From the NCBI GenBank assembly GCA_021413675.1, contig JAIOQA010000007.1, positions 1 through 64,000 of the forward strand: a stretch of DNA of 64,000 nucleotides, in the 5' to 3' direction. The DNA comes from Deltaproteobacteria bacterium. GTDB lineage: Bacteria; Myxococcota_A; Polyangia; Haliangiales; Haliangiaceae. Positions 1 through 64,000 of this stretch are shown in pieces. A program made the translations under genes and the position numbers. The notes beneath the pieces are model-generated. The model did no database searches. It worked only from the letters and a program-made list of their open reading frames with translations, and had not been told where the DNA came from. Every line of letters begins with the position of its first letter. The first letter of the stretch is position 1.

Positions 1-788
1 TCGAGCATGCGGCGGCCGCGCGCCGCGAGGTGGCGGGCCATCGCGCTGTCGCCAGCCTGGGCCGCGGCCCGCGCGTGCGCGCCGATGCGCTGCGCCGCGA
101 GCTCGAGCACCGAGGCGGCCTCGCCCTTGCCCTCGCAGATCCGCGCGGCCAGCGCGATCGCCTGGCCGGTGCCGCGCGCGCCGCCGGTCGCGCTGAACGC
201 GGCGAGCTCGTCGGCGAGCGCGCCCAGCCGCGCCGCGGCCTCGACATCGCCGGCCTCGCGCGCGACGTGCGCCGCGGTGCGCGCGGCGAAGTGCACGCGC
301 TGGCAGCGGCTGCGGATCGTGGGGAGGAGCTGCTCGGGGGCGGTGGTGGCGAGGATGAACATGGTGCGCGCGGGCGGCTCCTCGAGCGTCTTCAGGAGCG
401 CGTTGGCGGCGGCGCCCTGGAGCGCGGTCGCCTCGTCGAACAGGAACACCCGGACCCGGGCCTCGTGCGGCGGCAAGCCGACCCGCGCGATCACGTTGTG
501 GCGCACCGACTCGATCGGCACGATCTGCGCGGCCCCCTCGCGCTCGATCGTCACGACATCGGGGTGGATGCCGGCCTCGATGCGCGAACACGCGTCGCAG
601 TCGTCGCAGCCCTCGCCGGGCGACGTGAGGCAGTTGAGCGCGGACGCGAGCGCGAGCGCGGCCTTGCGCTTGCCCGCCCCGGTCGGCCCGGTGAAGAGGT
701 AGGCGTGGTGAACCCGGTTGCCGGTCACCGCGGCGCGCAGCCGGGCGACCACCCGGTCCTGACCGTGGACGTCGGCGAAACGCGGCAT
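1..788 (-). CDS. holB: DNA polymerase III subunit delta' (partial, C-terminus off the left edge)
   Basis: Clamp-loader ATPase-like subunit that helps load the beta clamp during replication. Reading leftwards from the ATG at 788 gives MPRFADVHGQ, then a Walker A motif GPTGAGK (about residues 33-39), a four-Cys zinc module (CLTSPGEGCDDCDAC), a Walker B-like LFDEA, and the clamp-loader signature ALLKTLEEPP followed by TTAPEQLLPTIRSRCQ, the sensor/SRC region. That domain order fits HolB/DnaX-type proteins; the short start and single copy favour delta' over the longer DnaX. About 262 codons are present and the frame stays open to base 1. Confidence 0.88.
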   Translation of the reverse strand, partial: MPRFADVHGQDRVVARLRAAVTGNRVHHAYLFTGPTGAGKRKAALALASALNCLTSPGEGCDDCDACSRIEAGIHPDVVTIEREGAAQIVPIESVRHNVIARVGLPPHEARVRVFLFDEATALQGAAANALLKTLEEPPARTMFILATTAPEQLLPTIRSRCQRVHFAARTAAHVAREAGDVEAAARLGALADELAAFSATGGARGTGQAIALAARICEGKGEAASVLELAAQRIGAHARAAAQAGDSAMARHLAARGRRML

Positions 789-1096
789 CGGCGCACGCTA
801 CCACACCCCCTCGGCACGGCACCGCGACCGGGAGCGAATCGCCGCCCCGCGATCACCCGTGATCGGCGCGAGGCACCGGCTACCGACGCCGGTTCGGCGA
901 CCCGCACAGCGGCTGTCATCCTTTCGGATGACAGCCTCCTGTCGATCGATTGGCCCCGTCGAGGACGACGGTCCCGATCTCCTTCGGAACCGAGAAGATC
1001 GAATTGATGACAAATTCTCAGGCCGCGCCACGCCATGACGCGCGCGCGACTTCGCCCGTCGACACGGCGGACCGGGGACGTTAGGCTCCGCCTTCT
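789..1096. other. Divergent intergenic region between holB and the aminotransferase
   Basis: About 308 bases with no convincing gene. It must hold promoters for both divergent neighbours. It contains an exact 11-bp inverted repeat (listed separately) and a less GC-rich patch around 1003-1019. Short open frames here lack a ribosome binding site and I do not call them. Confidence 0.5.
911..936. repeat. Perfect 11-bp inverted repeat with a 4-base loop
   Basis: GGCTGTCATCC at 911-921 is exactly complementary to 926-936 around the loop TTTC. It sits between two divergent genes and has no following T-run, so an operator or an RNA hairpin is more likely than a terminator. No trans-acting factor is identified. 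Confidence 0.6.
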
Positions 1097-2417
<1,321 letters not shown>

Positions 2418-2434
<17 letters not shown>

Positions 2435-3671
2435 CGCCCCGGTCGACGCGGGGCCACCGCCGAGCAAGCTGAAGATCATCGCGCGCAAGATCTGGTGGCT
2501 GCACTCGTTCGGTGCGCTGTCGATCGGCGTCGGCGTGATGCTGTTCGCGCGCGCCGGCCTGGCCTACGCCGACAAGCTGCTGATCGCGCTGTGCGGCTCG
2601 TGGCTCCTGGTCTTCATCGCGCTGCGCTTCATCGTCGGCCCGGCCAACCGCAGGCCCGACGAGCACGTGGTGCGCAAGGGCGTGCGCCTCGCGACCAACT
2701 ACGTCATCAAGCAGTTCTACCAGCAGATGTTCTTCTTCCTGGTGCCGTTCTACGCGTCGTCGGCGACGTGGGCGCTGGGCTCGTGGAACTGGTGGCTCGC
2801 GCCGATCCTCTTGGTCTGCGCGGTCATCTCGACGATGGATCTGGTCTTCGACAACTTCATCATGGAGCGGCGCTGGCTCGCGTCCGTGATGTACGGCCTC
2901 GCGCTGTTCTCGATGATCAACGTGCTCTTGCCGGTGATCGCCGGGATGACCCACTTCGAGAGCCTGCTGACCGCCGCGGCGCTCACGCCGACGGCGGTCG
3001 CGCTCCTGTCGTTCTCGGTCGGCAGCGTGCTGTCGCCGCAGGGGCTCTTGCTGACGATCGCGGCGACCGGCGCGCTGGTCGGCGGTGTGTGGTACGGGCG
3101 CGCGTTCGTGCCGCCGGCGCCGATGGCGATGACCGAGGCCGCGGTCGGCCACGGCACGTACAGCAACTACGAGTGTCTGCCGCCGTCGAAGCACGTGCTG
3201 CGGCAGAACCAGCTCGACGGCCTGCGCTGCGGGGCGCTCCTGCGCGAGCCCGGCGGCGTGCACGACGCGCTGGTCCACATCTGGAAGCACGGCCACGACG
3301 TGGTCGCGCGCATCGTGCCCGAGAAGCTCGACTGCGACGGCCCCGACGTCGTCGTGTTCCGTAGCTCGCTCCCGAAGGCGCAGCTGCCCGCGGATCCGCG
3401 CGGCCAGTGGACGTGCATCGTCGAGACCGAGCAGGGCCAGCTGGTCGGCATGCGCCGCTTCGAGGTGGTCGGCGCCGACGGCAAGCCAAAGGGCGAGGGC
3501 GCCGAGAGCCCGGCGGCTCCGACCGACGCGGGCGTCGCGCCCGATGCCGGCGTCGCCGCGCGCGATGCCGGAGCACCCGCCGCGGATGCTCGGCCCACGC
3601 CCGATGCGGCTCCCGCGCTCGATGCGCCACCGCTGCCCGACGCCGCGCCGCTCCTCGACGCCGCACCCTGA
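2418..3671 (+). CDS. DUF5924/DUF2914 membrane protein with Ala/Pro/Asp-rich tail
   Basis: Integral membrane protein of 417 residues. Residues 1-30 are cytoplasmic and basic, about six to seven hydrophobic segments occupy residues 35-235 (DUF5924-like), and residues 240-350 resemble the soluble DUF2914 domain, with conserved Trp/Cys in WTCIVET and a final GMRRFEV. Residues 355-417 are a low-complexity tail of DAG, PDA and LDA units common in myxobacterial envelope proteins. It overlaps the aminotransferase, so co-expression is likely. Molecular function of the family is not established. Confidence 0.75.
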
Positions 3672-3754
3672 CATTCTGATCGAGGCCGCAGGCCGAGTGA
3701 ACGGCGCGACACGGTCGCGCCCGGCGGCGAGTGCCGCCGAAAGCGAAGGGGAGG

Positions 3755-3802
3755 CTCGTCGGGGCTTGCCCCCGACGAGGGGAACGGCACGTAACGGCAC
3801 GT
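3755..3802. repeat. Inverted repeat plus tandem 10-mer between convergent genes
   Basis: CTCGTCGGGG (3755-3764) pairs exactly with 3770-3779, giving a 10-bp GC-rich stem with a 5-base loop. Right after it the 10-mer AACGGCACGT is present twice in tandem (3783-3792 and 3793-3802). The site separates two convergent genes, so a bidirectional transcription stop is plausible; there is no T-tract, and a dispersed palindromic repeat is the alternative. Confidence 0.5.
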
Positions 3803-3814
3803 TCCCTGAGATCG

Positions 3815-4822
3815 TCAGATGCGGAACGCGATCGCGGCGTGCAGCCCGAACGTGTTCGCGGTCGCGAGCGAGTCGAAGCCGAGGCGCAGGCCGAGGTCGA
3901 GGCGGCGCGACATCGAGTACTGGAGCAGGCCGAACATCGGGTAGATCTGGCCGGTGCCCTTGAAGTCGGGGAAGGTCATCGCGAGCGTGCCGCCGATGAC
4001 CAGCTTCGGGCTCTGCTGGAACAGCACCCCGCCGCGGAACGCCAGCGTGCCGTTGGAGGTGTGGCTGTTGATGTCGTAGGCCAGGACCTCGAGCTGGTTG
4101 GCGTGCTCGTTGTCGATCGATGGCGCGAAGGCGTGCAGCTTGATGCTGACGAGATCGTCGAGCGCGACGATCGCGAGCCGGTCGCCGATGTGGAACTTCA
4201 TCGGCGCGCCGAGCTCGAGGCCGATCGCGAACGGTTGCATGTACATCGGCACGCGGATGCGCGCGGCGAGCCAGTCCTCGACCAGGAACGTACCTTCGAC
4301 CGCGATCGTCTTGCCGGTGTTGAACTTGGTCTTCGGCGGGGTCGAGCCGTCGGCGAAGACGCCGCCGATGTTGTAGGCGAGACCGACCTGGGCCTGCTTG
4401 GTGATGCCGTAGCGCGCCCGCAGCGCACCCTCGGCGTCGGCGCGATCGACCTTGGTGCTGAGCCCGAGCGAGATCTCCGACGTGTTGGTCGGCAGGGTCA
4501 GCGGCCGCTTCACCTCCTCGATCGGATAGCTGGTCGAGCGCGGCGCCGGCGCGCCGGTCGGGTCTGACGGCGTCTCGTCGCCCGTGCGCGGCGCGTCCGG
4601 GTTCTCCTTGGTGCCGGTCGGATCGCCCGAGGGCGCGTCGTCGTCGGACAGCTGGACCTCGGTGCCGGCGTCGCCCTTGCCGTCGCCCGCGGGCTTGGCG
4701 TCGCCGTCGAGCGGAGCGTCGAGCTCGACGGGCGCGGGCTTCTTCGCCGGCTGCGCGAGGGCCGCGGCGCCGACGAGCGGGATGAGCGCGAGAGCGAGGA
4801 CGAGAGCACGGGCGCGAACCAT
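3815..4822 (-). CDS. Outer-membrane beta-barrel-like protein
   Basis: Predicted exported protein of 335 residues. The N-terminus MVRARALVLALALIPLVG ends in AALAQ, a signal peptide with an Ala-x-Ala cleavage site. Residues about 25-95 are Asp/Gly/Pro-rich and low complexity. From about residue 105 the sequence alternates polar and hydrophobic residues (for example EISLGLSTKV, AQVGLAYNIGG, RLDLGLRLGF) and ends in the aromatic strand-like HAAIAFRI, as expected of a small outer-membrane barrel. I prefer the ATG at 4822 over an in-frame ATG 18 bases upstream because the signal peptide then starts normally. Ligand or pore function unknown. Confidence 0.72.
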   Translation of the reverse strand: MVRARALVLALALIPLVGAAALAQPAKKPAPVELDAPLDGDAKPAGDGKGDAGTEVQLSDDDAPSGDPTGTKENPDAPRTGDETPSDPTGAPAPRSTSYPIEEVKRPLTLPTNTSEISLGLSTKVDRADAEGALRARYGITKQAQVGLAYNIGGVFADGSTPPKTKFNTGKTIAVEGTFLVEDWLAARIRVPMYMQPFAIGLELGAPMKFHIGDRLAIVALDDLVSIKLHAFAPSIDNEHANQLEVLAYDINSHTSNGTLAFRGGVLFQQSPKLVIGGTLAMTFPDFKGTGQIYPMFGLLQYSMSRRLDLGLRLGFDSLATANTFGLHAAIAFRI

Positions 4823-4931
4823 GCGGCGACAGTACACCAAGTCTCACGGTCGACCGGGGCACCGGCCCTTCGCAGCCGCTGGCAACTCGGCCCATCCCGG
4901 CCCCGCGGCGATGGGCCGACGGCGCAGCGGC

Positions 4932-6857
<1,926 letters not shown>

Positions 6858-6899
6858 ACGCCCTCCCTCCACGCCCGTCCTGGGCGCCCGCGCGAACGC

Positions 6900-7142
6900 C
6901 TAGAAGTGACCGATCCAGCGCGGCAGTTGCCCGGGCACGGGCTCGGCGGGGCGATCCGAGGGCGTCTGGGCGGTGCGCACCACCGCGACCGCGGCGAGCG
7001 CGGTGGCGAGGCCGCCGAGGAAGCCGCGCCGGGTTGGCGCGGACGCCGACGGCTCGGCAGCGACGGCTTCATTCGCCTCGTCCGGCGCGCGGACGTCATC
7101 GAGCGGAACCGCAGAACCTCGAACTTGAGGACACGTTCTCAT
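6900..7142 (-). CDS. Small twin-arginine-type signal/anchor protein
   Basis: 80-residue protein between two amidase genes. Its start is translationally coupled: its ATG (7142-7140) overlaps the stop of the upstream amidase in an ATGA. A Tat-like motif TRRGFLGG at about residues 37-44 precedes a hydrophobic stretch ATALAAVAVV, and only about 25 residues follow (ending in RWIGHF). It could be a small inner-membrane or exported partner of the amidases, for instance an inhibitor or a holin-like factor. That role is inference from position only; no family is recognised. Confidence 0.65.
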   Translation of the reverse strand: MRTCPQVRGSAVPLDDVRAPDEANEAVAAEPSASAPTRRGFLGGLATALAAVAVVRTAQTPSDRPAEPVPGQLPRWIGHF

Positions 7143-9145
7143 TGGGGCGCTCCGTCGTAGCCCTGGACCATCTGCTCGAAGGTCAGGTCGGCGAAGGGAT
7201 CGGCGTCGATCGTCTGGCCCTCGGTGACCATGTGCTCACCCTCGCGGTCGGCGGTGACGCCCGCGGGCGGGCTACCGGCGTCGTCGGTGCTGGTGTCGGG
7301 TGGCGGCGCGTTGGCCGCCGCCGCCGCGATCGACTCGCTGATGAAGCCGAGGAAGTAGAGCGGGTGGAAGTGGTAGACCACGCCGTCCGAGGGCAGGCCG
7401 GTGTGCGCCGAGAACTCGTCGCTCCAGAACAGGCCCGGCGTGATCTGCGCGTCCACCAGCTCCGCGATGTCCGCGGGCTTGGTGTTGCGGAACTCGGGCG
7501 CCGCGCGCAGCGCCTCGGTCCAGTCGGGCTCGGCGATCCACTCGCTGACGTGGTAGGTGACCTTCAGCCGGTACTGATCGCGCTCGCCGCCGCTCGAGTA
7601 GAAGTTCATCAGCTCGCGCCGCGACAGCATGCCGTCGTGCGGATCGGTGTCGATCTTGTCGAGCAGATCGGCGTCCTCGGCGAACCGGCCGGTGACCGAG
7701 CCGTCGATCAGCACCGCCTTGGAGCCGAGCGCCGAGACCTGCGCGTCGTCGAGCTTCTTGAGCAGATCCTCCTGCGCGAAGATCTCGAAGTGGATCTGGG
7801 CCTTGCCGTCGGGGCCGGCCTTGCCGACCCGGCCGATGATCTCGCCGGCCTCGATCGGCTCGTCGAGCAGCACCACGCCGCCCTTCTTGCCGTGCGGGCC
7901 GTCGGCCTTCGCGTTCTTCCAGCCGTCCTTGGCCATCCACGGCGGCGACGCCTTGGGATCGGCCTCCTTGCTCTCGTCGTAGAGGTGCATGTAGAGCGCG
8001 AAGAACCGCATGCCGACGGTGCCCACGTTCATGTCGTGGCGCACGAGCACGAAGTTGACGCTGCCGATCGCCGAGGTCCGGCCCATGCGCGCCGCGACGA
8101 TGCGCCCCGAGAACGTCGAGTAGATCGCCTGCTTCTCCTTGGACGCGAGGTGGATGCCGCCGTGCCAGAGCCGCTGCTCGCCCCACGGGCCGACCGGGAA
8201 GTAGCCGCCCTCGGCCTTGTCCTCGTTCATCGCGTAGAGGAGCTTGAGCGAGTCTTTGATGTCGTCGGCGTTCTTGGGGATGATCGGCCGCTCGCCCGGC
8301 TCGGGCTCGGTCTTCTTGGCCCACAGCGGGAAGCAGCGCTCGCCGCGCAGCGACTCGCAGAACTTCTTGAAGTCGAACGGCCCCGGATCCCACTTCTGAC
8401 CGGTGAGGTGGTAGTGGCCGACGTAGCCGGCGAACGTGAAGCCACCGCCGGGCGGCAGCGTCTTCCACGACTGCTGGCCCGGCGCGTCCTGCGGGTACTC
8501 GACCGGCAGGTTCGGCAACAGCCGGGTCAGGGCCGAGCACAGCTTGCGCATCGCGCGGTACTGCTCGGGCGTGAAGTCGAACGCGAGGATCTTCGTGTTG
8601 TTGATCTTGCACGGCAACACGTCGCGCTTCATGTTCTTGCGCGAGTAGTAGGTCGGCTCCTTGTGGGCGTCGCCGCGGTTCGACATCTCGACGCCGATCG
8701 AGTTCAGGTTGTACTCGGCGGCGTGATAGGCCATCAGGGCGAGATCGATCGTCTGGTACAGCGTGCCGTCGTTGTCGCAGATGAAGTGACACGACAGGCC
8801 GCGCTCGTTCTGGAGCACCTGCCAGCACATGCGGGCATCGAGGCAGCCATCGTGGTGGAACACGAACTGCCGGATGACCTTCTTCACCTCGTCCATCGGC
8901 GGCTTCTTGGCGTTCGGGTTGTGCACCCACTCGCTGCCGTACTTGCGCAGGGACGGCCGCAGCGCGTAGCGCCGCGTGTACTGCACGCCCTTCAGGCCGT
9001 AGGGGATCGTGCCGCCGCCCGGACAGGTGTTGCCCGGGTCGGGATCCAGGCACCGCTCCTGCGTCGCGTCCCAGCCGTTCTGCGTCCAGTTGACGATCGG
9101 CGCGTCGATCTCGATCGGGACGCCGGCGATGATGACTTGGCCCAT
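7139..9145 (-). CDS. Zinc N-acetylmuramoyl-L-alanine amidase with degenerate M23-like domain (paralogue 2)
   Basis: 668-residue paralogue of the gene at 4932-6857, same domain order. The amidase zinc site reads VFHHDG, AYHAAEYN and GHYHLTGQKWDPGP. The M23-like half has LWHGGIHL and AQIHFEIF, repeating both substitutions seen in paralogue 1 (HxxxH for HxxxD, Q for the first His of HxH). No N-terminal signal peptide is evident. The C-terminus LTFEQMVQGYDG aligns with LTFEDLVNGYP of the paralogue. The ATG at 9145 lies 11 bases after the stop of the VWA-FHA gene with AGAGGG upstream; the stop overlaps the next gene. It likely cleaves the amide between muramic acid and the peptide. Confidence 0.85.
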   Translation of the reverse strand: MGQVIIAGVPIEIDAPIVNWTQNGWDATQERCLDPDPGNTCPGGGTIPYGLKGVQYTRRYALRPSLRKYGSEWVHNPNAKKPPMDEVKKVIRQFVFHHDGCLDARMCWQVLQNERGLSCHFICDNDGTLYQTIDLALMAYHAAEYNLNSIGVEMSNRGDAHKEPTYYSRKNMKRDVLPCKINNTKILAFDFTPEQYRAMRKLCSALTRLLPNLPVEYPQDAPGQQSWKTLPPGGGFTFAGYVGHYHLTGQKWDPGPFDFKKFCESLRGERCFPLWAKKTEPEPGERPIIPKNADDIKDSLKLLYAMNEDKAEGGYFPVGPWGEQRLWHGGIHLASKEKQAIYSTFSGRIVAARMGRTSAIGSVNFVLVRHDMNVGTVGMRFFALYMHLYDESKEADPKASPPWMAKDGWKNAKADGPHGKKGGVVLLDEPIEAGEIIGRVGKAGPDGKAQIHFEIFAQEDLLKKLDDAQVSALGSKAVLIDGSVTGRFAEDADLLDKIDTDPHDGMLSRRELMNFYSSGGERDQYRLKVTYHVSEWIAEPDWTEALRAAPEFRNTKPADIAELVDAQITPGLFWSDEFSAHTGLPSDGVVYHFHPLYFLGFISESIAAAAANAPPPDTSTDDAGSPPAGVTADREGEHMVTEGQTIDADPFADLTFEQMVQGYDGAPQ

Positions 9146-9156
9146 GGAATCGCCCT

Positions 9157-10761
9157 CTATTGTGCCAGGAAGCGGACTTCGGTCGAGCCGACCCGGATCG
9201 CGACGCCGTGGCTCAGCGAGTACTGGGTGACGCGCACGCCGTTGACGAAGGTGCCGTTGGTCGAGCCCAGATCGACGAGCGTGCAGTTGCCCGCCGCGTC
9301 CATGAGGATGTGGGCGTGGTTGGTCGACGCGAACCCGTCCTGATCGAGCATGAGGTCGGAACCCGGCGCCTTGCCCATCGTGAACCCGTGGCGGAGGCCG
9401 ATGCGCTGACCCTCGCGCGGGCCGTTCATGATGAAGAGCTGCGGCCCGTAGATCGGCGCGGCGACCGCGGGCGGAGCGGCGACCGGCGCGGGCGGTCCGC
9501 CGACCGCCGGCATGCCCGCGGTCGGCGGCGCGTTGCCCGCGGCGTCGACGATGCCGGGCGCCCCGGCCAGAAACGCATCGAGCGCGCCGCCCGCCTTCTT
9601 GTGCTTGCGCTTGGTCATCACGACGCCGATGACCGCGAGGCCGCCGAGCAAGGCCACGCCGCCGCCGATGAGCAGGAGCAGCCAGCCGAGGATGCTGCGC
9701 TTCTCCTCGACCCGCGGCTGCACGCAGCGATCGGCGGCGCAGTAGCCATCGGCCGGGCACTCCTGGCCGGCGCACATCGGCGCGATCGGGACCTTGACGT
9801 CGTTGGAGACCAGCGCGGGCTTGTCGGTGGCGACGCCGACCTTCTTGCCCGCGACCTCGTCGGCGGCGACCAGGAACGTCAGCACGTACTGGTGGTTGAT
9901 CTCGTCGTGGACGCGCTCGAACGCGGCGTTGAAGCCCTGCTCGCCGCCGAGCTCGACGTAGCGGAACGCGCCGAGCGAGCGCTTGGACAGCTCGGCGAGG
10001 TGGAGCAGCGGGCCCTTCGAGCCGGCGACGCCGCCGGGCGGCGCCTTGAGGTTGGGCACGTACGCGATCGTGTCGATGCGGACGCCGGCCTTGCCCGCGC
10101 GCGTGCCGAGGTTCGTGATCTTGGTGCGATCCTCGTCGAGATCGCGACCGTCGCCGATGATGAGCAGGATCTTGCGGACCGGCACGCCTTCGGGGTCGGC
10201 CTTCGCGTTGCGCAGGATCGTGAGGCCCTTCTCGACCGCGGCGACCAGCTTCGGCGTGTCGCCGGCCTCGGTCGATAGCCCCGCGAGCTTGGTCTGGGCC
10301 TGCTTGACCGGGCCGAGCTTGGTGCCGCCACCGATCTTGTCGCTGTAGCCGATGACCGCGACCTGGGTGTTCGCGGGCAGCGTGCTGAGCACCTGCTTGT
10401 CGAGCGCGGCGGCGATGATCGGGAGGTCGGTCTTGAAGTCGTCGGTGGTCTCGACGAGGATCACGATCGCGGTCGGCAGGGTCGTCGCGTCGTAGAAGCC
10501 CGCCATGTACGCCAGGCGCTTCTCGCCGTTCGACACCCGCAGCTTCCACGCCTTGTCGCCGTAGATCGCCAGCGGGCCGGCGGTGCGGGTCGGATCGAGC
10601 GTGGTCACCAGGAGGCGCAGGCGAGCCACGCCCGGCATCGGCGTCGGTTCGAGATCCGCGCGATCGACGACCAGGCGGCTCGAGACCGTGCCGCCCGCGT
10701 GGGCCGGCGTTGCGGTCGCGATCCAACTCGCCGCCAGACACCCCAGGAGTAGCCGTCGCAT
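9157..10761 (-). CDS. Exported VWA protein with transmembrane helix and C-terminal FHA domain
   Basis: 534-residue membrane protein. An N-terminal signal peptide ends near TPAHAGG; residues about 80-290 form a von Willebrand A-like domain (TAIVILVETTDDFK, KILLIIGDGRD); a Cys-rich segment with CAGQECPADGYC follows; then a strong transmembrane helix near residue 335 (LLLLIGGGVALLGGLAVIG) with a basic stop-transfer KRKHKK; a Pro/Ala linker; and a cytoplasmic FHA domain (GRIGLRHG-like start, STNHAHI, LVDLGSTNGTFVNG), which in this family binds phosphothreonine. The start at 10761 is chosen because it begins the signal peptide. It could transmit kinase signals to the co-transcribed amidases. Confidence 0.85.
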   Translation of the reverse strand: MRRLLLGCLAASWIATATPAHAGGTVSSRLVVDRADLEPTPMPGVARLRLLVTTLDPTRTAGPLAIYGDKAWKLRVSNGEKRLAYMAGFYDATTLPTAIVILVETTDDFKTDLPIIAAALDKQVLSTLPANTQVAVIGYSDKIGGGTKLGPVKQAQTKLAGLSTEAGDTPKLVAAVEKGLTILRNAKADPEGVPVRKILLIIGDGRDLDEDRTKITNLGTRAGKAGVRIDTIAYVPNLKAPPGGVAGSKGPLLHLAELSKRSLGAFRYVELGGEQGFNAAFERVHDEINHQYVLTFLVAADEVAGKKVGVATDKPALVSNDVKVPIAPMCAGQECPADGYCAADRCVQPRVEEKRSILGWLLLLIGGGVALLGGLAVIGVVMTKRKHKKAGGALDAFLAGAPGIVDAAGNAPPTAGMPAVGGPPAPVAAPPAVAAPIYGPQLFIMNGPREGQRIGLRHGFTMGKAPGSDLMLDQDGFASTNHAHILMDAAGNCTLVDLGSTNGTFVNGVRVTQYSLSHGVAIRVGSTEVRFLAQ

Positions 10762-10809
10762 GCTGGCGGTAACGTAACGCGACGGTGACCGTCGCCGCAA
10801 TCGGTCCAA

Positions 10810-11847
10810 CTACTTGCGCGGCGCCAGCCGGAAGCGATGCGTGATCGGCACGAACGTGAGGAGATCCATCTCGGCGGTCACGGTGCCATCGGTCCAGTTG
10901 TTGATGATGAGCGGCAGGCCGTCGGCGTCCTTGTGCGACGACACCACGCCGATGTGGTCGGGGCCGGGTCGCGACGGGAACGTGTCCATGAAGACGACGT
11001 CGCCCGGGCGGTAGGGATCGGTCGCGTCGTCTGCGGCCGCGGTGTGCGCCTCGAGGTGGCGCTGGAAGAACGGCAAGATCGTGCGGACCCGGCGCTGGTC
11101 GATGCTGGGATCGCCCTTGCCCTTGACCATCGGGTAGGCGCGCGGGGCGCGGGCGATGTCGGCGTGGAGCTCGGCCTGGAGATCGAGGCCGGCGTTACGC
11201 AGCGCGCGGATCACGACGTCGGTGCAGACGCCCATCGTGCGCGGCACGTCGCCCATCGGGTAGCGCATCGAGACGTAGCCCTCGGTGTAGGCGTCGGCGT
11301 TGAGCACGGTCTTGGCCGCGCCGAGGAACGTGTCGAGCGGATCGGGGATGCCGTCCTTGTCGCGATCGGCGCCGCGCGGCGCCGCGAGCCGGTCGGCGCG
11401 CAAGAGGGGCGCGAGCTCGGTGCGATCGCCCGGGCGCAGGTGGAGCGTGCGATCGCCGACCGCGAGGGTCGCGTCGCCGCCCAGCGGGTAGGGCTTGGTC
11501 GGCCAGTCGTCGACGTAGAGCACCAGGACCTGGTGCTTGTCATCGACGGTCGCGCTGACCCGGTCGGGCGTGAGGTCGGCGGGCAGGGCGATCTGCACCT
11601 GCGGGTCGAGATCGGACCAGATGCCGCGGTCGGCCACGCCGAGGCAGCTCTCGGCCGGGGCACGGGGCTCGGCGCTGACCGGGCCCGACGGCGGCTTCGC
11701 GGCCGGGGCCTTCTCGGTCGCGCGCTCGGCCTCCGCGCTGCGGCAGGCGCAGACGACCGAGATCACGAGGGTTCCTGCCCGGCGAAGATTCTTGGAACCG
11801 AATCCGCGGGCCGGTGTCAGTCGAGCCACTGGGTCTAGGTCGCGCAT
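10810..11847 (-). CDS. DUF1287 (NlpC/P60-like fold) lipoprotein-like protein
   Basis: 345 residues. The start is set by a textbook AGGAGG four bases before ATG 11847. A basic N-terminus is followed by LVISVVCAC, a short hydrophobic signal with a possible lipobox Cys. Residues about 170-345 match DUF1287: MGVCTDVVIRALRNAG (presumed catalytic Cys), YPMVKGKGDPSIDQRRV, PGDVVFMD, DHIGVVSS (presumed His) and INNWTDGT. The family belongs to the NlpC/P60 papain-like hydrolases, often acting on cell-wall peptides or amides. First gene of the operon that continues with VWA-FHA and the two amidases. A DKDGIPD Ca-type motif lies just before the domain. Confidence 0.8.
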   Translation of the reverse strand: MRDLDPVARLTPARGFGSKNLRRAGTLVISVVCACRSAEAERATEKAPAAKPPSGPVSAEPRAPAESCLGVADRGIWSDLDPQVQIALPADLTPDRVSATVDDKHQVLVLYVDDWPTKPYPLGGDATLAVGDRTLHLRPGDRTELAPLLRADRLAAPRGADRDKDGIPDPLDTFLGAAKTVLNADAYTEGYVSMRYPMGDVPRTMGVCTDVVIRALRNAGLDLQAELHADIARAPRAYPMVKGKGDPSIDQRRVRTILPFFQRHLEAHTAAADDATDPYRPGDVVFMDTFPSRPGPDHIGVVSSHKDADGLPLIINNWTDGTVTAEMDLLTFVPITHRFRLAPRK

Positions 11848-11948
11848 CTGCCTCCTGTTCCAACGGACACGACGCCTGAAAGTTCGGTTGCATTTCGACC
11901 GATTGACCCCGCACCCCGTCTCCGACTACCGTCACGCCGAGGTCGCCC

Positions 11949-12194
11949 ATGAGCCAGTTCGAGAATTTCTCGTCGTTGTCGCCTGCCCAGGAGCAGACCT
12001 TCACGGTGTACGAGGAGCGGATGGCCGTCGCCTCGAAGAAGAGCTTCACGGTCTCCGCGATCGTCGCGGGCATCATGTTCGTGCTCATGCTCGGCGTGTA
12101 CTTCGGCGTGGCGCCGGAGGATCCGGACAACGAGGCGATGTCGAAGGACATGAACATGAGCAACCTGCAGGGACCGAACGCCCCGGCGAAGTGA
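11949..12194 (+). CDS. Small single-pass membrane protein
   Basis: 81 residues, with one hydrophobic helix at about residues 33-53 (FTVSAIVAGIMFVLMLGVYFG) between a polar N-terminus (MSQFENFSSLSP) and an acidic/Met-rich C-terminus. A GCCGAGG lies eight bases before the ATG. It is divergent from the DUF1287 gene and one base before the next gene. Base composition at codon position 3 is coding-like. No family recognised. Confidence 0.65.
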   Translation: MSQFENFSSLSPAQEQTFTVYEERMAVASKKSFTVSAIVAGIMFVLMLGVYFGVAPEDPDNEAMSKDMNMSNLQGPNAPAK

Positions 12195-12195
12195 C

Positions 12196-13287
12196 GTGAC
12201 GGTGGGAAACGCGCTTTCCCACTCCTCGAAGACCGGTGCGGTCGCGGTCGCGCTCCTCGCGACCACGTGCAGCCCGCCGGTCAAGCATCCCGAGACCCCG
12301 GTCGCGATCCGCATCGTCGCGACCGAGCGCGGCGGCGCGGGCGGCCGGCTGGTCGTGATCGACGAGGCCGGTGACCGGCGCGCGGTGCTGGTGCCCGCGG
12401 CGGTGACCACCGCCCGCGACAACAGCGCGGCCTTCTCGCCTGATGGCGCGTGGATCGCGTTCGCGTCGTCCCGGACCCGGGATCTCGCGCGGACCAGCAT
12501 CTGGGTCGCGCCCGCGGTGATCGGCGGCGAGCCGCTGCGGATCACCGACGACGCCGCCGATGACCTCGCGCCGGTGTGGACGCCCGACGGCGGCGCGCTG
12601 GTGTTCGCGAGCGATCGCGGCGGCTCGTTCGATCTGTGGCAGATCGCGCTCACGCGCGATGGCGATCGGCTGCGCGCCGGCGCGCTCACCCAGCTCACCC
12701 ATGCGCCCGGCGCCGAGCTCGCGCCGACGGTGGCGCGCGACGGCCGGATCGCGTTCGCGGCGATCGATCGCGACGAGAGCGGCGGCCTGCGCAGCCGCAT
12801 CGCGGTGCTCGATCAGGGCGAGCCGCGGATGATCACGCTGGGTCCCGGCGACGGCACGCCGGCGTGGTCGCCCGATGGCAAGGCGATCGCGTTCTCGGCG
12901 CCGATGGCGCGCGAGGGCGGCGGCGTCGACAGCGACCTGCTCGCGGTCGCGCCCGACGGCAGTGATCGGCGGGTCCTGGTCGAGGGGCCCGATACCGACG
13001 AGAGCGGGCCGGTCTGGTCGGCGGATGGCCGCTGGCTGTTCGCGACCTCGCTGTACCGCCAGGTCGCGACCGGCAAGCCGCTCCTGTCGTCGGTGGTCTA
13101 CGCCGATCTGCGCGAGCAGCCGCCGACCCTGCGCATGCTGAAGGATCGCATCGGCGCGGTGTCGCGGCTCGCGCCGGCGCTCGGCCCCGGTGCGCTCGAT
13201 CCGCAGGCGCTGCACGCCGCGCCGGAGTACCGCCAGACGCTGCGCCAGATCCTCGTGCACGCGCTGTCGCAGTCGCCGGATCCGTGA
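12196..13287 (+). CDS. TolB/PD40-type beta-propeller lipoprotein
   Basis: 363 residues, GTG start one base after the previous stop. A short hydrophobic N-terminus (VAVALLATTC) suggests export and perhaps lipidation. The body holds at least five WD40-like PD40 blades of the kind found in TolB: AAFSPDGAWIAFAS, PVWTPDGGALVFASD, APTVARDGRIAFAA, PAWSPDGKAIAFSA and PVWSADGRWLFATS. Such propellers bind protein partners in the periplasm. The stop overlaps the GTG of a frame continuing into the SUMF1 gene. Specific partner unknown. Confidence 0.75.
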   Translation: MTVGNALSHSSKTGAVAVALLATTCSPPVKHPETPVAIRIVATERGGAGGRLVVIDEAGDRRAVLVPAAVTTARDNSAAFSPDGAWIAFASSRTRDLARTSIWVAPAVIGGEPLRITDDAADDLAPVWTPDGGALVFASDRGGSFDLWQIALTRDGDRLRAGALTQLTHAPGAELAPTVARDGRIAFAAIDRDESGGLRSRIAVLDQGEPRMITLGPGDGTPAWSPDGKAIAFSAPMAREGGGVDSDLLAVAPDGSDRRVLVEGPDTDESGPVWSADGRWLFATSLYRQVATGKPLLSSVVYADLREQPPTLRMLKDRIGAVSRLAPALGPGALDPQALHAAPEYRQTLRQILVHALSQSPDP

Positions 13288-13304
13288 GGGTGTACCGTGG
13301 TGGG

Positions 13305-14201
13305 GTGAGGCGCCGCTGGCTGTTCGCGATCGCGCTCGGTGGCTGCGCCGGGGCCGCGCGCCCCGGGACGCCGGAGGTCGCGGCGCCGCTTTCGCGCGCC
13401 GCGGACGCGCAGCTGGTCGCGATCCCGGCCGGCCGCTTCATCGTCGGCTCGACCCCCGAGGAGCGGGGCGCCGCGTACGACGCGTTCCTCGCGACCGCGG
13501 GCAAGGACGTCGCGCGCCGCGGCAAGTGGTTCGAGCGCGAGGACGATCGCCACGTGACCGAGGGGCCGGCGTTCCGGATCGATCTGACGCCGGTCACCAA
13601 CGCCGCGTACGCGGAGTTCGTGGCCGCCGGCGGCGCGCCCGCGCCGACGATGGACGCGGCGACGTGGCAGGCGCAGGGCTTCGATCAGAAGTGGCCCGAG
13701 GAGGTCGAGCGGTTCGTGTGGCGCGACGCCCAGCCGCCGCCCGAGCGCGCCGATCACCCGGTCGTGCTGGTCACCTGGGCGCAGGCCCGGGACTACTGCG
13801 CGTGGCGCGGGCGGCTCGTCGGCGAGGCCCGGCGCCTGCCGACCGAGGCGGAGTTCGAGAAGGCGGCGCGCGGCACCGACGGGCGCATGTTCCCGTGGGG
13901 CGACGAGTACGCCGCGGACAAGCTCGACAGCCGGGTCACGGGCCCCGACGACACGATGGCGGTCGGCAGCTTCACCGCCGGGGCGAGCCCGTTCGGCGTG
14001 CTCGATCTCGCCGGCAACGTCTACCAGTGGACCTCGACCCCGTGGCCGCCGGGCGCGGGCCCGGGCGCGGCGAAGATGACGGTGAAGGGCTCGGCCTGGG
14101 ACGACTGGGGCGGGCTCGGGCGCGGCGCGCAGCGCCACGGCCGGCCGATCGGCGTGCGCCACGCGATCGTCGGGTTCCGCTGCGCGGCGGACGCGCGGTG
14201 A
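13305..14201 (+). CDS. SUMF1/FGE-type (formylglycine-generating enzyme family) lipoprotein
   Basis: 298 residues if the GTG at 13305 is used, which places RRRWLFAIALGGC at the N-terminus with lipobox LGGC; an alternative GTG at 13284 overlaps the previous stop. The body has the FGE-sulfatase family pattern: IPAGRFIVGST, PVTNAAYAEFVAAGG, HPVVLVTWAQARDYCAWRG, RLPTEAEFEKAARG, FPWGDE, DLAGNVYQWT and a final VGFRCA. Many bacterial members are not sulfatase activators; the paired catalytic Cys residues of true FGE are not evident here, so a binding or structural role is possible. It overlaps the next gene by GTGA. Confidence 0.82.
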   Translation: MRRRWLFAIALGGCAGAARPGTPEVAAPLSRAADAQLVAIPAGRFIVGSTPEERGAAYDAFLATAGKDVARRGKWFEREDDRHVTEGPAFRIDLTPVTNAAYAEFVAAGGAPAPTMDAATWQAQGFDQKWPEEVERFVWRDAQPPPERADHPVVLVTWAQARDYCAWRGRLVGEARRLPTEAEFEKAARGTDGRMFPWGDEYAADKLDSRVTGPDDTMAVGSFTAGASPFGVLDLAGNVYQWTSTPWPPGAGPGAAKMTVKGSAWDDWGGLGRGAQRHGRPIGVRHAIVGFRCAADAR

Positions 14202-15124
14202 GCCCGATGCACGCGGTGACGCCGGGCGTGCTGGTCCACGGCGGCGCCGGGCGCATCGCCGCCGAACGCCACGACGAGGTGCAGGCCGGTGTGCGAGCGG
14301 CCGCGGCGGCGGGCGCGGCGGTGCTGGCCGCGGGCGGCGCGGCGCTCGACGCGGTCCAGGCCGCGGTCCGCGTGCTCGAGGACGATCCGGCCTTCAACGC
14401 CGGCACCGGCGCGGTGCTCAACCGGGACGGCCTTGTCGAGGTCGACGCCTCGATCATGGACGGCGCGACCGGGCGCGTCGGCGCGGTCGCGGCGGTGCCG
14501 GATCTCGCCGAGGCGATCGCGGTCGCGCGCGCGGTCCTCGACGACGGCGCGCACGTGCTCCTGGCCGGGCCGGCGGTCTGGGACTTCGCGGCGGCGCGCG
14601 GGTTCGTGCGCGCGGCGCCGGGCGCGCTCGTGACGCCGCGGATGCGCGCGCGCTGGCAGGACGAGCGCCAGCGGCTCGAGGCGCTCGAGCGCGACGGCGG
14701 CACCGTCGGCGCGGTCGCGATCGACGCGCGCGGCCAGCTGGCCGCGGCGACCTCGACCGGCGGCACGCTGGGCAAGCTCCCCGGGCGGATCGGCGACTCG
14801 CCGCTGCCGGGCTGCGGCACGTGGGCGTCGCGCGTGGGCGCGGCGTCCGCGACCGGCGACGGCGAGGCGATCATCCGCGTGACCCTGACCCGCGCGCTGG
14901 TCGATCGGATCGCGCGCGGCGCGGCGATCGCGGCCGCGGCCGACGAGGCGATCGCCGAGCTGGTCGCGCACGGAGGCTCGGGCGGCGTGATCGCCGTCGA
15001 CGCGCACGGCCGCTTCGCCGCGGTCCACGCGACCGAGACGATGCCGGTCGCGCTCGCGCAGCTCGACGGCGACGCGATCCGCGTCGCCGCGGCGGTCCGC
15101 GCCGCGGACCTCGCGCTGGCCTGA
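14198..15124 (+). CDS. iaaA: Isoaspartyl peptidase / plant-type L-asparaginase
   Basis: Ntn-hydrolase of 308 residues that removes isoaspartyl residues or hydrolyses asparagine. Visible motifs: LVHGGAGRI at the N-terminus, AFNAGTGAVLNRDG with VDASIMDG, then the autoproteolysis site GGTVGAVA in which Thr becomes the N-terminal nucleophile, followed by STGGTLGKLPGRIGDSPLPGCG and GSGGVIAVD. The GTG at 14198 overlaps the preceding stop (GTGA); an ATG nine bases on is an alternative. No signal peptide, so cytoplasmic. Confidence 0.88.
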   Translation: MSPMHAVTPGVLVHGGAGRIAAERHDEVQAGVRAAAAAGAAVLAAGGAALDAVQAAVRVLEDDPAFNAGTGAVLNRDGLVEVDASIMDGATGRVGAVAAVPDLAEAIAVARAVLDDGAHVLLAGPAVWDFAAARGFVRAAPGALVTPRMRARWQDERQRLEALERDGGTVGAVAIDARGQLAAATSTGGTLGKLPGRIGDSPLPGCGTWASRVGAASATGDGEAIIRVTLTRALVDRIARGAAIAAAADEAIAELVAHGGSGGVIAVDAHGRFAAVHATETMPVALAQLDGDAIRVAAAVRAADLALA

Positions 15125-17374
15125 CTAGCGCGCGCGCCGGCGGCGGCGCAGCACGAGCCCGAGCGCGATCAGCACCAGCGCGCCGCGATCGGCGCCGCCC
15201 GCGTGGCAGCCGCCGCCGCCGCCGTTCGAGGTCTCGCACGCATCGCCGACGCCGTCGCTGTCAGCGTCGGCCTGGTTGCTGTTCGGCGTCGCGAAGCAGT
15301 TGTCGTCGGGATCGGCGACGCCGTCCCCGTCGGTGTCGCGCTCGCAGACCGACGGCGCGCCGGCGCAGACGTAGCCCGCGGCCACCGTGCAGGTCGCGGT
15401 GCAGCCGTCGGTGCCGACCTTGTTGCCGTCGTCGCACTCCTCGCCAGCGTCGACGGTGCCGTCGCCGCACGCCATCATCAGCGAGCAGGTCGACGGCATG
15501 CCGGTGCACATGTAGCCCGCCTCGATCGCGCAGCCCGCGGAGCAGCCGTCGCCGTCGCTCTTCGCGCCGTCGTCGCAGCCCTCGGGCGCGAACACCATGC
15601 CGTCGCCGCAGATCGGCGCGCAGGTCGAGGGTGTGCCGGTGCAGCGCCAGCCGGTCTCGATCGCGCAGCTCGGCGAGCAGCCATCGCCGGGCGCGATGTT
15701 GTGGTCGTCGCAGGTCTCGCCGCCGTTCAGCGCGCCGTCGCCGCAGGTCGGCGCGCACGCCTGGCCCGCCGTCGGGCAGGTCCAGCCGCTCTCGAGCGTG
15801 CAGCTCATGCTGCAGCCGTCGCCGCCGTTGGTGTCGCCGTCGTCGCAGGCCTCGGCGCCGCGCAGGAGGCCATCGCCGCAGATCGAGAGGCACGCCGCGC
15901 CGACCGCCGGGCAGACCCATCCGGCCTCGACGTGGCACGTCGCATCGCAGCCATCGCCGGCGAGCGCGTCGCCGTCGTCGCAGGTCTCGCCGCCCTTCTT
16001 CACGCCGTCGCCGCAGACCGGCGTGCACGCGCCGCCCGTCGGCGGGCAGCTCCAGCCGGTCTCGATCGCGCAGGTCGCACCGCAGCCGTCGCCCGGCGCG
16101 AGGCCGCCGTCGTCGCAGGCCTCGCCGCCGACGACCGCGCCGTCGCCGCAGTTCGCGGTGCAGGTCGAGGGCGCGCCGGTGCAGGTCCAGCCCGGCTCCT
16201 TGGCGCAGGTCGCGCCGCAGCCGTCGCCGGGCGCGGTGCCGCCGTCGTCGCACGTCTCGCCGCCCTTGAGCGCGCCGTCGCCGCAGATCGGCGCGCACGC
16301 ACCGCCGGTCGGCGGACAGGTCCACCCCGGCGTCACGGTGCAGTTGCTGTTGCAGCCGTTGCCGTTGTTGACGCCGTCATCACAGGTCTCGGCGCCGCGC
16401 ACCACGCTGTCGCCGCAGATCGGCGTGCACACCGACGGCGACGCGCCGGTGCAGCTCCAGCCGCCCTCGACGAGGCAGGTCGCGTCGCAGCCGTCGCCCG
16501 GCACCTTCGCGCCGTCGTCGCACGCTTCTTGCGCCAGCTTCACGCCATCGCCGCAGGTCGGCGCGCAGGCGCCGCCGCCCGGCGGACAGGTCCAGCCGCT
16601 CTCGAGCGCGCACGCCGCGCAGCCATCGCCGGCGGTGCCGTTGCCGTCGTCGCAGCTCTCGCCGGTGTCGACCACGCCGTCGCCGCAGTGCGGCTGCGAG
16701 ATGATCACGTCGTCGAGCGCGAACTCGTCGCGGCTGCCCGAGCCGACGCCGTCGTCCGACTGCCAGCCGAGGAAGAACGTGGCGCCTGGGGCGATCGACA
16801 CCGTCAGCGTCGTGTCGAAGGGCGTCGCAACCCACACCGCGCCGATGTCCATCGCCGCCGTCGACGTGAACGTCGCGCCGGGGACCGCGGTGTAGGTCGT
16901 ATCGTCGGCCGAGGTCGCGAGCGTCCAGACGGTCTGCCCGTTCTGGTCGTTGAGCGTCCACAGCGTGAAGCGCACGCGCAGCGTGGTGATCACCGCGGCG
17001 GTGCCGTTGACCAGCTTCAGCCGCATCGAGCCCGGGGTGAAGTCGGCGCCGGCGGGCTGCACGCCCAGGCCCGGGTTGCCGCCGCCGGTGTCGAACGCGT
17101 AGATGCCACCGGTCGTGACGCCGCCGGTGGAGGCGCCGCGCGCGAAGTCGCCGGTGGTGAGCGTCGCGCCGAAGGCGCCGCCGGGATCGCTCATGCCGGT
17201 GATGCGCCACTCGTCGGAGTCGAGCTGTCCGGCGGATGGCGTCGGCGTCAGCCCCGCAGCGGTGAAGCCGGTGAAGTTGATCGTCTTGGGGTTGCCGTCG
17301 AGCGCGACCTGCGCGCGCGCGAGCGCGGGCCACGCGAGCAGCGCCGCGACGAGGACCAGGTGACGGGGGCGCAT
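15125..17374 (-). CDS. Secreted protein with ten DUF4215 Cys-rich repeats and MYXO-CTERM-type tail
   Basis: 749 residues. A signal peptide (LVLVAALLAWPALARAQ) starts at ATG 17374. Residues about 23-228 are a beta-rich, jelly-roll-like domain. From about residue 230 there are ten repeats of roughly 43 residues with the DUF4215 pattern CGDG-x5-GE-x-CDDG-x5-GDGC-x3-C-x4-GW-x-C. They are followed by a thrombospondin type 3-like Ca-binding stretch (DTDGDGVADPDDN, DADSDGVGDAC), then a Gly-rich linker, one Cys, a hydrophobic helix and an Arg cluster, i.e. a MYXO-CTERM-type sorting signal. Probably displayed on the surface. The repeat DNA is itself a local tandem repeat of about 130 bases. Confidence 0.88.
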   Translation of the reverse strand: MRPRHLVLVAALLAWPALARAQVALDGNPKTINFTGFTAAGLTPTPSAGQLDSDEWRITGMSDPGGAFGATLTTGDFARGASTGGVTTGGIYAFDTGGGNPGLGVQPAGADFTPGSMRLKLVNGTAAVITTLRVRFTLWTLNDQNGQTVWTLATSADDTTYTAVPGATFTSTAAMDIGAVWVATPFDTTLTVSIAPGATFFLGWQSDDGVGSGSRDEFALDDVIISQPHCGDGVVDTGESCDDGNGTAGDGCAACALESGWTCPPGGGACAPTCGDGVKLAQEACDDGAKVPGDGCDATCLVEGGWSCTGASPSVCTPICGDSVVRGAETCDDGVNNGNGCNSNCTVTPGWTCPPTGGACAPICGDGALKGGETCDDGGTAPGDGCGATCAKEPGWTCTGAPSTCTANCGDGAVVGGEACDDGGLAPGDGCGATCAIETGWSCPPTGGACTPVCGDGVKKGGETCDDGDALAGDGCDATCHVEAGWVCPAVGAACLSICGDGLLRGAEACDDGDTNGGDGCSMSCTLESGWTCPTAGQACAPTCGDGALNGGETCDDHNIAPGDGCSPSCAIETGWRCTGTPSTCAPICGDGMVFAPEGCDDGAKSDGDGCSAGCAIEAGYMCTGMPSTCSLMMACGDGTVDAGEECDDGNKVGTDGCTATCTVAAGYVCAGAPSVCERDTDGDGVADPDDNCFATPNSNQADADSDGVGDACETSNGGGGGCHAGGADRGALVLIALGLVLRRRRRAR

Positions 17375-17438
17375 CTTGCGCGGACCGTGCCCGATCTGCG
17401 TCCGCCGCTCAAGTGACGAGTTGGCTTGCCAACACAAA

Positions 17439-18053
17439 TCACGCAGCCAGGTCGTGTCCCTGGTCGAGCGCGCGGAGGATCGCGAGGCTCGACGGCAGGC
17501 TCGGCTCGAGCACCCCGACGGCTGGCCCAACCGAAGCAAGCTCGGCCGGGAACTCCAGGCCGAAGCGCCGGTAGACCCCGGCGGTGCCCCGATCGAGCGC
17601 GCAGACGAAGACCGCGCCGTAGAGGCGGGCGAGCGCGCGATGGGCGACGTGGCTGACGATCGCCGCGTGCGCGGCCAGATCGCCGGGGTCGCGCAGCGCG
17701 ATCGCGTGGACCAGGCCGTAGGGCGCCGCGAACGCCGCGCGGCACGGCGCGCCGATCGCGCCGGTCAGGCGACGGGCGAGGGGATGTCCGGTCAGCGGCG
17801 ACAGCGCGTAGATCGCGGCCGCCTCGAACCCGCCGGCGCGCGATCGGCCCACCACCATCGCGTCGGCGAACGCGCCGCGGAGCGCCGCGATCGCCTGGTC
17901 GAGCTCGCGGCGCGCCGCCGTCACCGGATCGGCGTGGCCGCTGGCCTGGCGCACGAGCGCGCGGCCGAGCGGGCCGTCGATCGCGAACAGCGAGGTCACC
18001 AGGTCGGTCGCGTGATCGATCGGGAACGAGGCGAGGGGGCGTTCGAGGTACAC
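17439..18053 (-). CDS. Uncharacterised protein with possible GNAT-like fold
   Basis: 204 residues from a GTG at 18053, which has AGGAG eight bases upstream; this start is better than the upstream TTG. No signal peptide or membrane segment. The second half (VHAIALRDPGDL, then a helical stretch, then VYRRFGLEFP) recalls acyltransferases of the GNAT/autoinducer-synthase type, where a YRRxG turn is common, but the acetyl-CoA loop is not convincing. It lies 64 bases upstream of the DUF4215 gene on the same strand. Confidence 0.55.
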   Translation of the reverse strand: MYLERPLASFPIDHATDLVTSLFAIDGPLGRALVRQASGHADPVTAARRELDQAIAALRGAFADAMVVGRSRAGGFEAAAIYALSPLTGHPLARRLTGAIGAPCRAAFAAPYGLVHAIALRDPGDLAAHAAIVSHVAHRALARLYGAVFVCALDRGTAGVYRRFGLEFPAELASVGPAVGVLEPSLPSSLAILRALDQGHDLAA

Positions 18054-18368
18054 GGCGAGACTCCTGGTTGACAGCCTACGCAGCAAGCGCCGCGCCCACC
18101 TGTCACAGCCACGCCGTTGCCGCCATTTCCCCTGATTCGCTAGGTGCTACTGGCGTTTATCGGGTGCGACAGATGTTGAAGCCCCACCGGATCCATCGAG
18201 GTTCTGGCACTGCGCCACGATGGCGCAGCGGCAACTCGGCGGGTCTGGCCTGTCGAGTGGCCACACGGGATCACACCGTAGCCAACTCACGCACTTGGCG
18301 GGAACACCCTCACGGCCCGGGGCTTGCTCATGCGGCCGGCAACACTTCACTTCGCATCGGAGCCGACT
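18054..18368. other. Intergenic region before the eight-Cys lipoprotein
   Basis: About 315 bases between divergent genes. It contains CTGCGCCA/TGGCGCAG, an 8-bp inverted repeat with a 3-base loop near 18210, and no convincing open frame. A promoter for the lipoprotein must be here, but I cannot pick a clear -35/-10 pair. Confidence 0.4.
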
Positions 18369-19319
18369 GTGTCCCGCAACCGCGCACTGCTTCTTGGATT
18401 CGCTTCCCTCCTGTCGCTGGCCGCCTGTGCCACCGAGGTCTCGACCGACGAGCTCGCCGCCGAGGGCGCGAACGACGCCGCCGCCGCCGACGCCGCCGAG
18501 GGCGGCAAGGCCGATAGCACCGGCCAGTACACCTACTTCCTCGTCACCCCCGACATGCGCCGCTGCGCCTCGCCCAAGTGCGGCGGGTTCTGGGTCGACC
18601 GCATCAACCTCGGCACCACCAAGTGCGCCGACGGCACCTACGCCGAGAAGTGCTACGTCGCCGAGCTGAACCTCGACGGCACCGGCCTGCCGACCGCCTC
18701 GACCGACACCGTGATCGGCCAGGCCCACAGCGCCACCAGCCAGGTCTTGCTGCGCGGCACGATCGCCAAGAAGTCGTTCGGCGCCAACGGCACGCTCGGC
18801 GTGTTCAAGGCGACCGAGGCGTGGCTGCCGACCACCGACGCGCCGGCCGACGGCGTGTTCGTGAAGCTCAAGGACGCGGGCGTCCGCTGCATCACCACCC
18901 CGTGCCCGAGCACCCACGAGCTCAAGCTCAACTCGAGCAGCAAGGCGGTCATCGCCGACGTCGACTTCTCGTGGTCGGGCGCGACCGACGAGCAGATCGC
19001 CGCGGCGGTCGGCGCCGAGTTCGGCGACGGCCTCATCATCGCGGGTGACCGCTACACCGTCCACGGCCAGGCCGGCAACGGCAAGGCTCGCACCGCGACC
19101 CAGCTGTGGACCAAGGTCCTCGGCCCGTGCTTCGTCGGTGGCTGCTCCGGCCAGATCTGCAGCGACGAGGAGGGCGTGATCTCGACCTGCATCTACAAGC
19201 CCGAGTACGCCTGCTACCACAACGACTCGACCGCGTGCGAGCGCCAGACCAACGGCGCCTGCGAGTGGACCCAGACCGACGCGCTGCTCGCGTGCCTGGC
19301 CGACCCGCCGACCCCGTGA
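18369..19319 (+). CDS. Lipoprotein with DUF6748-like and eight-cysteine-cluster domains
   Basis: 316 residues from GTG 18369, which has GGAG eight bases upstream. The N-terminus ends in LLSLAAC, a clear lipobox. After an Asp/Ala-rich linker, residues about 50-240 resemble DUF6748 (YFLVTPDMRRC, KCYVAELNLDG, LLRGTIAKKSFG, ITTPCPS). The last 60 residues carry eight Cys in the spacing of the eight-cysteine-cluster domain (GPCFVGGCSGQIC, CIYKPEYACY, CERQTNGACEW, LLACL), a module almost restricted to Myxococcota and relatives. Role unknown; outer-membrane or periplasmic location expected. Confidence 0.82.
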   Translation: MSRNRALLLGFASLLSLAACATEVSTDELAAEGANDAAAADAAEGGKADSTGQYTYFLVTPDMRRCASPKCGGFWVDRINLGTTKCADGTYAEKCYVAELNLDGTGLPTASTDTVIGQAHSATSQVLLRGTIAKKSFGANGTLGVFKATEAWLPTTDAPADGVFVKLKDAGVRCITTPCPSTHELKLNSSSKAVIADVDFSWSGATDEQIAAAVGAEFGDGLIIAGDRYTVHGQAGNGKARTATQLWTKVLGPCFVGGCSGQICSDEEGVISTCIYKPEYACYHNDSTACERQTNGACEWTQTDALLACLADPPTP

Positions 19320-19338
19320 CCTGACCATCGTGTTCCCT

Positions 19339-19367
19339 GCGAGGCCTGGCGATCTGCCGGGCCTCGC
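19339..19367 (+). terminator. Possible hairpin terminator after the lipoprotein
   Basis: GCGAGGCC (19339-19346) pairs with GGCCTCGC (19360-19367), with a further three pairs inside after one mismatch and a 5-base loop. It lies 20 bases after the stop. Only GTTT follows at 19371-19374, so it is weak as an intrinsic terminator. Confidence 0.45.
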
Positions 19368-19442
19368 GCCGTTTCGGGGTGTCCGGAACCCGGACACGGG
19401 CCTCGTGCTAGCGTTGCCCCACCCGTGGGCTCGACGTCTGCC

Positions 19443-21002
19443 ATGTCGCGTACGCGGCCCGATCCCGACCGGGCCGCGCTGCAGCAGGGTATCCGCCGCC
19501 TCGCCACCGTCGGGCTCGTCGGCTACGCGGCGTTCGCGATGCTCGACGTCCTGCTCGAGCTGACGCTGTACCCCGACGCACCGCGCGCGTGGATCGGCGC
19601 GGGCCGCGGCCTCGGCGTGGTGACGATCGCGACCTGGGCGTGGTGGGCGCGGCGCGGCGCGCCCACGGTGCGCGCGATGGTGGTCGCCACCGCGATCTGC
19701 TACGCGGTCTCGGGCGCGCTGGTCGGCGGCATGGCCGCGCACTTCGGCGGCCTCGACAGCATCTACGTCGCGGGCGTCGCGTTCTACTACGTCGGCACGG
19801 CGGCGCTCTTGCCGTCGCCGTGGCGGCGCTGCCTGGCGATGCTCTTGCCGCTGCAGCTCGCGACCTTCGCGGGCCAGCTCGTCGTCGTCGCCGCCAGCGC
19901 GCGCTGGTCCGGGCAGTTCGCCGAGCGCGCGCCGGTCATCCACGCGATGGTCAACGGCCTGTTCACCGCCGGCCTGCTCGCGTTCTCGGTCGGCATCAGC
20001 CACCTGCTCTGGGTCTCGCGCCGGCAGCTGTTCGAGGCCCGGCGACTCGGGCGCTACCGCCTGACCTCGCCGATCGGCGCGGGCGGCATGAACGAGGTCT
20101 GGCTCGCGCGCGACAGCGCGCTCGGCCGCGACGTCGCGCTCAAGATCCTGCGCGCGGTCCCGGGCGCCAGCGACGATCGCTGGCTGCGCTTCGAGCGCGA
20201 GGCCCAGGTCGCGAGCACGCTGTCCTCGCCGCACTCGATCAAGATCTTCGATTACGGCGCCAGCGACGACGGCATCGCGTACATCGCGATGGAGTACCTG
20301 CGCGGCGCCGACCTCGACTACCTGGTCGGCGGCTGGGGCCCGCTCGCGGTCGGGCGCACGCTCCACTTCGCGCGCCAGGCGTGCCTGTCGCTCGCGGACG
20401 CGCACCAGCGCGGGCTGGTCCACCGCGACGTGAAGCCCGGCAACCTGTTCGCGCTGGCGTCGTCGGGCGACGAGGACTTCCTCAAGGTGCTCGACTTCGG
20501 CGTCGTGCGCGCGAGCGGCCCGGCGATGGTCACGCGCGAGGGCACGACCGTCGGCACGCCCGAGTTCATGGCGCCCGAGCAGTTCCTCGGCGGCGACGTC
20601 TCGCCCGCGTCCGACGTCTACGCGCTCGGCGCGACCATCTACTTCATGCTGACCGGCGTGCCGCCGTTCGACGTCGTCGGGGACGCGACCCTGTGGCGCG
20701 CGCACGCCAGCGCGCCGGTCGTGCCCATCGGCCGCCGCCGCGGTCACGAGGTGCCGATGGATCTCGAGGCGATCGTGTCGCGCTGCCTCGCCAAGCACCC
20801 CGTCGATCGCTTCCGCGACGCCGCCGCGCTCGGCGCCGCGCTCGACGCGATCACCGAGATCCCGCCGTGGACGCCGGCGGACGCGCGCGCGGCGTGGGCC
20901 GAGACCCGCACCCGCGCGCCGTATCGCCGCGAGGGCCGGGGCGCGGCGGTGACCACGCCGGCGCACCCGACGACGGCGCCGGGGCGCCGGCAGGAGGCGT
21001 GA
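19443..21002 (+). CDS. Membrane-linked Hanks-type serine/threonine protein kinase
   Basis: 519 residues. Residues about 20-190 contain five or six hydrophobic segments, so the kinase is tethered by an N-terminal membrane domain rather than the usual single C-terminal helix. The kinase domain starts near residue 204: phosphate loop IGAGGMNEVW (211-220; Asn replaces the last Gly of the common GMGEVY), ALK with Lys234, HRDVKPGN (327-334), DFG (351-353), GTPEFMAPEQ and SDVYALG. All catalytic residues are present. The C-terminus is a disordered Pro/Thr/Arg-rich tail. An upstream in-frame GTG at 19425 is possible. Substrates may include partners of FHA proteins such as the one at 9157. Confidence 0.88.
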   Translation: MSRTRPDPDRAALQQGIRRLATVGLVGYAAFAMLDVLLELTLYPDAPRAWIGAGRGLGVVTIATWAWWARRGAPTVRAMVVATAICYAVSGALVGGMAAHFGGLDSIYVAGVAFYYVGTAALLPSPWRRCLAMLLPLQLATFAGQLVVVAASARWSGQFAERAPVIHAMVNGLFTAGLLAFSVGISHLLWVSRRQLFEARRLGRYRLTSPIGAGGMNEVWLARDSALGRDVALKILRAVPGASDDRWLRFEREAQVASTLSSPHSIKIFDYGASDDGIAYIAMEYLRGADLDYLVGGWGPLAVGRTLHFARQACLSLADAHQRGLVHRDVKPGNLFALASSGDEDFLKVLDFGVVRASGPAMVTREGTTVGTPEFMAPEQFLGGDVSPASDVYALGATIYFMLTGVPPFDVVGDATLWRAHASAPVVPIGRRRGHEVPMDLEAIVSRCLAKHPVDRFRDAAALGAALDAITEIPPWTPADARAAWAETRTRAPYRREGRGAAVTTPAHPTTAPGRRQEA

Positions 21003-21084
21003 CGCCCGCCCGAACAGACTGTTGCGCCGCGGCCGCGACGGCGATGGTTGCGCCGGCCCCGATCGGCCCCCATCGTGACGGACC

Positions 21085-22122
21085 ATGAGCACCGACATCC
21101 TTCAGGTCCAGCCGCTCGGCTTCCCGTGGCCGACGTCGGACCCGTTCCTGTTCTGCGTCCACCACGACGACGCCTACCCCGCGGGCAACGCCGACCTCGG
21201 CCCCGCGGCGTCGCTCGCCGGGCGCGAGCTGGGCAGCGACTTCGGCCGCAAGGATGGCTGGAGCATGTACCACGGCGAGGTCGTGCCGGGCTTTCCCCAG
21301 CACCCGCACCGCGGCTTCGAGACCGTCACGGTCGTGCGCTCGGGCCTCGTCGACCACTCCGACTCGCTCGGCGCGACCGCGCGCTACGGCCGCGGCGACA
21401 CCCAGTGGCTCACCGCCGGCGGCGGCGTCGTCCACGCCGAGATGTTCCCGCTGGTCGAGCGCGATCGCCCGAACCCGCTCGAGCTGTTCCAGATCTGGCT
21501 GAACCTGCCCGCCGCCGACAAGATGGCGCCCGCGCACTTCGCGATGCTGTGGGGCGAGGACATCCCGCGGGTCGCGCTCACCGACGCGAACGGCCGCGCG
21601 ATCGACGTCACCGTCGTCGCGGGCCGCCTCGGCGAGCACGTGCCGCCGCCCCCACCGCCGCGGTCGTGGGCCGCGCGGCCCGACAGCGACGTGGCGATCT
21701 GGACGATCCGCCTGGCCGCCGGCGCGACCTGGACCATCCCGCGCGCCAGCGCCGGCACCAACCGCACGCTGTTCGCGTTCCGCGGCAAGGGCCTGCGCAT
21801 CGCGGGCCGCGCCGTCGGCGAGAAGGTCGCGGTCAAGGTGCGCGCCGAGGTCGATCTCGCGATCGAGGCCACCGACGAGTGCGAGCTGCTGCTGCTGCAG
21901 GGCCGGCCGATCGGCGAGCCGGTCGCCTCGTACGGGCCGTTCGTCATGAACACCCGCACCGAGATCGAGCGCGCGTTCCAGGACTACCGGCGCACCGGCT
22001 TCGGCGGCTGGCCGTGGCCGGCGGACGGCCCGGTGCACGCCCGCGAGGAGGGCCGCTTCGCGAAGCGCCCCGACGGTTCGATCGAGCGCGCGCCCGCGCC
22101 TCGCGCCGCCAAGGCCGGCTGA
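21085..22122 (+). CDS. Pirin family protein (cupin)
   Basis: 345 residues with the bicupin pirin pattern. The N-terminal cupin carries the metal site: FPQHPHRGFETVTVV (two His), GDTQWLTAGGGVVHAEM (His and Glu), followed by LELFQIWLNLP. The second cupin-like half ends with VASYGPFVMNT and FQDYRRTGFGGWPW, typical of pirins. Members bind Fe and some have quercetin dioxygenase activity or act as transcription cofactors; which applies here is unknown. It is somewhat longer than the usual 230-300 residues because of a Pro/Arg-rich loop and a basic tail. Confidence 0.88.
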   Translation: MSTDILQVQPLGFPWPTSDPFLFCVHHDDAYPAGNADLGPAASLAGRELGSDFGRKDGWSMYHGEVVPGFPQHPHRGFETVTVVRSGLVDHSDSLGATARYGRGDTQWLTAGGGVVHAEMFPLVERDRPNPLELFQIWLNLPAADKMAPAHFAMLWGEDIPRVALTDANGRAIDVTVVAGRLGEHVPPPPPPRSWAARPDSDVAIWTIRLAAGATWTIPRASAGTNRTLFAFRGKGLRIAGRAVGEKVAVKVRAEVDLAIEATDECELLLLQGRPIGEPVASYGPFVMNTRTEIERAFQDYRRTGFGGWPWPADGPVHAREEGRFAKRPDGSIERAPAPRAAKAG

Positions 22123-22158
22123 CTTTTCTCTCGCCCGGCCTCGGGCGATACTGATCGC

Positions 22159-22335
22159 ATGCCGACGTGTCGCGGATGCAAGGAAGAGGTCGACGCCCTG
22201 GTCGCGGTGACGGTCGAGGGCAAGAAGGTCAAGCTGTGCGAGGACTGCGCCGATCGCGCGCGCGAGGAGGGCGAGGTCGCGCGCGAGAGCGAGTCCGTCA
22301 TCCAGGGGATGATGGGCTTCAAGGGCCGGCGCTGA
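22159..22335 (+). CDS. Small zinc-ribbon protein (58 residues)
   Basis: Short gene with two Cys knuckles, CRGC at residues 4-7 and CEDC at residues 27-30, separated by an acidic/basic hairpin (VTVEGKKVKL), then a charged helix and GMMGFKGRR. This is a compact treble-clef or ribbon layout. It follows the pirin gene after a TCGCCCG/CGGGCGA inverted repeat (22131-22149), and its last 17 bases overlap the convergent receiver gene. No exact family recognised. Confidence 0.6.
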   Translation: MPTCRGCKEEVDALVAVTVEGKKVKLCEDCADRAREEGEVARESESVIQGMMGFKGRR

Positions 22336-22753
22336 GCGTCTTCATCACCGCGCAGGCGCTGATCGCGCCGCGCAGCGCCGCGAGGTCGCCGTCGGTGATC
22401 GCCGCGCGCAGCGATCGCAGCGCGCGGTTCGAGCGCGCGATCCGCGCCACCGGCAGGACCGTCGCGTCGGGCAAGAGCTCGGCGATCGCCGCGCGCCCGC
22501 GCGGGTTCATCGAGTGGATGACGACCCGGGCCGCGGCGCTCGCGGAACTCCGTAGATGGCGCGCGACGTCGGCGCCGGTGCCGGGCCCGGCCAGGTTGTA
22601 GTCGAGCGCGACCAGATCGAACGCGTAGACGTCGAGCAGCCGGCACGCGCGCGCGGCGGTGTGCGTGAGGATCCAGGCGTGATCGCGGAACAGCGAGGTC
22701 AGGATCGCCTGACGCTCGCGGGTATCCTCGACGAGGAGGACGCGGAGCAACAT
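22319..22753 (-). CDS. Orphan response-regulator receiver-like protein
   Basis: 144 residues, a single receiver-like domain without output domain. It starts LLRVLLVEDTRERQ (acidic pocket Glu-Asp), has the probable phospho-acceptor in FDLVALDYNLAGPGTG, and VVIHSMN at the Thr/Ser strand. The conserved Lys of the fifth strand is not found (VLPVARI), so phosphorylation or switching may be atypical. No kinase gene is adjacent. It overlaps the zinc-ribbon gene tail to tail. Confidence 0.72.
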   Translation of the reverse strand: MLLRVLLVEDTRERQAILTSLFRDHAWILTHTAARACRLLDVYAFDLVALDYNLAGPGTGADVARHLRSSASAAARVVIHSMNPRGRAAIAELLPDATVLPVARIARSNRALRSLRAAITDGDLAALRGAISACAVMKTLSAGP

Positions 22754-22921
22754 GGGATGATCTCCCGGCGCCCGCGGGCGCCGATCAAACGAGGGGCCGC
22801 GGCGCGCGCGGGCGCGGCGGCCGGACGAGGTTCGAGCCAGCGCGATCGCGGCTACGCGGCCGGCGTGCGCGCGTCCCGGGAGCGGGGCCGCTGGCGGATC
22901 ATGCGGCGATCGATACCACGA

Positions 22922-25900
22922 TCACGCCGCGGGCGCGTCGGCGATCGCCGCGGGCGGCGGCAGCAAGCTCGGCCCGCTGATCACCGGCAGCGCCTGGTGC
23001 CCGCGCGCCAGCTCCTGCCAGGTCGTCGCCCACATCGCCCAGGTCAACGACTCGCGCCCGAACCGCGCCTGGCGATCGCCGAGCGGCACGAGGTGCCCGT
23101 CCCACGGCGCGCCGCGCGTCACCGCGGTCGGGTGCTTGGCGTGCAGATCGTAGATCACCTCGACGTCGTAGCCGGTGCCCGGCCACACGATCAGGCCCTC
23201 GTCGGAGACGTCGTAGGGCGGCGCGGTCGCCGCGCCATCGGCGAGCACCTGCTCGAGCTGCTCGCGCACGAGATCCACGCCCGACAGCTTGTAGAACCCG
23301 GCCAGCGCGATCAGGAACACCGCGCGCTGATCGGCCGCGAGCGCATCGATCCAGCCGGTGACCGGCACGCTCGCCACCAGCCAGCCCGACTGGTGCTCGA
23401 ACGCGATCACCGCCGCGGTCGCGCCCTGGCTCGGGCACGCCAGCTCGATCTCGACCCGGTTCGAGCCGACCTCGACGTGGCCGATCGCCACATCGGTCGC
23501 GCGGAACGGCGCGGCCTCGTTGAGCATCGACGCGAGCTGGCGATCGGCGAACTTCCAGATCGCCTCCTCGACGTGGTGCAGGCCCTCGCGCTGGCGCGCC
23601 GCGCGCTTCTCGTCGCCCTTCCACGCCGCGCGGCGGAGCTTGGCGTAGAGCTTGGGGATCGTGCCCGAGTGGAAGCCGGGCTTCATGAACCCGACCATGG
23701 TCTCGCCGTGGTGGCCGATCGACACCGCGCCCAGCTCGGTCGCGCGGGTCGCGCGGTAGAGCTTCCAGTTGGCGTTGAGCTCCCAGACCAGGAAGCCGGC
23801 GAGGCCGGGCAAGACGAACACCGTGAAGCCGGCGAACGAGCCGCCGAGGGTGGGGCCGAGCAGCTGGGTCGCCGGGCCGTTGAACGCGCTGATGAGCTGC
23901 GGCGTGAACGGCAGGATCAGCTTGGCCGCGACGGTCACGACCGGGAAGTGCTTGATCGGGTTCACCGTCGGCTCGACGAACAGGTTCACGTAGACCCGCA
24001 GGGCGTACGCGATCACCGACCAGATCGTGCCGATCGTCCCCTTGATCACCATCGTGAACGTCGACTGGCCCTGCTTGAAGCGCAGCCACTCGTCGATCCG
24101 GTAGATGAGGCGGTTGAACAGCTCGATGAGCCAGGTGAAGAACTCGAGCAGGTAGCGCACCAGGCCCGGCAGGATCCGGCGCGTGAGCTGGCGCCCCGAG
24201 CGGATGACGTAGTCGGTGACGTGCTCCTCGATCAGGCGGCCGATGCGCGAGTTGGCCACGACCTCGACGATCGCGAAGACGCCGAGCGCGACCGGCCACT
24301 GCACCACGCCGCCGAACAGGAACCAGGCGATCGCCGCCGGGATCGCGGGAAGGATCACCCAGCGCGTGACCTTGGCCTTCGCGATCGCCTGCACGAACGA
24401 CAGCCGCCACAGGGCGCGCGGCGCGCTGACGAAGACCGTGCGCAGCACCCGGCCCAGCACGCGCAGCGCGAACCGACTCGCGGTCCGCACGGGTGGCACG
24501 TGCAACAGCAGGAACAGGAACACGCCCACGCCGACGAACGCCGGCATCGTCGCGATCTCGGGCTCGACGTGGAACAGCTTGTGGGACAGCGGGCCGACGA
24601 CGTGCTGCAGGCCCTCGACCAGCATGAACGAGCCGATCACCGGCAGGAGCAGGTACAGGCTCAGGAAGCGGCCGACGCTGGTCGCCGACAGGATCGACGA
24701 CAGCTTCTGCAGGAAGCGCAGGTAGACCTCGCCGCGGCGGTAGACGCCGTCGAGCGAGCGCGACAGCAGCTGGTCGGCGCGCAGCAGCTGATCGCCTTGG
24801 GCGAGCTGGCGCGCCGACAGATCGGCGAGCTTGAGATCGTTGTGCGAGATCGCGTCGCGCAGGTTGCCCAGCGACAGCCGCCCGACCGCGACCGCGTGAT
24901 CGAGCAGCTCGTCGACGATCTTCTTCTGCGCGACCCGCTCGGGCAGCTGCCGCGGCTTGAGCTCGACCTCGTCGAGCGCGGCCTCGAGCTTGGGCCGCAG
25001 CATCGCGCGGACGTTGTCGTCGCCGCGCGCGATGATCGCGTGGACCGCGTCGGCGAGCCGCTCGCGGTCCGCGGCCGTGGCCATGCCGCACTTGGTGATC
25101 TTCTTGCCGGCGGCGTGCAGGTGCTTGGCGATCCGCACCTCGCGGGTCGCGGGCAGCGGCCGGGCGATCGGCTGCTTGCCGCGCGACAGCGCCCAGCCCG
25201 CGGGATCGATGACCTTGACCTCGCGCTCGGCGACGACACACGCCGCCTGCAGATCGTAGAGCAGGCGCGCGCCGGCGGTGAAGCGCAGCACGCTCTCGCC
25301 CGCGGCGTACTCGGCGACCGGCGCGAGGCCGTCGGCCCAGCCGGTCGGCTCGCAGCCGAGCGCGCGCCCGAGCCGCGCCGCCAGCGCCTCGAGGTCCGCC
25401 TTGGCGGCCAGCCGGTTGCCGGCGCGGAACGACAGGATCGCGGCGCGCGCGCGGTTGCCCTTGTCGCGGGCGCGGGCGGCGTCGAGCGCGGCCTCGGGAT
25501 CAGGCGCGCGCGCGGCGCGGGGCGCGGCGTCGACCGCGGTGGCGATCGGGTCGGCGGGCTCGGCCGGCGCGCCGGTCGGGCGACACGCCGCGAGCAGCGT
25601 CGCGTGATCGAGGTCGAGCGCGATCGTCGCCTCGACCCGCGCGGGATCGTGGAGCGCCGGGAACGTGCGCGCGAGCGCGGCCGGCGCGAACCGCGCCAGC
25701 TCGAGGTACAGCGCCACGAACTCGACGTAGGTCGAGGCGTCGTCGACCGGCGGCAGGAGCAGATCCTCCTGCGTGAGCACGTAGCGGATCTCGTCGAACT
25801 CGGTCTGGCCGATGCGGTGGATGCGTTCGCGGATCGCCGCGACCGTGAGCCGCTGATCGGCGAGGAGCTCGTCGTAGTGCTGGTGGATGCGCGCGTGGAA

Positions 25901-26185
25901 GATGCCGCGCCACACCTGGCGCCACGCCGGCACGTCGCCGGCCGTGACCGCCGCGCGATCGCCGGCGACGATCACCAGCCGCGACGAGATCGTCGGATCG
26001 ATCGCGATCTCGCCGGGCTCGACCAGCTTCTCGAGGTCCGCGCGCGGCAGCGCGTAGCAGTGCGCGTGCGGCACCTGCAGGCCCATGCCCGGCAGCCGCC
26101 GGTGCCGCTTGATGACCCGCCGCCGGAGCCGATCCTCGACGAGGACAGCGCCGACCTGAGCGAGCGCGCGATCGATCGACTCCAT
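22922..26185 (-). CDS. Very large multi-pass membrane protein of unknown function
   Basis: 1087 residues, no family recognised. Residues 1-450 are mostly soluble, helical and Ala/Arg/Glu-rich. Residues about 490-800 contain roughly eight hydrophobic segments (for example SLYLLLPVIGSFMLV, GVGVFLFLLLHV, WVILPAIPAAIAWFLFGGVV, VFVLPGLAGFLVW). Residues 810-1087 are soluble, with conserved-looking motifs SIGHHGETMVGFMKPGFHSGTIPKLY and a beta-rich end. The layout, two soluble domains around a membrane core, suggests a transport or envelope assembly role but nothing specific. The gene stands alone between the receiver and acyl-CoA synthetase genes. Confidence 0.7.
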   Translation of the reverse strand: MESIDRALAQVGAVLVEDRLRRRVIKRHRRLPGMGLQVPHAHCYALPRADLEKLVEPGEIAIDPTISSRLVIVAGDRAAVTAGDVPAWRQVWRGIFHARIHQHYDELLADQRLTVAAIRERIHRIGQTEFDEIRYVLTQEDLLLPPVDDASTYVEFVALYLELARFAPAALARTFPALHDPARVEATIALDLDHATLLAACRPTGAPAEPADPIATAVDAAPRAARAPDPEAALDAARARDKGNRARAAILSFRAGNRLAAKADLEALAARLGRALGCEPTGWADGLAPVAEYAAGESVLRFTAGARLLYDLQAACVVAEREVKVIDPAGWALSRGKQPIARPLPATREVRIAKHLHAAGKKITKCGMATAADRERLADAVHAIIARGDDNVRAMLRPKLEAALDEVELKPRQLPERVAQKKIVDELLDHAVAVGRLSLGNLRDAISHNDLKLADLSARQLAQGDQLLRADQLLSRSLDGVYRRGEVYLRFLQKLSSILSATSVGRFLSLYLLLPVIGSFMLVEGLQHVVGPLSHKLFHVEPEIATMPAFVGVGVFLFLLLHVPPVRTASRFALRVLGRVLRTVFVSAPRALWRLSFVQAIAKAKVTRWVILPAIPAAIAWFLFGGVVQWPVALGVFAIVEVVANSRIGRLIEEHVTDYVIRSGRQLTRRILPGLVRYLLEFFTWLIELFNRLIYRIDEWLRFKQGQSTFTMVIKGTIGTIWSVIAYALRVYVNLFVEPTVNPIKHFPVVTVAAKLILPFTPQLISAFNGPATQLLGPTLGGSFAGFTVFVLPGLAGFLVWELNANWKLYRATRATELGAVSIGHHGETMVGFMKPGFHSGTIPKLYAKLRRAAWKGDEKRAARQREGLHHVEEAIWKFADRQLASMLNEAAPFRATDVAIGHVEVGSNRVEIELACPSQGATAAVIAFEHQSGWLVASVPVTGWIDALAADQRAVFLIALAGFYKLSGVDLVREQLEQVLADGAATAPPYDVSDEGLIVWPGTGYDVEVIYDLHAKHPTAVTRGAPWDGHLVPLGDRQARFGRESLTWAMWATTWQELARGHQALPVISGPSLLPPPAAIADAPAA

Positions 26186-26267
26186 TGTCGTCAGGATACG
26201 GGCAGGGCGGGGCGGAATCTATCGATCGGGCCGCCGCTCGGCGCGCGCCCACGACATCACGGCGGCG

Positions 26268-27911
26268 TCAGGCCATCTTCGTCGCCGCCGCCTGGTGCAG
26301 CCCGAGCTCCTCGACGGCGATCTCGCGCATCCGGTACTTCTGGACCTTGCCGGTGACGGTCATCGGGAACTCGAGCGCGATGCGCCAGAACCGCGGCACC
26401 TTGTAGGTGGCGATCTTGCCCCGGCAGTAGGCCTCGAGCGCGGCGCCGTCGAGGGTCGCGCCCGCGCGCGGGCGGACCCACGCCAAGACCCCCACGCCGT
26501 AGCGCTCGCTCGGCACGCCGATCACCTGGGCCTCGGCCACATCCGGGTGGGTGTGGAGGAACTCCTCGATCTCGCGCGGGTACACGTTCTCGCCGCCGCG
26601 GATGATCATGTCCTTGATGCGGCCGACGATGTTCACGTAGCCCTCCGCGTCCATCGTCGCGAGGTCACCGGTGTGCATCCAGCCGGAGGCGTCGATCGCC
26701 GTGCGGGTCGCGGCGTCGTTCTGCCAGTAACCGAGCATCACCGAGTAGCCGCGGGTGCAGAGCTCGCCCGGCGCGCCGCGCGGCACGATCGCGCCCGACT
26801 CGGGATCCACGATCTTCACCTCGACGTGCGGGTGGACTCGCCCGACGGTCGCGACCCGCTTGTCGAGCGGATCGTCGGTGCCGCTCTGGGTCGAGACCGG
26901 CGAGGTCTCGGTCATGCCGTAGCAGATCGTGACCTCGCGCATGCCCATGTCGGTCTGCACCCGGCGCATGACCTCGACCGGGCAGGGCGAGCCCGCCATG
27001 ATGCCGGTGCGGAGCGTCGTCGGGCGCAGCTCGGCGAACCGCGGGTGATCGAGCTCGGCGATGAACATCGTCGGCACGCCGTAGAGCGAGGTGCAGCGCT
27101 CGGCGCGCACGGTCTCGAGCACCGCCAGCGGCTCGAAGGCCTCGCCCGGGATGACCATGCACGCGCCGTGGCTGGTGCAGCCGAGGTTGCCCATGACCAT
27201 ACCGAAGCAGTGATAGAAGGGCACCGGGATGCACACGCGGTCGGCCTCGGTGTAGCCGCAGGCCTCGGCGACGAAGTAGCCGTTGTTGAGGATGTTGTGG
27301 TGCGTGAGGGTCGCGCCCTTGGGGAACCCGGTCGTGCCCGACGTGTACTGCAGGTTGATCGGATCGTCGAACTGCAGCGTCGCCTCGCGCTCGTCGAGCG
27401 CCTGCGCGGTGACGAACCCGCCGGCGCCGGCGAGCTTGTCCCAGTCGTCGTCGATGACGATCGCGTCGCGCAGCCCGGGCAGCCGCGGCCGCACCTCGGC
27501 CAGCATGCCGACGTAGTCGCTCTGGCGGAACGCCTTCGCGAGCACGAGCACCGACACGCCGGCCTGGCCGAGCACGTACTCGAGCTCGGCGGTCTTGTAC
27601 GCCGGGTTGATGTTGACCAGCACCGCGCCGACCCGCGCCGAGGCGTACTGCAGGACGACCCACTCCCAGCGGTTCGGCGACCAGATGCCGACGCGATCGC
27701 CCCGCTGCACGCCCAGCGCGATCAGCCCGCGCGCGATGCGGGTGGTGTGATCCCAGAGCTCGCGGTAGGTCGCGCGGAAGCCCTGGGCGCGGACGACCAG
27801 CGCCTCGCGGTCGGGGACCCGCTCCGCGGTGCGGCGCAGGTTGTCGCCGATGGTCTCGCCGAGGAGCGGCGTGGTGCTGGTGCCGTGGGCGTAGGAGGGC
27901 GCGGGCCGCAT
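26268..27911 (-). CDS. Fatty-acyl-CoA synthetase (AMP-binding family)
   Basis: 547 residues from ATG 27911. Adenylate-forming enzyme that activates a carboxylic acid to acyl-AMP and then acyl-CoA. Core motifs: [17 protein letters not shown] (P-loop-like A3), [22 protein letters not shown] (A5), GWMHTGDLA and [20 protein letters not shown] (A7-A8), and the catalytic Lys in [10 protein letters not shown]. The sequence resembles medium- and long-chain acyl-CoA ligases of the FadD/AcsA-like group. No signal peptide. Monocistronic as far as spacing shows. Confidence 0.9.
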
Positions 27912-28017
27912 GGCGCGATCGTGCGCCACATCGCGTGCGCAGTGAAGCGCGCGGCGCGGATCTGCGGGGCGTCCAGGGGCGCGCCGCGCCGGGGCCGACG
28001 GTGGGTGTCGAACGTCC

Positions 28018-28794
28018 TCAGTGGCCTTTGCCCGGCTCGGGCACGAGGACCAGCTCCGCGTCGACGGTGATCTCGACGCGATCTCCGATGAGGAGGCCGC
28101 CGCTCTCGGCCGGCACGTTCCAGGCATCGACGCCCACGCCAAAGTCCTGCCGGTTGACCGACGTCGTGGCCTCGATGCCGCGGCGGATGGTGCCGAAGTG
28201 CTGGAAGGGCGGCGAGGCGGTGACCGCGAGCGTCACCGGCTTCGTCACGCCGTGCATGGTCAGGTTGCCGGTCACCTCGTAGGCGGTGTCGCTCGACCTC
28301 GCGACGCTGGTCGACGCGAAGGTGATGACCGGGTATCTGGCCGCGTCGAAGAACTCGGGGCTCTTCAGGTGCGTGTCGCGCTCCTCGACGCCTGTCGTGA
28401 TCGACTTCACGTCGATGGTCGCGGTGATCCTGGAATGGACGGGTGTGGCGTCATCCAGCACGACGGTTCCGGACGGCTTCTGGAACATGCCCCGGACGTT
28501 GGTGAAGTTCGCGTGCTTGCCGACGAAGGTCACCGAGGAGTTCTCCGGGTCGAGCTCCCAGCTCGAGATCCTGGGGAGCCCGGGGACGGCCGGCTGATCG
28601 GTACCGGCCGCGATGGCAGGCGCGGACCTGGCATCGGGCGTCTTGCTTGTCGTCGTCGTCGTGGCGTCCGCTGGGCTCGGGGCGGCCGCAGGCGCGGCGG
28701 GCTTCGGCTGGTCGTCCGCCGCCTGCTTGCACGCGGGGAGCACCGCGAGAACGGTGGCAACGCTGATGGCGGTGATCGCTTCGTGCACGTTCAT
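28018..28794 (-). CDS. YceI family lipoprotein
   Basis: 258 residues. The N-terminus ends in VLAVLPAC, a probable lipobox. A Pro/Ala/Thr-rich linker to about residue 75 leads to a YceI lipocalin-like barrel: [76 protein letters not shown] and a final VEITVDAEL. YceI barrels bind long hydrophobic molecules such as isoprenoids. Membrane-anchored in the periplasm is expected. Confidence 0.87.
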
Positions 28795-28930
28795 GGGAGT
28801 CCCCGCGTTCGCGTCGATGGATCACGAACGCCACGCGCGGTTACGACGCGCTTAGTACCATTACTACCGACGTAGTTTGCCTGGCTATGGAATAGCGCGG
28901 TAGCTGGCGGGGCGGATCTCCCGGAGCGCC

Positions 28931-31117
28931 TTACATCGGCTGGGCGGTGAAGCCCTGGGCGCGGATCTGCGCGACATCGATGAAGGTCGACGCGCCGCTC
29001 TTGAACGCGCCGGAGTTGAGCTCCTGCACCGCGCGCTTGTTCGCGACCGCCATCGCCTGCTCGAAGGTCGCCGGGCCGCCGACCATCGTGGTCTCGACGA
29101 ACAGCGGATCACCCTTGGTGCCATCGGCGGCCACGGTGTGCCAGCCGACGAACGCGTGGCCCGGCACCAGCACGATGATCGGCTTGATGCCGATCGCCTC
29201 CATGAGCGTCGCGAACAGGAGCGTGCCCTCGAGGCACTGCGCGTTGGTCGAGGCCAGCACCTCGCCGGGCAGGCGCGTGCGCTGCACGAAGTGCGCGGTG
29301 CTGGTCACGTCGGGATCCATGACGTAGCTGACCCCGCGGGCCTTCAGCGCGTCGAACAGCGCCTTGATCTGCGGCGTGGTCGCGTCCTGCTCGCCGACGA
29401 ACGCGTGGCCGGGGAGCCGGGCCTTGGCCTCGGTCAGGAACGCGTCGACCGCCTTGTCGTTGGGCGTGATCCACGCGCCGAGGTAGCCGTACGTCGGGAC
29501 CATCGAGTCGGCGCCGACCTTGCGGCGCAGCGGCAGGTAGTCGCGGGGCAACACCTCGATCGGCATCGTCTCGTCGAGGATCGCGCGGTCGGCGCCCTTG
29601 GTGGTCTCGATGACCTTGAGCGCGAGCTGGGCCGGGCGCGGGCCGCGGATGATCGCCGGATCGAAGTCCATCTTGAGCGGCGGGGCGACCCACAGCACCT
29701 GCGAGCCCTTGGCGTCGAGCGACACCGAGTTCGAGCTGCGCTCGGTCACGCCCGGGACCTCGGCCTCGATGCGGAAGGTGCGCGCGACGCCGGCGTGCTC
29801 GCGCAGCTTGATCGTGACCAGCGCGCCGGTCTCGGCCTTGCCCATCAGGTGGTACACGCCGATCGGCAGCTGCGGCAGCGGCACCGCCTCGAAGTAGAAG
29901 CCGTGCGCGACCGCCTGCTCGCCGGCCTGCCGGGCCTGCGCCATCGCGGCGGTGACCCGCGGGTTGGACTTCCCGACCTCGGCGATCTCCTTGATCGCAT
30001 CCTTGGGGTGGCCGGTGACGACCTCGGCGGTGGCGCGCAGCAGCCGGTTGAGCTGGACGGCCTCGTCGGTGGGCGCGATCTTGGCGCGCGCCAGATCCGC
30101 GAGCGCGCGGTTGGCGGACGCCTCGCACGCGTCGTACTGCTCCGCGCGGCAGTACACGAAGGTGAGGGCCGCGGTCAGCATCGGACCGCTCTTCGGGAAC
30201 TGCTTGGCCAGAGCCTTCGCGGTGTTGATCGCGCGGTCGTACTCGCCGAGCTCGGCGATCGCGCGCACGATGCGCGCCGGCAGGCGATCGTCGGGCGCGA
30301 TGTCGAGCAGCGTGAAGCCCGCGCCGATCGCCGCGCGCCAGCGCGCGGTCTTCGTCGCGCACAGCCCGAGCGTGTTGAGGCCGGGCACCGCCTCCTGCGG
30401 GACCTTCTCCTCGGGGAACGCGACCGGCAGCGCGGCCTGCAGGCCGTCGACGACCTGCTCGCACTCGCCCTGATCTTTCTCGACGCGCGCGACGGCCTCG
30501 TCGACGATCTGCCGGGCCTGGGCCGCGGACATCGCCGTGGTCTGCGCCGGCATCTCGTTGCCGGTCGACGGTGGCTTCACCGGATCGGCGAGGCGCACCA
30601 CCGCGAAGTGGCGGTTCTCGGCGGTGAACGCGAGGAACTGCAGCGGCGGTTTGCCGTCGAGGTTCGCGAGGTAGAGCTCGGCGCCGGGCAGCGGGATGGC
30701 CTCGTCGGACTTCGTCAGCGTCGCGGCCTTGTAGTCGGCGCCGACCGCCACCGCCTGATCCCAGGCGCTGTCGAGCATGTCGACGACCTCGGGACAGCGC
30801 TTGAACGCGGGCACCGCCGCGCACGCTGCGTAATCGGGCACGAACCGCCGGGCGGCGGCCTTGTCGCCGGCGGCCATCGCCGCGAGCAGGCCCTGGCTCG
30901 CCGCGAGGCCGGTGTCGGCGCCGCGCGTGTCAGCGGGCGGCGCGGGGGTGACCGCGCCGGAGCCCGCGGGGGCGACAGGCGTCTTCGGCGTGTCGCCCGA
31001 GCCCGCCGCGAAGGCGCCCGCGGCGCCGGTGGTGGCCTTGGCGAGCCCGCTGTCACCCGATGACTTGCCGCAGGCGCCGAGTGCCAGCACCGCGATGACC
31101 AGACGTGATCCACCCAT
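28931..31117 (-). CDS. Lipoprotein with TPR-like half and transglutaminase-like C-terminus
   Basis: 728 residues. AGAGGAG seven bases before ATG 31117 fixes the start. Signal LVIAVLALGAC gives a lipobox Cys. A Gly/Pro/Ala linker is followed by helical repeats (about residues 60-400; for example AIAELGEYDRAINTAKALAKQF, LTFVYCRAEQYDACEASANRAL), a beta-rich middle, and a transglutaminase-like C-terminal domain with the triad order Cys-His-acid: NAQCLEGTLLFATLMEAIG, VPGHAFVGWH and FVETTMVG. Such proteins act as envelope cysteine proteases or binding scaffolds. Alone on its transcript. Confidence 0.75.
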   Translation of the reverse strand: MGGSRLVIAVLALGACGKSSGDSGLAKATTGAAGAFAAGSGDTPKTPVAPAGSGAVTPAPPADTRGADTGLAASQGLLAAMAAGDKAAARRFVPDYAACAAVPAFKRCPEVVDMLDSAWDQAVAVGADYKAATLTKSDEAIPLPGAELYLANLDGKPPLQFLAFTAENRHFAVVRLADPVKPPSTGNEMPAQTTAMSAAQARQIVDEAVARVEKDQGECEQVVDGLQAALPVAFPEEKVPQEAVPGLNTLGLCATKTARWRAAIGAGFTLLDIAPDDRLPARIVRAIAELGEYDRAINTAKALAKQFPKSGPMLTAALTFVYCRAEQYDACEASANRALADLARAKIAPTDEAVQLNRLLRATAEVVTGHPKDAIKEIAEVGKSNPRVTAAMAQARQAGEQAVAHGFYFEAVPLPQLPIGVYHLMGKAETGALVTIKLREHAGVARTFRIEAEVPGVTERSSNSVSLDAKGSQVLWVAPPLKMDFDPAIIRGPRPAQLALKVIETTKGADRAILDETMPIEVLPRDYLPLRRKVGADSMVPTYGYLGAWITPNDKAVDAFLTEAKARLPGHAFVGEQDATTPQIKALFDALKARGVSYVMDPDVTSTAHFVQRTRLPGEVLASTNAQCLEGTLLFATLMEAIGIKPIIVLVPGHAFVGWHTVAADGTKGDPLFVETTMVGGPATFEQAMAVANKRAVQELNSGAFKSGASTFIDVAQIRAQGFTAQPM

Positions 31118-31435
31118 GTCGCTCCTCTGGCGCCCGCGATGGCGGGACGCTTCCTCGATCATTGTGCAACGTTTCCTCACGCCGGTGGCGTTGCCCCGAG
31201 TGTCGCGACATGCGCGCGCCGGTTGCGTCTCGGCCATCGATTTTTTCGGGGCGCGGCGGGATGTCGCCCGGGCTTAGGGCGCGCGGTCGCGTCTCGATGT
31301 CGGCGGCGGGCGCTGGTGCTGTCATCGCGATGTCACGTCGCGCCTCACCCTGGGCCCGGTTGAGCTCGGATCGCGGCCCGCGTACGATGGCCGCGTGGGT
31401 GCATTGGCGACGTGGACCGTGGGGGTGATCTCGTG
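31118..31435. other. Divergent intergenic region (318 bases)
   Basis: Lies between the transglutaminase-like lipoprotein gene and a plus-strand gene of unknown function. It has an AT-richer patch ATCGATTTTTTCGG near 31238. I see no gene or clear repeat; promoters for both neighbours are expected. Confidence 0.4.
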
Positions 31436-31972
31436 ATGAACGTGCTGGCGCTGGCGCGCGAGCCCCTGGAGTACGCGCCTTTCGGCGCGCGCGAGCCGGC
31501 GCTCGAGGTCGTCGCGGGGCTCGTGCTCGTGCGCCGCGCCTGGGGCGGCGTGGCCTCCATCGACCCCGAGGTGATCGTGCGGGTCTGCCCGCGCGGCGCG
31601 CACCAGGTCGACGTGGCGATCGAGCTGTGGCGGCTCGCGGGCTGGCCGGAGCGCGCGCGCCAGATCGAGGCGATCGTCGAGAGGGTCATCGAGGACGAGG
31701 GCAACGCGGCCTCGGCGCGCTCGATCGCCGAGCTCCTCGACCTCCTCGCCGGCCTCGATGACGCGCTCCGCGACTCCGTGACCGACGCGCAGCTGCGGGT
31801 CGACGCGGCGGCGCTGCCGATCCTCCGGGCGCACTCGCGCCTGCTCGATCTCGCCGACCGGCCCGGCCACGTCGCGACCGAGGGCGTGGCCGAGGCCGTC
31901 GCCCAGACCCGCGAGCTCCAGGCGGTGCTCGAGGACGCGCTCGCGGGCGGGCTCGCGGTCCGCTTCGCCTGA
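31436..31972 (+). CDS. Hypothetical helical protein
   Basis: 178 residues from ATG 31436 (GGGGGTGAT about 8 bases upstream; an adjacent GTG is an alternative). Almost entirely helical, Ala/Leu/Arg/Glu-rich, without signal or membrane segment: LWRLAGWPERARQIEAIVERVIEDE, SIAELLDLLAGLDDALRDSV, VAQTRELQAVLEDAL. No family recognised. It precedes the peptide/oxygenase cassette by 344 bases on the same strand, which may or may not be meaningful. Confidence 0.6.
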   Translation: MNVLALAREPLEYAPFGAREPALEVVAGLVLVRRAWGGVASIDPEVIVRVCPRGAHQVDVAIELWRLAGWPERARQIEAIVERVIEDEGNAASARSIAELLDLLAGLDDALRDSVTDAQLRVDAAALPILRAHSRLLDLADRPGHVATEGVAEAVAQTRELQAVLEDALAGGLAVRFA

Positions 31973-32316
31973 TCGGTAGTCGCCAATTGCCCATGTGATC
32001 GCGCGGCGCGGGTTGCGCTGCGAGACGGGCAATTCACGGCAGGGGATCGCGCCAGGGAATGGCGCCGTTCCTCGGCAGGGCCTGGCAGAATCCGCTGCGA
32101 TTTCCTGACGGTACAGAGTCTGCCTGGTGCGAATTGCCCCGGTGGACGTGGACGGATCGCCACACCCTGGTTCCGCTTGCCGGGTGGATTCGCACATCGA
32201 TGCTGGCAACCATGTGATTGCCAGATGCCGAGTTTGCTGGCCGATGCATTGCAGTGTTGCGGCCCGTCGAACGGCTCATCGTTCGCACGTGACCTGATCA
32301 GACAAAGGCATCCCCC
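31973..32316 (+). promoter_or_regulatory. Upstream region of the peptide cassette with sigma-54-like promoter
   Basis: 344 bases, clearly less GC-rich than the genes around it. TGGCCGATGCATTGCA at 32238-32253 has the GG-N10-GC spacing of sigma-54 promoters and matches TGGC...TTGCA, giving a start near 32263 and a leader of about 54 bases. The 8-mer AATTGCCC occurs at 31985-31992 and 32132-32139, and its complement GGGCAATT at 32027-32034, at distances expected for activator sites. CATGTGAT also occurs twice (31992 and 32211 areas). Functional assignment is inference. Confidence 0.45.
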
Positions 32317-32529
32317 ATGAAGCAAATCAAGAAGTCCCTCAGCGCTGGCGACCTGAAGACCCTCGAGACCGCGGAGCTCGCGCCCGCCACCGGTGGTGGC
32401 TACGAGCTGGTCAACGGCATTCCCTGGGACCAGCTCAACACGAGCATCTTCGGCAACCTCGGGAACATCGTGATCAAGGGCCCGTTCGTCAACGGCATCC
32501 CGGTCGGCCCGGTCTTCGGCGGCGGCTGA
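32317..32529 (+). CDS. Putative modified-peptide precursor A (GGG leader)
   Basis: 70-residue peptide. The first 28 residues look like a leader: MKQIKKSLSAGDLKTLETAEL, then APATGGG, a Gly-Gly-type leader end resembling bacteriocin and RiPP leaders. The following 42 residues are hydrophobic and Gly/Pro/Asn-rich (NGIPWDQLN, SIFGNLGNIVIKGP, NGIPVGPVFGGG) with no Cys. AAAGG lies nine bases before the ATG. An intrinsic terminator follows, then the oxygenase gene. The core shares PW...IF...GxIVIK with precursor B. Predicted secreted or processed peptide; the mature form is unknown. Confidence 0.72.
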   Translation: MKQIKKSLSAGDLKTLETAELAPATGGGYELVNGIPWDQLNTSIFGNLGNIVIKGPFVNGIPVGPVFGGG

Positions 32530-32539
32530 GCGCTTGATA

Positions 32540-32586
32540 CCGCGGGCCGATCGGAGGTCTCGATCGGCCCGCGGCCCCCTTTTTTT
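32540..32586 (+). terminator. Strong intrinsic terminator after precursor A
   Basis: A 14-bp perfect stem (CCGCGGGCCGATCG at 32540-32553 with 32561-32574), 7-base loop, then five C and seven T (32580-32586). It sits between the precursor and the oxygenase gene, so part of the transcripts should end here, giving more precursor than enzyme, or the oxygenase needs readthrough or its own promoter. Confidence 0.85.
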
Positions 32587-32614
32587 CGCGACCTCGATCT
32601 CGCGGAGTCCGCGC

Positions 32615-33922
32615 ATGTGCACGCCCCTGACCGCTCTCGAGACCTTGCTCGGCACCGCCGGCGCGGCGCAGCTCCGCGCCCACTGGCCGAGCCGGCCGCT
32701 CGTCGTTCATCGCAGCCTCGCCGAGCTCCCCGGCGCGCTCGTCGATCCGCTGCTGCTCGAGCCGAGCAACCTGACCCGCGTGTACCGCGGCGTCGTCGAG
32801 GTGACCAACGGCAAGCTCGGGCAGTTCCGGCTGAGCGGCGTGGATCCGAGCGTGTACTTCGACGTGCTCGGCCTGGCCGCGCGCTTCTCCGAGCTCGAGA
32901 CCTACCTGCCCGCGGCGACGCCGTGGCTGCGCGCGCTCGAGCGCGATCTCGGCATCCCCGAGGGCGCGGCCAGCCTGCACGCGTTCATCAACGCCGAGGG
33001 TGTGGGCCTCATGACCCACTGCGATCCCGGCGAGCACATCGCGATCCAGCTCGCCGGCACCAAGCAGTTCCGGTTCGCGCCCAACCCGCTCGCGCGCCAC
33101 ACCTCGATGTCGCACGCGCCGTCGCGCGAGCCGTCGCGCACCGCGCTGGCGCAGAGCCCCGACGGCCTGCCGACGTGGACGCCGCTGCCCGCCGACGCCG
33201 AGACGGTCGTGCTGTCGCCCGGATCGGTGCTGTTCCTGCCGCGCGGCTGCTACCACGAGACGATCGGCGGCGCGGGCGGGCGCTCGGTGACGCTGGTGAT
33301 CCAGGCGATGACGCCGAGCTACGCGCAGCTGCTCGTGCCGTACCTCGCCGACTACCTGGCGCAGGCCGGGGCCTGGCGCGAACCGATCACCGGCGCCTGG
33401 CCCGACGAGGCCGCGGGTCGGCCGGCGGTGGAGGCGCGGCTGCGCGAGCTGCTCGCGGAGCTCGCCGGGCACCTCGGCGGCCTGTCGACCGAGCACCTGC
33501 TGCGCCACACCCAGAAGGGCACGGCGGCGCTCGGCTTCACGCGCGGCGCGCAGCTCCAGCGCAACCCGGTCGCGCAGGTCGCGCTCGCCGTCGCGGGCGA
33601 CGCGCTCGCGGTCGAGGTCGCGGTCGCCGGTGCCGCGCCGGTCCGCGCGTCGCTCCACGCCGACGTCCTGCCGATCCTCGACTGGGCGCTCGCGCCGCGC
33701 CGCCGGTTCGCGTTCGCGGCGCTGGTCCAGGCGTTCGAGGACTGGGACGACGCCTCGCTCGCCGCGATCGTGCGGTTCCTGGTCACGCACCGCGCGCTGC
33801 TGGTGCTCCCGGTCGAGCCCTACGGCACGGCGGCCGACGGTGATCCGCCGGGCACGACCGGGGAATCGGCGGCACTGCCGATCAGCCAGACATCCGTGGA
33901 CCATTCCTCAGCTGTCCAGTGA
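32615..33922 (+). CDS. JmjC/cupin-type Fe(II)/2-oxoglutarate-dependent oxygenase
   Basis: 435 residues from ATG 32615 (CGGAG upstream). The N-terminal 270 residues have the bacterial JmjC (MINA53/NO66/RoxA-like, cupin_4/8) layout: HWPSRPLVVHRS, then INAEGVGLMTHCDPGEHIAIQ, where His135 and Asp137 form the HxD of the iron facial triad, GTKQFRF with Lys150, and SVLFLPRGCYHETI with His214 as distal ligand. The rest is helical and winged-helix-like, as in ribosomal oxygenases. Characterised relatives hydroxylate ribosomal protein residues. Placed between two short GGG-leader peptides, this one probably hydroxylates or otherwise oxidises them; that is inference from context. Confidence 0.85.
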   Translation: MCTPLTALETLLGTAGAAQLRAHWPSRPLVVHRSLAELPGALVDPLLLEPSNLTRVYRGVVEVTNGKLGQFRLSGVDPSVYFDVLGLAARFSELETYLPAATPWLRALERDLGIPEGAASLHAFINAEGVGLMTHCDPGEHIAIQLAGTKQFRFAPNPLARHTSMSHAPSREPSRTALAQSPDGLPTWTPLPADAETVVLSPGSVLFLPRGCYHETIGGAGGRSVTLVIQAMTPSYAQLLVPYLADYLAQAGAWREPITGAWPDEAAGRPAVEARLRELLAELAGHLGGLSTEHLLRHTQKGTAALGFTRGAQLQRNPVAQVALAVAGDALAVEVAVAGAAPVRASLHADVLPILDWALAPRRRFAFAALVQAFEDWDDASLAAIVRFLVTHRALLVLPVEPYGTAADGDPPGTTGESAALPISQTSVDHSSAVQ

Positions 33923-33953
33923 GCGTGTCAATCAACAATCCAGGAGTCTCTCG

Positions 33954-34157
33954 ATGATCAAGCGTCCTCTCATGCAGGTTCACGGCGGCACCGAGCTGTC
34001 CCCGGCGGCGCTCGCGCAGGTCGCTGGCGGCGGCGAACCCGAGCCGGTGCCGTGGCGCGTGTTCGATCCGCGCCTGTTCACCCTCGATCCGGGCCTCGTG
34101 ATCATCCGCGACCTGCCGCGGATCGATCCGACCCGGCCGCCGCCGCTGCCCTGGTAG
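33954..34157 (+). CDS. Putative modified-peptide precursor B (GGG leader, Pro-rich core)
   Basis: 67-residue peptide with AGGAG ten bases before its ATG, 31 bases after the oxygenase stop. Leader MIKRPLMQVHGGTELSPAAL ends in AQVAGGG, close to the LSxxELxxVxGG pattern of double-glycine leaders. The core of about 40 residues is Pro-rich: EPEPVPWRVFDPRLF, TLDPGLVIIRDLP, and the end RPPPLPW. No Cys, so lanthionine or sactionine chemistry is excluded. Its core aligns with precursor A over PW...[IL]F...G-x-[IV]-[VI]-I-[KR]. It ends eight bases before the convergent LytTR regulator gene. Confidence 0.7.
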   Translation: MIKRPLMQVHGGTELSPAALAQVAGGGEPEPVPWRVFDPRLFTLDPGLVIIRDLPRIDPTRPPPLPW

Positions 34158-34164
34158 CCCGCGG

Positions 34165-34938
34165 TCACATCTGCCGGAACAGGTGCAGGTAGCTCCGGCT
34201 CACCGGCAGCACCTCCGCGCGGCCTTTGAGATGGATGTCGGCGCTGTCGCTGTCGCCGCGGACCACGTGGCTGACCGCGCGCAGGTTCACCACGATCGCG
34301 CGGTGGACCTGCGCGAACTGGTCGGGATCGAGCTGGGCGAGCAGCTCCTTCACGCCCAGCCGCACCAGCGCCTCGGCGGGCTGGCCGCCGTCGCGCCACG
34401 CGACCAGCGTGTACTTCGCGTCGGCGCGCAGGTAGTCGATGTCGTCGACGGCGATCAGCCGCACCGTGCGTCCGACCTGGGCCTTGAGCCAGCGCAGCCG
34501 CTCGGGCTGCGCCGCGGGCGCGAGCTGCGCCGTCAGCTGCCGGAGCAGCGCCTCCACGTCGCCCGCGGGCGCCGCGGCGCGCAGCCGCGCCTGCAGCCGC
34601 GCGACCGTGTCGGCGAGCCGGGCCGGCTCGACCGGCTTCACCAGGTAATCGAGCGCGCCCTGCGCGAACGCGCGGACCGCGTACTGATCGAACGCGGTCA
34701 CGAACACCAGGTGCGCGCGCGCGCCGACGTGCTGCGCGACCTCGACCCCCGAGATGCCGGGCATCTGCACGTCGAGGAAGCAGACGTCGGGGCGGTGCGC
34801 GTCGAAGCTCGCGATCGCCTCGCGGCCGTTGCGCGCCAGGGCGACGATCGACAGCGCCGGCCAGGCCTGCGCGAGCTGCGCGGCGAGCGCCTCGCGCAGC
34901 AGCGGCTCGTCGTCGGCGATCAGCGCGGTCGCGCGCAT
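34165..34938 (-). CDS. LytTR-family response regulator
   Basis: 257 residues from ATG 34938, which overlaps the kinase stop (ATGA). Receiver domain: ALIADDEP (acidic pocket), CFLDVQMPG with Asp56 as phospho-acceptor, LVFVTAFD and LDYLVKPVEP with the conserved Lys. Residues about 150-257 form a LytTR DNA-binding domain (LIAVDDIDYLRADAKYTLV, FAQVHRAIVVNLRAVSHVV, VLPVSRSYLHLF). LytTR regulators often control peptide pheromone or bacteriocin genes. Third gene of the amidohydrolase-kinase-regulator operon, convergent with the peptide cassette. Confidence 0.92.
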   Translation of the reverse strand: MRATALIADDEPLLREALAAQLAQAWPALSIVALARNGREAIASFDAHRPDVCFLDVQMPGISGVEVAQHVGARAHLVFVTAFDQYAVRAFAQGALDYLVKPVEPARLADTVARLQARLRAAAPAGDVEALLRQLTAQLAPAAQPERLRWLKAQVGRTVRLIAVDDIDYLRADAKYTLVAWRDGGQPAEALVRLGVKELLAQLDPDQFAQVHRAIVVNLRAVSHVVRGDSDSADIHLKGRAEVLPVSRSYLHLFRQM

Positions 34939-36032
34939 CACGCCGCGTCCTTCGCCGGCAGATCGAGCTCGGCGCACACGCCGTGGGGCGCGACCTCGGA
35001 CAGCCGCAGGTGCGCGTCGTCGCCGTAGGACAGCGCGAGCCGCGCGCGCAGGGTCGCGAGGCCGGTGCCATGGCCACCCGTGCTCGTACTCAGGCCGAGC
35101 CCGGTGTCCGCGACCCGGACAATGCAGCGCCCGTCGCGCAACGCGACATCGAGGTCGATGCGGCCGCCGTCCTCGCTCGGATCGATGCCGTGGCGGACCG
35201 CGTTCTCGACGAGCGTCAGCACCGTGATCGGTGGGCAGCGCACGCCGCCGGCGCCGTCGTCGACCCGCAGCGCGAACGCCAGGCGGTCGGGCATGCGCAG
35301 GTGCATCAGCTCGAGGTACGCGCGGACCAGCTCGAGCTCGTCGGCGAGGGTCGTGTGCGCGTCATCGAGGCGCGGCACCGCGGCCCGCAGGTACGTCGTC
35401 AGGCTGCGCAGCACCGGCGCCGCCTTCGGCGAGCCGGCGTCGACCAGCGCCTGCACGTTGGCGAGCGAGTTGAAGAGGAAGTGCGGCGCGACCTGCGCCT
35501 GGAGCAGCTGCAGCCGCGCCTCCAGCGCCTGGCGCTCGAGCTCGCTGCGCTCGAGGTCGAACTCCAGCGCCTGGTGGCGGGCGAACGCCTCGCGCTGGCG
35601 GACCAGCGCGGCGAGCGCGGCCCACGGCGCGATCAGCACGCCGAGGAAGGTCAGGTAGAAGAAGCCCTCGAAGCGGGCCTGGTCCTGCCAGAACGGCGGA
35701 TCGCCGAGCGCCATGAACCCGAGGTACATCGCGAGCGAGCCGAGCGGCACCGCGAGCGCGGTGACGATCACCTGCAGCACCCAGCGCGCGAGCCAGCGCG
35801 GCAGGCGCCGCGGCCACTGCTCGGTCACGCCGAAGGCGATCATCGCGACCAGGCCCACGGCGATCGCGCGCGGCAAGACCGAGGTCAGCCCGCTGCGCCA
35901 CTCGGGGCTGAGCAAGAGCCAGGCGCCGAGCGCGGCGCCGAGGACGAAGCGCACCCGCCGCCAGCCGACGATCCGCGCGAGCGCGCTCGGTTGTCGCGGA
36001 GAGACCACGTTCCGTGAAGCGTAGGCGATCAC
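34938..36032 (-). CDS. LytS/YehU-type sensor histidine kinase
   Basis: 364 residues from GTG 36032, which overlaps the stop of the amidohydrolase (GTGA). About four hydrophobic segments lie in residues 24-145, with no large sensor domain, followed by a coiled-coil region (EFDLERSELERQALEARLQLLQ). The phospho-acceptor is His184 in QVAPHFLFNSLANVQ, the PF06580 signature. The ATPase motifs are VLTLVENAVRHGI (N box), VADTGLGLS (G1) and GTGLATLRARL. It should phosphorylate the LytTR regulator encoded directly downstream. A ligand sensed in or at the membrane is expected. Confidence 0.92.
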   Translation of the reverse strand: MIAYASRNVVSPRQPSALARIVGWRRVRFVLGAALGAWLLLSPEWRSGLTSVLPRAIAVGLVAMIAFGVTEQWPRRLPRWLARWVLQVIVTALAVPLGSLAMYLGFMALGDPPFWQDQARFEGFFYLTFLGVLIAPWAALAALVRQREAFARHQALEFDLERSELERQALEARLQLLQAQVAPHFLFNSLANVQALVDAGSPKAAPVLRSLTTYLRAAVPRLDDAHTTLADELELVRAYLELMHLRMPDRLAFALRVDDGAGGVRCPPITVLTLVENAVRHGIDPSEDGGRIDLDVALRDGRCIVRVADTGLGLSTSTGGHGTGLATLRARLALSYGDDAHLRLSEVAPHGVCAELDLPAKDAA

Positions 36033-37312
36033 CGGGGCGCGCGGTCGATCGGATATCCGTTCTTGAAGATCTGGACGATCGCGCGGGTCGCGGTGATGTC
36101 GACCAGCGGGTCGCCGTCGACGAGCACGAGGTCGGCGCGCGCGCCTGGCGCGATGCGGCCGCGGTCCGCGAGCTCGAACGCGCGGGCCGGCGCGAGGGTC
36201 GCGGCGGTCAGCGCCTCGGCGGGCGTGAGTCCGGCGCGCACCAGCAGCTCCAGCTCGCCGTGGAGCCCCGCGCCATACGCGCCGAAGTTCGAGGCGTCGT
36301 CGCCGGCGAGGATCGGCACGCCGGCCGCGCGCAGCCGCCGCGCATTGTCCGAGGCCTGCGCGAGGTTGAACCGCACGAGGTACGGCCCCATCGGATCGTC
36401 CGGCGTCGGCGCCGTGACCGCGAGGTCCTCGCGCTGCCCGGCGGTGAGGAACGGCGCGATGCGCGGGTCGGCGGCGAGCGACGGCGAGATGCCCTTGCCG
36501 GTCAGGTGCGCGTGCGCGGTGAGCGTCGCGATCACGAACATCTCGTGCGCGACGATCGCGTGGATCAGCACGTCGTCGATCGGCTGGTCGCCGAACAGGT
36601 GGGCGAGGCCGTCGGCGCCGGCCGCGACCACGCCGCGCGCGCCGGCCTGCGACGTGATGTGGACCGCGGTGATCGCGCCCTGGGTGTGGGCCGCGGCGAC
36701 CACCGCGGCGAGCGTCTCCTGCGAGATCGTCGACACGATCTCGGCGTCGGGCTCGAAGAGGATCTTGAGGAACGCGGAGCCCTCGGCGAGGCGGTCGCGG
36801 ACGAACGCGGGCGCCTCCTCGGGCCCGGCGATCGTCGGAAACGGGATCCCGAACTGCGTGCCCATGCCGCCCGCCGAGGTCACCGGCGCGCCGGCCGAGA
36901 ACATGTCGGACAGATCGGTGCGCGCGAGGGAGTCGCGCTGGGCGCGGTGCGCCTGCATGAACGGCACCTCGGTGAACATGTCGAGCTGCGTGGTCACGCC
37001 GAACCGCAGCGCATCGCGCAGCATCGTCTCGGTGCGCACGTGGGTGTGCGCGTCGATGAGGCCGGGCAAGAGCGTGCGCCCGGCGCCGTCGACCACCGGC
37101 AGATCGCGGGGCGGCGCGTGGGTGTCGACCGACGCGATGCGGCCGTCGCGGACGACGACGTTGGCGTGCTCGATGGCGCGCTCGCCATCGAAGACCCGCG
37201 CGTCGATCACCACGAACGAGTTGCCGTCGAGGGGCAGGGCGGCGCGGGGGGCGGGCACGGCCGCGCCGCACGCGGCCAGCCCGAGGAGGATCGAGGAGAG
37301 GCGGAGGTGCAT
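36029..37312 (-). CDS. Lipoprotein metal-dependent amidohydrolase (imidazolonepropionase/prolidase-related)
   Basis: 427 residues. MHLRLSSILLGLAAC gives a lipobox. The rest is an amidohydrolase-superfamily barrel of the COG1228 group: GRTLLPGLIDAHTHVR with metal-binding His89 and His91, AFLKILFEP with the Lys position that is often carbamylated, AVHITSQAG and LAHLFG (two further His), and ILAGDDASNFG (catalytic Asp). Relatives include Xaa-Pro dipeptidases and aryl-hydrolases. It is the first gene of a coupled operon with a LytTR two-component system, and a Pro-rich peptide is encoded next door, so peptide trimming or signal turnover is plausible but unproven. Confidence 0.85.
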   Translation of the reverse strand: MHLRLSSILLGLAACGAAVPAPRAALPLDGNSFVVIDARVFDGERAIEHANVVVRDGRIASVDTHAPPRDLPVVDGAGRTLLPGLIDAHTHVRTETMLRDALRFGVTTQLDMFTEVPFMQAHRAQRDSLARTDLSDMFSAGAPVTSAGGMGTQFGIPFPTIAGPEEAPAFVRDRLAEGSAFLKILFEPDAEIVSTISQETLAAVVAAAHTQGAITAVHITSQAGARGVVAAGADGLAHLFGDQPIDDVLIHAIVAHEMFVIATLTAHAHLTGKGISPSLAADPRIAPFLTAGQREDLAVTAPTPDDPMGPYLVRFNLAQASDNARRLRAAGVPILAGDDASNFGAYGAGLHGELELLVRAGLTPAEALTAATLAPARAFELADRGRIAPGARADLVLVDGDPLVDITATRAIVQIFKNGYPIDRAPR

Positions 37313-37510
37313 GCCGGCACGATAAGCAGCGCCTGACCGGCGCGCCGGCGTCCTGCGACGAGCGGCGGGAATCGGGGTGCGAACCGCGGCCAGGCGGCGC
37401 GAACCGCGGTGCCCGCGAACCGCGCCGCGGCGCGAACCAAAGACACGCGTGCGCGCCCGGCGTGCGTCGCCGATTGATCGGCCGCATCGATCGGCGCATC
37501 GTCAACCTCC

Positions 37511-38212
37511 ATGCGCATCCTCCGCCCGATCGCCCTCTGCGTGCTCGTCGCTGCCTGCGGCGGTGACCCGAGCACCCCCGCCGACGTCGACGCCGCGGTC
37601 GCGATCGACGCCACCGCGGGCTGCGACCCGACGACGGCGCTGCCGACGCAGTGGCGGCCGATCGCGATGACCTCGACGGGCGCGTTGACGGTCACGACCG
37701 CGAACGGCGTCACCAGCGGCACGATCGACGCCACCGCCGGCGGTACCGCGGCCGCCGCCGACAACCCGTACGTCTATCTCGACCTGATGAGCGGCACCAA
37801 GGTCGACATCACCGACACCGCGTCGCTGTCGTCGACCGCGTGGCACGTCGCCTTCAAGCGCGCCGGCATCAAGCTCAACGGCGGCGACTCCGGCCCGGGC
37901 ACGGTGTCGGCCGCGTCGGTCGATGCGGCCACCCTCGCCGAGGTCACCGCCGCGCCCACCGGGCTCGCCGTCGACGACTGGGCGGACGCGAGCTGCGCGC
38001 TGGTCGCCGGTCCCACCGGTGAGCCGGCGACGGTCATGTCGGCCTGGTACGACTACGACAGCCAGACCCACGTGTTGACGCCGAAGGCCCAGGTCTGGGT
38101 CATCCAGATCGCGCCGGGCGTGTACCGCAAGCTGCGCATCGAGACCTACTATGGCGATCCGGCCAACACGATGCGCGGCGCGTACTACAAGGTCGAGTGG
38201 GCGGCGCTGTGA
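37511..38212 (+). CDS. HmuY-like lipoprotein
   Basis: 233 residues with lipobox ALCVLVAAC. After a Thr/Ala/Asp-rich segment, the beta-rich body carries the HmuY-family pattern YVYLDLMSGTKVDITDTASLSSTAWHVAF split by short loops, KRAGIKLNGGDSGPG, and the late WVIQIAPGVYRKLRIETYY. HmuY proteins of Bacteroidetes bind haem; myxobacterial relatives are uncharacterised and the His ligands are not evident here. The stop overlaps the GTG of the next gene, so the two are coupled. Confidence 0.78.
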   Translation: MRILRPIALCVLVAACGGDPSTPADVDAAVAIDATAGCDPTTALPTQWRPIAMTSTGALTVTTANGVTSGTIDATAGGTAAAADNPYVYLDLMSGTKVDITDTASLSSTAWHVAFKRAGIKLNGGDSGPGTVSAASVDAATLAEVTAAPTGLAVDDWADASCALVAGPTGEPATVMSAWYDYDSQTHVLTPKAQVWVIQIAPGVYRKLRIETYYGDPANTMRGAYYKVEWAAL

Positions 38213-39552
38213 ACCTCGCGCGGCTCGCCGGGCTCGTCGGGCTCGTCGCGCTGGTCGCGGCCCCCCCCGCGGCGCGCGCCGATCGCGATCCGTGGCAGGC
38301 CGGCACCACGCCCGAGACCTACGCGCGCCCGGGCGGCCGGGTCCGCGTCCACTACGTCACGACCACCGTCGACGCGGTCCTGCCGACCGACGCCGACGGT
38401 AGCGGCGTGCCCGACTTCGTCGAGGAGGTCGCGCTGCGCGGCGACGAGTCGCTGGCGCGCTACGCGGAGCTCGGGTTCCGCGCGCCGCTCACCGACGGCG
38501 CGCTCGGCGGCGACGACCGCCTCGATCTGTACCTCGAGAACCTCGATGGCGCCGACGGCAGCTTCACCGCCGACACCTGCACCCAGACGCCGTTCACCTG
38601 CGCCGGCCACGTCACGCTCGAGAACGACTTCGCCGGCTACGGCTACCCCACGACCTCGCTCGGCATCCAGGTGCTGACCAGCCACGAGCTGTTCCACGCG
38701 GTGCAGAACGCCTACGACGCTGATCAGCCCATCGCGTGGTCCGAGGGCTCCGCGGTCTGGGCCGAGGAGGTCGTGTACCCGGCGCAGAGCGACTTCGAGC
38801 ACCTGGTCGCGGCGTTCCTCGCGAAGCCGTTCCGGCCGTTCGAGCGCGACGGCGCCGGGTTCGGCGATCTGTATCCGTACGGTGCGGCGCTGTGGCCGTA
38901 CTTCCTCGAGGCCCACTACGGCGCCGGGATCGTCGCGGCCACCTGGGCGCGCTGCGAGGACACCGGCGCGGACCCGTCATTCCTCGGCGCGCTCGACGCC
39001 GAGCTCGCGACGCGCGGCACGACCGTCGAGGCGGCGTGGATCGAGTTCACGCGCTGGAACGCGCGCACCGGCACATTCGCCGATGGCACCAGCTACCCCG
39101 ATGCCGCGCGGCTGGCGACGGCGCTGCGCGAGACCGCGGTGGCCGCGCCGGGCCAGGCCACGGTGATCACCGAGGGCCTGTCCGCGCGCTACGTGCCGAT
39201 CACCGGCGTCACCGCGGGTTCGCGGATCACGGTCACGGCGATGAAGCCGGTCGCGCTCGACGTGCGCGCGACCACCGGCGACCCGACGATCACGCGCGTC
39301 GGCGATGACACGGTCGCGACCAGCCACACCTTCGACATCGCGCTCGATGGGGAGGCCGCGAGCGCCGACCTCGAGGTCATCGTCACCGGCGCCACCCGCG
39401 GCGCCATCCAGCAGGAGGTCATCGTCGCGATCGCGCCGTACACGCCGCCGCCGCCCGCGGACGGCGGCGGTGGTTGCCAGGCCTCCGGCGGCGGCAGCGG
39501 CCTCGCGATGGCAGCGGCGATCGCCGCGATGCTCGCGCGCCGCCGGCGCTGA
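38209..39552 (+). CDS. Secreted HExxH metalloprotease-like protein with MYXO-CTERM-type tail
   Basis: 447 residues from GTG 38209 (GTGA overlap with the HmuY gene). Signal peptide LVGLVALVAAPPAARAD. The first domain has TSHELFHAVQNAYD, a zincin HExxH motif, with WSEGSAVWAEE downstream as the likely third-ligand region; this resembles the MXAN_6640 family of putative metalloproteases. DADGSGVPD is a Ca-type motif. Beta-rich modules follow, and the end is GGGGCQASGG, a hydrophobic helix and ARRRR, a MYXO-CTERM-type sorting tail. Expected at the cell surface. Confidence 0.84.
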   Translation: MNLARLAGLVGLVALVAAPPAARADRDPWQAGTTPETYARPGGRVRVHYVTTTVDAVLPTDADGSGVPDFVEEVALRGDESLARYAELGFRAPLTDGALGGDDRLDLYLENLDGADGSFTADTCTQTPFTCAGHVTLENDFAGYGYPTTSLGIQVLTSHELFHAVQNAYDADQPIAWSEGSAVWAEEVVYPAQSDFEHLVAAFLAKPFRPFERDGAGFGDLYPYGAALWPYFLEAHYGAGIVAATWARCEDTGADPSFLGALDAELATRGTTVEAAWIEFTRWNARTGTFADGTSYPDAARLATALRETAVAAPGQATVITEGLSARYVPITGVTAGSRITVTAMKPVALDVRATTGDPTITRVGDDTVATSHTFDIALDGEAASADLEVIVTGATRGAIQQEVIVAIAPYTPPPPADGGGGCQASGGGSGLAMAAAIAAMLARRRR

Positions 39553-39633
39553 GCGCAGGCGGCGAGGGAAACGCTCGGCGCTGCGACCCGAGGGGCGCTG
39601 CGCTCGCGAACACCGCTTGCGCGGGTTGCTTCG

Positions 39634-39705
<72 letters not shown>

Positions 39706-39798
39706 GGGGAGGGCAGATAGCTACCTCAGACGCGGGGCGCTTTGCAAGCGGGGATGCCGGCGACGTGGAGCGGCACGATCGGGCGATCGCCTCCACAT

Positions 39799-40443
39799 CT
39801 ATGGATGCGCGATGGCTGCCAGCAGCGCGGCCACCGCCCGGGCGGGATCGGGCGCCGACCAGACCGCGCGGATCACGGCGACCGCCGAGGCGCCGGCGTG
39901 GATCGCCGCGCGCGCCCGCTCGGGGCCCTCGATCCCGCCGACCGCCACGCACCGCCCCGCGACCTGGCCGAGCGGGGCAAGCCCGAGCGGCTCGCCCATG
40001 CCGGCCTTCGACGGCGTCTCCCAGATCGGGCCGAGCTGGACGTAGTCGGCGCCGTCGGCGAGCGCCGCGCGGGCGGGATCGACCGCGTGGCGCGAGGCGC
40101 CGATCAGCAGCGGCCGACCGAGCGTGGTCACGACCGCGCGCGCGACCGCGACCGGCAGGCCGGCCTCGGGCAGGTGCACGGCGTCGGCGCCGATCGCGAG
40201 CGCGACGTCGAGGCGATCGTTCACCGCGACCAGCGCGCGGAAGCGCGCGGCCTCCATCGCGGCCCGGCCCATCGCGGCGAGCAGCGCGCCGCTGGCGGTC
40301 TTGTCGCGCACCTGGACCGCGACCGTCCCCGCGGGCGCGCCGTCGAGGGCGCGGGCGATGCGTGCGCGGAACGTGATCAGATCATCGACGCCCATGGCGG
40401 CGACGTCGGTCACGAGCACCAGCCGCACCGCGGCCCAGCTCAT
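39799..40443 (-). CDS. thiE: Thiamine-phosphate synthase
   Basis: 214 residues. Couples the thiazole and pyrimidine units of thiamine. TIM-barrel motifs match ThiE: VQVRDKTASG (QxRxK variant), VNDRLDVALAIGADAVHLPE, LLIGASRHAV, DYVQLGPIWETPSKAGMG and CVAVGGIEGPERARAAIHAGASAVAVI. The GPI-x-T-x-SK phosphate/pyrophosphate loop is intact. It starts four bases after thiG, forming the end of thiS-thiG-thiE. Confidence 0.93.
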   Translation of the reverse strand: MSWAAVRLVLVTDVAAMGVDDLITFRARIARALDGAPAGTVAVQVRDKTASGALLAAMGRAAMEAARFRALVAVNDRLDVALAIGADAVHLPEAGLPVAVARAVVTTLGRPLLIGASRHAVDPARAALADGADYVQLGPIWETPSKAGMGEPLGLAPLGQVAGRCVAVGGIEGPERARAAIHAGASAVAVIRAVWSAPDPARAVAALLAAIAHP

Positions 40444-40447
40444 CGCG

Positions 40448-41233
<786 letters not shown>

Positions 41234-41252
41234 CGTGTCTCCAGGCGGGGGG

Positions 41253-41468
41253 CTACCCCCCACCGACAAAGGTCACCAGCTCGAGGCGGTCGCCCGCGGC
41301 CAGGGCGGTCTCGCCGTGGCGCGCGCGGGGCACGACCTCACGGTTGCGCTCGACGGCGACCCGCCGATCGGCGAGGCCGAGCAGGGCGATCAGGGCCAGC
41401 ACCGTGGTTCCCTCGGGAACCTGACGGGTCTCGCCGTTGACCGTGATCTCGATAGTTGCGCCCGACAT
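41253..41468 (-). CDS. thiS: Sulfur carrier protein ThiS
   Basis: 71-residue ubiquitin-like sulfur carrier starting [16 protein letters not shown] at ATG 41468. It keeps the family pattern [44 protein letters not shown]. The C-terminus ends Gly-Gly-Gly, one Gly more than the usual Gly-Gly that is adenylated and thiocarboxylated. It is first in thiS-thiG-thiE. No TPP riboswitch motif is seen upstream. Confidence 0.92.
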
Positions 41469-41741
41469 GCGGCTCGGGGCGCACGCTAGCACACACCGAT
41501 CGGAGCCGGCACGGAGCCGGCTGCCACGCGTCGTGACGCGGCGCATGATTGTGTGATGATCGCGACATCCACGCCCCGGGGGTGCACAGAAATGTGAAGT
41601 CTCGGTCACGTGGTACCTGTCGGTGCGACTTCGCAAGGCATCGAAACTCCCAGGATCAGAAACGATCCCCGGTGCGGCATCACCTTTGCTTTATCCGGAT
41701 CCCATCAGCGTCGCCCGGTCGCCGCTTCCCAGGAGTTGACT

Positions 41742-42510
<769 letters not shown>

Positions 42511-42512
<2 letters not shown>

Positions 42513-42531
42513 GCCTCGCGAAGCGAGGCTC
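42511..42531 (+). repeat. Perfect 9-bp inverted repeat at the crp-like stop codon
   Basis: GAGCCTCGC-GAA-GCGAGGCTC at 42511-42531 begins within the stop codon. There is no T-run, so a Rho-dependent or processing hairpin is likelier than an intrinsic terminator. Its arms resemble the GAGGC/GCCTC palindrome of the element before nrdR and tetR. Confidence 0.55.
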
Positions 42532-42579
42532 GACGCTCGGGATCGCGCGCTGAATGCGCCGCAGATCCCATGCGTTACC

Positions 42580-42608
42580 TTGACAGCCCCGCTTTCGGGG
42601 GCTGTAGT
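42580..42608 (+). promoter_or_regulatory. Sigma-70-type promoter of alr with palindromic spacer
   Basis: TTGACA (42580-42585), 17 bases, TGTAGT (42603-42608). The predicted start is at about 42614-42615, the first base of the GTG start codon of alr, which implies a leaderless or near-leaderless mRNA. The spacer contains GCCCC-gctttc-GGGGC, an inverted repeat that could be an operator. Confidence 0.65.
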
Positions 42609-42614
42609 GCACCC

Positions 42615-43829
42615 GTGTCAGCGCCGCCCTCGGATCCTGAGCACGCGCGCGTCGCGCCGCCGGTCGAGCGGCGCGCGTCGCCGCGGCGCCACGTGCGCCC
42701 GACGCGCATCGAGGTCGATCTCGACGCGATCCTCGCCAACGTCGCCTCGGTCCGCGCGCTGACCGGCGTGCCGGTGCACGCGGTCGTGAAGGCCGACGGC
42801 TACGGCCACGGCGCCACCGCGGTCGCGCGCGCGCTCGTCGCCCATCGCGCGGTCGGCGGCCTGTGCGTCAGCCTGGTCGAGGAGGGCGTCGCGATCCACG
42901 ACGCCGGCGTGGTCGCGCCGACCCTCGTCATGGGCCCGGCCCAGGCCGGTGGCGAGGACGAGATGATCGCGCGCGCCATGACGCCGGTGGTCTCGGATCC
43001 CGGCGACGTCGAGCGGCTGGTCGCCGCGGTCGCGCGCCGCGGTCGACCGGTGGAGATCCACCTCAAGGTCGACACCGGCATGACCCGGCTCGGCGTGGCC
43101 ATCGACCAGCTCGCGGCGATCGTCGCGCGGGCGCAGGCCGGCGGCCTGATCGTCGTCGGGCTCATGACCCACTTCGCGTGCGCCGACAGCGATGATCCGG
43201 CGGATCCGGGCTGCATGACCTACGCGCAGCTCGCGGCGTTCGAGCGCGCGACCGCGATCGCGCGCGGCGCGGGCGCGCCGATCACCGTGCGCCACACCGC
43301 CAACAGCTCCGGCGCGATGCTGTTCCCGGCGGCGCGTTTCGATCGCGTGCGCCCCGGCATCGCGATCTACGGCAACGGCCACTGGGCCACCGATGCCCAG
43401 GCCGCGCCGCGCCGCCAGGCGATGCGGCTGTGCACCGAGGTCGTGCAGATCCACGAGGTCGCCGCGGGCACGCCGGTCGGCTACGGCGCGCTCTGGCGCG
43501 CGCCCCGCGCGACCCGCCTCGCGGTGCTGCCGCTGGGCTACGCCGATGGTCTGCCGCGCCGGGTGACCGGCCACGCCGAGGTCCTGATCGGCGGCGTGCG
43601 CTGTCCGCTGGTCGGCGCGATCAGCATGGACATCGCGATCGCCGACATCGGCGCGGTGCCGCATGTCAGGCCCGGCGCGCTCGCGGTGCTGCTCGGTGAC
43701 AGCCCCGAGGGCGGCGCGCCGATCTCCACCGCCGAGTACGCGGGGTGGAGCGGGTTGACCGAGTATGAAGTAACCTGCGGCATGTCGAAGCGCGTGCCGA
43801 GGGTGCACGTCGGAGGCGCGGGTGGCTGA
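42615..43829 (+). CDS. alr: Alanine racemase
   Basis: 404 residues from GTG 42615. Converts L- to D-alanine for the cell wall. PLP Lys in AVVKADGYGHGA, KVDTGMTRLGV, LMTHFACADS, HTANSSGA, RPGIAIYGN, and the catalytic Tyr in PVGYGALW; LPLGYADGLPR and GAISMDI complete the C-terminal barrel. An in-frame ATG at 42570 lies upstream of the predicted promoter, so I reject it. It overlaps mlaE by eight bases, an unusual linkage of D-Ala supply with lipid transport. Confidence 0.92.
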   Translation: MSAPPSDPEHARVAPPVERRASPRRHVRPTRIEVDLDAILANVASVRALTGVPVHAVVKADGYGHGATAVARALVAHRAVGGLCVSLVEEGVAIHDAGVVAPTLVMGPAQAGGEDEMIARAMTPVVSDPGDVERLVAAVARRGRPVEIHLKVDTGMTRLGVAIDQLAAIVARAQAGGLIVVGLMTHFACADSDDPADPGCMTYAQLAAFERATAIARGAGAPITVRHTANSSGAMLFPAARFDRVRPGIAIYGNGHWATDAQAAPRRQAMRLCTEVVQIHEVAAGTPVGYGALWRAPRATRLAVLPLGYADGLPRRVTGHAEVLIGGVRCPLVGAISMDIAIADIGAVPHVRPGALAVLLGDSPEGGAPISTAEYAGWSGLTEYEVTCGMSKRVPRVHVGGAGG

Positions 43830-44736
43830 GCCGGCCCCGGAACCGACATCCGCCGCGGCGCCTGGTCCTGCCGCGCCCGGTGCCGCGCCGCCGCCGGCCG
43901 CGCCGCCGCCCGGCGAGCCCGAGGTCGCGCTGGGCAACGCGGTGTGGATCGGCGTCAAGGACGCCTTCAGCCCGATCACGCGCTTCCTCGACGTCTTCGG
44001 CGGCCACCTCATGCTCGCCGGCCGCGCGTTCGCGTGGCTGCCGCGCCGCCCGGTCCGCACCGCCAACTACCTCGAGGCCGCCGACTACATCGGCGTCGGC
44101 AGCCTGCCGATCGTGCTGCTCGTCGGCGCGTTCACCGGCATGGTGATGTCGCTGCAGTCGGTGTACGCGTTCCGGACGTTCAACCTCGAGTCGTACGCGG
44201 GCGGCGTCACCGCCAAGGCGCTCGCGCTCGAGCTGTCGCCGGTGCTCACCGCGCTGATGCTCGCCGGCCGCGCCGGCGCCGGCATCGCCACCGAGCTCGG
44301 CACGATGCGCATCACCGAGCAGATCGACGCGCTCGAGTCGATGGCCGTCAACCCGGTGCAGTTCCTCGTGCTGCCGCGCGTGGTCGCCGGGATGATCGTC
44401 GGCCCGATGCTGTCGCTGCTGTCGTTCATCGTCGGCATGGCCGGCGCGTACTTCGTCGCGGTCGTGATCCAGGGCATCGATCACGGCCAGTACGTCGCCA
44501 ACGTCAAATCCATCCTCACGATCAGCGACGTCGCGCAGGGCGTGATCAAGTCGGTGGTCTTCGGGATGCTCGTGATCCTGATCGGCTGCTACCAGGGCTA
44601 CAACGCCTCGGGTGGCGGCCGCGGCGTCGGCCTGGGCACGACCCGCGCGGTGGTCACGGCGTCGGCCTCGATCCTGATCCTCGACTACTTCCTGTCGGAT
44701 CTCCTGCTGACGATCATGGGCGGGCCGGCCACGTGA
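43822..44736 (+). CDS. mlaE: MlaE-type ABC permease (lipid asymmetry/MCE transport)
   Basis: 304 residues, GTG start inside the end of alr. After a Pro/Ala-rich N-terminal tail of about 35 residues, the MlaE core is complete: YIGVGSLPIVLLVGAFTGMVMSLQ, ELSPVLTALMLAGRAGAGIATELGTM, EQIDALESMAVNPVQFLVLPRVVAG, then GCYQGYNASGGGRGVG, the EQ-loop and cytoplasmic signature of the family, and a final LDYFLSDLLLTI. Five to six membrane helices. Works with MlaF and MlaD to move phospholipids between membranes. Confidence 0.93.
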   Translation: MAEPAPEPTSAAAPGPAAPGAAPPPAAPPPGEPEVALGNAVWIGVKDAFSPITRFLDVFGGHLMLAGRAFAWLPRRPVRTANYLEAADYIGVGSLPIVLLVGAFTGMVMSLQSVYAFRTFNLESYAGGVTAKALALELSPVLTALMLAGRAGAGIATELGTMRITEQIDALESMAVNPVQFLVLPRVVAGMIVGPMLSLLSFIVGMAGAYFVAVVIQGIDHGQYVANVKSILTISDVAQGVIKSVVFGMLVILIGCYQGYNASGGGRGVGLGTTRAVVTASASILILDYFLSDLLLTIMGGPAT

Positions 44737-45548
44737 TCGACTACGCCGCGCCCGCGGTGACCGCGGAGAACCTGCTGGTCGCGGATCCGCGCTGGCACAT
44801 CCGTGTGCGCGGCCTCACCAAGCGGTTCGGCGACAACCTCGTGCTCGATCACCTCGACTACGATGCCGAGCGCGGCAAGGTGAACGTGATCATCGGCGCA
44901 TCGGGCGCGGGCAAGTCGGTGCTCGTGAAGCACATGATGTGCCTCCTGCGCCCGGATTCCGGATCGATCTGGGTCGACGGCACCGACGTCTTCTCGCTGG
45001 ACCCGCGACCGCTCGCCGAGTTCCGCCGCAAGTTCGGCCTGGTGTTCCAGTTCGCGGCGCTGTTCGACTCGCTCAGCGTCGAGGAGAACTGCGCGTTCCC
45101 GCTCAAGGAGCACACCAAGAAGTCCAAGGCCGAGATCCGGGACATCGTGAACGATCGCCTGACTGCCCTCGGCCTCGACGGCACCCAGCGCAAGTACCCG
45201 GCGGAGCTGTCGGGCGGCATGCGCAAGCGCGTCGGCCTGGCCCGCGCGCTCGTGCTCGATCCCGAGATCCTGATCTTCGACGAGCCGACCACCGGCCTCG
45301 ATCCGATCGCGACCCGCAACGTCGACGAGATGATCCTCGGCACCGCGGCGCGGTATAAGGTGACCTCGGTGGTGATCTCGCACGACATGGCATCGGTGTT
45401 CCGCATCGCGGACCGCATCTCGATGATCCACAACCGCAAGATCCTCGCCTCGGGCACCGCCGACGAGATCCGCAACGACACCGATCCGCGGGTCTACGAG
45501 TTCATCCGCACGTCGGGTGTCGTCGCCGCGGGTGGGGCGGGCGCATGA
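44733..45548 (+). CDS. mlaF: MlaF-type ABC ATPase
   Basis: 271 residues, GTG start overlapping the mlaE stop (GTGA). Walker A GASGAGKS, Q-loop LVFQFAALFDSLSV, signature LSGGMRKRVGLARAL, Walker B ILIFDEPTTGLDP, and H-loop VISHDMAS. The FAALFDSLSVEEN segment is typical of MlaF rather than generic importers. It powers the MlaE permease. Its stop overlaps mlaD by ATGA. Confidence 0.94.
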   Translation: MIDYAAPAVTAENLLVADPRWHIRVRGLTKRFGDNLVLDHLDYDAERGKVNVIIGASGAGKSVLVKHMMCLLRPDSGSIWVDGTDVFSLDPRPLAEFRRKFGLVFQFAALFDSLSVEENCAFPLKEHTKKSKAEIRDIVNDRLTALGLDGTQRKYPAELSGGMRKRVGLARALVLDPEILIFDEPTTGLDPIATRNVDEMILGTAARYKVTSVVISHDMASVFRIADRISMIHNRKILASGTADEIRNDTDPRVYEFIRTSGVVAAGGAGA

Positions 45549-47125
45549 AGAGCGTCTCCGCCGGTGTCCGCGTCGGCATCCTCGCGATCGTCATGGCGCT
45601 CGGCTCGTACGTCGTGTGGAAGAGCCTGCGCGTGAACCCCGCGGGCTCGTCGAGCTACACGCTGTGGGCCAAGTTCCGCGACGCCTCGGGCCTGCCGGTC
45701 GGCTCCAAGGTCGTCGTCGCCGGCCTGCCGGTCGGCGAGATCACGCGGCTGCAGATCGAGGGCCGCTACGCGCGCGTGGTCTTCCGCGTGCGCGACGACG
45801 TGACCGTCTGGTCGAACGCGGTCGTGCTCAAGAAGTCGACCTCGCTGCTCGGCGATCACTACCTCGAGATCGATCCCGGCGAGGGCGACATGCGCGCGCC
45901 GGTGCCCACGCCCACGCCGCCCAAGAAGCTCGTCGACGAGGAGCAGGTCGAGCACGTCGTCGAGTCGACGTCGCCCGATCAGATCCTGCGCCACATCGAG
46001 GACACGATGCCGCGCGTCGACGAGGTGCTGACCTCGGTGAAGAGCCTGTCCGAGGACGTGCGCCGGCTGGTCAACGGGCCGCTGGCGTCGACCGCGGCGC
46101 GCATCGATCAGCTCGTGCAGCAGCAGTCGGGCACGGTCGCGAACATCCTCGCCAAGGCCGACGACTCGATGAACCGCATCGACGCGATCACCCGCGAGAT
46201 CAAGGCGCTGTCGGGCGAGGCCGGGCCCAAGCTGACGAAGGTGCTCGACAACCTCGACGCCGCGTCGACCGAGGCCAAGGCGCTGGTCGCGAGCGCCAAG
46301 CACGAGGTCGAGGACACCGGCGCCAAGGTCCGCGAGAAGCTCGACCTGGTGGATGACGTCATCGCCTCGACCGACAGCATCGCCAAGAAGATCGACGGCG
46401 ATCAGGGCACGCTCGGGCGCCTGGTCAACGACGGCGCGATCGCCGACAACGTCGAGCAGATCACCGACGACGCCAAGGGCTTCCTCGGCACGCTGTTCAA
46501 CCTCCAGACCTACGTCGGGCTGCGCACCGAGTACAACATGTTCGCGCGCCAGACCCGGAACTACATCTCGATCGAGCTGCACTCGCGGCCGGACAAGTAC
46601 TACCTGTTCGAGCTCGAGCGCGGCCCGCGCGGCGAGTACCCCGACGTCACGCTGGTGTTCGATCCGACGGTCGATCCCAACAACTGGATCCGCAAGGCCG
46701 AGATCACCAACGGCACGCGCGTGACGTTCCAGTTCGCCAAGCGCTTCGGCTGGCTGACCTTGCGATACGGCCTGAAGGAATCGTCGGGTGGCCTCGGCGC
46801 CGACGCCGATCTGCACTGGTGGGGCCGCGACCTGAAGCTCTCGGTCGATCTGTTCGACGCCGCGTTCGATCAGCTGCCGCGCCTCAAGGTCGCCGCTGCG
46901 TACGAGATCTTCCGCCACGTCTACGTGCTCGGCGGCGTGGACGAGGTGCTCAACTCGCCCAAGACCCTGCGCGTCGTCCAGGGCGCGACCGACGTGCCGC
47001 TCGAGCTCGAGAACTTCCACTACGGCCGCGACTACTTCGTCGGCGGCATGGTGAAGTTCAACGACCATGACCTCGCTGCGCTGCTCGCCGTCGGCGGCTC
47101 GGCGGTGGCGAACGCGACCAACTGA
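45545..47125 (+). CDS. mlaD: MlaD/MCE protein with long helical and barrel-like C-terminal extension
   Basis: 526 residues against about 180 in enteric MlaD. N-terminal membrane anchor (VRVGILAIVMALGSYVVW), then one MCE domain (residues about 40-120: FRDASGLPVGSKVVVAGLPVGEI, STSLLGDHYLEI). Residues 130-310 are a helical coiled-coil region with repeated DD/ID/LDxA patterns. Residues about 320-520 look like an outer-membrane barrel: YVGLRTEYNMF, YISIELHSRPDKYYLFELE, WLTLRYGLKESSGGLGAD, RDLKLSVDLFDA, YVLGGVDEVLN, YFVGGMVKFND. If correct, a single chain could bridge inner and outer membranes. The stop overlaps the next start by one base. Confidence 0.85.
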   Translation: MKSVSAGVRVGILAIVMALGSYVVWKSLRVNPAGSSSYTLWAKFRDASGLPVGSKVVVAGLPVGEITRLQIEGRYARVVFRVRDDVTVWSNAVVLKKSTSLLGDHYLEIDPGEGDMRAPVPTPTPPKKLVDEEQVEHVVESTSPDQILRHIEDTMPRVDEVLTSVKSLSEDVRRLVNGPLASTAARIDQLVQQQSGTVANILAKADDSMNRIDAITREIKALSGEAGPKLTKVLDNLDAASTEAKALVASAKHEVEDTGAKVREKLDLVDDVIASTDSIAKKIDGDQGTLGRLVNDGAIADNVEQITDDAKGFLGTLFNLQTYVGLRTEYNMFARQTRNYISIELHSRPDKYYLFELERGPRGEYPDVTLVFDPTVDPNNWIRKAEITNGTRVTFQFAKRFGWLTLRYGLKESSGGLGADADLHWWGRDLKLSVDLFDAAFDQLPRLKVAAAYEIFRHVYVLGGVDEVLNSPKTLRVVQGATDVPLELENFHYGRDYFVGGMVKFNDHDLAALLAVGGSAVANATN

Positions 47126-47865
47126 TGGCGCGGCGGCCGAAGGCGAACACGGCGACCTGCGCCGATTGCGACGAGCGCGCCAGCGGCGCGTGCGTCCGCT
47201 GCCAGGCGCCGGTGTGCGGCTTTCACGGGCCGTTCAAGGCCGGCGCCGCCTGCCGGGCGTGCGAGGCCCACTGGGACGCGCGCAAGGCCGAGCGCCGGCG
47301 CATCGCGATGCTGGCGGTGCTGATCGCGCTCGGCGTCGGTGGCCTCGCGGTCTTCGGCGTGGCCTCGATCGTCGAGCGGACCGCGGTGTTCCGCGAGGCG
47401 CAGTTCGTCGGGCTCACGCTGGTGTTCGTCGCGTTCCTCGTGCCGATCGGCGGCTGCGGCGCGCGTTCCTGGCCGAGCGGCCGGCGCCTGCGGCGTAGGG
47501 GCGATCGCGACCCGCGCGGTTGGGGCCGTGAGCGCGATCACGCGGCGAGCTGGCGTGAGAGAATAGGCGTCATGACCAAGCTCATGCTCGTGTTCGTCGG
47601 CCTCGTGACCCTGGGCGCCTGTGGAAAGGGCGGCGATGTCGTCGCCGGCCTGCAGGGCTTCAAGGACAAGATGTGCGCCTGCAAGGACGCCACCTGCGCC
47701 AAGACGGTGGATGACGAGCTCGTCCAGTGGCGCCTGGGCGCGATGAAGGCGGCGGGCAGCCGCGAGGCCTGGGAGAAGACGATGGATCTCCCCGAGTACG
47801 AGAAGGCCTCGGGCGAGTACAAGAAGTGCCAGGCCACCGCGGAGGCGGCGCCGCCGACCAAGTGA
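47125..47865 (+). CDS. B-box-like zinc-ribbon membrane protein, open in frame into a lipoprotein
   Basis: The frame starts at ATG 47125 (overlaps the mlaD stop). Residues 1-50 hold a Cys-rich module CADCDERASGACVRCQAPVCGFH with CRAC, resembling B-box/DUF zinc ribbons of bacterial membrane proteins; two hydrophobic helices follow (residues 60-85 and 93-112), then a strongly basic linker to about residue 148. No stop occurs before the next frame, which looks like an independent lipoprotein (47572-47865). Either the first gene ends through a frameshift or sequence error, or the two are a genuine 246-residue fusion with internal initiation. Confidence 0.6.
   Translation: MARRPKANTATCADCDERASGACVRCQAPVCGFHGPFKAGAACRACEAHWDARKAERRRIAMLAVLIALGVGGLAVFGVASIVERTAVFREAQFVGLTLVFVAFLVPIGGCGARSWPSGRRLRRRGDRDPRGWGRERDHAASWRERIGVMTKLMLVFVGLVTLGACGKGGDVVAGLQGFKDKMCACKDATCAKTVDDELVQWRLGAMKAAGSREAWEKTMDLPEYEKASGEYKKCQATAEAAPPTK
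47572..47865 (+). CDS. Small Cys-containing lipoprotein (97 residues)
   Basis: ATG 47572 begins MTKLMLVFVGLVTLGAC, a complete signal peptide with lipobox LGAC, which is why I treat it as its own gene even though the upstream frame runs into it. The mature part FKDKMCACKDATCAKTVDDEL, then a helical region and EYKKCQATAEA, resembles short periplasmic lipoproteins frequent in Myxococcota. Function unknown. Confidence 0.68.
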   Translation: MTKLMLVFVGLVTLGACGKGGDVVAGLQGFKDKMCACKDATCAKTVDDELVQWRLGAMKAAGSREAWEKTMDLPEYEKASGEYKKCQATAEAAPPTK

Positions 47866-47907
47866 CCCGCTGGCGCCGCGCGGGGGGCGCGGTGGCCTTG
47901 GAACTCG

Positions 47908-49521
47908 CTACTGCTTGAGCGCCTGGCAGTTGTTCTGCGCCGGATCCACGCCCGGCTCCGGCGTCATCGGGCCGGTCCCGCCGTACTGGCCGCGCTGCGC
48001 GGCGGTCAGCGTCCGCGTGCTCGCGATCGTGCCGAGCACGGTGGCGCCGAGCGTGGGCGTGCGCGCGCCGCTGGCGAAGTCGACGGTGTAGAGCCCGAAC
48101 CGCGGCACGAAGCCCTCGGCCCACTCGAAGTTGTCGTAGAGGCTCCAGTGGTAGTAGCCGCGCACGTCGACACCATCGCGCCGCGCGTGATCGATCTCCT
48201 CGAGGATGCGGACCACGTTCTCGGCGCGGCGCTCGCCGGTCGAGGTCGCGATGCCGGCCTCGCTCACCACCAGCGGCAGGTTCGGGTAGCGCGCGCCCAT
48301 GTCCTTGAGGATGTCGTAGATGCCCGGGGCGTAGGCTTCGTAGCCCATGGTGGGCACGCAGAAGGTGTTGTCGATCGGCGGCAGGCACGAGCCGACGTCG
48401 AAGCCGCTGAAGCACGGGGTGAGCTTGAGGACGGGCACCAGGCCGCGGTGGCCCGAGACGCCGGTGCGGAAGTAGTACTGCACGCCGAGCCAGTCGAGCT
48501 TGCCAGTCCAGGTCGGCTGCTGCTCGTCGGGCGTGCCGTCGAGGTTGGCGTCGAAGTTGCCGTTGACGATCGAGTCGATGAAGAGGTGGTGGAAGACGTA
48601 GACGACCTTGTCGCGGGCCGCGGTGTCCATCGGATCGGTCGAGATCTCGTTGTCCTGCGACGCGACCCAGTCGGCGACCGAGAGCGACAGCCCGACCGAG
48701 GCCGCGACGCCGTCGCCGTCGGCGTCGATCGTGTCGTGCGCCTTGATCGCGTCGTACATCGCGGCGTGCGCGGCGATGTAGTCGCGCACCACGGGCACGA
48801 AGTCGGCGAGCAGATCGCTGAACATCTTCGACTTGCCTGGCGGGAACTGGCCGACGCCGTAGGCCGCGAGCAGGTAGTTGACCGGCTCGTTGAGCGTGCC
48901 CCACTCGTCGACGCGATCGCCGAACTTCTCGGCGAGCAGCCCGGCGTGCGCGGCCATCGCCGCGATCACCATCGGCCCGCCGGTCGGGTGGCCGAGGCCG
49001 CACAGGTTGGTGTCCGTGGGACCCGCGGCGCAGTTGGTGTCGCGCGGGTCGTCGACCCAGACCGGGTTCGAGAAGTGGTGGATCGTCACGACCGGCTTGA
49101 TGCCGGCGGTGCGCAGGTTATCGAGGACCTCACCGTAGTGATCGAGCGCGGCCTGATCGATCTGGCCCTTCACCGGCTCGATGCGCGCCCACTCGATGCT
49201 GAAGCGGTAGACATCGACGTGCATGTCCTTCAGCAGCTGGATGTCGGCGACCGCGAGGGTGTAGCCGTCCGAGGCATCGCCGACGAAGGCGCCGCGGCCC
49301 AGGCCGCCGTCGGCGGTCGGCTTGGTCCAGAGGTACCAGTCGGTGTTCGGGTTCATGTCCTCGATCTGGGTGGCTGCCGTGGCCACGCCGAACCGGAACG
49401 ATCCCTTGCCGCTGGGCGCGCTGATCGACCCCATCGCGGGGAAGGTGATGTCGGTCGGGCCGCTGTCGCCGCAGGCGGCAAGAGCGAGCGCGAGGGCAGG
49501 GGCGGCGAGGGCGCGCGTCAT
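47908..49521 (-). CDS. Glycoside hydrolase family 1-like lipoprotein
   Basis: 537 residues with signal ALAAPALALALAAC and lipobox. The TIM barrel matches GH1 beta-glucosidases: FRFGVATAATQIE, DVYRFSIEWARIEP, KPVVTIHHFSNPVW, WGTLNEPVNY with the acid/base Glu, and LVVSEAGIAT at the nucleophile strand where most GH1 have TENG; then YYHWSLYDNFEWAEGFVPRFGLY. Both Glu residues are kept, but SEAG instead of TENG is off-consensus and some glucose-subsite residues may differ. Anchored outside the cytoplasm, it may act on oligosaccharides. Convergent with the lipoprotein gene at 47572. Confidence 0.85.
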   Translation of the reverse strand: MTRALAAPALALALAACGDSGPTDITFPAMGSISAPSGKGSFRFGVATAATQIEDMNPNTDWYLWTKPTADGGLGRGAFVGDASDGYTLAVADIQLLKDMHVDVYRFSIEWARIEPVKGQIDQAALDHYGEVLDNLRTAGIKPVVTIHHFSNPVWVDDPRDTNCAAGPTDTNLCGLGHPTGGPMVIAAMAAHAGLLAEKFGDRVDEWGTLNEPVNYLLAAYGVGQFPPGKSKMFSDLLADFVPVVRDYIAAHAAMYDAIKAHDTIDADGDGVAASVGLSLSVADWVASQDNEISTDPMDTAARDKVVYVFHHLFIDSIVNGNFDANLDGTPDEQQPTWTGKLDWLGVQYYFRTGVSGHRGLVPVLKLTPCFSGFDVGSCLPPIDNTFCVPTMGYEAYAPGIYDILKDMGARYPNLPLVVSEAGIATSTGERRAENVVRILEEIDHARRDGVDVRGYYHWSLYDNFEWAEGFVPRFGLYTVDFASGARTPTLGATVLGTIASTRTLTAAQRGQYGGTGPMTPEPGVDPAQNNCQALKQ

Positions 49522-49607
49522 GTGGCGCCATCGTGCACAACCCAACCGGTCAGGCCAAGATCTCTCGGCAGCTGCAAGTGCCCGAACCCGCTTGCAGAAC
49601 CGGAGCC

Positions 49608-49635
49608 TTGACAGGCGAGGGCCGGTGCCTATACT
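49608..49635 (+). promoter_or_regulatory. Sigma-70-type promoter of the yceD-rpmF-plsX-fab block
   Basis: TTGACA (49608-49613), 16 bases, TATACT (49630-49635). The start is predicted at about 49642, only about seven bases before ATG 49649, so the mRNA has almost no leader. Confidence 0.7.
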
Positions 49636-49648
49636 GCCGCGCTTCGTC

Positions 49649-50248
49649 ATGACCGCGCCGCTGTTCAAGGTCCTGCTCCGGGAGCTCCCGACTCACCGCC
49701 ACATCGAGGTCGATGGGGCGTTCGTGGCGTCGTCGCTCGTGGGCATGCCCATGCGCGAGGCGCTCGAGGCGCCGCCCGACGACGCCAACGCCGGCAAGGG
49801 CGTGGTCGATCTCGATCTCTACGCGGACGAGACCACGGTCTTCGCCAACGGCTCGATCAAGGGCGAGCTGCGGGTCGCGTGCGGCCGCTGCGTCGGCCCG
49901 GCCACGATCGTCATCGACGAGAAGCTGCGGGTCACCTACGTGCCGGGCACCGATGACCCCGCGGCCATCGCGGCCATCGAGGCCGAGGTCGAGGCTGGCG
50001 ACAGCGACGGCCTCGAGCTCGAGGAAGACGATCTCGAGCTGTTCCACTACGATGGCGAGACCATCGACCTGGAGCCGCTGATCCGCGAACAGTTCGTGCT
50101 GGCGGTGCCGTACGCGCCGCTGTGCCGCGAGGACTGCAAGGGCCTGTGCGCGCAGTGTGGCGCGGACCTCAACACCGCCCCCTGCGCGTGCGAATCCCCG
50201 ATCGATCCCCGGTTTGCTGCCCTCAAGGGCTTGAAACTCACGTCGTGA
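49649..50248 (+). CDS. yceD: YceD/DUF177 family protein
   Basis: 199 residues. Small protein encoded next to rpmF in most bacteria and linked to 23S rRNA/large-subunit biogenesis. The family Cys pairs are present: VACGRCVGP early and CREDCKGLCAQCGADLN near the end, with the motif DLEPLIREQFVLAVPYAPLC between. An acidic loop (ELEEDDLELF) precedes it. It begins the yceD-rpmF-plsX-fab block and is 17 bases from rpmF. Confidence 0.9.
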   Translation: MTAPLFKVLLRELPTHRHIEVDGAFVASSLVGMPMREALEAPPDDANAGKGVVDLDLYADETTVFANGSIKGELRVACGRCVGPATIVIDEKLRVTYVPGTDDPAAIAAIEAEVEAGDSDGLELEEDDLELFHYDGETIDLEPLIREQFVLAVPYAPLCREDCKGLCAQCGADLNTAPCACESPIDPRFAALKGLKLTS

Positions 50249-50265
50249 AGAAGGAATAGGTAGCC

Positions 50266-50469
50266 ATGGCTCTGCAGAAGCGTCGTCGCGGTCCCGCCAC
50301 CACTGGTCATCAGCGGTCGGCCTGGATGAAGAAGTCGGGCGAGAACCGCCCCATGGTCCAGGCGTGCCCGAACTGCGCCGCGCCGCGGATCCCGCACCGG
50401 GTGTGCATGTCGTGCGGTTTCTACAACGGCGTGCAGGTCGTCGCCGCCAAGTCCGCCGACGCCGAGTGA
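50266..50469 (+). CDS. rpmF: 50S ribosomal protein L32
   Basis: 67 residues starting MALQKRRRGPATTGHQRSAW, with the L32 zinc knuckle CPNCAAP and CMSCGFYNGVQV. GAAGGAATAGG precedes the ATG. Length and sequence are typical. An intrinsic-terminator-like hairpin lies between this gene and plsX. Confidence 0.96.
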   Translation: MALQKRRRGPATTGHQRSAWMKKSGENRPMVQACPNCAAPRIPHRVCMSCGFYNGVQVVAAKSADAE

Positions 50470-50528
50470 GCGTCACAACCTGAGCGGGATGCCGTGATGC
50501 GGCTCCGGATCAGGATCGATGGAGCTGG

Positions 50529-50557
50529 ACCTGCCTTCCACTGGAAGGCAGGTTTTT
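50529..50557 (+). terminator. Hairpin with T-run between rpmF and plsX, covering the plsX ribosome site
   Basis: ACCTGCCTTCC (50529-50539) pairs exactly with GGAAGGCAGGT (50543-50553), loop ACT, then TTTTT. It has all intrinsic terminator features, yet plsX begins only five bases after the T-run and the only purine-rich ribosome-site sequence (GGAAGG/GCAGG) is in the 3' arm. It may act as an attenuator for fatty-acid genes. Confidence 0.75.
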
Positions 50558-50561
50558 CGGC

Positions 50562-51566
<1,005 letters not shown>

Positions 51567-51689
51567 CATGCGTCGTCGGTCGGACCAACCGCGAAGCCGC
51601 CGACGCACCGCGCGTGGCGCTATGCGGCAAACGTTTTCGCCCCACTGGGAGCTTTCCGCCGGCGGGAACTCGTGCGAAGAACCCACGCC

Positions 51690-52613
51690 ATGACCACCGC
51701 CCTCGTGTTCCCCGGGCAGGGATCCCAGCGCGTCGGCATGGGCCGCGACCTCGCGATCCGCTTCCCGCTGGCGAAGGAGACCTACGCCGAGGCCGACGCC
51801 GCGGTCGGCTTCGCGCTGTCGGCGTTGTGCTGGGACGGCCCCGAGGACGACCTGACCCTCACTGCGAACACGCAGCCCGCGATCCTCGCGACCTCGATCG
51901 CGGTGTTCCGCGTGCTGCAGGCGGAGAAGGGCCTCGCGTTCGACGCAGTCGCCGGGCACTCCCTCGGCGAGTGGACCGCGCTGTGCGCCGCCGGCGCGAT
52001 CGGCTTCGCCGATGCGGTGCGGCTGACCAACCTCCGCGGAAAGTTCATGCAGGAGGCGGTCGCGGTCGGCCTTGGCTCGATGGCCGCGCTCATGGGCCTC
52101 GAGCTGGATGCCGTGAAGGGCCTGTGCGCCGAGGCCTCGGCGCCCGGCGAGCCGTGCGAGCCCGCGAACCTCAACGGCGGCGGCCAGATCGTGATCTCGG
52201 GCGCGACCGCCGCGATCGATCGCGCGGTCGCGATGGCCAAGGGCAAGGGCGCCAAGCGCGCGGTCAAGCTCGCGGTGTCCGCGCCCTTCCACTGCTCGAT
52301 GATGAAGCCGGCCGCGGATCGGCTGGCCGCCGCGCTCGCCGACGTGACGATCGCGCGCCCGTCGGTGCCGGTCTACGCCAACGTCACCGCGGCGCCGACC
52401 CAGGATCCCGACGAGATCCGCGCGCTGCTGGTCCGCCAGGTCACGAGCCCGGTCCGCTGGGAGGAGTCGATCGCCGCGATGCACGCCGCGGGCGTGACGC
52501 GCGCGTTCGAGCTCGGCGCGGGCTCGGTGCTCAAGGGCCTGGTCAAGCGCATCGCCGCGATCGAGTGCACCACGATCGGCGAGCCGCACGAGGTCGACGC
52601 CTTCACGGCGTGA
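51690..52613 (+). CDS. fabD: Malonyl-CoA:ACP transacylase
   Basis: 307 residues from ATG 51690. Loads malonate onto [15 protein letters not shown] at the N-terminus, [12 protein letters not shown] (Gln contact), [17 protein letters not shown] with the nucleophile Ser in GHSLGE, and APFHCSMM with the catalytic His; a final [15 protein letters not shown]. Catalytic set complete. Followed after ten bases by fabG. Confidence 0.95.
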
Positions 52614-52623
52614 GGAGCGAACC

Positions 52624-53388
52624 ATGGCGATCCACGACAAGGCTCTCGACGGCAAGGTGGCGCTGGTCACCGGTGGCTCGCGCGGCATCGGGCGCGCGGT
52701 GTGCGTCGCGCTCGCGCAGCGCGGCGCCAAGGTGATCGTCAACTTCGCGGGCCGCGAAGACGCCGCGCGCGAGACCGCGGCGCTGTGCACCGCGGCCGGC
52801 GGCCAGGCGGTCGTCGCGCAGTTCGACGTCAGCGACGGTCCGGCGGTCACCGAGGCGATCAAGACGCTCGGCAAGGACCACGGCGGCCTCGACATCCTCG
52901 TGAACAACGCGGGCGTCGCGATCAACGGCCTGATCATGCGGTTCAAGGACGAGCAGTGGGACAAGGTGCTCGACACCAACCTCGCCGGCGCGTTCCACAC
53001 CGCCCGCGCGGCCGCCTCGCTGTTGCTCCGCGCCAAGGACGCCGGCCGCATCGTGAACATCACGTCCGTCGTCGGCGAGATGGGCAACGGCGGCCAGGCC
53101 GCCTACGCCGCGTCGAAGGCCGGCCTCATCGGCCTCACGATGAGCCTCGCCAAGGAGCTCGCGTCGCGCGGCGTCACCGTCAACGCGGTGTCGCCGGGCT
53201 TCATCGAGACCGACATGACCGCCGAGCATCTGCCCGATGCCCAGCGCGCGAAATTGATCGAGGGCATCCCGCTCGGCCGCATCGGCGCGAGCGAGGATGT
53301 CGCCAACGCCGTCGCGTTCCTGGCTGGCCCCGAGGCCAGCTACATCACCGGTCAGGTGATACGCGTCAACGGCGGGATGTTGATGTAG
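52624..53388 (+). CDS. fabG: 3-oxoacyl-ACP reductase
   Basis: 254 residues, GAGGAG before the ATG. NADPH-dependent SDR reductase of fatty-acid elongation. [11 protein letters not shown] cofactor loop, [11 protein letters not shown], the catalytic Ser in [20 protein letters not shown] (Tyr and Lys of YxxxK), [14 protein letters not shown], and the C-terminal [14 protein letters not shown], characteristic of FabG. Confidence 0.95.
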
Positions 53389-53427
53389 CCGCCGAATCGG
53401 CTTACAAGACGACCGAAAGGAATGCCC

Positions 53428-53670
53428 ATGTCGCCCGAAGAGATCGAGAACAAGGTCCGCGAGATCATCTGCCAGCAGCTCGAGGTGTCGAGCGAGCAGC
53501 TCAAGCCGAGCGCCTCGTTCGTCGATGACCTCAAGGCGGACTCGCTGGCCGTCGTCGAGCTGGTCCTCGCCCTCGAGCAGGAGTTCAAGATGGAGATCCC
53601 CGAGGAGGATACCGAGCAGATCAAGACGGTCGGCGACGCGCTGACCTACGTGAAGACTCACGCCAAGTGA
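53428..53670 (+). CDS. acpP: Acyl carrier protein
   Basis: 80 residues, acidic, four-helix carrier protein. The phosphopantetheine Ser lies in [16 protein letters not shown] (DSL motif). [18 protein letters not shown] and [20 protein letters not shown] are standard. Two in-frame ATGs are near; AAAGGA sits directly against the first (53422) and six bases before the second, so 53428 is chosen. Confidence 0.95.
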
Positions 53671-53672
53671 TC

Positions 53673-53694
53673 CGAGCGGGCCATCGCCCGCTCG
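53673..53694 (+). terminator. Hairpin between acpP and fabF
   Basis: CGAGCGGGC-CATC-GCCCGCTCG gives a 9-bp stem with a tetraloop starting just after the acpP stop, followed by CTCTATTTT. Probably a partial terminator or an mRNA stabiliser that lets acpP be made in excess over fabF. Confidence 0.6.
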
Positions 53695-53716
53695 CTCTAT
53701 TTTCATCGGAGCTCCC

Positions 53717-54970
53717 ATGCGCCGCGTCGTCATCACTGGTATCGGCCTCGTCACGCCCATCGGCAACGATCGCGAGACGACCTGGACGAGCTTGCTCGCC
53801 GGCAAGAGCGGCGCGGGGCCGATCACGCTGTTCGACGCCTCGCAGTTCGCGACCAAGTTCGCGTGCGAGGTGAAGGGCTTCGATCCGCTCGCCTACCTCG
53901 ACAAGCGCGAGGTCAAGCACCTCGATCGCTTCCTGCAGTTCGGCGTGTCGGCCGGCATGATGGCGATGCACGACGCGGGCTTCGCCGACGGCAAGGTGCC
54001 GGCCGGCGAGGAGGACGACTGGGGCGTGTACATCGGCGCGGGCCTCGGCGGCGTGCGCTCGATCGAGGACACGTACGTCGCGTGCAAGGAGAAGGGCCCG
54101 CGCTACGGGTTCTCGCCGTACTTCGTCACCGACATCATCATCAACGAGATCCCCGGCATGGTCTCGATCCGGACCGGCGCGCGCGGGCCGAACTTCAGCC
54201 ACGTCTCGGCGTGCGCCACCGGCGCGCACTCGATCGGCGAGGCGATGCGGGCGATCCGCCACGGCTACGCCGAGTGCATGATCGCCGGCGGCGCCGAGGC
54301 CACGATCACGATCCTCGGCGTCGGCGGCTTCAACGCGATGCGCGCGATGTCGACCCGCAACGACGACCCGCTCCACGCGAGCCGGCCGTTCGACAAGGAC
54401 CGCGACGGCTTCGTGGTGGGCGAGGGCGCGGGCGTGCTGGTGCTCGAGGAGCTCGAGCACGCCAAGAAGCGCGGCGCGCGGATCTACGCCGAGCTGACCG
54501 GCTACGCCGCCAACAGCGACGCGCACCATGTCGCGGCGCCGGCGCCGGAGCACAAGGGCGCGCAGGCGTGCTTCCGGCGCGCGCTCAAGGACGCGAACAT
54601 CGATCCGACGTCGATCGGCTACTGCAACGCGCACGGCACGTCGACCGACCTCAACGACAAGAACGAGACCTTCGCGCTCAAGACGGTCTTCGGCGACCAC
54701 GCGTACAAGATGGCGGTGTCGTCGACCAAGTCGATGACCGGCCACACCCTCGGCGCCGCCGGCGGCATCGAGGCCGGCATCACGGCGCTGGCGATCGCGC
54801 GCGGCGTGCTGCCGCCGACCATCAACTACACGACGCCGGATCCCGAGTGCGATCTCGACTACGTGCCCAACACGCCGCGCGAGCTGCGCGTCGAGGCCGC
54901 GATGTCGAACAGCTTCGGCTTCGGCGGCACCAACGCGGCGCTGATCATGAACCGCTACCGCGGAGACTGA
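53717..54970 (+). CDS. fabF: 3-oxoacyl-ACP synthase II
   Basis: 417 residues. Condensing enzyme for chain elongation. [17 protein letters not shown] start, nucleophile Cys in [15 protein letters not shown], the two catalytic His in [15 protein letters not shown] and [12 protein letters not shown], and [13 protein letters not shown]. Length and motifs are normal for KAS II. With fabH missing from the cluster, this and an unlinked KAS III must start synthesis. Confidence 0.95.
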
Positions 54971-54971
54971 G

Positions 54972-55427
54972 ATGACCATGCGCTGGTACGCCGGATCGGA
55001 TCACGCGGGTCGCGAGCTGCGCCAGCTGCTCGTCGCCGCGCTGCGCGGGCTGGGCGACGAGGTCGAGGACCTCGGCACCAACGACAAGGCCTCGGTGGAC
55101 TACCCCGACTACGGCGCGGCGGTCGGTCGCGCGGTCGCGGCCGCCAAGGGCGAGGCCCTCGGGCTCGTGGTCTGCGGCTCGGGCATCGGCATCAGCATCG
55201 CCGCGAACAAGGTGCACGGCATCCGCGCGGCGCTCGTGCACGACACGTACACCGCCGAGATGGCGCGCCGGCACAACGACGCCAACGTGGTCGCGTTCGG
55301 CGCGCGCGTGGTCGGCGACGGCGTGGCTGAGGCCGCGCTGCGCGCCTTCCGCGACGCCACGTTCGAGGGCGGCCGCCACGGCATGCGGGTCGACAAGCTG
55401 ACCGCGCTCGATCGCGCGACGGACTGA
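54972..55427 (+). CDS. rpiB: Ribose 5-phosphate isomerase B
   Basis: 151 residues, starting two bases after fabF. Interconverts ribose and ribulose 5-phosphate. [15 protein letters not shown], the substrate loop [13 protein letters not shown], the catalytic Cys in [27 protein letters not shown] read in two parts, and [18 protein letters not shown] with its conserved His and Asn. Confidence 0.94.
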
Positions 55428-55430
55428 TCG

Positions 55431-55565
55431 GTGCGCTGTCCCTTCTGCACTGCCGAGGAGGACAAGGTCGTTGATCGACAGGGGACGTTCCCGTCCCCTC
55501 GGTCGAGGCGGAGCCTCGCCCTTCACCCCACCGCGCGTCGCGTCGCGCGAGGGAGCACGCGCTGA
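55431..55565 (+). pseudogene. Truncated nrdR 5' copy fused in frame to a palindromic element (44 codons)
   Basis: From GTG 55431 the frame reads [15 protein letters not shown], nearly identical at protein level to the start of nrdR ([15 protein letters not shown]) 134 bases downstream, with about eight mostly silent base changes in 45. It then enters the palindromic element ([14 protein letters not shown], then PTARR) and stops at TGA 55563-55565, which overlaps the nrdR ATG as TGATG. It keeps only the first zinc knuckle of NrdR. Either a relic of duplicative insertion or a small coupled upstream reading frame. Confidence 0.7.
55479..55550 (+). repeat. Dispersed palindromic element, copy 1
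   Basis: Contains GGGGAC-gttccc-GTCCCC (start 55481) and CGAGGC-GGA-GCCTCG, then CCCCACCGCGCG-type sequence. The same order with about 85% identity is at 60892-60991, and both copies are read in the same frame (QGTxPSP, RRSLA, PTARRxAR). Confidence 0.72.
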
Positions 55566-56038
55566 TGCGCTGTCCCTTCTGCACGGCGGAAGAAGACAAG
55601 GTCATCGACTCGCGCTCGTCCCGGGACGGGCGTGAGATCCGGCGGCGGCGCGAGTGCCTCGCCTGCCAGCGGCGGTTCACGACCTACGAGCGGATCGAGG
55701 AGTCGATGCCGCTGGTGATCAAGCAGGACGGGCGGCGCGAGCCGTTCGACCGCAACAAGATCGAGCGCGGCATCCAGCACGCGGTCGCCAAGCGGCCGGT
55801 CGCGCACGACGCGGTGCTGCGGCTGGCCGATCAGGTCGAGCGCGAGATCTCGGAGCTCGGCGTCGCCGAGATCGACTCGCGCGCGATCGGCGAGCGGGTG
55901 CTGCCCAAGCTGCACGAGCTCGATCAGGTCGCGTTCGTCCGGTTCGCGTCGATCTACCGCGACTTCCGCGACGTCGAGGAGTTCGCGCGCGAGATCGAGG
56001 CGATGCGCGGGCCGTCCGACGACGAGCCCGCGGAGTGA
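55565..56038 (+). CDS. nrdR: Transcriptional repressor NrdR
   Basis: 157 residues. Zinc-ribbon plus ATP-cone repressor of ribonucleotide reductase genes. Zinc ribbon CPFC at residues 3-6 and CLACQRRF at about 31-38; ATP-cone [25 protein letters not shown], and the family's [19 protein letters not shown] near the end. Its start overlaps the stop of the truncated copy; its stop overlaps ribD. nrdR-ribD linkage is common in bacteria. Confidence 0.95.
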
Positions 56039-57144
56039 GCGCCGACGACGCGCGCTGGATGCGGCGGTGCTTGGCGCTGGCGCGGCGCGCGCGCGGCCGG
56101 ACCTCGCCCAACCCGATGGTCGGCTGCGTGATCGTCGATCGGCGCGGCCGGCTCTTGGCCGAGGGCTGGCACCGCGGGCCGGGCACGCTCCACGCCGAGG
56201 CCGACGCGCTCGCCAAGCTCGGCGGCGCGGCGCGCGGCGCGACGATCTACTGCAACCTCGAGCCCTGCCATCACCGCGACGGCGGCCGCACGCCGTGCTC
56301 GGCGCGGGTGATCGACTCGGGCGCCGCGCGGCTGGTGCTCGGCGCGCGCGACCCGATGCCGGGCCACGGCGGTGGCGCGAAGGCGATCGCCAGGGCCGGC
56401 ATCGCGGTCACCGCCGACATCCTCGGCGACGCCTGCCGCGACGCCAACGCGCCGTTCCTGACCTGGGCGGCGCACGGCCGGCCGCGGTTCGCGCTGAAGG
56501 CGGCGATGACCCTCGACGGCAAGATCGCCGCGGTGTCGGGCGAGTCGCAGTGGATCACCGGCGCTGCAGCGCGCGCCGACGGCCACGCCCAGCGCGCGAT
56601 CGTCGACGCGATCGTCGTCGGGGTCGGCACCGTGCTCGCCGATGATCCGCGGCTCACCGCGCGCGGCCGGCGCGGCGCACGCGACCCGATCCGCGTGATC
56701 GTCGACAGCCGGCTGCGCACGCCGCCGACCGCGAAGGTGCTGCCGGCGATCGGCGGTAGCGCCGCGCGCACGATCATCGCGACCACCGCGCGCGCGCCCG
56801 CGATCCGCGAGCGGCGGCTGGTCGCGGCGGGTGCCGAGGTCTGGCGGCTGCCGGCGCAGGGCGGTCGGGTATCGCTCGATGCGCTCGCCGCGCGGCTCGG
56901 CGCGGCGAAGATCCTCGACGCCCTGGTCGAGGGCGGCGGCGAGCTGCACGCCGGCTTCCTCGCCGCGGGCCTCGCCGACGAGCTGCGGGTGTACGTCGCG
57001 CCGATGGTGATTGGCGGCGGCGCGCGCGCGTGGGTCGGCGGCGGTGGCGCGCAGACGCTGGCGGACGCGTCGCGGTTCGCGTGGGTCGGTGCGCCGCGCC
57101 GCCTCGGCGACGACTGGCTCTTGATCGCGCGGCCGCGCTCGTGA
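56035..57144 (+). CDS. ribD: Riboflavin biosynthesis deaminase/reductase RibD
   Basis: 369 residues from GTG 56035 (GTGA overlap with nrdR). Bifunctional: N-terminal deaminase with zinc motif HAEADAL and [13 protein letters not shown] (the usual PCxHxGxTPPC slightly altered), and [12 protein letters not shown]-terminal NADPH reductase with [42 protein letters not shown] and [13 protein letters not shown]. Both halves appear intact. ribE begins about 6.3 kb further on, separated by a transport operon. Confidence 0.93.
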
Positions 57145-57422
57145 CCGCCGCGATCGCGTGCCGCGCGGGCTGCGGCGCGTGCTGTATCGCGCCGTCGATC
57201 TCGCCATCGCACCCCGCGCTGCCCGAGGGCAAGGCCGCCAACGTGCGTTGCCCGCACCTGACCGAGGCGATCACGTGCGCGCTGTTCGGGCTGCCGTCGC
57301 GGCCCGCGGTCTGCGGCAGCCTGCAGCCAGCGGCGGAGATGTGCGGCGAGTCGGCGGAGGAGGCGATGGCGACGATCGTCCGGTGGGAGATGCTCACGCG
57401 TCCGCGCGAGCGATCACGTTGA
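57141..57422 (+). CDS. YkgJ-type cysteine-cluster protein
   Basis: 93 residues, GTG overlapping the ribD stop (GTGA). Cys-cluster of the Zn/Fe-chelating YkgJ family: CRAGCGACC at residues 8-16, APSISPSHPALPEG, CPHL and CALFGLPSRPAVC. Length is typical of the short proteobacterial form. Biochemical role not established. Confidence 0.85.
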   Translation: MTAAIACRAGCGACCIAPSISPSHPALPEGKAANVRCPHLTEAITCALFGLPSRPAVCGSLQPAAEMCGESAEEAMATIVRWEMLTRPRERSR

Positions 57423-57471
57423 CGTTGACGATCACGTGCCGTTGACGTGGGCGTGGGCGTTCACGTGGTCG

Positions 57472-57568
57472 GCGACGGCGACGGCGACGTGAAACCTTGA
57501 CCTTGACGTCGCGCGGCGAACCGCGTGGACAGGTCAACGTCGAAGTTTGACGTCGCCGTCGCCGTCGC
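57472..57568. repeat. Large inverted repeat, potential cruciform
   Basis: GCGACGGCGACGGCGACGT (57472-57490) is the exact complement of 57550-57568. The inner flanks (57491-57509 and 57531-57549) remain complementary at about three of four positions, so each arm is near 38 bases with a short loop. It directly precedes the satellite. Confidence 0.75.
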
Positions 57569-57580
57569 GGACAAGGTCAA

Positions 57581-57673
57581 CGTCCACGTCCACGTCCACG
57601 TCCACGTCCACGTCCACGTCCACGTCCACGTCCACGTCCACGTCCACGTCCACGTCCACGTCCACGTCCACGT
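57581..57673 (+). repeat. Hexanucleotide satellite (CGTCCA), about 15 pure units
   Basis: CGTCCA repeats without interruption from 57581 to 57673 (15 full units and a partial one). It can be read as Val-His on the plus strand and Asp-Val on the minus strand but has no supported gene. It ends about 22 bases before the -35 of the efflux operon, where copy-number change could alter expression. Confidence 0.95.
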
Positions 57674-57694
57674 GATCGCTCAGCATATTCATCA

Positions 57695-57722
57695 TTGCTT
57701 CCAGCTCGTTGAGGTATATATT
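57695..57722 (+). promoter_or_regulatory. Promoter of the HlyD-ABC operon
   Basis: TTGCTT (57695-57700), 16 bases, TATATT (57717-57722), in the most AT-rich stretch of the area. The predicted start at about 57729-57730 coincides with the ATG of the hlyD-like gene, again implying a leaderless message. Confidence 0.6.
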
Positions 57723-57729
57723 CAGACGC

Positions 57730-58775
57730 ATGGTAAAGAATGAGGCGCTGGTCGTCGCGGCAGTCCTCGCGGGGCTCGCCGGCGGCTGTCGCAAGCCCGA
57801 GCTGACCGACGGGCGCTACCAGGGGATGGTCGAATACGAGCGCCGCGATCTCGCCTTCGAGCTCGCGGGCCGGGTCGCGCAGGTCGCGGTCACGCGCGGC
57901 CAGGAGCTCACCGCGGGCGCCCTGATCGCGCGCCAGGACGACGCCCTCGATCGCGAGAGCCGCGAGATCCGCGTGCGCGATGTCGCGGTCGCCAGCGCCG
58001 AGCTCGCGCTGGTGAAGGCGGGCGCGCGGCCCGAGGACATCCGCGGCGCGCAGGCCACGCTGACCGCCGCGAAGGCCGCCGAGCTCGACGCGCAGAAGGA
58101 GCTCGCGCGGCTGCGCGGCCTGGTCGACAAGGGCGCGCTGCCCGCCGCGGGCCTCGATGCCCTCGAGGCCCAGCTCGCCGCCGCGACCGGCCAGCGCCAG
58201 GCCCAGGAGGAGCGGCTGCGCGCGCTCAGGAACGGCGCGCGCTCGCAGGAGATCGATCGCGCTGCGGCCCGCGTCGCGCAGGCGGCGCAGGCGCTGGTCG
58301 CCGAGGACACCAAGCTGACCAAGCGCGCGTTGCTCGCGCCGGCCGCCGGCATCGTCGAGGACGTCTACATCCAGCCGGGCGAGATGGCGAGCGCGGGCAC
58401 GCCGGTGATCGCGCTCATCGACGCGCTCCATCCCTACGCCGACGTGTTCGTGCCGGTCGCGGACGTCGCGCAGATCCAGGTCGGCGACGCCGCGCTGCTC
58501 GCGATCGACGGCAGCGCGACCGAGGCGCGCGGCGTGGTCGAGCTGGTCTACGCCCAGGCCGAGTTCACGCCCCGGTTCGTGTTCTCGCCGCGCGAGCGCC
58601 CCAACCTCATGATGCGCGTGCGCGTGCGCATCGACGATCACGCGCGCGCGCTGCACGCCGGGCTGCCGGCCTACGCGCGCTTCGAGCGCGGCGCGGCGGT
58701 CGCGACCGCGCCGGTGCTCGACGCCGCGCCTGCGGTCGCGCCGCCCGACGCGCCCGCGCTCGACGGTGGTGCGCG

Positions 58776-58779
<4 letters not shown>
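57730..58779 (+). CDS. HlyD/YbhG-like membrane-fusion lipoprotein
   Basis: 349 residues from ATG 57730. LVVAAVLAGLAGGC is a signal with lipobox-like AGGC. Lipoyl-like barrel halves (GMVEYERRDLAFELAGRVAQV, LAPAAGIVEDVYIQPGEMASAGTPVIAL) enclose a helical hairpin (residues about 85-200, ASAELALVKAGARPEDIRGAQATL in part). YbhG-type periplasmic adaptor of the following ABC-2 exporter. The C-terminus is Pro/Ala-rich. Its stop overlaps the ATPase start (GTGA). Confidence 0.88.
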
Positions 58780-59731
<952 letters not shown>

Positions 59732-59735
<4 letters not shown>

Positions 59736-60874
59736 GCGCGATCGGCCGCAGCCTCGGGCGCATCCGCGTCGTCGCCTACAAGGAGCTCATCCAGCTCCGG
59801 CGCGATCGCCTCACGATCGGCATGATGGTGATGCTGCCGCTGATGCAGCTCGTGCTGTTCGGCTTCGCGATCGACAACGACGTGCGCCACATGCCGACCG
59901 TGGTGTTCGACGCCGATCGCTCGGCGGCGTCGCGCGATCTGGTCCGGCGCATGGAGGTCACTGGCTTCTACGACGTCATCGGCGCGGTCGAGAGCTACGA
60001 CGAGATCGCGACCGCGTTCCGCCAGGGCACCGCCGGCGTCGCGCTGGTCGTGCCCGCGCGCTACGGCCAGGATCTGGCGCGCGGCCGGCCGGCCCACGCG
60101 CAGCTCATGGTCGATGGCTCGGATCCGCAGACCGTGGCCTCGGCGACCAACACCGCCAGCTCGGTGGTCGCGCAGCTCGCCGGCAACCTCGCCCAGCAGC
60201 GCGCCGCCGCGCTCGGCGTGACCACCGCGCCGGCGATCGATCTCGCGGTGTCGGTGCTCTACAACCCGGATCTCCGGACCGCGGTCTACATCGTGCCCGG
60301 CCTGGTCGGCGTGATCCTGACGCTCACGATGGTGATGTTCACGTCGATGGCGATCGTGCGCGAGCGCGAGCGCGGCACGCTCGAGCAGCTGATCGTCTCG
60401 CCGGTGAAGTCGGTCGAGCTGGTGATCGGCAAGATCGTCCCGTACATCGTCATCGGCTACGTCCAGATGACGCTGATCCTGATCGTCGGCACCCAGCTGT
60501 TCGACGTGCCATTCGCCGGCGAGATCCGCCTCCTGTACCTGCTCGCGTCCCTGTTCATCGCCGGCAACCTCGCCCTCGGGCTGTTCTTCTCGACGCTCGC
60601 GAAGACCCAGCAGCAGGCGATGCAGATGTCGTTCTTCTTCCTGCTGCCCAACATCCTCCTGTCGGGCTTCATGTTCCCGTTCGCCGGCATGCCGCGGTTC
60701 GCGCAGATCCTGTCGTCGGGCCTGCCGCTGACCCACTTCCTGCGGATCATCCGCGGCATCGTGCTGAAGGGCGCGGGCTACGCCGAGCTCGCCGGCGAGG
60801 TGCTGTGGCTGGCGGCGATCCTCGGCGTGCTGGTCGCGGTCACCGCGCTCCGCTTCCGGAAGAAGCTCGGCTGA
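59732..60874 (+). CDS. ABC-2 type permease (YbhS/YhhJ-like)
   Basis: 380 residues, ATGA overlap with the ATPase. One N-terminal helix (LTIGMMVMLPLMQLVLFGFAI), a periplasmic domain of about 150 residues, and five C-terminal helices (YIVPGLVGVILTLTMVMFTSM, the ERERGTLEQLIVSP loop, VPYIVIGYVQMTLILIVG, LLYLLASLFIAGNLALGLFFS, FFFLLPNILLSGFMFPFAGMP). Only one permease gene is present, so a homodimer is expected. The substrate, probably a toxic small molecule, is not readable. Confidence 0.92.
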
Positions 60875-61014
60875 TGGCCCGCGACATCATCCAGGGGACC
60901 TGCCCGTCCCCTCTGGCGAGGCGGAGCCTCGCCGACATGTTCGTCCGGCGCGGCGACCGCGCCGGTGGCCCCACCGCGCGCCGCGCCGCGCGGCTGTGGA
61001 CGGCGGTGCCCTGA
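60874..61014 (+). pseudogene. 46-codon reading frame carrying palindromic element, upstream of tetR
   Basis: ATG 60874 overlaps the permease stop (TGATG) and the TGA at 61012 overlaps the tetR ATG (TGATG). It reads MARDIIQGTCPSPLARRSLA, later PTARRAAR. The start MAR-DII resembles the tetR start MARPASDI, with 10 of 12 bases equal at the beginning. Same architecture as the frame before nrdR. Whether it is translated is unknown. Confidence 0.6.
60892..60991 (+). repeat. Dispersed palindromic element, copy 2
   Basis: CAGGGGACC-tgccc-GTCCCCT followed by the perfect GGCGAGGC-GGA-GCCTCGCC, then about 30 extra bases relative to copy 1, and CCCCACCGCGCGCCGCGCCGC. Related to 55479-55550. Confidence 0.7.
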
Positions 61015-61610
61015 TGGCGCGTCCCGCATCAGACATTCGCGCGCGGATCGTGGCCGCGGCGCGCCCGGTGTTCCTGGCCCACGGCGTCGACGCGGCGCCG
61101 CTGCGCGCGATCGCGCGCGCCGCCCGCACCAACCTCGGGATGATCTACTACTACTTCCCGACCAAGGACGATCTGTTCGCCGAGGTGATCGAGGCGCCGT
61201 ACGCGAAGGTGGTCGATGATCTCGCGGCCGCGCTCGGCGGCGATCGCCCGGTGCGCGAGCGCATCCGCGACCTCTACCGCCGGCTGTGCGCGATGACGCC
61301 CGACGAGCGCGAGGTCGCGGGCCTGGCTGCGCGCGAGGTCCTGACCTCGGCGACGCGGCGCGTGCGCATGTTCGAGCGCTTCTGGCGCGGCCACATCCCC
61401 CTCGTGCTCGCCGCGCTCGAGGGCGGCAAGGCGCGCGGCGAGATCCGCGCCGATGTCCCGACGCCGCTGCTGCTCTCGATGACCGCGGGCGCGGCGCTGT
61501 TCCCGCAGATCGCGCTGCACGTGCTGCAGATGCCGGGCATGCCATCGCCCGAGGCGCTCGCCGATCGCCTGGTCGCGCTGCTCTTCGACGGCATCGCGGC
61601 GCGGCCGTGA
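61014..61610 (+). CDS. TetR/AcrR family repressor
   Basis: 198 residues. HTH at residues about 10-50: ARIVAAARPVFLAHGVDAAPLRAIARAARTN in pieces, then LGMIYYYFPTKDDLFAEVI, the TetR signature. The C-terminal ligand domain is Ala/Leu-rich. It follows the exporter operon, so it probably represses it in response to an exported compound. Confidence 0.9.
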   Translation: MARPASDIRARIVAAARPVFLAHGVDAAPLRAIARAARTNLGMIYYYFPTKDDLFAEVIEAPYAKVVDDLAAALGGDRPVRERIRDLYRRLCAMTPDEREVAGLAAREVLTSATRRVRMFERFWRGHIPLVLAALEGGKARGEIRADVPTPLLLSMTAGAALFPQIALHVLQMPGMPSPEALADRLVALLFDGIAARP

Positions 61611-61619
61611 CCGCGCGCG

Positions 61620-63329
<1,710 letters not shown>

Positions 63330-63463
63330 CCCTGGGCCGAGTCGTCCACGGTCCCATGTGACCAGGACCGTTCCGACGGTGCAAGCACAGCTCCCGGGTT
63401 TGCGCAGCGGTGCAACCCGCCGGGTGGCTGCGCATCGAACCGGTTGTGGTACACCCGGCCCCG

Positions 63464-64000
63464 ATGTTCACCGGTCTGGTCGAAGACGTCGGCACCATCG
63501 TGCGCGCCGATCGCCGCTCCGACGCGCTGGTGCTCGTGGTCCGGCCAGCCGCGCTGCCGATCGGCGAGCTCACCCTCGGCGAGTCGGTCAGCCACGACGG
63601 CGTGTGTCTCACGGTCACCGACATCGCCAGCGGCACCTACACGGTCCTGGCGGGCGCCGAGACCCTGGCCCGAACCACCCTCAGCGAGCTGCGGGTCGGC
63701 GCCAAGGTCAACCTCGAGCGGGCGCTGCGGGCTGGCGACCGCCTGGGCGGCCACATGGTCGCGGGCCACGTCGACGCGGTCGGGGAGATCGTCAGCCGCC
63801 GGGACCTCGGCGCCAACATCGTCTACACGGTGCGCGCGCTGCCCGCGGTGCTGCGCTACGTCGTCGAGAAGGGCTCGATCGCCATCGACGGCATCAGCCT
63901 CACGGTCAACCGCGTGGATGGCGACGGCCTGGACGTCGCGATCATCCCGCACACCTCGTCGAAGACCACGCTGACCGACAAGCCCGTCGGCCGGCGCGTG
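63464..64000 (+). CDS. ribE: Riboflavin synthase alpha chain (partial, runs off the right edge)
   Basis: 179 codons present from ATG 63464. Forms riboflavin from two lumazine molecules. The first lumazine-binding domain starts MFTGLVEDVGTIV with LTLGESVSHDGVCLTVT and RALRAGDRLGGHMVAGHVDAVG; the second begins VEKGSIAIDGISLTVN. The N-terminal MFTG and both domain signatures are diagnostic. No FMN riboswitch is evident upstream. ribD is about 6.3 kb upstream on the same strand. Confidence 0.93.
   Translation, partial: MFTGLVEDVGTIVRADRRSDALVLVVRPAALPIGELTLGESVSHDGVCLTVTDIASGTYTVLAGAETLARTTLSELRVGAKVNLERALRAGDRLGGHMVAGHVDAVGEIVSRRDLGANIVYTVRALPAVLRYVVEKGSIAIDGISLTVNRVDGDGLDVAIIPHTSSKTTLTDKPVGRRV

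Follow-up and report, generated by a model that had tools for sequence, protein, structure and literature searches.

The locus analyzed here lies in a window of 64,000 nucleotides from a Deltaproteobacteria bacterium (family Haliangiaceae), and the coordinates of its features are collected in Table 1. On the forward strand, the frames of two candidate precursor peptides (A and B) flank the gene of a JmjC/Cupin_8 oxygenase in the order A, oxygenase, B, and a gap of 31 bp separates the oxygenase from B. Genes for an amidohydrolase, a His_kinase-type kinase, and a LytTR regulator converge on this group from the opposite strand, with the end of the regulator gene 7 bases from the end of B. The kinase gene, which starts with GTG, overlaps the regulator and amidohydrolase genes by 1-4 bases each. 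The regulator has Response_reg and LytTR domains (likely ATG at 34938, in a frame that opens at 34977), and the amidohydrolase has a lipobox-like N-terminus. The first-pass annotation of this DNA had described the three frames in order on one strand, an opposing amidohydrolase-kinase-LytTR unit, two Cys-free peptides with GGG, and the absence of a C39 transporter nearby. All of this was borne out: A and B both contain GGG and no Cys, and neither a protease nor an exporter gene adjoins A-oxygenase-B, the C39-ABC genes being located elsewhere in the genome. An Rfam search of positions 31000-38000 gave no match.

Table 1. Features of the locus, in window coordinates.
Feature	Position	Strand	Remarks
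Region upstream of A, candidate operator	31973..32316	+	three AATTGCCC copies
Precursor peptide A (candidate)	32317..32529	+	70 aa, double-Gly leader, 43-aa core
Terminator-like hairpin and T run	32540..32586	+	between A and oxygenase
JmjC/Cupin_8 2-oxoglutarate oxygenase	32615..33922	+	435 aa; Pfam, PDB match, AlphaFold2/Foldseek, alignment
RRE-like winged domain, oxygenase C-terminus	33527..33838	+	residues 305-408; predicted model, Foldseek
Precursor peptide B (candidate)	33954..34157	+	67 aa, double-Gly leader, 41-aa core
LytTR response regulator	34165..34938	-	neighbor, probably outside cassette
His_kinase-type sensor kinase	34938..36032	-	neighbor
Amidohydrolase lipoprotein	36029..37312	-	neighbor

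Double-Gly leaders of C39-processed peptides have hydrophobic residues at positions -12, -7, and -4, followed by glycines at -2 and -1. Peptide A fits this pattern with L, L, and a weak A before its GG (L16, E20-L21, G26-G27), and B fits it with L, L, and V (L15, L20, V23, G25-G26), both leaders doing so in one common register. The pattern was found in only three of the 191 short ATG frames of the window (35-110 aa), two of these being A and B, in a test that is partly post hoc because the pattern was widened at -4 to admit the alanine of A. Across 24 loci elsewhere, counted slightly more widely (ATG or GTG starts, 30-120 aa), 21 of 2333 short frames fitted. The double-Gly pattern in A and B is thus more than chance. 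Comparison of the two leaders gave a likeness score reached by 29 of 5000 shuffles; for the cores, which show no significant likeness, the score was reached by 798 of 5000. The leader of B weakly resembles TIGR04497 (E 0.024, below the cut-off), and A had no Pfam match with E ≤1. A [V/I]-I-[K/R] step is common to both peptides, with K54 in A and R52 in B, and one might speculate that these two residues are modification sites.

We considered whether A and B could be spurious frames in GC-rich DNA beside an ordinary JmjC protein. GC contents at the three codon positions are 0.59/0.43/0.93 for A and 0.78/0.52/0.88 for B, and 63 of the 191 short ATG frames passed a coding-like GC filter, so that GC alone is little proof of coding. 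A simple GC-based gene caller called A and missed B. In keeping with a spurious origin, searches for homologues returned none above chance for A in 288 other genomes of the class (three others matched at E 0.04-0.07, judged to be chance), none for B in 29 other genomes of the family (28 of 30 match at E up to 1, the best besides its own copy at 0.03), and none for an A+B profile in the other 288 genomes of the class, where no more than 20 candidates per genome were scored (56 of the 289 genomes matched at E ≤0.5, its own at 5e-39 and the next at 0.003, judged to be chance). A plasmid search found no A or B homologue, and no second copy of either was seen in the genome itself. Nevertheless, the same leader pattern in both peptides, as two of only three fits in the window, argues against this explanation, as do the good ribosome site of B and the terminator-like hairpin that A has of its own, and we regard it as very improbable. 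The reading frame of B is open back to 33630, within the oxygenase gene, and its start was set at the ATG at 33954 because of the ribosome site CCAGGAG and the leader.

The hairpin separates A from the oxygenase and has arms of 14 perfect pairs followed by a T run. Its fold has a z-score of -3.68, and none of 200 shuffles was as stable; the number of terminator-like sites was one, against a mean of 1.2 in shuffles, with the observed stem consisting of 14 perfect pairs. Upstream of A lie three copies of AATTGCCC (31985+, 32027-, and 32132+), out of 14 copies in the 10.8 Mb genome. Eight of the other 11 sites are inside a called gene and three precede unrelated genes; a regulon defined by this motif was rejected, as these sites show no common gene type.

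The oxygenase matched the Pfam families JmjC_2 and Cupin_8 above curated cut-offs. Its iron triad (H135-x-D137...H214) and its 2-oxoglutarate lysine (K150) are intact, and H135, D137, and H214 are invariant in an alignment of 25 sequences, in all 25 of which PF08007 was found. Bacillus YxbC (PDB 1vrb, 7zcc) was the best match both in PDB sequence (E 3e-16) and in fold, being the top Foldseek match of an AlphaFold2 model (pLDDT 85.9) with the JmjC fold. The HxD/E...H triad and the fold of a JmjC 2-oxoglutarate oxygenase are therefore both in place. After YxbC, the whole-model Foldseek search listed the ribosomal oxygenases MINA53, NO66, and YcfD, which have the JmjC fold in common with the oxygenase but differ in their ribosomal substrates, and which carry a C-terminal winged domain. 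The genome has a second oxygenase (L002, C201), which is short (302 aa) and has unrelated-looking neighbor genes.

The C-terminal part of the oxygenase was modeled as a βββ-ααα domain (pLDDT 89.7), with strands at 16-23, 26-33, and 39-44 and helices at 45-54, 63-69, and 75-87 in the numbering of the domain model, plus extra short strands at 9-12, 60-62, and 91-94. This predicted order is that of the winged helix by which RREs are defined (PMC12710340). In a Foldseek search with the isolated domain, the proteins with TMq >0.45 among the best 50 of 892 matches were TigE, TbiB1, ThcOx, PbtF, and McbBCD, all of them RiPP proteins, and ribosomal oxygenases were absent from these 50. TbiB1 (with the TbiA leader) and the PbtF RRE are the two matches described as leader-bound or RRE. 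The E-values were weak (best 0.018, 0 of 892 below 0.001), the PqqD/RRE profile PF05402 was not among the families matched by 20 members, and hhalign against a two-sequence PqqD alignment gave a probability of 0.1%. Because the listed matches with TMq >0.45 were all RiPP proteins, the modeled domain resembles a RiPP recognition element fused to the oxygenase. Relatives from Caballeronia, Pseudomonas, and Janthinobacterium share the domain in metabolic-looking settings, so that the domain alone is no proof of a RiPP role. The earlier statement that no known RiPP enzyme is nearby was too pessimistic, since the oxygenase seems to qualify as such an enzyme.

A scan of genome contigs with the oxygenase protein alone gave no match, and a scan with a four-member oxygenase alignment gave 30 loci. 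One plasmid match was obtained (Streptomyces, 26%), and in a phylum sample, with four candidates scored per genome and E up to 1e-25, the oxygenase was present in at least one of 377 genomes, its own, the genome of the close relative L003 being unmatched there. In this and two further searches, first-look candidates were scored in part, so that their counts are lower bounds. In Enhygromyxa salina, a RiPP island contains a relative with 29-32% identity whose gene starts 3 bp downstream of a YcaO gene. The island also holds two further JmjC genes along with radical-SAM, C39-ABC, and HlyD genes (the radical-SAM, C39, and HlyD genes confirmed by Pfam); a double-Gly peptide of this species precedes an ATP-grasp gene (L114, frame 13701-14042). 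JmjC genes were also found after LanB and B12-radical SAM genes (L146) and before HlyD and C39-ABC genes (L135). YxbC-like genes lie opposite a methyltransferase-PqqD-GNAT-MFS operon in B. xiamenensis and opposite a like operon, judged by the same gene order, in Alicyclobacillus; in contrast to the oxygenase, the YxbC-like proteins of these loci (∼320-330 aa) are without the fused C-terminal domain, and PqqD (RRE) is a separate protein.

Whether short peptides occur beside related oxygenases, as the first-pass reading had expected, received a divided answer. The genomes and plasmids searched gave no A/B homologue, and no double-Gly peptide judged credible was found within 2.5 kb of 30 relatives, a radius that missed the E. 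salina peptide, with genes listed for 14 of the 30 loci, but a RiPP marker gene was present in at least 6 of 46 wider neighborhoods. The latter is a lower bound because the tblastn queries for markers were limited to proteins that these loci had already yielded, and several of the 46 neighborhoods share one genome; the other 40 were without the markers sought. No such peptides were seen beside the two closest oxygenase relatives (L003 and L004). Five double-Gly pattern fits within the 2.5 kb radius were all judged spurious. Further oxygenase matches of the first search were viewed with 1.5 kb flanks only. Around the Caballeronia, Pseudomonas, and Janthinobacterium relatives, sequence reading indicated flavin monooxygenase, TonB, and transporter genes. 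Such metabolic-looking settings of several relatives are consistent with the possibility that A and B are real double-Gly peptides (microcin- or bacteriocin-like, C39-exported) that stay unmodified, while the oxygenase acts on a ribosomal protein, a small metabolite, or another substrate. The ribosomal oxygenases in the whole-model Foldseek list and the little that the cores of A and B share would also agree with this. However, the oxygenase sits between both peptides and close to B, its isolated C-terminal domain points to RiPP proteins rather than ribosomal oxygenases among the 50 matches listed, and some of its relatives are in RiPP clusters, which makes unmodified peptides an unlikely outcome.

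In Gram-positives, double-Gly peptides are often under the control of LytTR systems, and the first-pass annotation had proposed that the two-component system senses or regulates A and B. The LytTR pair and the amidohydrolase would then belong to the peptide system, sensing mature A/B or inducing the A promoter, with the amidohydrolase trimming or inactivating a peptide. Besides the Gram-positive precedent, the tight convergent packing, the overlapping genes, and the clustering of three rare AATTGCCC sites, a candidate operator, upstream of A speak for this idea. The closest relative kinase-regulator pair (G156, 56/69% identity) argues against it, as the 17.8 kb of that locus contain no amidohydrolase, no oxygenase, and no such peptides; in this single case, the regulator is not conserved with a peptide gene. 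Moreover, the window has no further AATTGCC, hence none upstream of the amidohydrolase, and no exact match of the LytTR consensus was found upstream of A. The proposed control is thus not supported and we consider it quite unlikely; all three opposing genes are most likely mere neighbors.

The predicted A and B frames flanking the JmjC oxygenase give the locus the makeup of a RiPP system, leader-plus-core precursors beside a modifying enzyme. Because double-Gly peptides flank the oxygenase, members of its family are found in some RiPP clusters, and it has an RRE-like domain, peptide hydroxylation is the best reading, and A-oxygenase-B is probably a minimal RiPP cassette in which both peptides are hydroxylated. 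Weighing against this reading are the lack of A and B homologues in the genomes and plasmids searched, the absence of such peptides beside L003 and L004, the 40 of 46 neighborhoods that lack the markers sought, the weak Foldseek E-values, the missing RRE profile match, the unlike cores, the lack of an adjacent protease or exporter, and the failure of the gene caller to pick B. In such a cassette, the C-terminal domain would dock the leaders of A and B, and the hairpin after A may raise the output of A above that of the enzyme. The genome has four C39 matches over the cut-off, of which the two strong ones, both on other contigs, belong to C39-ABC proteins with HlyD genes next to them (Pfam-confirmed), so that the exporter type of double-Gly peptides is present at the genome level. 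A and B resemble C39 (PCAT)-exported double-Gly peptides in their leader pattern and in these two C39-ABC and HlyD sets, but differ in having no exporter beside them; an exporter encoded elsewhere would cut after GG and secrete the products.

In both peptides, at least one core side chain would be hydroxylated by the JmjC domain, in the way that BipG and PbsQ, in the portions of PMC12707348 and PMC12257519 used here, hydroxylate RiPP precursors. As in the biphenomycin (BipG/BpmG) and pbs (PbsQ) systems of those portions, a JmjC or cupin-like enzyme is encoded with RiPP precursors, a likeness by description. BipG and PbsQ are described there as acting on Orn or after an arginase step in multi-enzyme MNIO/B12-radical SAM pathways, whereas here the oxygenase has no second candidate maturase beside it and is accompanied by two double-Gly precursors. 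RRE-JmjC fusions have come to light in structure searches. The consulted portion of PMC12710340 describes RRE-like domains fused to PF08007 JmjC domains, with bacterial homologues (∼30% identity) in RiPP-like contexts. The fusions named in that portion are from fish and algae, with no precursors nearby; the oxygenase resembles them in its predicted fusion of a JmjC to a βββ-ααα domain and differs in that candidate substrates flank its gene. More tentatively, and less probably than not, the locus could represent a bacterial hydroxylation-only RiPP class, in which an oxygenase with a fused RRE would be the sole dedicated maturase of two different double-Gly peptides, perhaps forming a two-component product, exported in trans. 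With two precisely defined candidate substrates next to a bacterial RRE-like JmjC enzyme, the locus turns the question of whether RRE-JmjC fusions tailor peptides into a simple co-expression test. If the proposal is true, the known RiPP chemistry of myxobacteria would be widened.

The first-pass annotation had described two precursor peptides, A and B, on either side of a JmjC/Cupin_8 oxygenase gene on the plus strand. These frames were confirmed, as were the amidohydrolase, kinase and LytTR regulator genes on the minus strand, which end 7 bp from B. The genome holding the window measures 10.8 Mb. Pfam searches matched the oxygenase to JmjC_2 and Cupin_8, the regulator to Response_reg and LytTR, the kinase to His_kinase and HATPase_c, and the amidohydrolase to Amidohydro_1, while A and B matched no Pfam family. 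A is separated from the oxygenase by 85 bp and the oxygenase from B by 31 bp, and a 14-bp hairpin with a T run lies 3' of A. A search of 31900-37600 turned up no sigma-70-like promoter. A coding-like 186-aa frame without a Pfam match lies directly 5' of the A promoter region, and a gene for an HmuY-like lipoprotein is divergent from the amidohydrolase gene.

Features of the locus (window coordinates) and of related loci (L-numbers)
Feature	Location	Strand
186-aa frame	31412-31972	
Partly palindromic repeat	32203-32224	
Precursor A	32317-32529	+
Oxygenase (RRE-like domain, residues 305-408)	32615-33922	+
Precursor B	33954-34157	+
LytTR regulator	34165-34938	-
His_kinase	34938-36032	-
Amidohydrolase	36029-37312	-
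HmuY-like lipoprotein	37511-38212	
E. salina RiPP island	L114:2040-17199, with L162	
Further JmjC gene, upstream	L114:2040-3335	
Further JmjC gene, downstream	L114:9775-11325	
Graspetide-like double-Gly frame, TTLAxGEED repeats, before ATP-grasp gene	within L114:13701-14042	
MFS-GNAT-PqqD-methyltransferase, divergent from YxbC-type JmjC gene	L117:3384-8837; L121:71-3559	
JmjC gene and C39 exporter setting	L135:4321-10335	

Both short frames have gene-like GC at codon positions, which is a weak argument alone because 63 of the 191 short frames in the window pass the simple GC filter; a simple gene caller called A and missed B. The leader is a better argument for A and B being real. If cleavage falls behind the second G of GGG, the two peptides are hydrophobic at -12 and -7 and carry GG at -2/-1, with V at -4 in B and E at -8 in A. 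Of the window's 191 ATG frames, 3 fitted this double-Gly (GG-ending leader) pattern, a textbook one loosened here at -4, and A and B were among them; slightly wider settings, applied to 24 loci including one that overlaps the window, gave 21 fits in 2333 frames. In 5000 shuffles, the local score between A and B was reached 35 times for the complete peptides, 29 times for the leaders and 798 times for the cores. On these scores the leaders are alike, and the PW...F...VI[K/R] common to the cores is not significant.

The PDB sequence matches of the oxygenase were to Bacillus YxbC (1vrb, 7zcc; E 3e-16), and H135, D137, K150 and H214 were invariant in an alignment of 25 sequences. Its AlphaFold2 model (mean pLDDT 85.9) retrieved YxbC first in Foldseek, then MINA53, NO66 and YcfD among others. 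Modeled alone with 19 relatives, the C-terminal 104 residues (pLDDT 89.7) were predicted to form three strands followed by three helices, plus short extra strands. Against 350,542 PDB chains, Foldseek matched this domain 892 times at E ≤10 and never below 0.001. Among the 50 of these 892 that were listed, TMq exceeded 0.45 for TigE (E 0.018, prob 1.00), TbiB1 with its leader, ThcOx, the PbtF RRE (RiPP recognition element) and McbBCD, all five of them RiPP proteins; TigE, ThcOx and McbBCD contain RREs. PqqD was not among the Pfam families matched by 20 domain members, and hhalign against two PqqD sequences found nothing; the likeness to RREs is invisible to sequence profiles.

Oxygenase matches at E ≤1e-10 occurred in at least 29 of 289 class genomes, own genome included, with up to six candidates scored per genome. 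No candidate peptides were found at the best of these, L003 (34% identity) and L004 (33%). Genes were listed in 14 of 30 loci from a genome-contig search for oxygenase relatives; among these 14, the surroundings of the Caballeronia, Pseudomonas and Janthinobacterium members look metabolic when read from sequence, which is evidence against the family having a general RiPP role. At L102, L106, L107, L109 and L110, from Pseudomonas, Caballeronia and a Burkholderiales bin, JmjC genes that encode the same C-terminal domain neighbor genes read as flavin monooxygenase-like, TonB receptor-like and substrate-binding. In Polyangia, the order large protein, JmjC, sigma-factor-like protein recurs (L138, L134 and L141 in genomes G220, G230 and G247); Pfam, applied to L138, identified a protein kinase and a sigma-70 region 4 there. 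A 74-aa frame lies 5' of the JmjC gene in L094.

A RiPP marker was present in at least 6 of 46 wider neighborhoods (L114, L117, L121, L135, L145, L146). The best case of an oxygenase relative in a RiPP setting is Enhygromyxa salina (L114, extended by L162), where the relative (29-32% identity) begins 3 bp after a YcaO gene, with one further JmjC gene upstream and one downstream. Further upstream, L162 holds C39-ABC (peptide exporter with C39 peptidase), HlyD, B12-binding radical-SAM and second radical-SAM genes; downstream lie a short double-Gly-leader frame, an ATP-grasp gene, HlyD and C39. Besides this frame, the island includes YcaO, three JmjC, two radical-SAM, HlyD and C39-ABC genes. None of its frames was recognized as a precursor for the YcaO/JmjC genes. 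In Bacillus xiamenensis and Alicyclobacillus suci (L117 and L121), a YxbC-like gene lies opposite a methyltransferase-PqqD-GNAT-MFS operon (Bacillus by Pfam; Alicyclobacillus PqqD by Pfam, its other genes by sequence reading), again with no precursor identified; the B. subtilis yxb/asnH genes form a similar operon. Unlike the window oxygenase, these two YxbC-like proteins lack the C-terminal domain, and in these two PqqD loci the short form has a separate RRE nearby, whereas the long form carries the RRE-like domain. L135 (G230), with a JmjC gene near a frame read as prolyl-oligopeptidase-like, HlyD and C39-ABC, is another RiPP-like setting without a recognized precursor. In L146 (G102), a LanB dehydratase and a B12-radical SAM precede two matches to JmjC and a sulfotransferase/Asp-hydroxylase protein. 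The C39 match of L145 lies at the neighborhood edge, ~5 kb off.

The proposal that the LytTR system senses or regulates the peptides did not gain support, the link of these genes and of the amidohydrolase with the peptides being adjacency alone. A kinase relative in G156 (~57% identity), followed by a 69% identical LytTR regulator, lies in a 17.8-kb locus in which tblastn with 14 window proteins found no amidohydrolase, oxygenase, A or B. Kinase matches at E ≤1e-35 occurred in at least 5 of 289 class genomes, own genome included, and the one amidohydrolase relative at E ≤1e-70 among 27 other family genomes was in G072, not G156. This thin evidence suggests that the kinase/regulator and amidohydrolase genes can travel apart. 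Upstream of A, the three window copies of AATTGCC all lie within 31985-32138, and AATTGCCC, a motif picked after inspection, has 14 copies in the genome, three of them at 31985-32139. So tight a clustering of a rare word by chance is unlikely, and the cluster is a candidate operator. Eight of the other 11 sites fall inside a called gene, and these 11 have no obvious gene type in common. Partly palindromic repeats also occur upstream of A.

In the most economical reading, which we consider moderately probable, the predicted C-terminal domain would dock the leaders of A and B, the JmjC domain would hydroxylate the precursors, and a C39 transporter encoded elsewhere would export them with cleavage; chemistry, site and purpose are putative. 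The genome has two C39-ABC genes beside HlyD genes and two weaker C39 matches. PMC12710340 reports fusions of PF08007 JmjC with RRE-like domains from fish and algae, with the nearest bacterial homologues (~30% identity) in RiPP-like contexts, and BipG and PbsQ appear in PMC12707348 and PMC12257519 as JmjC/cupin-like enzymes acting on RiPP precursors. RiPP logic and JmjC tailoring are thus already known; no report of a self-contained cassette with two precursors like A-oxygenase-B was found in the open-access literature.
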